From a virus, in the IMG/VR virus record IMGVR_UViG_3300045283_000084, positions 1 through 30,003 of that record: a stretch of 30,003 nucleotides of DNA; one strand, written 5' to 3'. Every line of letters begins with the position of its first letter. Within the stretch, counting starts at the first letter, position 1. The translations under genes were made by a program, and so were the position numbers. The notes beneath the pieces are model-generated. The model was not told where the DNA came from. It searched no databases and saw only the letters and a list, made by a program, of their open reading frames with translations. Below, piece after piece: positions 1 to 30,003 of the stretch.

Positions 1-76
1 GCGCATATCCGACAGCTCCAAGACGAGGCGAGAACCGAAGGCATCGAATCCTATCGCAAGGAAGGTTGGGAAATGA
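1..76 (+). CDS. Possible 3' end of an upstream gene (partial)
   Basis: The second reading frame is open from the window edge and stops with TGA at 74-76, overlapping the ATG at 73 as ATGA, the junction type used throughout this genome. The first frame is also open here and runs without a stop into the next gene, and its translation (IRQLQDEARTEG...) looks more protein-like. So either a gene ends here or the next gene starts upstream of the window. The short length does not allow a choice. Confidence 0.25.
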   Translation, partial: RISDSSKTRREPKASNPIARKVGK

Positions 77-603
77 CTAATCCGCCCTCCACTCCCTCTA
101 CCGACACACCGCCAGAGTTGTTTTGCCTCAGGTGCGGCTGGCCTCGTGACGACCATGATGGCACCACGCACGAATACGATAGCGACCTCGTAGGCGCACA
201 AGCCTCCTATAACCTGATGAAGAAAATGAGCACTCTGCACGTTCCTGCACCTACCGACACACCGGACAGGACGACCGAGATGCTTCGAGCATACGGCAAG
301 TTCACGCGCACTATTCGCAAGGCCATCAACAAGCGCGACTGGCCGATGGCGGATGCTGCGCTCATTTCCTTCGGCCACGATCTTTCGGAATTGCCGCCCG
401 GCGATCTGAACGCGCCGAAAATTATCCAATCAGCGCCTACCGACACACCGGAACTGGAAAAGCTACTAAACATGTTGGAGATGTGCAGCGGGGTTCAAAC
501 TGAGGAAGAAGTCGATGCTTGGTGGGATACACGCTCAGCGATCGAAGATTTCGTGGCCTCCCTCCGTGCCGAAGTCGCGCGATTACAGGAGAAACAAAAG
601 TGA
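73..603 (+). CDS. Hypothetical phage protein with repeated PTDTP linkers
   Basis: Function is not recognised. The 176-residue protein has a short N-terminal CLRCGW segment that could be half of a zinc-binding knuckle, a middle helical part, and a charged C-terminal helix. Three copies of a (S/A)PTDTP-type motif, each encoded by the same 14 bases (98-111, 251-264, 437-450), separate the parts, so the gene looks like short modules joined by a repeated linker. The ATG at 73 is supported by a purine-rich AAGGAAGG eight bases upstream. The frame is nonetheless open back to the window edge, so a longer protein is possible. Its stop overlaps the next start as GTGA. Such small soluble proteins are typical of phage early or accessory blocks. 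Confidence 0.6.
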   Translation: MTNPPSTPSTDTPPELFCLRCGWPRDDHDGTTHEYDSDLVGAQASYNLMKKMSTLHVPAPTDTPDRTTEMLRAYGKFTRTIRKAINKRDWPMADAALISFGHDLSELPPGDLNAPKIIQSAPTDTPELEKLLNMLEMCSGVQTEEEVDAWWDTRSAIEDFVASLRAEVARLQEKQK

Positions 604-1025
604 CAGAAAAGGGATTAGGGGTGAACCAAGAAGGGTCAACTACAAGTTCACAATCAAAAGCGTCTGAACCGCTTCCCCGCTGGGTATATCGGCTCAATGC
701 GTTTGAGGAGGCTGTGCGGCACGTTGAATCCTGCGAGTGTGAGTCCATGCCCTGCCACCATGTCATTGACTGGAAGGCCGCGCGAGCCGCCTTGGTGACT
801 GTCATCGGAGAGATGCAGAAAGATGTGCAAGGATGGACGAGGGAATGTTACAGGGCGTCGGCTAGAGCCGGTGCATTTCGCGGGTGCTGCGAGGTGGCTG
901 ATTCCGTCATTGATAACACCAACGCATCGGGGCAGTCGGCGGTCTGGCATGAGACGCGGGACTGGTATGTAAAAGCGCGTCAGAGCGCCAACGAACTTTA
1001 CGCAGGGCCGCGCGATGATGTCTAA
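600..1025 (+). CDS. Hypothetical protein, GTG start
   Basis: This is an uncharacterised protein of 141 residues. The frame is open further upstream, but the GTG at 600 is the best start: an AGGAG lies eight bases before it (587-591) and the codon overlaps the previous stop (GTGA). The protein carries a Cys/His-rich stretch near residue 41 (CECESMPCHH) followed by an amphipathic helical region (DWKAARAALVTVIGEM). The Cys/His cluster might bind metal, but I do not recognise a named fold. It is the last rightward gene before a convergent gap. Confidence 0.6.
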   Translation: MTEKGLGVNQEGSTTSSQSKASEPLPRWVYRLNAFEEAVRHVESCECESMPCHHVIDWKAARAALVTVIGEMQKDVQGWTRECYRASARAGAFRGCCEVADSVIDNTNASGQSAVWHETRDWYVKARQSANELYAGPRDDV

Positions 1026-1232
1026 GAGTGCGTCCGTGGTTCCTGTTGTTGACCCGTTCTTGGTCCACCCCTAAAGAAGTTGCTCTTTTCGTGCGTCGTA
1101 TCTCAGGCTACACCAGCGGGGGAGAAAAATGACAAAACCCATTGCCTTGAAGCTATCACTGTGCGATACTTGACCTTATACGCTACCTTCGGCCTCGTTG
1201 GCCGAGCCCAAAGGCACATCCGGCTGAATGGG
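1026..1232. other. Gap between converging genes with possible mini-ORFs
   Basis: No convincing gene is seen. Very short frames exist: an ATG at 1015 giving 19 codons, a GTG at 1028 whose stop (TGA 1130-1132) overlaps an ATG at 1129, and the 14-codon frame 1129-1173, which has a GGGGGAG Shine-Dalgarno-like run just upstream. Their sequences resemble nothing I know. They could be a decayed small gene or a leader peptide. The rightward block (ends 1025) and the leftward operon (ends 1233) converge here. Confidence 0.35.
1189..1205. terminator. Weak hairpin in the convergent gap
   Basis: TCGGCC and GGCCGA form a six-base-pair stem around a TCGTT loop. It lies between converging transcripts, where a two-way terminator would be expected, but neither strand shows a clear T-run after it. 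The terminator call rests mainly on position. Confidence 0.25.
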
Positions 1233-1409
1233 TCAGAACCCCTTAAGTGATTCCTTGAGCCACACTATCACTGCTTTCGGTATCGGTGAATCTTCCGCAA
1301 GCCATCGGCGCACGGTGCGCTCGTCTCGGGCAAGCATCTTGGTTGCGAATGCCCTAGCTGATAGGCCCGAGCGTTTGATAGCATCACGTAGGAGCTCAAT
1401 ATCAGTCAC
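1233..1409 (-). CDS. Small helix-turn-helix DNA-binding protein
   Basis: This 58-residue leftward protein begins with a GTG at 1409 that overlaps the end of the preceding gene by eight bases; an AGAGG lies seven bases upstream. The sequence around residues 16-48 (GLSARAFATKMLARDERTVRRW, broken here as GLSARAFATK and DERTVRRW) matches the helix-turn-helix pattern of XRE/Cro-type regulators. The DERTVRRW segment, followed by SPIPKAV, is typical of small phage and prophage DNA-binding proteins. It is the last gene of a five-gene leftward operon facing away from the late operon. Role as repressor, Cro-like switch or modulator is inferred; a target could be the divergent promoter region near 2545-2617. 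No other domain is present. Confidence 0.7.
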   Translation of the reverse strand: MTDIELLRDAIKRSGLSARAFATKMLARDERTVRRWLAEDSPIPKAVIVWLKESLKGF

Positions 1410-1632
1410 GGGACAGCCTCTTAGCCTTTCGCGCCATCACGCGCTCCTTTTTGATCTGGGCAACGCGCATCATCGCGCCCAGGGTGTGGATGTGGGAGAA
1501 GGCGATTGGCCCGTAAGTCGTCCGCCTGCCCTTTTCTCTGGTGTAGATGCCCTCTGGTGCCAAGGTGACGATGATCGGGCCGTAGGAGCCGCCCTGAGCC
1601 TCGCGGCGTACCTTCCGTTGGAGTGTGGTCAC
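1402..1632 (-). CDS. Hypothetical basic protein
   Basis: This is a 76-residue protein rich in Lys and Arg, with no family that I recognise. A central YGPI..TL.PEGIY...KGRR pattern suggests a small beta-rich domain, followed by a basic C-terminal helix. It starts with GTG at 1632, separated from the previous stop (TGA) by a single in-frame codon, with GAGGG upstream. It overlaps the downstream helix-turn-helix gene by eight bases. The same tight spacing through the operon supports translation coupling. Confidence 0.6.
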   Translation of the reverse strand: MTTLQRKVRREAQGGSYGPIIVTLAPEGIYTREKGRRTTYGPIAFSHIHTLGAMMRVAQIKKERVMARKAKRLSRD

Positions 1633-1635
1633 GGC

Positions 1636-1830
1636 TCAAGCCCTCGCAACGATAGCCAACTCGCTCCTGTAGGAATGTCTGTCGAGCCACGTCCACATAT
1701 CGGCGTGAGTCCTAAAGCCCTTCCAGAAGCCGCCGTTTGCGGTGCCGATGTTGTCGCTCACCGAGCAGATCCAGCGGGGGTAGAGGCAAGTCATTTCAAT
1801 GGTGAGGGTTGCGGGGAGTTTGCGCGACAT
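1636..1830 (-). CDS. Hypothetical small protein
   Basis: This 64-residue protein has no recognised family. It is rich in aromatic residues in the middle (YPRWICSV, GGFWKGF, MWTWLDRH) and has no obvious membrane segment. A GGAGG motif precedes its ATG. The start is one codon after the TGA of the upstream gene, and the bases around that junction nearly repeat those at the previous junction, including the first three codons (MSR). Confidence 0.55.
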   Translation of the reverse strand: MSRKLPATLTIEMTCLYPRWICSVSDNIGTANGGFWKGFRTHADMWTWLDRHSYRSELAIVARA

Positions 1831-1833
1831 GGT

Positions 1834-2112
1834 TCAGCCCTCCACAGTGAGAGAGGAAGCACGGAGAAGTTCGGGAAGCGTTTGCGCCAAAACGCGATAG
1901 TTATGCGCTTGGCAATCAACGATTTCTTGGAACGCTACGTAGAACGGGCGTCCACGCTGGATGACAACACCCGCATGGAGTTCGGCGGCTTTCTTGGCTT
2001 GGGTGCGATTAGAGAAGGTCTTAGCGCAATGCCCGTATTTGGTATCCTTTCCCAAAACGCGGGTGCCATCGGTCAGACGTACTTCGATGAGTTCGTATTC
2101 GATGCGCGACAT
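1834..2112 (-). CDS. Hypothetical phage protein
   Basis: This 92-residue protein has an N-terminal beta-rich part (YELIEVRLTDGTRVLG), a basic helical stretch (NRTQAKKAAELH), a second strand region (VVIQRGRPFYVAF) and a C-terminal helix. It resembles small uncharacterised proteins seen in phage accessory blocks, but I cannot name a family or function. The ATG at 2112 follows the previous TAA by one codon, with GGGAGGG upstream. It is the second gene of the leftward operon. Confidence 0.6.
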   Translation of the reverse strand: MSRIEYELIEVRLTDGTRVLGKDTKYGHCAKTFSNRTQAKKAAELHAGVVIQRGRPFYVAFQEIVDCQAHNYRVLAQTLPELLRASSLTVEG

Positions 2113-2115
2113 TGG

Positions 2116-2544
2116 TTAACGCCCTCCCTTGCGTGGCTGTTTCGCCAGGTCAAACAGCGAGATCGCGCCGGAATGGGCTCTATCCTCAATGCCCCACGCG
2201 GCCTGCTCGTATCCAGGCAGTCTACGAATGATGCCGGACTCAATCTTGTCAAGCGCTTGGCCGGCTGGAGTGTTCGTATAGTCGGGAACCTCGCAGGATT
2301 GGTATCTCAGGCAATGAACCGCCTTCAAAGCCTCAACCGCGGAAACCTTCGCCATCGGATCGTAGCGATAGCCCGAAACCTCCAAGCTCGAAGTCATCTC
2401 GTCATAGCGGCAATCCACCGAGGCAGCGTTGCCATTAGCCAAGAGCGTGAAGAGCTCGCCGCCGCTCATGTGAAGGTCAACCCGCACATTGATCGCGTTC
2501 ACAACGCAGGAAATGTGGGTCTGGGTGCAGAGGAAAGCAGACAT
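2116..2544 (-). CDS. Uncharacterised phage protein with YQSCE motif
   Basis: This is the first gene of the leftward operon and encodes 142 residues. AAGGAG six bases before the ATG is a strong ribosome-binding site. The order MSAFLC..., then VDCRYDEM, then ALKAVHCLRYQSCEVPDY, then IIRRLPGYEQAAWG matches, from memory, a common uncharacterised phage and plasmid family with a conserved YQSCE..D core. No enzymatic residues are known to me. Expression probably comes from a promoter between 2590 and 2617. The gene lies back to back with the terminase genes, so leftward and late operons may be controlled oppositely. Confidence 0.65.
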   Translation of the reverse strand: MSAFLCTQTHISCVVNAINVRVDLHMSGGELFTLLANGNAASVDCRYDEMTSSLEVSGYRYDPMAKVSAVEALKAVHCLRYQSCEVPDYTNTPAGQALDKIESGIIRRLPGYEQAAWGIEDRAHSGAISLFDLAKQPRKGGR

Positions 2545-2545
2545 T

Positions 2546-2574
2546 TTGACTCCTTTTCATTGCCGGGCTTTATT
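2546..2574 (+). promoter_or_regulatory. Candidate rightward promoter
   Basis: TTGACT (2546-2551) is followed after 17 bases by TTTATT (2569-2574), a fair match to a sigma-70-type promoter. It points at the terminase genes and would give a leader of about 30 bases. The region also contains a short GGGC...GCCC inverted repeat (2565-2578) that could be an operator. This is read by eye and is not proven. Confidence 0.4.
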
Positions 2575-2589
2575 GCCCTGACAAGATGT

Positions 2590-2617
2590 AATATAGGGCA
2601 TATGGCCTAATGCACAA
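2590..2617 (-). promoter_or_regulatory. Candidate leftward promoter
   Basis: On the minus strand TTGTGC (2617-2612) and TATATT (2595-2590) lie 16 bases apart, upstream of the YQSCE-family gene. The -10 match is good and the -35 match is partial. The element overlaps the start codon of the small terminase gene, so transcription in the two directions could interfere. Confidence 0.35.
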
Positions 2618-2975
2618 TACCCAATCTAAAACTCGTCAATCAACTGTTTCCGCTGAAACATCGGTTAAATCTTCGGCTCCGCTTATTCCGCAACCTCACG
2701 GTGGGGCGCTCAGTGCTGGCAATCCAGGCAACAAAGGCGGTGGACGCCCTCCAGCGGCATTTAAAGCCTTTCTAGCGCAGCTCAGGGCTGATCCTAAAGC
2801 GCAAGAGGCTTTCGAGGCGGCTGCACACGACGCAACGTCACGTAACTTTAGTGCAGCGTGGAAAATCGCCGCTGAGTACGACGACGACAAGCCCGCCGAG
2901 AAGCACGCGATCGCAGGAAAGGTAGAGGTGACTGTTCGTATACAGCGGGAAGGAAGGCGGTTGACGAACTCATGA
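2610..2975 (+). CDS. Putative terminase small subunit
   Basis: The 121-residue protein has a disordered Ser/Thr/Gln N-terminus. A basic Gly/Pro-rich segment GNPGNKGGGRPP (about residues 37-48) follows, resembling an AT-hook-like DNA contact, and then helices (FKAFLAQLRADPKAQEAFEAA). Proteins of this shape, directly upstream of the large terminase, often recognise viral DNA for packaging; similar ones are annotated as small terminase. I see no classical helix-turn-helix, so the call leans on position. The start follows only a weak ribosome site. The stop overlaps the next start as ATGA. Confidence 0.55.
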   Translation: MHNTQSKTRQSTVSAETSVKSSAPLIPQPHGGALSAGNPGNKGGGRPPAAFKAFLAQLRADPKAQEAFEAAAHDATSRNFSAAWKIAAEYDDDKPAEKHAIAGKVEVTVRIQREGRRLTNS

Positions 2976-3196
2976 GTACTGGAAGGCGGATAGTCCAGAG
3001 CATCGCCCGTGCTGACTTTGATCGTCTTGTTGCAGCTGGGGTGAAGTGGCCTGAGGCGATGACAGAAGAGGATTACTTCGCCCGATTGTTCGCTCCTGCT
3101 GGCGCCTTCGGCGCCAGTGATAGCCCCGACAAGCTCAACAGTATACCAGAAAACGCGACAAAGTATCCCGCTTCTGGACGATATACCCCGGAATGA
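2972..3196 (+). CDS. Hypothetical protein between terminase genes
   Basis: This 74-residue protein has no family that I recognise. Its first part is helical (IVQSIARADFDRLVAAGV) and its tail is Pro/Ser-rich. It is joined to both neighbours by ATGA overlaps, so its translation is probably coupled to both terminase subunits. It could be a packaging accessory factor or a second small-terminase component, by position only. A perfect hairpin (3099-3117) lies inside its coding sequence and encodes part of an Ala/Gly stretch. Confidence 0.5.
   Translation: MSTGRRIVQSIARADFDRLVAAGVKWPEAMTEEDYFARLFAPAGAFGASDSPDKLNSIPENATKYPASGRYTPE
3099..3117. other. Perfect intragenic hairpin
   Basis: CTGGCGCC and GGCGCCAG pair over eight bases around a three-base TTC loop. 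It lies about 76 bases before the large terminase start. It could slow ribosomes or nucleases between the two terminase genes. No T-run follows, so it is not a typical terminator. Confidence 0.45.
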
Positions 3197-4758
3197 GTGC
3201 CACCATCGCGCCAACAGTAGCCGAAGGCGAGCTCGTACTACCTGAGCCCGTAGCCCAGCAACTCATCTGGTTGGACTCGCCCGCTCTACGCAAAGTGCTG
3301 CGCGTTGGCCGGCGTGGTATGAAGACCCGTTTTGCGTTCATCGCCTCACTCTTGGGTCACGGCCCCGGATGGGAAGATGGCACGCCACAGATGAAAGGGG
3401 TGTTAGCCGGGGGCGATGTCGTCTGGATCGCGCAGAACTACCCCAACCTAGCCACGGTCCTTTGGCGTGAGGAGATCATACCACGGATGGGGCATTTGCC
3501 GTGGATTGACCTGAACACCGTGCGCCACGATGTCGAGATACCAGGAGTCGGGGCGCTCATGCTCCGATCGGGAGACCGTGAAGCCATCGACTCAATCCGC
3601 GGTATCGGGAAACGGCTCTTTGGTGTCATCGTCGATGAAGCGGCTTGGCTCGACTTACGCGGTGCGCTCCAAGATGTCATCATACCAGCCCTGCTCGATA
3701 ACGATGGGTGGCTAATCATCATGTCCACGACCAACGCTGGCCCGGATGGTGGTTACGACGATACCGGGGCACCACAAGTCCCGAGCTATTTCAACTTGCT
3801 CTGCAAAGAGATACAGGCGAAGACGCGAAGCGTGGAGTGGGTGGAGTTCACGGGTACAGCGTTCGATAACCCGACCCTCTCACCCAAGGCGATCCAGGAC
3901 CTGATCGACGAGTACCCGCCGGATAGCCCGAAGTTGATGCAAGAGGTCTACGCTGCTCTCCTCGAAACGGGCGTAGGTCTAGCACTTCCGGGTCTGTCAG
4001 AAGCCACGCACATGGTCAAAGCCTTTCAGCCTCCAGATCATTGGCACCGCTGGTACTCCTTCGATTGGGGCTACCACCACCCGTGGGCTTTTGGCTCCTA
4101 CACGATCGACGAGGACGGACAGGTCTATATGTGCGATGGCGTTACCGGACGAATGGACTTGCCCGAACAGATCGACGAAAAGCTACGGAAAGCTGGTGTC
4201 GATCCACGTTATAACGTCTTCGCCGGTCCCGATGTCTGGCGTACTCGGGTGAGTGAGAAGGGGAAGATCATGGGCCAGTTCGAGGGGCCGACTGTGGCTG
4301 AGCGATTGCAGCAGTTGGGTTGGAAACTGGTGCCAGCCGCTGATGCGAGAGTCGCAGGCTTGAACAACCTACGTCGCTACACGTTCATCGACCCGATCAA
4401 ACAGAATCGCCCACGCTTCTTGTGGATGGATACGCCGAATAATAAGGCGTGCCTCGCACAAGCAGCACGTATGCCGCTCGATCCGAAGAACCCTGAGGAT
4501 GCGTTGAAGGTGAACGCTGACGCAGCGGGTAGAGGTGGAGATGACCTTTGGGACAGTTTGAGGTATGGTTTAATGGCCCGTCCACTGCTATCTTTGGCGC
4601 CACCCGCTCAAGATGAGGAAGGGAAAGCTATGCCGTATGATTTCGACAAGAAGCAACAGCGGAAGCGCGAGACGGGGGACGAAGCGTTGGCGAAGCTGAT
4701 TGGCGTCCCGCAGTCGCTTGTTGCTGGCCGTTACCGCGTGCCGGTGCGTCGCGGATGA
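3193..4758 (+). CDS. terL: Terminase large subunit
   Basis: This is the DNA-packaging motor ATPase and nuclease, 521 residues, usual length for the family. The ATPase part shows a Walker A-like GRRGMKTR (about 39-46), Walker B hydrophobic run VIVDE (145-149) with catalytic Glu149, and a coupling motif MSTT (177-180). The RNase H-like nuclease part shows acidic residues in FDWG (Asp291), AGPDVW (Asp347) and GGDDLWDSL (Asp450, Asp451 and Asp454). All key positions are present, so it should be active. It acts at the portal during packaging and cuts concatemers. The ATG overlaps the preceding stop (ATGA), and its own stop overlaps the next start in the same way. Confidence 0.93.
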   Translation: MSATIAPTVAEGELVLPEPVAQQLIWLDSPALRKVLRVGRRGMKTRFAFIASLLGHGPGWEDGTPQMKGVLAGGDVVWIAQNYPNLATVLWREEIIPRMGHLPWIDLNTVRHDVEIPGVGALMLRSGDREAIDSIRGIGKRLFGVIVDEAAWLDLRGALQDVIIPALLDNDGWLIIMSTTNAGPDGGYDDTGAPQVPSYFNLLCKEIQAKTRSVEWVEFTGTAFDNPTLSPKAIQDLIDEYPPDSPKLMQEVYAALLETGVGLALPGLSEATHMVKAFQPPDHWHRWYSFDWGYHHPWAFGSYTIDEDGQVYMCDGVTGRMDLPEQIDEKLRKAGVDPRYNVFAGPDVWRTRVSEKGKIMGQFEGPTVAERLQQLGWKLVPAADARVAGLNNLRRYTFIDPIKQNRPRFLWMDTPNNKACLAQAARMPLDPKNPEDALKVNADAAGRGGDDLWDSLRYGLMARPLLSLAPPAQDEEGKAMPYDFDKKQQRKRETGDEALAKLIGVPQSLVAGRYRVPVRRG

Positions 4759-5009
4759 CCACAGGCAACGGCAAGATACTCTCACTGAGTGAGCAGGCGG
4801 GGAAGTTGGACTCGCATGGCCGACGCTTGAAGCACAGCGCCACGATCCAAGAGGTTCATGACATTGCGATCGAGGAGTCTGTCAAGGTGAACGAATGGTA
4901 TTGCGAACAACTGCCCGCGTTCGTCGCGAATATGATTGTCGATGGTCTAATCGCTCACGGATTGATTCCCGACCCCAAAGCCCTAGCCGCACCCGATGAC
5001 AAAGCATAA
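4755..5009 (+). CDS. Hypothetical helical protein after terminase
   Basis: This 84-residue protein is predicted by eye to be mostly alpha-helical, including a moderately hydrophobic segment [16 protein letters not shown] near residues 55-70. That segment is too short and polar for a sure membrane span. The family is not recognised. It starts at an ATGA overlap with the large terminase. Its last 14 bases overlap the HNH gene; the ending GCATAA suggests that the original stop was altered when that gene arrived. Confidence 0.55.
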
Positions 5010-5439
5010 TTATCCCGACTTTTGGGATTGGACGGTCCCCGAACCGAATACCGGCTGCCTCCTCTGGCTAGGCCCCGGACAAGGCAACGGCTACGGCTCC
5101 TATCGCCAGCGACAGGCGCATCGCGTAGCGTGGGAGTTGACCCATGGGCCGATTCCGAAAGGGAGCAGACGCCACGACTTCTGTGTGTGCCACACCTGTG
5201 ATGTCCGAGCGTGCGTTAACCCTGAGCATCTATTTCTCGGTTCGCAAACGGATAACATTGCCGACGCTACTCGCAAGAGACGCATGAAGGGCGGCAACCG
5301 CGATAAGACGCATTGCCCACAAGGCCATCCCTATGATGAGGCGAACACCCATCGGCCACCGAGTGGTGGGCGGCAATGTCGTGCATGTCACCGCGCCAAC
5401 GTGCTCAAGCATTATTACGCAGCGAAGGCACTCGCATGA
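4996..5439 (+). CDS. HNH homing-endonuclease-like protein 1
   Basis: This is a 147-residue predicted HNH nuclease. The core reads [14 protein letters not shown] (from residue 41), then [18 protein letters not shown] (65-82), carrying the HNH His/Asn/His positions and CxxC zinc ligands. A second Cys/His cluster lies at residues 107-131 (C107, H111, C128, C131). Free-standing HNH genes of this type in phages often act as mobile selfish elements that cut related genomes. It sits between packaging genes and portal and has no clear ribosome site. Its start lies inside the previous gene and its stop overlaps the next start (ATGA). A related copy lies on the other strand at 18251-18703. Confidence 0.88.
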
Positions 5440-5792
5440 GCCTTCCGTGGGTACCGCGTGAGGCTTTGGCTGCGCTGGATGCGGCATGGCGGACCATCCA
5501 CGCTAGCGATGTGGAGCGTTTCAATGCCTTGCTAGACAAGTATCACGCTCTAAAACTCCAAGGCGCAGAAGCCCCACCACCAGTCGTGCAGGTCACGCCC
5601 CGACAGCTTCAGCCTATCGAGCCCGAAGAGGAAGAGCTGAAAGCCTTAGTCGCGGATCATGCTGGTGACGATTTACGGAAGCGGGCGATCATGCTCAGGC
5701 AGTTGAAGCGTGACCGGCTTGATGGGGTCTCAGTCGAAGAGATACGGCGTCAGATTGAGAACGGCATCCAAGCCGAAGGCGTACCCTCGTGA
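5436..5792 (+). CDS. Hypothetical helical protein
   Basis: This 118-residue protein has two helical halves joined by a Pro-rich linker (PPPVVQVTP) and an acidic stretch [10 protein letters not shown]. The C-terminal half ([15 protein letters not shown]) is highly charged. No family is recognised. The frame extends 60 bases upstream, but the ATG at 5436 is chosen because it overlaps the HNH stop as ATGA, the rule in this operon. Before the HNH gene arrived it was probably coupled directly to the gene ending at 5009. Confidence 0.55.
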
Positions 5793-6046
5793 AGATTTCT
5801 GAGGTGGATGGGAAGATGCGCGTTTGCCTACGCCCCGATATTTACGAGGGCTACGCGCCCTACCCATGGATGCGTCGTGAGTTCGGCACGCTGACGAGCG
5901 GGCGAGTTCTGTCTTCGGGGCCGCCATATGAGGAGGGGCTATTCGTTCGCGTCAAGTGGGACGGATTCCCAACCCCAGAGAGTTGGCATCTTGAAGATTT
6001 AGTTCCCGCTCTATCACAACAGGCCGGGTCTCGAAAGGCTAACTGA
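5789..6046 (+). CDS. Hypothetical protein upstream of portal
   Basis: This 85-residue protein starts with GTG at a GTGA overlap. It has a compact, aromatic-rich sequence (YEGYAPYPWMRREFG) and a strand-rich end (FVRVKWDGF...WHLEDLV). The latter looks like a small SH3- or chromo-like beta-barrel, but this is impression only. Its stop TGA (6044-6046) overlaps a CTG that probably starts the portal gene. Confidence 0.55.
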   Translation: MKISEVDGKMRVCLRPDIYEGYAPYPWMRREFGTLTSGRVLSSGPPYEEGLFVRVKWDGFPTPESWHLEDLVPALSQQAGSRKAN

Positions 6047-8601
6047 CAAGTCCCTCCAAACCCGCTGGCACTCAACTACTTACGGGCTTACCCCAAGCCC
6101 TAGCTTCGCTACCGATAGACTCAAAGCTCAAAGCCACCTCTGGTGATCGTGGCGAGAATATCGGTCCTACAAACGGCACGCTCCAAACCCAGATAGGGAG
6201 CGCCTACACGAACGGCACTGAACCACAAGGCCAGCCCGATGAATACGCAGGCATGGGGCCGTGGCTCGAAGACGACGACAAGACAGTATTCGATTCCGTT
6301 CACGCGATGGTGTTGAGGCAAGAGATCATAGCCCTGAACCAACTCGCGCAGGACACGCACTGGATCTACGTAAAGCTGGGGTATCCGTGGTCCACGCTCA
6401 CGAAAAAGCCCGGCATCGACCGCTACGAGCAGTCCCTTCCCTACGGTTCGAGCGGTGTCACGATCCAGGCCGTTCCAAACAAAGCGTGGGACTTAATCAA
6501 CAAGACGACCGAAGCGCTGCTCGTTGACTTCCCACAGATCGAGGCCGAGCCGGGGGACGATGGCGAGAGAGCGACAGCAGCATCCGACTACATCACCCGA
6601 TTCCTCAAGCAGAACGCTTCTGAGCAGGGAACGAATGACGTAGTGCTCTGGAATGATCGGGTTGCCCGTAGCTTGACCTGTGCTTCCAGCTTCCTGGAGT
6701 GCTGGACTGATCCTACAGGCGGTGGTTACATCCCGCTCCAAATCCCGGCACACCCGCAGGCTGAGTCCCCGATGCAGCCAATGATCGGGCCGGACGGGAT
6801 GCCCACGGTCTCCCCGGTCTTGAGGTACGTCACGAGTGTGGGGCCTGATGGTCAGCCTACCGAGCAGAGCCAATTCACGGAAGATGCTACGAAAGCCGCT
6901 CCGCAGTGGCAGCCCAAGCTCATGGCTCAGAAGTGGCAAAACGAGCACATCCGCATCTACCCGGAATCGAAGACACTGGATCAGGCTGAGAAAGTAATCA
7001 TCCTGGGCTACTGCACGTTGGGTGAAGCGAAACGCAGATGGCCCACAGTCGCCGAGATGTCGGACGACGAACTGTCCAAGCTCTCAGACTGGACCCCACC
7101 TCGATACCCTGCACTTCTGCCCTTCTATTTGAGAGCAAGGTGGAAGCTGACCGATGGGCGGGACAAGGTGAAGCAAGGCTCGTCAGATGAGCGGGTCATG
7201 TTCTACTACCACCCGTTTATCAAAGCCTGCCCCGACTACAAGAAGGGCGCTGATATCGTTGTCACTGGAGCCTTCCAAGGCCGCATCATCGACAAGGGCT
7301 TCCTGTCTACCGAAGTCGAAGTGCCGGCTGACCCGACGACCGACCAAGGCCAGCCAACGGGAGAGACCAAGAACCAGAAGGAAACGCGGTGCATGGAGAT
7401 CCCGGTCGTCCAGATAACCCCAAGAGGCGATCCCGACGAACAGTCACCACGAGGCCGAGCGTATATCGAGCTATTCGCTGGCGCAGTCGAGAGCAACGCG
7501 CACCTGGCTTTGAGTGCCGCGGAGGTCATCGACAAAAACCTGCATCTGGAAGGTTACAGCGCGAGCACGAGTCCTGTCTCCGGCCAGCAACGCGAAGATT
7601 CAAGAGCCACGGGCGACCTAATCCCTCTAGTACGCGCTGAAGACAAGCCGACGTGGGGAGAGCCCGTCCAGTTCGAGTCCAATTTCTTCCGGCTCTACGA
7701 ACTGAGTGATGAGGCAATCAACTCTATCTCGTCGTCAGAACGTGCGGCGACTGGACAGGACAATGCTCCCGAGCGAAGCGGGAAGGCGATAGCTCTAGCG
7801 ACCTCCAACAACAACGTCTCGCTTGGCGGGATGAACAACGCGATAAATAACGCCTATTGCCGTTGGGCGCGTATCAAGGTCGAGCAGGCGATGTCCAAAT
7901 TCACGACCGCGCAACAGGTGAATTACGTCGGTGACGACGGGATATTCAAGCAGCAGGACGTGACGAGCGTTGACTTCGCGCTGGTCGGGAAGATGACGAT
8001 AAAGACGGGGACTGGAACCGTCACATCGCCCCAGCAGAAGTTGCAGGATTTGGCGGGTCTTACTCAGGGCGGGATGCTCAGCCAAGACGAGGCAGCCGAA
8101 GCGGCCAGACCCGCGTTCTCGCAACGGCTTGGTCTTCCGGCCTCAGCACACGAACAGCGTATCGAGCGACAGATAACGGCATTCTTGAAGGGTGTACCAA
8201 GCCCGGACTGGATCACGCAATGGCAGCAGTACACAGCGGCCAAGCAAGCCTACGACGCACAGCAGCAACAACTTGCAGCAGAACAACAGCAAGCGGCACT
8301 AGCGGCCCCCGGCCAGCAAGCGGCGGAACAGGCGACGCGACAGGATACTGCGAAGACTCAGGAATCCGCAGCAGCCCACCAGCGCGCGATTGAACTAGAG
8401 AATGTAAAGCACGAGTTAGCATTGCGGGCCGGGGATCATCAGCGCGCAAATACTCCCGCACCACCCCCACCGCCGGAACCAGCACCGAAAGAAGTAAAAG
8501 GCGACATCCATATCCACATCGGTGGCAAGAAAACGACTGTCATCAAGAAGAACCCCGATGGCTCTATGGTCGCGGAATCAACACCTGAGGAGGTGACGTA
8601 A
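6043..8601 (+). CDS. Portal protein, probable CTG start
   Basis: This large protein forms the portal ring through which DNA enters and leaves the capsid. From the ATG at 6253 it has 782 residues; from the CTG at 6043 it has 852. The CTG is preferred because it overlaps the previous stop as CTGA, AAAGG lies four bases upstream, the 70 added codons contain no stop, and otherwise a 206-base gap would break the packed operon. No ATG, GTG or TTG lies between. Portal identity rests on size, position after terminase, and the typical helical and wing-like sequence (INSISSSERAATGQDNAPERSGKAI, quoted here as SSERAATGQDNAPERSGKAI). The C-terminus is a Gln/Ala-rich coiled region, a Pro run, and GDIHIHIGGKK. 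Confidence 0.82.
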   Translation: MTSPSKPAGTQLLTGLPQALASLPIDSKLKATSGDRGENIGPTNGTLQTQIGSAYTNGTEPQGQPDEYAGMGPWLEDDDKTVFDSVHAMVLRQEIIALNQLAQDTHWIYVKLGYPWSTLTKKPGIDRYEQSLPYGSSGVTIQAVPNKAWDLINKTTEALLVDFPQIEAEPGDDGERATAASDYITRFLKQNASEQGTNDVVLWNDRVARSLTCASSFLECWTDPTGGGYIPLQIPAHPQAESPMQPMIGPDGMPTVSPVLRYVTSVGPDGQPTEQSQFTEDATKAAPQWQPKLMAQKWQNEHIRIYPESKTLDQAEKVIILGYCTLGEAKRRWPTVAEMSDDELSKLSDWTPPRYPALLPFYLRARWKLTDGRDKVKQGSSDERVMFYYHPFIKACPDYKKGADIVVTGAFQGRIIDKGFLSTEVEVPADPTTDQGQPTGETKNQKETRCMEIPVVQITPRGDPDEQSPRGRAYIELFAGAVESNAHLALSAAEVIDKNLHLEGYSASTSPVSGQQREDSRATGDLIPLVRAEDKPTWGEPVQFESNFFRLYELSDEAINSISSSERAATGQDNAPERSGKAIALATSNNNVSLGGMNNAINNAYCRWARIKVEQAMSKFTTAQQVNYVGDDGIFKQQDVTSVDFALVGKMTIKTGTGTVTSPQQKLQDLAGLTQGGMLSQDEAAEAARPAFSQRLGLPASAHEQRIERQITAFLKGVPSPDWITQWQQYTAAKQAYDAQQQQLAAEQQQAALAAPGQQAAEQATRQDTAKTQESAAAHQRAIELENVKHELALRAGDHQRANTPAPPPPPEPAPKEVKGDIHIHIGGKKTTVIKKNPDGSMVAESTPEEVT

Positions 8602-9027
8602 GTGGCGAAAAACGCTACGTGGTCGATAGCTGAACGGAATGCAAAACTTGCAGCGATCCAGGCTGATTTCAATAACGGGTTTCTTCGCATTTACGACTCG
8701 ACCGGCGCGGGTCAACCCGCGTCACCTGACACGGCGGTATCTACACAGGTCTTGTTGGCCGAACTTCGGTTCAACGCTACTGCCTTTCCTGCGCCTTCAA
8801 GTGGCGTCTTGACAGCTAACGCGATAACGAGTGATGCGAGTGCTAACGCCACGGGGACGGCAACTTGGTTCCGGTGCCTCAAGTCGGATGGTACTACGGC
8901 ACTCCATGACGGTACGGTCGGCACCTCCAACGCAAACGCAATCGTAGCGACAACGAGCATCGTGATCGGTGCGGTGGTCGATTGTTCCGCTTTCACGATC
9001 ACTGACGCGGCTGCGAGCGCTTTGTAA
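8602..9027 (+). CDS. Putative structural protein
   Basis: This 141-residue protein starts with GTG directly after the portal stop. A near-perfect Shine-Dalgarno (GGAGGTGA, 8589-8596) lies five bases upstream, so high expression is likely. After a helical start (SIAERNAKLAAIQADF) it is Ala/Thr/Ser-rich with strand patterns (LLAELRFNATAF, NAIVATTSIVIGAVV). This fits a small beta-sandwich virion protein such as a head decoration. The exact role is not recognised. Confidence 0.5.
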   Translation: MAKNATWSIAERNAKLAAIQADFNNGFLRIYDSTGAGQPASPDTAVSTQVLLAELRFNATAFPAPSSGVLTANAITSDASANATGTATWFRCLKSDGTTALHDGTVGTSNANAIVATTSIVIGAVVDCSAFTITDAAASAL

Positions 9028-9028
9028 A

Positions 9029-9475
9029 ATGGCTCTCTATTGTCTTTCGGTTGACGGCATTGCCTTGGCAGCGGCGACAGCCAAAACGATTGCTGAACTC
9101 GGCACGGCAGCAACAGATCGTGCCAAGATAGTCGAGTGGTCTGTCACCTTCGACGGTGTGTCCAGTACAGCCGTTCCTGTTAAGGTGGAAATAGGCCGAT
9201 TTTCAGCCGGTGTTACAACCGCTACAACGCTGGCTGGTTTCAAGTTTGACACTGCTGACGGAGCGCCAGCAGTTGTTTCCAAACATTCAACTTCGACCGA
9301 AGGCGCAGGTACCGCGACAGACGTATTCAACTTTCGCGTGCCTGCCACGGGCGGATTGGTTATGCAATATCCGCTCGGACGTGAATTGATATTAGCTCCT
9401 TCGATCTTCGCCCGTATCCGCTGCACAGCGGCGGCAATCGTGAACGTAAGTTTTCATATTGTGTGGGAGGAATAA
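9029..9475 (+). CDS. Putative beta-rich structural protein
   Basis: This 148-residue protein is beta-rich, Ala/Thr-rich and ends with NVSFHIVWEE. The frame extends upstream, but the ATG at 9029, one base after the previous TAA, is the likely start. Similar proteins appear in uncultivated phage genomes near head genes; I infer a decoration or small virion role. No catalytic motif is visible. Confidence 0.5.
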   Translation: MALYCLSVDGIALAAATAKTIAELGTAATDRAKIVEWSVTFDGVSSTAVPVKVEIGRFSAGVTTATTLAGFKFDTADGAPAVVSKHSTSTEGAGTATDVFNFRVPATGGLVMQYPLGRELILAPSIFARIRCTAAAIVNVSFHIVWEE

Positions 9476-9479
9476 GGAA

Positions 9480-9701
9480 ATGTCATTAGCAAGTGTATAC
9501 GCAGCGTCGCAAACGACGCAGACCTCAAATCAGGCGACGACGGACGCGACGGTACCCGCCCCTTTAGTTGGAGCAAACGCGACATTTTCGGTCACGAAAG
9601 CGGGCAACATGCTCGTAACTCCTACGGGACCAGGAATAAACGAAGCCTCCCCCGCTGCGGCCTTGGCGGTTGCTTCGTGGATCAACGCGACCTTCGGATA
9701 A
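9480..9701 (+). CDS. Small putative structural protein
   Basis: This 73-residue protein is rich in Ala, Thr, Gln and Ser. The ATG at 9480 is favoured over an in-frame upstream ATG at 9459 because GGGAGG and AAGGA lie just before it and the upstream start would overlap the previous gene. The family is not recognised. Its TAA is followed by one base and the next ATG, as at two other junctions. Confidence 0.5.
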   Translation: MSLASVYAASQTTQTSNQATTDATVPAPLVGANATFSVTKAGNMLVTPTGPGINEASPAAALAVASWINATFG

Positions 9702-9702
9702 A

Positions 9703-10146
9703 ATGGCGACCACGTTCAAATGGACAGCGGGCTCATCGAAGGGCAATCAACTCACTACAGAGCTGAACGCTCTGGCGAACGGCGGGTTCTCGGCTGTCGG
9801 TCCAGCGTATGACAACACCACGAATCTGGATGAATACGCCTACTGCGACATCACCCTAGCCTCACTCACACCGACAACGGGTGCCTATCTCCAGCTTTTC
9901 CTTGCTGTATCCGTAGACGGAACGACTTATGAGGACGCTCCCTCTGCGACCAATCCAGGCTCACACCAGCTCGTCGCGACGGTATCACTCCGGGCTTCCG
10001 TTGGGGCGTGCCGAATATCGACGAAGCGATTTGAGATCCCACCTTTCAAGTTCAAGTTCGTGCTGAAGAACCAATCGGGTGTGGTCTTGGGTGCGACGTT
10101 GAACACCGTTGCGATGACAACCTGCAACGAGCAGGGGCTTCCGTAG
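9703..10146 (+). CDS. Putative beta-sandwich virion protein
   Basis: This 147-residue protein has alternating strand patterns (YAYCDITLASLTP, AYLQLFLAVSVDGTTYED, FKFKFVLKNQSGVVLG), typical of jelly-roll or Ig-like virion domains. The ATG at 9703 is preferred over 9670 because it follows the previous TAA by one base. It abuts the LamG-like gene in frame (TAG|ATG). A role in the capsid surface or fibres is inferred from neighbours. Confidence 0.5.
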   Translation: MATTFKWTAGSSKGNQLTTELNALANGGFSAVGPAYDNTTNLDEYAYCDITLASLTPTTGAYLQLFLAVSVDGTTYEDAPSATNPGSHQLVATVSLRASVGACRISTKRFEIPPFKFKFVLKNQSGVVLGATLNTVAMTTCNEQGLP

Positions 10147-10929
10147 ATGGCTCGTGTCTTCACGGATGGCGGTGCCATGAAGCTAATCTCTGGAAGTCAG
10201 AGATTAACGGGCGATGTCAACTTCTCGGTTGCGTTTTGGATGTTCAGAACGGCCACGCCAGTGGCTAATCGCGCAGTCATTACTGCGGCTGATGTAACAA
10301 ATCCCGCAGGTTGGATCGTCCGGCTCACGACAACCAACCTTATCGGGGCGGCGTTCCCACTCACGGTAACGGATAAGGAACGCGCATCGACAACTGCGCC
10401 AACGCTCAACACATGGATGCACGTTATCGTGACCCACCTGAATACTGGGACAGCCAGCACGGATTTCCTTTTCTACTTCAACGGAAAGCAGGAAGCTGGA
10501 ACGAGCGTCGCCACAGGCTCAGGTACCCACGACACAGCAACCGCTTGCGCGATAGAGGTTGGGACGAGCACGGCTGATGCGACGCTGGCTGCGCCCGCTC
10601 AGATCGGCCAAGTCGCAATCTGGAACCGTGCTATTTCACCCGCAGAGGCTCTTGCGCTAGCCACAGGGATGCACCCCACGCGGCTTCCTGAGGGACTGAT
10701 TGAGTTCTTCGGAATGGAGAACGCGCAATACGAGGAAGGCTCGATCCAAAAGCTCTTTCTCGTAGCGGGCGCAACTATCCCGACCAATGCAGCCGTCAAT
10801 CCTCCAGTGGAAGCCCTACCCCGTCCTCGTCGGAAGACGAGGAATCTTGGGCGCTTCCTGCCGTCCTCGACTATTCACCCGTCGATCTCATGTCGATCTC
10901 AGGCCGTTAAGCGGAGCGCCTACTTCTAA
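10147..10929 (+). CDS. LamG/concanavalin A-like lectin domain protein
   Basis: This 260-residue protein has a LamG-like jelly roll at about residues 20-175. The landmarks are FSVAFWMF, TWMHVIVTH, FYFNGKQEAGTS and IGQVAIWNRAISPAEALALA, in the order seen in LamG-3/Con A-like lectin domains. These often bind carbohydrates; in phages they occur in decoration and adhesin proteins. A C-terminal basic tail (RPRRKTRNLGRFLP) follows. A second frame over the same bases also looks coding, so a frameshift near 10800-10830 is possible. It abuts the next gene in frame (TAA|ATG). Confidence 0.75.
   Translation: MARVFTDGGAMKLISGSQRLTGDVNFSVAFWMFRTATPVANRAVITAADVTNPAGWIVRLTTTNLIGAAFPLTVTDKERASTTAPTLNTWMHVIVTHLNTGTASTDFLFYFNGKQEAGTSVATGSGTHDTATACAIEVGTSTADATLAAPAQIGQVAIWNRAISPAEALALATGMHPTRLPEGLIEFFGMENAQYEEGSIQKLFLVAGATIPTNAAVNPPVEALPRPRRKTRNLGRFLPSSTIHPSISCRSQAVKRSAYF
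10825..10842. other. Hairpin near the end of the LamG gene
   Basis: CCTCGTC and GACGAGG form a perfect seven-base-pair stem closed by a GGAA loop, a GNRA-type tetraloop. It lies inside the coding sequence where two frames both look coding. A role in frameshifting is speculative. Confidence 0.4.
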
Positions 10930-11907
10930 ATGGCTCGTTTCGGTAGATCATTTCCAGGGGTTCATAAGTTTGTAGTTGCCGCTCTTCCGGTCGCGTCGGG
11001 GAACGTCTCACTCTCGATAGCATCGTCAAGTGAGGACTCAAGCAATGCCACCCTCGCGGAACGAATCGTTCTTTCGGCAGTCGCGACCTCAGATGAATCT
11101 TCGAGTGCGGTCAATCTCCTCGAACGTGACACCTATGCCATAGGCACCTCAGACGAAACCTCGTCTGCCGCAACCCTCTCAGAAAGACTTGTCGCTAGTA
11201 TCACTTCCGTCGATGAAACATCAAGTGCTCAGACGCTTACTGAGAGGATAGTAGCGTCCTCCATTGCGTCCGTTGATGAGACAAGTAGTGCCGCCACGGT
11301 GGGCGTCCCAACGTCGGGGATGCTTGTTAGTACTAGTAGCGAAGATTCAAGCGCAGTTACCATTTCGGAGTCGATCATTCCGGTTGTCGTTCAGCAGCCT
11401 TCAGGTGGTGGCCGGCGCATCCCGAACACGTATGAATCATTGGAGCCACGACTTGAGAGAGCACGGAAGATCAGAAGGCGCTTAGCCGAAGAACGGAAAC
11501 GGCTGGCGGAATTGAAGAAGCAGCAGACCAAAGTAGAACGTCAATTCAAGGAGCTCGAACAATCGGTACTGGGGTTAGACACTGGCCCCCGCACCGCTGC
11601 CCCACCCGAAAAGCCCGCAGTTCAAACAGCACGAGCCGATCGAGCGAACCTGTTGGAAGCTCAGATCAAGGAGTACGCGGATCGAGTGGCGTTACAGGCT
11701 GCAAAGGTCAGAGCACTACGGAAAGAGATGGATCAAGCCCAGCGCGAAGCATCAGATCGGAATGCGACAGAGGCGGCAATGGAAGCCTATCGCGCCCAAC
11801 AGGCTCAGAGCGAATGGGAACGGATCGAGAACGAAAGACTACAACAGGAAGCCGATGACGAGGAGATGCAGATGTTGCTCACGCTAGTTCACGAGGACGC
11901 GCTATGA
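10930..11907 (+). CDS. Ser/Asp/Glu repeat plus coiled-coil protein
   Basis: The 325-residue protein has three parts. Residues 1-33 form a basic start like that of its neighbour's tail. Residues 34-153 form about six degenerate repeats of 20-22 residues, each with a core like DETSSAATLSERLVAS. After a Gly hinge (GGGRR), residues 165-320 form long charged helices typical of coiled coils. The layout resembles a fibre: repeat shaft plus helical bundle. No named family is recognised. I infer a virion surface fibre or head fibre working with the LamG protein. It ends with an ATGA overlap to the next gene. Confidence 0.6.
   Translation: MARFGRSFPGVHKFVVAALPVASGNVSLSIASSSEDSSNATLAERIVLSAVATSDESSSAVNLLERDTYAIGTSDETSSAATLSERLVASITSVDETSSAQTLTERIVASSIASVDETSSAATVGVPTSGMLVSTSSEDSSAVTISESIIPVVVQQPSGGGRRIPNTYESLEPRLERARKIRRRLAEERKRLAELKKQQTKVERQFKELEQSVLGLDTGPRTAAPPEKPAVQTARADRANLLEAQIKEYADRVALQAAKVRALRKEMDQAQREASDRNATEAAMEAYRAQQAQSEWERIENERLQQEADDEEMQMLLTLVHEDAL
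11029..11388 (+). repeat. Degenerate protein repeat, about six units
   Basis: Units of 20-22 codons carry (S/V)(D/E)(E/D)(T/S)SSA followed by TL.ER and two to four hydrophobic residues. The amino-acid pattern is kept while serine codons differ between units (TCG AGT, TCG TCT, TCA AGT, AGT AGT), so the DNA repeats are poor although the protein repeats are clear. Confidence 0.7.
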
Positions 11908-12293
11908 CCGCTCCAATGATCCCACCACAAGCTGGTCCAGCCCAGCCGCCAGCGTTGCTTCAGCCCCCGGTAATGCCGTGGACGCCGTTCACACCTATGC
12001 CCACCGATGAGGACCCGCTCTTGGCCGATATGAGGCGCCGGAAGCTGGCAAAGCTCATAGACGGTGCCAAGTTCGAGGGTATGCCACCCGAATGGCAGCA
12101 GGTGGCGATCCTGGAATACCAGCGGATGCGGCAGGTCGTACAAGCCGCCCAACCCCAGCCACCGCTCCCCAAGGGTGTCGCTGTTGTAGCCAAAGCTGAT
12201 AGCCCTGAGAGTCTTGCAGCCGAAGAACAAGCTGCGGTAAGCCCTCAGAGAGCCCAACCATCACAAGGAGCGCCAAATGCCCCCCGTCAGTAG
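11904..12293 (+). CDS. Pro-rich hypothetical protein
   Basis: This 129-residue protein has a Pro/Ala/Gln-rich N-terminus and C-terminus around a helical centre ([20 protein letters not shown], then [17 protein letters not shown]). No family is recognised. It is coupled to the previous gene by ATGA and overlaps the next by 17 bases. Such low-complexity proteins near the scaffold can be assembly helpers, but this is inference from position. Confidence 0.5.
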
Positions 12294-12630
12294 ATCGGAA
12301 GCTCGTGCGATGTTTGCGGCGAAATCTGGCCACAGCACTTTAGGTATCCCCAAAGATGTGGGGGAGGAGTTCACCGAAGACCTAACCCCCGGCAGTGTTT
12401 CGGCGTTGCCACAGAAGGTCAAAGGGCCATCCTCTTCACTTGAAGCTACCACAGGTATCCCGAGCGGCAAACGCACCCACAGGGGTAGACGGAGCCGTGG
12501 GAATGGTGGTTCCGCCAACGCTCACACTGAAGCCAAGGGGCATCTGATGAACGCTCACAACGCTCCTACCCCCAAGGCTTCGATGGCGCACCTGTTCAAA
12601 GCACTCTCCTCTCTCAAGAAGGCCACATGA
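12277..12630 (+). CDS. Hypothetical protein with STLGIPKxVG motif
   Basis: This 117-residue basic protein starts with [20 protein letters not shown] followed by PKDVGEEF. That N-terminal pattern is frequent in short phage proteins of unknown function. The rest is Ser/Arg/His-rich and probably disordered. A perfect AAGGAG lies before the ATG at 12277, which overlaps the previous gene. The stop overlaps the next start (ATGA). Confidence 0.55.
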
Positions 12631-13097
12631 GACGGTTTCTACTCTATTCTGCACGGCACACGCTTTGGTTCCCGAGGGACGGGCGACTGCCGCAACTCGA
12701 TCCAATCTCTTCCTCTTCTCATAATGCAGAGGGTAGGCGTACCCATTATTTCACCGAGCCTCTATGGTTGTGGCGCTTCCGTCAACGACTCTTTGCCTTT
12801 AGAGGGCGGCAACTTTGCCCGCGACGCTACGAAAGTTGGCAGGGCAAGACGGGCGAGAAGTTCCCCGATACGTGGGATCTCGGGCCAGATGGCAATCGCA
12901 CCTGTTCCTACTGCGGCTCCATTCATCCGGACGACCTTGCCGTCATCATCCAGAAAAGCAAAACCGACTCGCGATACGCCATCGAAGAGACGGATAAGAA
13001 TTACAAGGTTTATATCCGTCAACCCAATGTCCGAAACGCTGGCGAAGGCGCGATCAAGTTCTACCGGCAGCATGCCGCTAAGCAGGATGTCGCATGA
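12627..13097 (+). CDS. Putative zinc-knuckle phage protein
   Basis: This 156-residue protein joins two unlike halves. The second half (from about residue 70) reads [20 protein letters not shown], then [12 protein letters not shown], then a strand-rich end with YKVYI. It resembles uncharacterised phage proteins with a single CxxCGxxHPDD knuckle. The first half is Arg/Trp/Phe-rich and unlike its neighbours, so the true start may be later or the half may be acquired. The ATG at 12627 is supported only by its ATGA overlap. No function is known to me. Confidence 0.5.
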
Positions 13098-13321
13098 GTC
13101 TCGACGACGATTTCGATAAGATCGGTGGGCCGCTACAGAAGCCGGTCGTGCGAAAGAAGCCCACAATGCCTAAGCCAGAGGCAGCGGACGCCACGTCGGT
13201 CAAACTGGGGCAACCGCCTATTGATGCGGACGCGAAAGAGAGAGCGATTAGGGCTAGTCAGAAGCCAATAACAGCGGACGAGATCGCAGCCTCGAAGATG
13301 GGCATCAACAAGGCTCGTTAA
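13094..13321 (+). CDS. Small hypothetical protein before scaffold
   Basis: This 75-residue charged protein has an acidic start ([12 protein letters not shown]), a Lys/Pro-rich middle and a helical end (ITADEIAASKMGINKAR). No family is recognised. It begins at an ATGA overlap and is followed by a 36-base gap before the scaffold gene. Confidence 0.5.
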   Translation: MSLDDDFDKIGGPLQKPVVRKKPTMPKPEAADATSVKLGQPPIDADAKERAIRASQKPITADEIAASKMGINKAR

Positions 13322-13357
13322 CCCCCTATTGCTTTACCCAAGGAGAGTTTGTAGACT

Positions 13358-14566
13358 ATGACTGCACCATCTGTATCAGTCGCTTCAAGCGATAGTTCGA
13401 GCGCCACACCGCTAGAGAACGACGTTGGAGCCATGTTTGGCGACTACTCGTCTAGCGATGTAGAGACGCCGGAATCGGAAAGCACGAGTGCCGCGGGGAC
13501 TACCCCCGCTGAGCCCGCTACCGAAACTGAAACCGAGCTACCGGCAGCGACCGAGCCAGCCGGTACTACCGAAAAGCCCGCGCCGAGCGATGGGAGTACC
13601 CCAGCCGCCGCAGAGACGCTTCCGGTCGAGGACGATCCGTTCAAGGACACTACACCCGCGACCTACGTGGTTGACGGGAAAAGCATCCCGGTTGAGGACA
13701 TCCGTGTCTTCAAGGAAGGGGGTGCGGTGATCCGGCCGGAAGCCCTCCCCAACATTCTATCCAAGCTCGCCTCACGCGATACGCTCGAAGCCAAAGAGCG
13801 ACAGACGAGCCAACAATATCAGACGCTGGAAAAGGTCGTAGAATGGACCGATCCGTCAAACAACAAGACTTTTACAGGACCCGAAGCCGCGATCGAGATG
13901 CGGGTCGGGAACGCTTCGCTCTATGCGGAGAACAAGTTGTTGGTGGATACGCTCCTAGACCCGGACAGGCTCTTTCAGATCCTGACTACCGAACAGGTAG
14001 CGGACGGGAAGGGTGGAGTGGTCGAGCGGGTGATTATCAATCCCCAAGCTCTGGCCCAACTCCAGCGCGAGAACTCGCTCCAGCAGCGGGAACTCTCAGC
14101 TACGATCCGGGACCATTACAAAGGCGTCCTCTCAGCCAAACCAGCCGACCAGCCGATCGACTACCAAGCGGAAGGCCCGAAGCTCGTGGCTCTCTTCGCC
14201 CAAGCCAACAATCTGGATGCTTCGGTTCTCACACAGAACGACAAGACCTTGCTCTCGAAGCAGTTGCCTTTCCACGTCAAAGACGGGAAGGCCTCAGTCG
14301 AATGGCAGGAGTTGGTCAGGGATCGTATCCAGGACCGACTGGCGCAGAAGGAAGCGAACAAAGGCTTGGTTTCAGCGACCGAGAAAGCCACGAAAGAGGG
14401 TCAGGCCCGGATGCTTGCAGCCGCTCGTGGCGTCAAGCCGACAAGGGCACCCGTTACTACACCACAAGCAAAGACCACGGAACCGACCGAAGAACGTGCA
14501 GCTTCCGAAGGGGAGTTGTTCGACGCTATCACGCGAGCCGGTTCCCGTGCGCTCCGTCAACGATAA
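13358..14566 (+). CDS. Putative capsid scaffold protein
   Basis: The 402-residue protein has a long acidic, Ser/Thr/Pro-rich N-terminus (residues 1-95), a small ordered part (TYVVDGKSIPVEDIRVFKEG), long helices with many Gln, Glu and Lys (LAQLQRENSLQQRELS), and a basic Lys-rich end. This composition and the position just before the major capsid gene are typical of tailed-phage scaffolds, which guide capsid assembly and leave before or during packaging. AGGAG lies 12 bases upstream of the ATG, a long spacing. No protease motif is seen, so release rather than self-cleavage is likelier. Confidence 0.7.
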   Translation: MTAPSVSVASSDSSSATPLENDVGAMFGDYSSSDVETPESESTSAAGTTPAEPATETETELPAATEPAGTTEKPAPSDGSTPAAAETLPVEDDPFKDTTPATYVVDGKSIPVEDIRVFKEGGAVIRPEALPNILSKLASRDTLEAKERQTSQQYQTLEKVVEWTDPSNNKTFTGPEAAIEMRVGNASLYAENKLLVDTLLDPDRLFQILTTEQVADGKGGVVERVIINPQALAQLQRENSLQQRELSATIRDHYKGVLSAKPADQPIDYQAEGPKLVALFAQANNLDASVLTQNDKTLLSKQLPFHVKDGKASVEWQELVRDRIQDRLAQKEANKGLVSATEKATKEGQARMLAAARGVKPTRAPVTTPQAKTTEPTEERAASEGELFDAITRAGSRALRQR

Positions 14567-14586
14567 CTCATAAATTCACTCAGGCC

Positions 14587-14603
14587 GCGCTCTCAAAGAG
14601 CGC
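14587..14603. other. Hairpin just before the major capsid gene
   Basis: GCGCTCT and AGAGCGC form a perfect seven-base-pair stem with a CAA loop, ending 10 bases before the GTG at 14614. No T-run follows on the plus strand. It may protect or process the capsid mRNA, or influence initiation. Confidence 0.5.
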
Positions 14604-14613
14604 ATAAACTAAA

Positions 14614-15912
14614 GTGGCTACAGGTTTTGCCTCCTCTGCTGCGAGCGTTAGCTCGATGTCGGACCTTTACGTCAAGGCCAACACCGATGTCAAGATCGCG
14701 GTCAAACTATTCACCGAAGAACAGAAGTGGTTCAGGTCCTACCCGAAAGAGGACATCGTTGTCAGTGGCAACGAGAACCGCATCCCCCTGATCCTGACCA
14801 AGCCCCGTCTCCCGGCGTGGATTCCCGATGGTGGGAACGAGGGTCTGATGACGACCCCCGCCCCAACCCACGGGACGTTCATGCCGACCCAGATGAACAA
14901 GCGGCACGGCTATACGGGTCTGGCACAGGCGCTTTCCAATCGGTCACGCGCTGCGATGATCGAAGACCAGACGACCTATCAGGCCAATATGTCCGGGTAT
15001 TCCATCGGACGCGCTATCGGCCTCTCGACCTACGGCACCTCTGTAGGTACGCTGGCGGTAGTCAAAACTACGGGGTCAGCGGGTACGGTCCAGAACGGTA
15101 TCGCGCTTTCCAACGCCTACGGGAGTTCGACTTTCGTGGCGGGTGGAGACGCAGGGGTACAGGATACCTACCTCTCCAGCCTTTTCCCGGTCGGTGGAAA
15201 GATCGCGCTCATCAGAGCCTCAGCCATTGTGGAGTTCGGGACGGTCAACGCTGCACCTTCAGCGGGATCAGGTGTGGGCTTTATCGACGCGACTTTCACA
15301 TCTAGCATCACCCCGACCGCTGGCGATTTGATCGTCTCAGCGGAAGCGGATGGTGATTCAACGATCACTGGGACGGACTTCAACAACTGGTCGTTGGGAT
15401 TCACCGATATGCTCTTGGCTTCCTCTGTTGAAGGCCAGACGACAGCGGCTTTCCCGGCATGGGCAGCGGGCTCAGCCCAGACGGCGAGTCAGCGTCTTTC
15501 ATTCGTCACCAAGCGCCGGATGATTCAGGACTGCTTCAACGCGTCTGGCTTCACCATCAACCGATTCATCCTCCCGCAAGGTGTGGAACGTGACGCAATC
15601 GCGGGCGAGTTGGGTGGAAGACGTTACAACTCCAGCGACGTGGACATCGAAGGGTCGCTAAAGGCTGGTTCTGGTGAGCAGTATTTCGTGAGCCAGCTCG
15701 CACTCCCGAATACCCTGATCGGGTTCTTCGACAAAGCGGTCTCGAAGATCGAACTGTCGGACAACCCCGATGAGGAGATGAGCAAATCCGTCTTCAAGCT
15801 GGACAAAGTACAGGGTAAGAGTCAGGTGGCCGCCGCTTACGATTATTTTCAACAGCGCGTTTGCTCGGCCAGATCAGCACTCGGATACGCGGCAAATCTT
15901 ACCTCGAATTGA
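14614..15912 (+). CDS. Major capsid protein (HK97-fold candidate)
   Basis: This 432-residue protein is the best candidate for the capsid building block. The evidence is its position after the scaffold, its length, and its pattern: an N-terminal arm (DLYVKANTDVKIAVKLFTEE), a glycine-rich loop (WIPDGGNEGLMTTP), many strands and Ala/Gly/Thr-rich core, and a C-terminal helix (VAAAYDYFQQRVCSARSALG). The GTG at 14614 is used. An ATG at 14656, directly after a small CGAGC/GCTCG hairpin, is an alternative that shortens it by 14 residues. Neither has a clear ribosome site, odd for a highly expressed gene. Hairpins lie on both sides of the cistron. Confidence 0.8.
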   Translation: MATGFASSAASVSSMSDLYVKANTDVKIAVKLFTEEQKWFRSYPKEDIVVSGNENRIPLILTKPRLPAWIPDGGNEGLMTTPAPTHGTFMPTQMNKRHGYTGLAQALSNRSRAAMIEDQTTYQANMSGYSIGRAIGLSTYGTSVGTLAVVKTTGSAGTVQNGIALSNAYGSSTFVAGGDAGVQDTYLSSLFPVGGKIALIRASAIVEFGTVNAAPSAGSGVGFIDATFTSSITPTAGDLIVSAEADGDSTITGTDFNNWSLGFTDMLLASSVEGQTTAAFPAWAAGSAQTASQRLSFVTKRRMIQDCFNASGFTINRFILPQGVERDAIAGELGGRRYNSSDVDIEGSLKAGSGEQYFVSQLALPNTLIGFFDKAVSKIELSDNPDEEMSKSVFKLDKVQGKSQVAAAYDYFQQRVCSARSALGYAANLTSN

Positions 15913-15927
15913 ACTAAAACCCGCCTC

Positions 15928-15954
15928 GGGGACATCCAATTCTTGGGTGTTCCC
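15928..15954 (+). terminator. Strong hairpin after the major capsid gene
   Basis: Bases 15928-15939 and 15943-15954 pair over 12 positions (two G-U wobbles in RNA) around a TTC loop. The following bases (TTGTGC) form no good T-run, so it may be a leaky terminator or an mRNA-stabilising hairpin that raises capsid message. Confidence 0.5.
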
Positions 15955-15992
15955 TTGTGCGGTGGTGACTTCTCTATAGGGAGTTTCGACCA

Positions 15993-17147
15993 ATGCCAGC
16001 AGTAAAACTCGACAAACTGACAACCCGTCCCGGCAGTGATTTGCGGCAGTTGCAGATCCAGCACAACGCCTTAGTCCGGGACGCTCAGACCGATGCGCTT
16101 GCCCAATCGACCGACGTGCTCTGGTCGTGGCAATCGGCAGCCGCTAACTCGATTCAGGCTATCGGGCGCGGCTCAACCGATACCAACGTAGCTACCGGGA
16201 AATTCATTGCAGCGTTTGCCGGGATTCCTGAAGCCAAGGCGGCTGTAGCAGCGGGTACAGCGATAGGTGCCCAGACGGTGCCAGCCGATCAGTGGGCGGT
16301 TTACGCGATTGATGACGTGACGGGCGGAACGATTTCGTTTGCCCCAGGTGCCGCGAATGCAACGACGGGCTATCCCACGGAAGCGGCTGCGATAGCGGCC
16401 ACGCCTGCCCGTATCACGGCCAAGGCCCGGCTCGGCATCCTTACGGTGAAGACCAAGGCCGCAACAGCGTGGATCGCGGCTACGGATGCCCTAGCTGGTG
16501 GTGCGACGGGAAACCCGGCATCTATCACCAACTACTACCCGAACGATGGCTTACAGGCCCCGACAGGGACTGCTATCGGCCCCAACGGTGCTGTGACTGC
16601 GGCTGTGCATCCCGCGTGGAGTGGTGGTAGAAACGGCGTCATCATCCCGACTGTCTTGGCGATCGGCTCGACCGATACGCGAGTTGGAACCACGGCCTTT
16701 GTCTATTCGGCCAATGGTGTGACGAACATCAACAAGGCGGCTGTAGCGGCTGGTACGGCTTTCGGTGCTTTGGGAACGATCCCGGCTGACCAGTGGGGGA
16801 TCATCGTCTTCCTGATTGATGCAGTCGGCACCGTCACCTATCTCTCAGGCCCCAGCAACTACACGAGCGGCTACAACAGCGAAGCGGCTGCGATCGGGGA
16901 CCTGAACAAGATTTTCCCGAGCAATACCGCGACGGTGCAGCTCTGCATGTTCGGCTACGTGACGATCAAGACCAAGGCTGCAACGGCTTTCGTAGTCGGT
17001 ACGGATTCACCCAAGGGAGGAGCTACCGGAAACGTCGCATCGGCAACCAATTACTATCCGACCCCCGGTGTCACGCTCTTGCAGGGTGAGAGCGCAGCAC
17101 TTCTGGCGACCCGCGAAGGAACTGTACTTACTGCGGCCCAATTCTAA
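15993..17147 (+). CDS. Structural protein with a duplicated domain
   Basis: The 384-residue protein contains two homologous modules, residues 61-183 and 226-355. Both begin with STDT, pass through AAVAAGTA.GA, PADQW, then (I/V)KTKAATA, GGATGN and end in TNYYP. A short helical N-terminus precedes them. It is Ala/Gly/Thr-rich and beta-patterned, and lies directly after the capsid gene, where head decoration or minor capsid proteins occur. Identity as decoration or fibre is inferred. A GGGAG lies ten bases before the ATG. Confidence 0.65.
   Translation: MPAVKLDKLTTRPGSDLRQLQIQHNALVRDAQTDALAQSTDVLWSWQSAAANSIQAIGRGSTDTNVATGKFIAAFAGIPEAKAAVAAGTAIGAQTVPADQWAVYAIDDVTGGTISFAPGAANATTGYPTEAAAIAATPARITAKARLGILTVKTKAATAWIAATDALAGGATGNPASITNYYPNDGLQAPTGTAIGPNGAVTAAVHPAWSGGRNGVIIPTVLAIGSTDTRVGTTAFVYSANGVTNINKAAVAAGTAFGALGTIPADQWGIIVFLIDAVGTVTYLSGPSNYTSGYNSEAAAIGDLNKIFPSNTATVQLCMFGYVTIKTKAATAFVVGTDSPKGGATGNVASATNYYPTPGVTLLQGESAALLATREGTVLTAAQF
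16173..17057 (+). repeat. Two-copy internal domain duplication
   Basis: The copies are 16173-16541 and 16668-17057. Similar DNA is still visible, for example AAGGCGGCTGTAGC near the start of both and AAGACCAAGGC in the KTKAATA part of both, so the duplication is not very old or is kept alike. Confidence 0.7.
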
Positions 17148-17162
17148 AGGAGGGATTAGCCA

Positions 17163-17378
17163 ATGACTGACAAAGAAGTAACAGAAGACAGGCGGTCCCC
17201 CGATCAGGACACGGCGATGGAGAAAGCGTTTGTCGCCGCGAAACTACCCGAAGAGGACAGACGCGCTCCAGTCGCGGTTGAGGAGCCCGTAGTGCCCGGC
17301 CCGAACGATGAGTTGAGCGTGGTCCGCGAGAGAGAGGATGGCGTCAAGCTAACGGCTGGCGGACACATCCTCGAATAG
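17163..17378 (+). CDS. Small charged hypothetical protein
   Basis: This 71-residue acidic and basic protein has no hydrophobic core and is probably disordered except at the end (SVVREREDGVKLTAGGHILE). A strong GGAGG lies nine bases before the ATG. The family is not recognised; an assembly-linker role is possible. It lies between the duplicated-domain protein and a larger unknown protein. Confidence 0.5.
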   Translation: MTDKEVTEDRRSPDQDTAMEKAFVAAKLPEEDRRAPVAVEEPVVPGPNDELSVVREREDGVKLTAGGHILE

Positions 17379-17381
17379 CTG

Positions 17382-18269
17382 ATGCCCTACAGTCTGAGCC
17401 TTAAAGATTTCGTATTGCCTGAGTTCGAGGCACCGCCTCCCGAGAGTTGGGAGAAGCGGCTGCGCGAGATTTCGCCCAAGCTGTCCAACGCTTCGCATCT
17501 CAGGTTCAGGAAGTTCGCGCCTCGTGACGATTGGAAGGAATCACCCTTCAATCTCCAGCCCCATCGCCCCATGTGGGCGCTCTACGCAGCACTACCGATT
17601 CGGCTAGTCGAACCACTCACAGCAGAAGGTTTCCGCCTCCATTGGTCAGAACAGCCGACAATGGATCACTCCGATCCGAGCCGCCCCATGAGCGGGGAGC
17701 AGGCAGCCGCTAAAGCCTTAGTGTCCGATTATCAGCATTTCGTGTGGCATTCTGAAGGGCTGTACGTGAAGCCCTTCTGGCTCCTACAGGGCGAGTGGGG
17801 TGGGACTCCCGCGAAATTCACAGACCGCGAGAAGCGGTATCTGGATGGGGCAGGACAGTCGAGTATCCCGGCCCCTCCAGGTGCCTTCACTCCCTGTGTC
17901 TTCGATGAGCGGGCAGTCAAAGCCATTCTAATCCGTGACCGGCTTTTGGAGGCTGGGAAGCGATTCGATGAATTGGACAAAATGGACTCCCCGGAATCGA
18001 AGAAAGCTGAAGACGATCAAGCCGAGCTCGTATACCGAGAGACAGTCTTGCAGACCTTGGCCGAACTAGCCCAGCCGGCAACGGAATATATGCGTTCGCA
18101 ACTTGGCAAACGCGAAGTGGAAAGCGCGGTCGTTTCAGGCTTTCTTCGCCCCGCTCCCGAAAACCTTCCTGACACACTTTCTGTTTGGAGGGATCACTTT
18201 AAGACGACGGGCCAAATTCTATCGGCTACGGCCCCGACACAAAGAAAGGTTCAGGTGGGAATCGCATGA
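17382..18269 (+). CDS. Hypothetical phage protein
   Basis: This 295-residue protein is not recognised. It has mixed alpha/beta sequence with aromatic motifs ([35 protein letters not shown]), a Pro-rich loop and long charged helices ([19 protein letters not shown]). It could be a virion or assembly protein by context. The ATG at 17382 is three bases after the previous stop, with no clear ribosome site. Its last 19 bases overlap the end of the leftward HNH gene. The stop lies in GCATGACG, an ATGA with no present downstream gene. Confidence 0.6.
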
Positions 18270-18703
18270 CGCGCCTTGTTCTTGTAGAACCAGTTCAGGG
18301 AGTTTCTTCGAACACACTTACGACACTGGCGTCCGCGCGAGAATCGGTAGGTGTTTTCGGGCGTATACTCGTGCCCATTCTTACAATGCGTCTGTCGCCC
18401 AAACCATGTGCGGCCCTTCCGTTTACAGTCCGCAGCGTTGTCCGCAATGGTTCCCAAGAACAGATGATCGGGATTAACGCACGAGCGAACATCACAGGTG
18501 TGGCAAACGAGCATCGTTCCAATACGCTCTTTGCTGGCGGGAATGGGGCCATGCACCAATTCCCACGCGACGCGATGCGCCTTGCGCTCGCCGCCATTGA
18601 ACCATACTGCTCCGTATCCGTCCGAGCCGATCCGCCCAAGCCACAAGTAGCAGCCCGAGTTGGGTTCGGGGATCGAATTGTCCAAAAAGGTTCGTTTGTC
18701 CAC
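18251..18703 (-). CDS. HNH homing-endonuclease-like protein 2
   Basis: This is a 150-residue paralogue of the HNH protein at 4996-5439, but on the opposite strand to its neighbours. The shared landmarks are (I/V)PEPN(S/T)[22 protein letters not shown](A/S)CVNP(E/D)HLFLG and a C-terminal Cys/His cluster ending with RQCR. All HNH and zinc ligands appear intact. The GTG at 18703 has no good ribosome site. A GAGAGGG-preceded ATG at 18719 lies in another frame, so a small frameshift near the start is possible. Being antisense to the late operon, it needs its own promoter, which I cannot identify with confidence. Confidence 0.87.
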
Positions 18704-18745
18704 GCGCCCAATTTAGCATTTTTCCCTCTCACACACTAGGCCCAT

Positions 18746-19600
18746 ATGACCGCACCAGCGTATCCAACCGCTCCCTCGAAGCCCCAAGAACGTGGGGCTG
18801 CTACCACAGTATCACAGCGGGATCGTCGCTTTACATCGACCTTCTTCGACAACTACCGACACCAGCGATTTCCACAGGGCCGGCCATTCACGGGCCAAAG
18901 GGAGTTTCAGTCGGGCTCCTCAACCGAGAGCATCGCCGCGGGGTTCCTCCAATCAGATCTCCAGTGCGGAGAGTATTTCTGCGAGAACCCGGAACAGGGG
19001 CAGACGCTCGAAGAGAGGGCTTTGACGCTTGCCTCTGTCTGGAGTGCTCCTTGGCTCCCTCTCGCCAAATACTTCCGGTACGACTACAGACATCAGCGGA
19101 TCACGTATGCCTTGGACGCGATGATCGCGGACGAGCGGAACGGGCTCAACCGATACTGGGAAGCCGCAGCGAAATCGGCGGGCGAGAACGACATCATCGA
19201 CCCCCAGCGGCCCGACGCGGTTCCGTTCAGGATCAGAACGCTTCTCGGGAGCCCACGTACTTACATGGGGAAGATCAGGCTGGCCCAAGCCGCACAGGCA
19301 GGCGATCCGTGGTTGATGGGAGCGGTCGAGACACCGAACGAGGAGTTGGCGAAGATCCTGGGACTTGGGAAAGTCTCCTACGTCGGTGATACGAGGTATG
19401 GGGATGCTGAATACGTCATGGTGCCGGGCATCAAAACACCCGAGCCGTTGCTGACACCGGAAGCTGTACTCTCGGTCCCGATGGACAAGGTTCAGCAGAT
19501 GATTCAGGACGCCTTAGCGGCGCACGATGCAAAACGGAAGCAAGAAGCACAGGAGCGGATGGCACACGCACGGGCCTCGAAGAAAACAGGAGTGGTGTAA
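18746..19600 (+). CDS. Hypothetical phage protein
   Basis: This 284-residue protein is not recognised. It has an N-terminal region rich in Arg, Gln and Phe, a central helical part (LASVWSAPWLPLAKYFRYD; RITYALDAMIADERNGLNRY) and a highly charged C-terminal helix. Head-completion, adaptor or internal virion roles are possible by position. ATG at 18746 has no strong ribosome site; before the HNH gene arrived it may have overlapped the stop at 18269 as ATGA. Confidence 0.6.
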   Translation: MTAPAYPTAPSKPQERGAATTVSQRDRRFTSTFFDNYRHQRFPQGRPFTGQREFQSGSSTESIAAGFLQSDLQCGEYFCENPEQGQTLEERALTLASVWSAPWLPLAKYFRYDYRHQRITYALDAMIADERNGLNRYWEAAAKSAGENDIIDPQRPDAVPFRIRTLLGSPRTYMGKIRLAQAAQAGDPWLMGAVETPNEELAKILGLGKVSYVGDTRYGDAEYVMVPGIKTPEPLLTPEAVLSVPMDKVQQMIQDALAAHDAKRKQEAQERMAHARASKKTGVV

Positions 19601-19999
19601 ATGGCCGAGCAAAAAGTACCAAACTACGAAAAGCTGATAATTCCGTTCGCTGGGTTTGCAGCTACCACATTCGTCTACGGCCCCGCTGACACGGGGAGGT
19701 CGGGTGGATGGTGTTTCCATATCTTCGCGAACGGTGCGACGTTCTCACTAACGGCTGTGGCGCGGATCAAGGGACCAAAAGCCGAAGCGGATAATCTGGC
19801 GATGGTCACTGTCAATTACCGAAGCATTTTCCTGAATAACGCGGTGAGTACCGAAGCCTTTTTGCCAACGGCTATCACAAATACCTCGCTTATCGTGGTT
19901 CCGTCACTAGGCCAGTCGGTCGGGTTACTCGTAGCTTCGCTCTCTGTAGCGAACTTGATCGTCTACGCATATCCAGTGTCCGAATGCCCCGCGTTCTAG
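19601..19999 (+). CDS. Small beta-rich virion protein candidate
   Basis: This 132-residue protein is beta-rich (LIIPFAGFAATTFVYG; LIVVPSLGQSVGLLVASLSV), resembling small phage structural proteins, but no family is named. It abuts the previous gene in frame (TAA|ATG), with AGGAG upstream. The hydrophobic stretch near residues 98-125 is strand-like rather than a clear membrane span. Confidence 0.5.
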   Translation: MAEQKVPNYEKLIIPFAGFAATTFVYGPADTGRSGGWCFHIFANGATFSLTAVARIKGPKAEADNLAMVTVNYRSIFLNNAVSTEAFLPTAITNTSLIVVPSLGQSVGLLVASLSVANLIVYAYPVSECPAF

Positions 20000-20020
20000 T
20001 CCTCTCAATCGGCCTGAGGG

Positions 20021-20743
20021 CTGAGCATCGCTACCTTTGACTCGCCCTCACTTCTAGGGACGTTCAACGATATCACGGGCCGACCGCAGCCCGCGGACGC
20101 GATAACCGACGTTCGAAAATACTCGTGGCTGACTCTCGCCAACAACGAACTGATAGCCAATATCGCGGCTATTTGTCCGTGGGTCTTGTATCCGACCGGA
20201 GCCTTTCCAACGATGAGTACGGTCGATAACAAGGTCTTCACGTTCGGAACGGACTCGAATGGGTACCCGATTACGCCGATTGGAAAGACGGGCATCTACA
20301 CCGATCTGACGAGCATCCCGGATTCCCCGTGGCGCGAAGGTTGGGATTACTTGAATGAGGGGAGCCAAATACGCATCCCGAACGATGGGACGTACACGGG
20401 AACTTTGTACTACCGTGGAATCGTCCAGCCCGCAGACCTTAACGCGACATCGAACCCAACGCTTTTACCCGAAGCGTCACGGGTACTCATCCCGCATATC
20501 GCGTCACTCAATTTCGCCCGGAGCTTTGCCCGGAACCCCGCTCTGGTGGCAATGGAATTGGACTACTTGGGCACTCCGTGGGGCATGAAACCCGGCGCGT
20601 TCGCTCAATGGGCCTTGGCTTGGCGCACGGCTTTTAGATCGGGAGGAGCACTCGGCAATGGCATCGCTATGGCGTATAGCGGGGGAGATGGTCCACCGCA
20701 TCCGAGCCAGTTCTCGGGTGCCTTTAGTGATTATTTCGCGTAA
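20021..20743 (+). CDS. Putative head-tail connector, non-ATG start
   Basis: The protein-coding frame is open from a TGA at 20015-20017. Beyond the TTG at 20186 it clearly continues upstream (DVRKYSWLTLANNELIANIA), so a longer gene is real. No ATG, GTG or TTG exists there. CTG at 20021 gives a natural-looking start (MSIATFDSPSLLG) and 240 residues. ATC at 20027 is an alternative because GAGGG ends six bases before it. The sequence resembles adaptor or tail-tube proteins of short-tailed phages in length, helix content and position beside the nozzle candidate, but that is inference. The stop overlaps the tailspike start (TAATG). Confidence 0.6.
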   Translation: MSIATFDSPSLLGTFNDITGRPQPADAITDVRKYSWLTLANNELIANIAAICPWVLYPTGAFPTMSTVDNKVFTFGTDSNGYPITPIGKTGIYTDLTSIPDSPWREGWDYLNEGSQIRIPNDGTYTGTLYYRGIVQPADLNATSNPTLLPEASRVLIPHIASLNFARSFARNPALVAMELDYLGTPWGMKPGAFAQWALAWRTAFRSGGALGNGIAMAYSGGDGPPHPSQFSGAFSDYFA

Positions 20744-22743
20744 TGACTGACACTGTAAGAAGCCAAGCCGACCTCCTCACCCTCTTTGGTGATATTCCTG
20801 TAATTCAGGGACGCATCACGCCTCAGATGATGCGGGACTTTATTGTCTCAGTGGGCGTGACGACCGGGGCATCTATAAACGCGAAGGCCGCACCGTACAA
20901 TGCCAAAGGCGACGGAGTAACGAATGACACGGCTGCGCTACAGGCAGCTATCACCGCAGGAATCGCAGCAAAGCAACTGGTCTACCTCCCGGCTGGTGAC
21001 TACTTGGTTTCGGGCTCCGGCACGGAATGCCTCCTCGCGAACGGTATATTCCCCGGCATTATTGGCGCGGGGATGAATAGGAGTCGCATCGTCGTGAGCG
21101 CTACTGTGGGCGCCTCGACCGATGTACTTCGGATCGTTGGCAGCGGCGCGACGGGACTTCGGATGGCGATGTTCTCAGTTGTGCCGGTTTCTGGTACGCC
21201 TGCCAGATACGGAATCAATATTGACGTTTCGGTGCTGACGCTCTCCTATGCGGTGCTTGACCAGATTCAGGTAGGGACGTTCGGCGATTACTCGATCATT
21301 TCCACCAACCCGACTCCGAACATTGACGGTTGGTTCACGACCTCGTTGACGGACTGCGTTATCGTCGGCGGCATCAATTTCAGGAAAGCAGGCGACTCGC
21401 TCCGGCTTATCAAGAGCACAATCACCGGCGTGCGGGGAATCGTAGTCGATTTGGTCGCTACAGCCTCGGGCGGTGCCCACCTCCTGCTGATTCAGGACTG
21501 CAACATCACCTGTGACGCCGGAACGAGAGTCATTGGCGGGTCGGTTTGCCGGATCATCCACAACAACATGGAACAGCCGAACGTCAACACTGGCCCGAAC
21601 CAGGCCCTGATTGATCTGGATGGAACAGTCGGTAAGCCGATCATCAATGCTGTCATAGCGTGGAATTTCCTCGGTGCGACGACCGGCAACTGCCTCTCGA
21701 CGGTCAGGGTGAACTACGCAACCGGCGCGTGCCTTTTCCAGAACGATACGATTGCTCCAGGTATTCTCCCGACCTATGCGGCGTACCGGATAACAGCGAA
21801 CGCTATCGCCACAATGATTTTTGGAGAAGTGCTTGAACCCTTCGGAACCGTAATTGACGGGCTGACGGAAGATCTGGGCACGGGGACACAGATCGACTGG
21901 ATTTCGCCTGTTGGTACGAATGCTCGCTACATAGGCCACAAGGCGAGCAAGTCGGTCGGTATTTTGACGCAGGCCGGGGCCTCGCAGAGTGCGGGCGCCG
22001 TTCTTTGGGGAGTAATCGCAGCGGCGACTACGTTTGCTAACACCACAATTCAAGGATTCCTCCGCGTTTTCGGGAATGGCAATGTCCGAGTGGGCGACGG
22101 CGCTGATAACGGGTTCCCGCTCCAGACCAAGGGCAACGCCTCCCTCGACGGGGACATTTTCCTCGAGGCTACCCGTGTCGTAAAGGGCCGTGACACGGCA
22201 GGCACGGCAATTCAATGGGGGGCCTTCAGTAACATCGACAACTTCTTGCGGATCGGGGCTAATTCCGCTCCAGCCACAGCCGGTGGGACGATCCTCCAAC
22301 ATCAAGGAGTTGAAGTAGCACGGGTCGGCCCCCTCGGTTTCGGCCTCAATCGAACCGCGAACTCAGCCACTTGGCAAACGGGAAGTGCCAGCGAATTGCT
22401 AGTACTGTCAACCTCAACGACCTTTACTGACACAGCCGCCCAACTGTTGCCAGCGAACTCGATCATCGAGGCGGTTGTCGCCAGAGTCCAGACCACAATC
22501 GTAACAGCAACCGATTGGAAGCTGGGCGATCCCACAACGGTAGGAAGATTCACCGCTGCTAACTCCAATCTCACGGCGGGCACATTGGAATCAGGGCCGG
22601 GACTCCATGTTGACCAAACGGGAGCGCCGGGGCCAAGGCAGGTAGCAGCGGCCAAGGTCAGAGTAACGACAACTGGCACACCGTCAGCGGGCGCTGTTCG
22701 TATCACGGTGTTCTACAGAACCTTTGTGGCACCCGCGAGTTGA
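20743..22743 (+). CDS. Tailspike with pectate-lyase-like beta-helix
   Basis: This 666-residue tail protein has an N-terminal virion-attachment segment (ITPQMMRDFIVSV, residues 25-37) that is common in phage tail fibres and spikes. Next comes AKAAPYNAKGDGVTNDTAAL (47-66), the signature start of pectate-lyase-3 type beta-helix tailspikes. A long beta-helix follows to about residue 400, and a C-terminal part with beta-rich, probably trimer-forming or carbohydrate-binding domains. It likely binds and may degrade host surface polysaccharide. I cannot assign catalytic residues. Its stop overlaps the next start. Confidence 0.82.
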   Translation: MTDTVRSQADLLTLFGDIPVIQGRITPQMMRDFIVSVGVTTGASINAKAAPYNAKGDGVTNDTAALQAAITAGIAAKQLVYLPAGDYLVSGSGTECLLANGIFPGIIGAGMNRSRIVVSATVGASTDVLRIVGSGATGLRMAMFSVVPVSGTPARYGINIDVSVLTLSYAVLDQIQVGTFGDYSIISTNPTPNIDGWFTTSLTDCVIVGGINFRKAGDSLRLIKSTITGVRGIVVDLVATASGGAHLLLIQDCNITCDAGTRVIGGSVCRIIHNNMEQPNVNTGPNQALIDLDGTVGKPIINAVIAWNFLGATTGNCLSTVRVNYATGACLFQNDTIAPGILPTYAAYRITANAIATMIFGEVLEPFGTVIDGLTEDLGTGTQIDWISPVGTNARYIGHKASKSVGILTQAGASQSAGAVLWGVIAAATTFANTTIQGFLRVFGNGNVRVGDGADNGFPLQTKGNASLDGDIFLEATRVVKGRDTAGTAIQWGAFSNIDNFLRIGANSAPATAGGTILQHQGVEVARVGPLGFGLNRTANSATWQTGSASELLVLSTSTTFTDTAAQLLPANSIIEAVVARVQTTIVTATDWKLGDPTTVGRFTAANSNLTAGTLESGPGLHVDQTGAPGPRQVAAAKVRVTTTGTPSAGAVRITVFYRTFVAPAS

Positions 22744-24452
22744 TGATGGCTAAACAGCAGTCACCCCGCCAGACTATCACGACCGGGCCTGGGAAGGGTG
22801 TGCTCGACAGCGAGGACCCATTCGATGACACGAAAGACGGGCTCCTATTCTGGCAGGACGCGGTAAACGTGTTCATTCCTGATCCGGGCCGTGGAAGCGG
22901 AACGTACCAACGTCCTGCCTTTGCACTTATGAACCCCTCGAATCAACTGGGTGGCGCAAATCATCAGGGACAGGGCGTATTCCACCACACAGCAGCGGAC
23001 GGGACCGAGTACAATTTCAAAGCCGTATCAGGACGCCTCTACCGTTCGAGTGCTGACGAAACTGCACAGACCGATGTAACCCCAGCTGGAATCACGATAA
23101 GCGGGGCCTTGGGAACTCGCGTTTTTATGCTCTCGTTTGCGGATAAGCTGATCGTGAGTGATGGCGTAAATCGTCCGTGGTACGGGACCAATTTATCGAG
23201 CACACCGATAACGGGGACACAGATTCAATTCGACATTGGTAACTCCCTCTGGAATGCCCAGCACATGACTGAGTATTCGGGCGCCTTAGTATTTGTCCTG
23301 AAGACGGTCGCTGGTGTCTTCCAGCAGTCAACTATCGCGTGGAGTGCTCCAAACGATCCCACGCAAGGCTACTTCAATGTCGTGGCAGGGATATCCGTTG
23401 ACTACACCTGGATTTTAACCCAGACCGGCTCGACCCCTCTGTACGCCATTTGGGGGACCAACATGGCGCTCCTTTACTGGCGTGACGATTCGATGGGTGG
23501 GTTGACAGGTCCGATAGGCCCCAACTTCGAGAACTCATCGACGCATGACGCGATCGACTTCAAGATCGGGACACGGAGCCCCGCATCCATCGCCCAGATC
23601 GGGAGCAGTATTTTCTTCGCTGATACTGAGGGAAGGCCGCAACTCTACCGTGTCGGGAACCCGCTTGAGCCACTTTGGCTTCAAATGCGAACGGTCGTTG
23701 ACCAGTCACGGACAGATGCACCGAGTAGCACGGCTGTAACAGCGTGTTCCGCTATCCTCCCAGCACTCTCGCTCTGGATCGTGGCACTGTGGAGCCCTGT
23801 CCCCGCTACCAATCTGTGCCCGAATATGGCCTTCGCGTTCGATGTAAAGACGGGTACTTATGTCGGACGGTGGATCATTGGGCCGGGTGTAAATATCGAA
23901 GCGATGGGCTTGCTCAAAGACCAGAACGGGGCTTCCGAGCTCGTTGTGATCGGTTCTCTCGTAGCAGCGGGTGCCAATGGTTTTGGTGGATACGTCTGGA
24001 GGCTGACAGACGTGCATGAAAATGTCTGGTTGGATTCAGGGATAACGAGTCCCAATGTCGCCGTTCAGACACAGAGATTGGCCTACGGTACGGACGTGAT
24101 GTGGAACGCCGACCAAGTGAGGGCGGTCGTCGGCACTCAGTCTCCCGTTCAGTTGCAGATTATCACGCCTTCGATGGTGGCAATCGGGTTCGAGTCTGAC
24201 GGCTGGGCTACGCTTCTGGGTGAGCCGTGGACGACGTTAGACGCTCAGGCGTGGACGACGATCGATGCTATTCCGGCTACAGCGACTCCGAGCCCTTCAC
24301 TGGATGAGACGTATCGCTGTGCGTGGGGGACTGATGCAATGGGGAGAGGTTTCGAGCTTACCTTGATCCCGACCGATCCAACAACTCAGTGGAGATTAGA
24401 TCGCGTGACGATAGATTGTATGGCGATGGCAGCCGATCCCGCCGAGGCGTAA
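22743..24452 (+). CDS. Putative tail nozzle / stabilisation protein
   Basis: The 569-residue protein has a beta-propeller-like series of strand motifs (GRLYRSSADE, ADKLIVSDGVNRPWYG, GTNMALLYWRDD, GSSIFFADTEGRPQLYRVGN). The length, position and pattern fit the tail nozzle or DNA-stabilisation proteins (P22 gp10-like class) of short-tailed phages, which seal the portal below the adaptor. The C-terminal part is a separate beta domain (AWTTIDA). Homology is recognised only by general form, so the function is moderate. The ATG at 22743 overlaps the previous stop; 22746 is an alternative. Confidence 0.6.
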   Translation: MMAKQQSPRQTITTGPGKGVLDSEDPFDDTKDGLLFWQDAVNVFIPDPGRGSGTYQRPAFALMNPSNQLGGANHQGQGVFHHTAADGTEYNFKAVSGRLYRSSADETAQTDVTPAGITISGALGTRVFMLSFADKLIVSDGVNRPWYGTNLSSTPITGTQIQFDIGNSLWNAQHMTEYSGALVFVLKTVAGVFQQSTIAWSAPNDPTQGYFNVVAGISVDYTWILTQTGSTPLYAIWGTNMALLYWRDDSMGGLTGPIGPNFENSSTHDAIDFKIGTRSPASIAQIGSSIFFADTEGRPQLYRVGNPLEPLWLQMRTVVDQSRTDAPSSTAVTACSAILPALSLWIVALWSPVPATNLCPNMAFAFDVKTGTYVGRWIIGPGVNIEAMGLLKDQNGASELVVIGSLVAAGANGFGGYVWRLTDVHENVWLDSGITSPNVAVQTQRLAYGTDVMWNADQVRAVVGTQSPVQLQIITPSMVAIGFESDGWATLLGEPWTTLDAQAWTTIDAIPATATPSPSLDETYRCAWGTDAMGRGFELTLIPTDPTTQWRLDRVTIDCMAMAADPAEA

Positions 24453-25142
24453 ATGTCAAAAACTTTTACAGGTGCTCCGCGCGTCACAACTCTCACAACG
24501 ACTGACATTCTAGGTTCTGATGTCGGCGGCGCTTCGAGCGGGATAACGGCTGGGAATCTACGAAAGGCGATGTTCGGCTTTGCGGCTGCTGATCCTCTTA
24601 ACTGTGGTCCGCTGACAGCCACGGGCAATTCAACGATCACGGGAACATTGGGCGGGATTTCTACTCTCACCTGCACGACTCTCGTAGCCACGAACATCAC
24701 GGCCAATATCACCGGGAACGCGACAACGGCCACGAACGTCGCAGGGACTGGGATTACAGGAACGACACTAGCCTCCAATGTCGTGACCTCATCGCTCACG
24801 ACAATCGGTACTCTGGTAGCTGGTGGTGTACCCGCTTCTCTCGTTACGGCTGGGACATTCGGGGCAGGAGCCTTCGCTTTCGCTGGTGCGGTTTCTGGCA
24901 TTTCTACGCTTGCCGTGACTGGGCTCATTACGGCACCGGCCGGAATTGACGTGACGGGTGCGGGGACGGGTGCGATTACTGGACTCACCAAGACGACTCT
25001 GGGCGCCCCCAATACTGCATTTACTCTCGCGGCGACTTTCGGCGGTGCCGGTTGCCCCGTTACTGTTTCGGCTGCACAAGTAGCTTGGGTGCCGCTCAAG
25101 CTCTCGGACGCTCTTGTCTACTACATCCCAGCGTGGAGATAA
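24453..25142 (+). CDS. Tail fibre-like repetitive protein
   Basis: This 229-residue protein has Thr/Gly/Asn-rich short strand repeats (NSTITGTLGGISTLTC, ITANITGNATTATNVAGTGI) characteristic of trimeric phage fibre shafts. It starts with a virion-anchoring-like segment and ends in a more ordered part (VTVSAAQVAWVPLKLSDALV). It probably forms a fibre or collar whisker. It abuts the previous gene in frame. Confidence 0.6.
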   Translation: MSKTFTGAPRVTTLTTTDILGSDVGGASSGITAGNLRKAMFGFAAADPLNCGPLTATGNSTITGTLGGISTLTCTTLVATNITANITGNATTATNVAGTGITGTTLASNVVTSSLTTIGTLVAGGVPASLVTAGTFGAGAFAFAGAVSGISTLAVTGLITAPAGIDVTGAGTGAITGLTKTTLGAPNTAFTLAATFGGAGCPVTVSAAQVAWVPLKLSDALVYYIPAWR

Positions 25143-25143
25143 A

Positions 25144-25404
25144 ATGACCGATGTTGTAACGACCGACCAAAGACCACCGCTCGAAATCCAGAGGGCGATT
25201 TTAACGCAAATGAGGGATAACCTTCAGGCAAGTGGATTTGAGGCTGAGATAAACGCCCAGATTCTTGCCGTCCAGACAACGGACAACAATGTGGAACTAA
25301 CGAAGGCCATAGCCGATCACACGCAGAAGGCAGAGAACTCCTATAAGTCTGCTCAGGCTTTGTCGGAACTAATCGCTGCACTACCAGCGAAGGCGACCGC
25401 GTGA
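25144..25404 (+). CDS. Small helical hypothetical protein
   Basis: This 86-residue protein is helical and charged (AILTQMRDNLQASGFEAEIN; AENSYKSAQALSELIAALPA). The ATG at 25144, one base after the previous TAA, is chosen over an upstream in-frame start. No family is recognised. Its stop overlaps the next GTG. Confidence 0.5.
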   Translation: MTDVVTTDQRPPLEIQRAILTQMRDNLQASGFEAEINAQILAVQTTDNNVELTKAIADHTQKAENSYKSAQALSELIAALPAKATA

Positions 25405-25703
25405 CCTTGAATCTGAGACAGTTTTACAACCGTACCAAACCACCCGAACAGTACAATGCTGGTAAATTGGATCTTGAACTCCAGCGAATCGAGGGAGCGT
25501 TGCGGTCTCCGGTCACGACTTCTGACGCGATGCCTAACACGGGGCCGTTCGAGGCTGGAGATTTCGTAGAGAACTTTGCTCCTGTAGTAGCTGGTGGTGG
25601 CGGGAGTCACTATATCGTGTTAGGGTGGAAACGGCTGACTACCGGGAACCTCCATGTACTGAATACCGATTGGGTTGAAGTGCGTACTTTGACTGGAACT
25701 TAG
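25401..25703 (+). CDS. Small hypothetical protein
   Basis: This 100-residue protein starts with GTG at a GTGA overlap. It has a helical N-terminal part (KLDLELQRIEGAL) and a beta-like end (HYIVLGWKRLTTGNLHVLNT). It resembles short tail-associated proteins, but no function is recognised. Confidence 0.5.
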   Translation: MTLNLRQFYNRTKPPEQYNAGKLDLELQRIEGALRSPVTTSDAMPNTGPFEAGDFVENFAPVVAGGGGSHYIVLGWKRLTTGNLHVLNTDWVEVRTLTGT

Positions 25704-25706
25704 GCA

Positions 25707-26408
25707 ATGAGTTGGCTTTCCAAAGGGATTAAGGGACTAGGCCATGTACTCGCCAAGCCTGTGGCTATCGGTGCGAGAGCACTGGGCACGGCTGGGGGGT
25801 TTGTTGTGGGTGGTCCTGCGGGCGCGATGGCCGGCTATCGGCTGGGTGACAAGATCGGGAACATCGAAGAGGACGCGTTGGCGGGCCGGAATGTACGGAC
25901 GCATCTCGCCGGCAACTTGATCGGTGCAGCCGAAGGTGGTGCCGGACTCTACGGTTCGAGCAAAATCCCCAGTGCGGGAGATAGTGCTTCAGCCATACCC
26001 GGCGGCGGGACAGCCGACCCATACTCGGACCCCACCGGCGACGCGCTCTATGGGAGCGATCCTGCGTTGGGTGGGAGTGGGGGAGCTTCGGGGCCCAGTT
26101 ATCTGAACCGTGCTCTTGATGCGGGCAAGACTTTGCTTCCCGGTCAAGGCGGCCAACCTGGGCAATCGGGAGCCTCGTCTACTAACCCGTGGCTCTTGGG
26201 GCTAGCTGGCCTTGAGGGGGCCAATTCCGCCTACCTCGGAAAGAAAGCGAACGACTACAGCCAAGGTGCGCTAAAGTCAGTGCAGGGTGCGTACAACGAC
26301 CGAGCACCTCTCCGTGCCGCTGCTCTCAAAGGGCTTACGAACCCCACGGCTCCCGATATTTCGACTTTGAAGTCGATCGCGTCACGCAACCCTTACGCGG
26401 TGCAATGA
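25707..26408 (+). CDS. Putative internal virion / ejection protein
   Basis: The 233-residue protein has an N-terminal amphipathic and Gly/Ala-rich helix region (GARALGTAGGFVVGGPAGAM), a Gly/Ser/Pro-rich disordered middle and a helical end. This resembles internal proteins that short-tailed phages eject into the cell envelope with DNA. It is the first of four low-complexity genes between fibre and lysis genes, an arrangement known in several short-tailed phages. The stop overlaps the next start (ATGA). Confidence 0.5.
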   Translation: MSWLSKGIKGLGHVLAKPVAIGARALGTAGGFVVGGPAGAMAGYRLGDKIGNIEEDALAGRNVRTHLAGNLIGAAEGGAGLYGSSKIPSAGDSASAIPGGGTADPYSDPTGDALYGSDPALGGSGGASGPSYLNRALDAGKTLLPGQGGQPGQSGASSTNPWLLGLAGLEGANSAYLGKKANDYSQGALKSVQGAYNDRAPLRAAALKGLTNPTAPDISTLKSIASRNPYAVQ

Positions 26409-27265
26409 CCATGATACCAATGCCTACACCTGTGGCTGGTCAGACGCCGCTCCAGTCGGGACTAAAACCGCCAACCGGAATCAAGCCCCTTGCTCCTGTC
26501 CCGCCTCTCGCGACAGGTCCGGGCGCACCGCCTAGCCCTACCCCTGTGGCCCCTACTGCCCCTCTGGGCAGACCGGCTATTCCGGGGGGCCTCTCTTTGG
26601 CGAACACGCCACTGGCGAACTCTACGGGTTCCTCTCCGATTGGTTTGGCAACGGCACCGGGGGCCACGCCTTACGCTTCAGCCACTCCGAACACACCGGG
26701 GAGCTCGACCGACTATCTGACCAAGACTATCACGCCGGCGGCGGGAGTAGACCGTTTGGCGTTGGCGAAATCGAACTTCGAAAACTTCGCGCAGAGTACC
26801 GACCCTGAGTATCAGGCGACGTTGCGGGATGCGAATACTGCTGGTGCGGGTGCGGGTCAGTTGGGTAGCGGTATGCTCCGCGGACGGCTGGGCGATATAG
26901 CTACGACCCGCGCTCGTGACCTTCAGACAGCAGCAACACAGAACTTGAACGATGCGACCTCAGGCTCGATCGACGACGCCTACAAGAATATCGGGATAGC
27001 GCAACAGCAACAGGGCTTCCAGCAGTCTCAGCAGCAGTCAGCTTTCAGTCAGCAGCAGCAGACCCAAGCGATGCAGGAAGCGCTGAAGAACGGTGATTTC
27101 CAGCGGTACTACCAGCTACTTCAGGCTGGCTACCAAGGCAACCCAGCGGATACTCAACTGGCCTTGGCGGGTGACTATGGGAGTCAGAGCAGTGCTGCGG
27201 GTGCAGCCGCTGGCGGTCTGGCCGGTAGTGCTGTCCGCCGTCCACCGCCAATCGCGCTCGCATAG
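26405..27265 (+). CDS. Putative internal virion protein, Pro- and Gln-rich
   Basis: This 286-residue protein has a Pro-rich N-terminus (1-70), a helical centre (LALAKSNFENFAQSTDPEYQ), a Gln-rich segment (IAQQQQGFQQSQQQSAFSQQ) and an Ala/Gly-rich end. Gln-rich helices of this sort occur in phage ejection proteins. No named family is recognised. It is coupled to the preceding gene. Confidence 0.5.
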   Translation: MTMIPMPTPVAGQTPLQSGLKPPTGIKPLAPVPPLATGPGAPPSPTPVAPTAPLGRPAIPGGLSLANTPLANSTGSSPIGLATAPGATPYASATPNTPGSSTDYLTKTITPAAGVDRLALAKSNFENFAQSTDPEYQATLRDANTAGAGAGQLGSGMLRGRLGDIATTRARDLQTAATQNLNDATSGSIDDAYKNIGIAQQQQGFQQSQQQSAFSQQQQTQAMQEALKNGDFQRYYQLLQAGYQGNPADTQLALAGDYGSQSSAAGAAAGGLAGSAVRRPPPIALA

Positions 27266-27268
27266 CCG

Positions 27269-28552
27269 ATGGGCCTCTTAGACTTCGTTTCGCCCGGTAT
27301 CAATGCCGCTGCTCAGGTAGTGGGGGGATACGAGCAGGGTAAAGAGAAAGCGGACAGGGAACAACAGGCCAACGTTCTTCTGGCGCTCAAGCAAAAGCGT
27401 CAGGACCAGCAGGACGCGATTATGAACGCGCTCCATGTGGCTCAGACCCACAAGGCGCTTGAGAACCCCGGAACGGCTGTAACCTACCAGCAGGACGCAG
27501 ACGGGAACATCGTGGCCCTTCCAACACATCTCCCGGATGCCAGTGCAGGCCCTACGAGCCCCGCAGCGGCCTCGATTCCCCCATCCTCACCTTCTACTGC
27601 GGAAGGCGCTCCGAGTGGCCCAGCGGCCTCACCAGCGCAAGCGGCACCCGTTCCAGCGGGGGCACCGTCACCTGCTCCATCTCCGCCACCTAGCCCTGCT
27701 GCCAAACCTCCAACAATCGGCACCCCCACAGGAATAAAGGGAGTCGATCCAGTTGCTCGTGCGGTCAAGATCGCGCAGGCTGTAAACAAAATCCCAGCGA
27801 AGCCCACTTATCAGGATCTCCACCCGAAGCCCGACCCGGATTTGGTTCCTGTCCAGCAAGCGGATGGTACCGTGGTCTACACGCCTCGACCGCAGGCGGC
27901 AGGAAAGCAAGTACCGATCACTGCCGGGGGCGGCTCACTGCGCGGACTGGGGCAAGGCGGCGTCTTCGGGGCAGGCTCTGGCATCGGAGCGGTCAACGAG
28001 ATGCAGGCCGCGAGTCCGAACCTCAAAGCCTTTGAAAAGGGGTTCTTGGCGGACGGGCCACAGACGCAGAGCCAGTTGAACGCTCTCGATCGGTTCCGGC
28101 AAAAGTTGGCGGGCGACCTCCAGACGCATGGGCTTATCACGGCGGCGACAGCTTCAGAAGCGGAGCGTGAATTGGCGTCAACGAACCCTGATCTTGTGGT
28201 CTACGGACGAAACCTGAAACAGTGGATCGTGTCCGACCTAAACTTGTCCCGCAGTGCGACGGATAAACGCGGTGCGCTCGATATGGAAGTGAGCGGCCTT
28301 TCTATCCCTTTGTCGTCAATGCCTGCTGCACAGCGGGCTCAGTATATCAATCAAATATGGGAAGCCCGAGATGCGCGGTTGGCAGGCTTGAAGACTGCTG
28401 CGGCAACTGCGCAAGTCATGCTCGATCGCGTGACGGGGAAGAAGGCTGATCCGACGGCGGGAATGTCGGATGCCGATGCGTGGGAGGCTTATCGCCAGCA
28501 GGGTATGACGCCAGAACAGGCGACGGCGAAAGTCAACGCCCGGAAGAAATAA
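27269..28552 (+). CDS. Putative internal virion protein
   Basis: The 427-residue protein has an N-terminal helical part (GLLDFVSPGINAAAQVVGGY; QQANVLLALKQKRQDQQDAI), a long Pro/Ala/Ser-rich linker (about residues 85-155) and a C-terminal helical domain (residues 250-425). The N-terminus resembles other internal virion proteins. It ends with MSDADAWEAYRQQGMTPEQA, a small helical motif. No catalytic motif is seen. Confidence 0.55.
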   Translation: MGLLDFVSPGINAAAQVVGGYEQGKEKADREQQANVLLALKQKRQDQQDAIMNALHVAQTHKALENPGTAVTYQQDADGNIVALPTHLPDASAGPTSPAAASIPPSSPSTAEGAPSGPAASPAQAAPVPAGAPSPAPSPPPSPAAKPPTIGTPTGIKGVDPVARAVKIAQAVNKIPAKPTYQDLHPKPDPDLVPVQQADGTVVYTPRPQAAGKQVPITAGGGSLRGLGQGGVFGAGSGIGAVNEMQAASPNLKAFEKGFLADGPQTQSQLNALDRFRQKLAGDLQTHGLITAATASEAERELASTNPDLVVYGRNLKQWIVSDLNLSRSATDKRGALDMEVSGLSIPLSSMPAAQRAQYINQIWEARDARLAGLKTAAATAQVMLDRVTGKKADPTAGMSDADAWEAYRQQGMTPEQATAKVNARKK

Positions 28553-29524
28553 ATGGGCGTCTCCGTTCCTCCCGAACCATTGTACTCACCAGACAATCCT
28601 TTTGCTCAAGCGGGGAAGTATTCGCCTGAGAATCCGTTTGCGGTCAAGCACAACAAGCCCAAGATCGGGCAGATGGGGCACGCGATCACAACCGACGAAT
28701 CGGACGAAGGCGGCCAACCTGGGATTGGTACAAAAGCTCTAGGTGTAGTCGCTGCATTGAACCGCGATATACCGGGCGCAGAAGCGGTACAGGCTGGGGT
28801 GAGATCATTGGTTCGGGGTCAGTCCTACAGAGATGCCCGCAATGATATTCGGGGCGCAGAAGATGCCGCCCCGTGGCAAGCGACGGTACCCTCTCGGCTT
28901 CTGGGCGCTGGAATCGCAGCCGCGACAATCCCTGGTGGGCCGATACTTCAAGGGGCACGATTCGGAGCGTTGTCTGGGCTTGGCCAATCTGACCCCGATG
29001 TGGACTTGAAGGGTCGTATTCGCTCTAGCGGGGAGGGGGCGGCTGTAGGAGCGTTGGCGGGTTCGATACTCCCTTTCGCGAAAGCAACTGGGGGTTACAT
29101 CAAGACTGGGAAAGACGTTATCGGTCTGCTCCACGGCAACCCCGCAGCCGCTGTTCGGCTGGGTAGTCGTGCCGCTCCCGGCATCCGTGCATTTCTGCAA
29201 GCGGCCACAAAAGCGGCACCGGAAGTAGCCCCCGCTGTGGAAGCCGCCGCGCCGTCTGAGGCTGGTAGTGTTGCGAATGTCGTTGCGAAACAATCACACC
29301 GGACAGCGGCACAATTCCAGAACTTTGCGGAACAGATGGGACAAGACCCACCACAACCTCAGACTCTCGGAGGACTGTTGAGTAAGCTACGCGCTTCACA
29401 GCCCAATGAACCCGGCAACGCTTGGGGGGATGCAGAGGAAGCGATGGGAACCGCACCCCACCAACAGCCGGATCTCGAAGCACTTCTAAGAGCGTCACTA
29501 GCCAGATTGAAGCCCACCAACTAA
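28553..29524 (+). CDS. Putative internal virion / ejection protein
   Basis: This 323-residue protein has repeated (Y/F)SP(D/E)NPFA near its N-terminus (YSPDNPFAQ, YSPENPFAV). It then has Gly/Ala-rich amphipathic stretches (LLGAGIAAATIPGGPILQGA; GEGAAVGALAGSILPFAKA) that could line or cross membranes, and charged helical ends. It starts right after the previous gene (TAA|ATG). The role in ejection is inferred from composition and position. Confidence 0.5.
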   Translation: MGVSVPPEPLYSPDNPFAQAGKYSPENPFAVKHNKPKIGQMGHAITTDESDEGGQPGIGTKALGVVAALNRDIPGAEAVQAGVRSLVRGQSYRDARNDIRGAEDAAPWQATVPSRLLGAGIAAATIPGGPILQGARFGALSGLGQSDPDVDLKGRIRSSGEGAAVGALAGSILPFAKATGGYIKTGKDVIGLLHGNPAAAVRLGSRAAPGIRAFLQAATKAAPEVAPAVEAAAPSEAGSVANVVAKQSHRTAAQFQNFAEQMGQDPPQPQTLGGLLSKLRASQPNEPGNAWGDAEEAMGTAPHQQPDLEALLRASLARLKPTN

Positions 29525-29536
29525 CGGAGCGATAAA

Positions 29537-29722
29537 ATGCTTATCACGATCATTGTGGTTCTCGTCCTGCTCGGCGTGGCGCTCTGGGCGCTCGGACAAT
29601 TCACGCCGGAACCAATCGACCCGACGATGGCCAAGATTATAAGAGTTGTTTTGATCGTCGTAGCTGTTCTCTATGTTCTCTCGGCCCTTGGCCTATTCCA
29701 CGGCGGGCTCTCACTCAGGTGA
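29537..29722 (+). CDS. Small two-segment membrane protein, holin-like
   Basis: This 61-residue protein has two hydrophobic spans, residues 2-20 (LITIIVVLVLLGVALWALG) and about 34-54 (IIRVVLIVVAVLYVLSALGL), with a short polar turn containing IDPTMAK. This matches the small membrane protein family named Thivi_2564-type, found beside phage lysis genes and suspected to be holins. GGAG lies seven bases before the ATG. Its stop overlaps the next GTG. Confidence 0.65.
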   Translation: MLITIIVVLVLLGVALWALGQFTPEPIDPTMAKIIRVVLIVVAVLYVLSALGLFHGGLSLR

Positions 29723-30003
29723 GCGACGGCGAAGGCGAGCGACGGTATAGCCAATGGACCGTAGAGACTTTAAAACAGCATCACGATGCTCTTCGGGAAG
29801 CGGATAACAAGTTCCTGTATGCTGTACTCGTTGGTGGCTTTTTGCTTGGGCATGAACGCGATCGACGTTACACCGAAAAGGACGAAGCACGAGAGAAGGC
29901 CCTCGACGCGGCTCTCGTATCCATACGGACGGCGACTGATGTTCTCGCGAGTGCTTACAGGTCGGACAAGACAGCACAAAACGAATGGAGAGCGACGGTC
30001 AAC
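29719..30003 (+). CDS. Charged coiled-coil protein beside holin (partial)
   Basis: A GTG at 29719 overlapping the holin-like stop (GTGA) opens a frame that runs to the window end without a stop. The visible 95 residues are a basic N-terminus, a hydrophobic stretch (FLYAVLVGGFLLG) and a heptad-like charged region (DRRYTEKDEAREKALDAALV). Proteins with a DRRYTE..A..KAL start occur near phage holins and may be membrane-associated lysis accessories. The gene is truncated by the window. Confidence 0.6.
   Translation, partial: MSDGEGERRYSQWTVETLKQHHDALREADNKFLYAVLVGGFLLGHERDRRYTEKDEAREKALDAALVSIRTATDVLASAYRSDKTAQNEWRATVN

Follow-up and report, generated by a model that had tools for sequence, protein, structure and literature searches.

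Background

Free-standing homing endonucleases of phages cut HEG-less alleles, and repair then copies the endonuclease gene across, according to the account given in part of PMC2988022. As described there, the cut made by the T4 free-standing nucleases often lies hundreds of bases from the insertion site; the point of insertion therefore need not be the target. The same account gives overlaps of 11-24 bp with the upstream ORF for T4 segC, segF, mobA and mobC, and describes mobE in nrdA of phage Aeh1 and mobA in T4 gene 60 as insertions inside a coding sequence. For phage ICP1, a combination of HNH-3 and a zinc finger is mentioned in a section of PMC10448857.

Here we describe an HNH gene on the minus strand of a phage structural operon. 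It lies in a stretch of 30,003 bases of a virus record (hereafter “the window”), which encodes a terminase and a P22-like portal and has its structural operon on the plus strand. The locus resembles the T4 mob genes and the ICP1 HNH_3 proteins in that it encodes a small, predicted free-standing HNH nuclease with a cysteine-rich C-terminal tail, is patchy among relatives and is found between or overlapping structural genes. In those T4 genes the overlapped ORF is the one that precedes in reading order, whereas the antisense gene of the window overlaps its neighbour 3' end to 3' end.

The best-known parallel is T4 segD, also an antisense homing-type gene, situated between capsid genes 23 and 24. 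Unlike the gene in the window, segD belongs to the GIY-YIG family and lies 50 nt past the gene 23 stop. In the mycobacteriophages JAMaL and Apex (Coopervirus), as in the window, an antisense HNH gene faces the 3' end of a small post-portal gene; there, however, the entry is at the stop codon and the tail of the host gene is kept intact. Insertion within a coding sequence that alters the host protein is a feature shared with Aeh1 mobE and T4 mobA as presented in the relevant part of PMC2988022. Those two elements split an essential gene mid-way, whereas in the window the last codons alone are replaced. Our literature search, which covered part of the published record, found no report of the locus.

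Results

The HNH gene and its neighbours

The features discussed below are collected in Table 1.

Table 1 Features of the HNH locus and of the loci compared with it (positions in the window unless another record is named)
Feature	Position	Strand	Description
Upstream structural-region gene	17382..18269	+	ORF, 295 aa
Left insertion edge	18246..18256	.	split alignment, near-best position range
HNH endonuclease gene	18251..18703	-	GTG start, 150 aa, PF13392 and phrog_826
Left ATGAC copy	18266..18270	+	contains stop TGA 18267-18269; not significant
Stop-free frame, candidate relay	18266..18739	+	157 codons opposite the HNH gene; opens at the ATGA and closes at the old TAG
Right insertion edge	18714..18724	.	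split alignment, near-best position range
Former 3' end of the upstream gene, now stranded	18725..18739	+	P-L-T-H-stop; relative P-L-T-S-stop
Old intergenic spacer GCCCAT	18740..18745	+	relative: GCCCAAA
Right ATGAC copy	18746..18750	+	start of the downstream gene
Downstream gene	18746..19600	+	ORF, 284 aa, start ATGACC
First HNH gene	4996-5439	+	57% protein identity to the HNH gene at 18251-18703 (BLAST)
L074 (IMGVR_UViG_3300027896_000074), antisense HNH locus	1908-2732		37% G+C phage DNA

The HNH_3 domain of the predicted protein is complete (PF13392, E 3.4e-13, profile positions 1-45 of 46), and the protein matches phrog_826 with an E of 6.5e-37. A search by sequence for a solved structure gave no match. 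The gene is antisense to the operon and tail-to-tail with the upstream gene, whose ORF it overlaps by 19 nt. No promoter-like site was found on the minus strand upstream of its start at 18703 and its ribosome-binding site is weak (-2.4 kcal/mol), so its expression is uncertain. The absence of any Rfam family from the window and the orientation of the gene antisense to its neighbours agree with a free-standing gene, i.e., one outside an intron or intein. The C-terminal tails of 38 HNH relatives range from 4 to 131 residues, and tail length is therefore uninformative on the edge of the cassette. We also considered an HNH protein of the packaging type encoded beside the terminase, and rejected it: the terminase (3193-4758) is about 13 kb away and the HNH gene is absent in a relative.

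The upstream gene is 79% identical to P0006 of that relative; Pfam and PHROG searches with it gave no match, and the structure model of its product (mean pLDDT 33.8) is unusable. The downstream gene is 89% identical to P0005. Shine-Dalgarno pairing at its start is weak (leader score -2.4 kcal/mol), as it is at several other genes that start shortly after a stop. Among the 35 listed genes of the window, 4-nt overlaps are found at 10 of 34 junctions, and seven of those ten are of the ATGA form.

An empty site in a relative

In the relative, IMG/VR contig IMGVR_UViG_3300048797_000130, the two flanking genes are present with no intervening HNH gene. Relatives were sought through the flanking proteins (in scans of viral contigs), through alignment scans and through the presumed major capsid protein and the portal protein. 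One contig found in these searches extends across the junction; a second, L080, stops short of it. No further relatives came from genome scans or from tblastn searches against phages and plasmids, and contig L003 was discarded because it matched an unrelated ORF by chance. The HNH gene is thus absent from the single relative that covers the junction (1/1), where the empty site is seen, which agrees with a patchy occurrence.

In the relative, the upstream gene ends with CAAAAGAAAATCATGTCACCCCTCACATCCTAG, followed by the spacer GCCCAAA and the ATG of the next gene, the TAG standing 7 nt before this ATG. Directly to the right of its HNH gene the window reads CATTTTTCCCTCTCACACACTAGGCCCATATG. The old junction is still present there at 18717-18745, with the old stop codon (TAG, 18737-18739) left 6 nt before the downstream start. 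The local alignment score of this strip against the gene end and spacer of the relative is 15. Random 42-mers taken from the window never attained this value (0 of 20000, maximum 12), and neither did any leader among 32 other genes, for which the maximum was 8. In a BLAST comparison a separate segment begins at 18725, upstream of the downstream start codon.

On the left side, the identity of the upstream protein to its counterpart stops at K289, after which the relative has IMSPLTS-stop and the window VQVGIA-stop. Past the HNH gene the old ending, AFFPLTH-stop, can still be read in the old stop's frame; the relative has QKKIMSPLTS-stop. The last six or so residues of the upstream protein, VQVGIA, therefore appear to be a non-ancestral tail of similar length, derived from the junction and the edge of the insert. 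The insert measures about 467 bp, hardly exceeding the 453-nt HNH ORF. With one relative, whose DNA identity around the junction is 71-78%, the edges are given only as ranges (11 position pairs score no more than 2 below the best split alignment) and the direction of change by parsimony. From the stranded coding strip and this one relative we infer that the window holds the derived state. At this resolution the alignment locates each edge to within about 10 nt and shows the stranded stop and spacer and the changed C-terminal tail. The stranded tail allows the insertion point to be read even where no very close relative is at hand.

Origin of the cassette

We consider it probable that an HNH homing-type cassette of about 467 bp was inserted in the last codons of the upstream gene. 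A compact cassette consisting almost solely of the minus-strand HNH gene would have entered the structural operon in these final codons. The upstream gene would have lost its native ending and received a new stop, its old tail and stop being stranded on the right side. The HNH protein would be active as a free-standing nuclease of the homing type: it would cut HEG-less alleles close to the site, and repair after the cut would copy the cassette into such an allele. Landing in an expendable gene end, stop facing stop, may have made the insertion tolerable. Homing would be consistent with the domain found, with the patchy occurrence and with the empty site, although cutting and homing themselves are presumed from comparison. 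An antisense homing-type gene could in this way reside in a structural operon at little cost: the gene end is expendable, a new stop is lent and the downstream start is untouched. The cassette itself is of a known kind, a free-standing HNH homing-type gene; only its footprint is relocated.

An insertion would also be expected if the cassette were a moron acquired by illegitimate recombination and had no part in homing. Relatives of the HNH protein are located at many unrelated places and the expression signals are weak, both of which suit a moron. Against it speak the patchy occurrence between relatives and the complete HNH_3 domain, which is of a type known from free-standing nucleases of phages, and we regard this origin as unlikely.

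With two alleles known, the opposite history is conceivable, in which the HNH gene is ancestral and a precise deletion in the relative fused the upstream gene to an in-frame tail. We judge it to be very unlikely. Positions 18725-18739 of the window, which are non-coding for the upstream gene, match the coding tail and stop of the relative, and the deletion would have needed to create that tail.

A preliminary description of the window had proposed another footprint, namely that the cassette sits between two copies of ATGAC, that its removal restores an ancestral ATGA overlap, and that neither protein was changed. The motif is indeed present at both places: the upstream ORF stops in GCATGACG and the downstream ORF begins with ATGACC. 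An in silico deletion of 18266-18745 leaves both ORFs intact and yields an ATGA junction. The relative, however, reads TAG-GCCCAAA-ATG, and TAG-GCCCAT-ATG has been preserved in the window on the right side of the HNH gene. The HNH-less allele is accordingly not joined as ATGA; in this one relative other sequence and a gap are found at the junction, which is the outcome named beforehand as contrary to the proposal. The minus-strand gene is not confined between the two copies, as it extends past the left one into the upstream ORF, and the end of the upstream protein differs from that of the relative. In the split alignment the boundaries at the repeats score 9, compared with 39.5 for the best ones. 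Nor does the 5-nt repeat exceed chance: 9 of the 35 listed genes start with ATGAC, the stop region at 18269 has a 5-mer in common with 12 of the 35 gene starts, and a common 5-mer is found in 126 of 1122 non-adjacent pairs of stop regions and starts. Insertion of an HNH gene at this gene junction thus stands, borne out by the HNH-less relative, while a clean insertion between the ATGAC copies is contradicted by this one relative and highly improbable. Caution is needed in taking short repeats of the ATGA type as footprints where many genes start with ATGAC. A 4-nt repeat, GCAT at 18264 and 18716, is also frame-restoring; it scores 23 against 39.5, and a shared 4-mer is often expected. Other short repeats at the ends of the insert do not agree with the aligned edges.

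A group I intron that houses the HNH gene, with the stranded tail as a second exon that splicing could rejoin, is a scarcely credible alternative, since the insert is barely longer than the 453-nt HNH ORF, the Rfam search of the window gave no match and the region folds no better than shuffled sequences (z 0.68).

Antisense placement in other phages

The placement of an antisense HNH gene facing the end of an upstream gene recurs. Among deduplicated IMG/VR loci in which the HNH gene has a convergent neighbour, the two stops lie within 30 nt of each other in 9 of 17; this count draws on 54 of 70 loci (11 duplicates, two short loci and three without a hit were dropped) and on ORFs called by a crude rule. 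In JAMaL and Apex the antisense HNH gene is situated exactly at the stop codon of gene 10, and Nigel, Adawi and Zemanar have the empty site, the tail of the gene being intact.

JAMaL (KF493881), Apex and phi1_186018 have an antisense HNH stretch that separates gene 10 from the capsid gene. In phi1_186018 the matching stretch has 82% DNA identity and is annotated as several short hypothetical proteins; it is perhaps a decayed HNH copy.

An open frame on the operon strand

Opposite the HNH gene, the operon strand has a stop-free frame (18266-18739), with which family searches gave no match. Upstream of its ATG at 18266 is AGGTGG, with a Shine-Dalgarno-like pairing of -7.5 kcal/mol, and its end, the old TAG, is 6 nt before the weakly led downstream start. 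Such a frame could relay ribosomes across the insert to the downstream gene, a reading that we consider doubtful. A relay would keep the old coupling of stop and start and avoid polarity. The probability of an open frame by chance, given the HNH protein, is 0.057 with the codon usage of this phage and 0.10 with local usage, and a Fisher test against the neighbours gives a P of 0.14. The support for a relay within the window is weak. If it were true, it would account for the escape of antisense genes from polarity, and if antisense homing genes are selected to keep their opposite strand free of stops, this would be a new rule.

A frame of like anatomy is found in the relative itself (contig L001), where it is opposite a different antisense HNH gene at another junction: it spans 6686-7303, opens at an ATGA stop and closes at a TAG that overlaps the start of the following gene (ATGGCTAG). 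Its openness has a P of 0.16 (Fisher 0.60). The L001 gene is 36% identical to that of the window and is located where the window has a 666-aa spike gene; a spike gene was not found in the examined parts of the L001 contig.

The operon strand is not stop-free in T4 segD, where 9 of 22 Leu and Ser codons give stops, nor in the JAMaL HNH gene (5 of 23), and the frames of L022, L035, L040 and L068 are closed. We surveyed 68 HNH genes, i.e., 65 of the 70 IMG/VR loci and three from this phage pair, with near-duplicates retained and crude ORF calling. Open codon-aligned frames were observed for 5 of 11 antisense HNH genes (2.08 expected), 5 of 35 sense genes (2.6 expected) and 4 of 22 mixed ones (3.9 expected). 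The codons TTA, CTA and TCA occur 19 times in antisense HNH genes compared with 40.2 expected (about 28.2 when L074 is left out, with 19 observed), and 199 times in sense HNH genes compared with 142.4 expected. Given these counts and the closed frames of segD and JAMaL, a relay frame as a general rule is unsupported.

One locus of the survey, L074, shows the relay anatomy strongly, in AT-rich DNA and with chance excluded. Its HNH gene has no TTA, CTA or TCA among 27 Leu and Ser codons, compared with 55 of 116 in two neighbours (P 3.7e-7, with about 70 genes examined). The A-ending codons in four-fold boxes are no different (17/49 vs 110/278, P 0.63). The operon strand there has a 272-codon open frame, without a family match, whose end overlaps the downstream gene in an ATGA; the remaining two antisense frames contain 18 and 23 stops.

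Other features of the window

The first HNH gene of the window overlaps the previous gene by 14 nt and has almost no Shine-Dalgarno pairing. It is present in neither of two relatives (0/2; L080 and G001), which have other small ORFs there instead. That relatives lack this class of gene or have it elsewhere is in keeping with a homing-type cassette. A different HNH gene is found in L080 near 2845-3213.

Positions 614-650 and 1010-1075 have short matches to several dispersed places of the relative contig, in both orientations, and stretches near them match L080. No repeat of 20 nt was found inside the window in the region around 614-1075. These stretches are possibly a shared dispersed element.

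A plus-strand frame of 460 codons at 1228-2610 extends up to where the next gene starts. It is antisense to the minus-strand ORFs 1834-2112 and 2116-2544, and the region is open on both strands.
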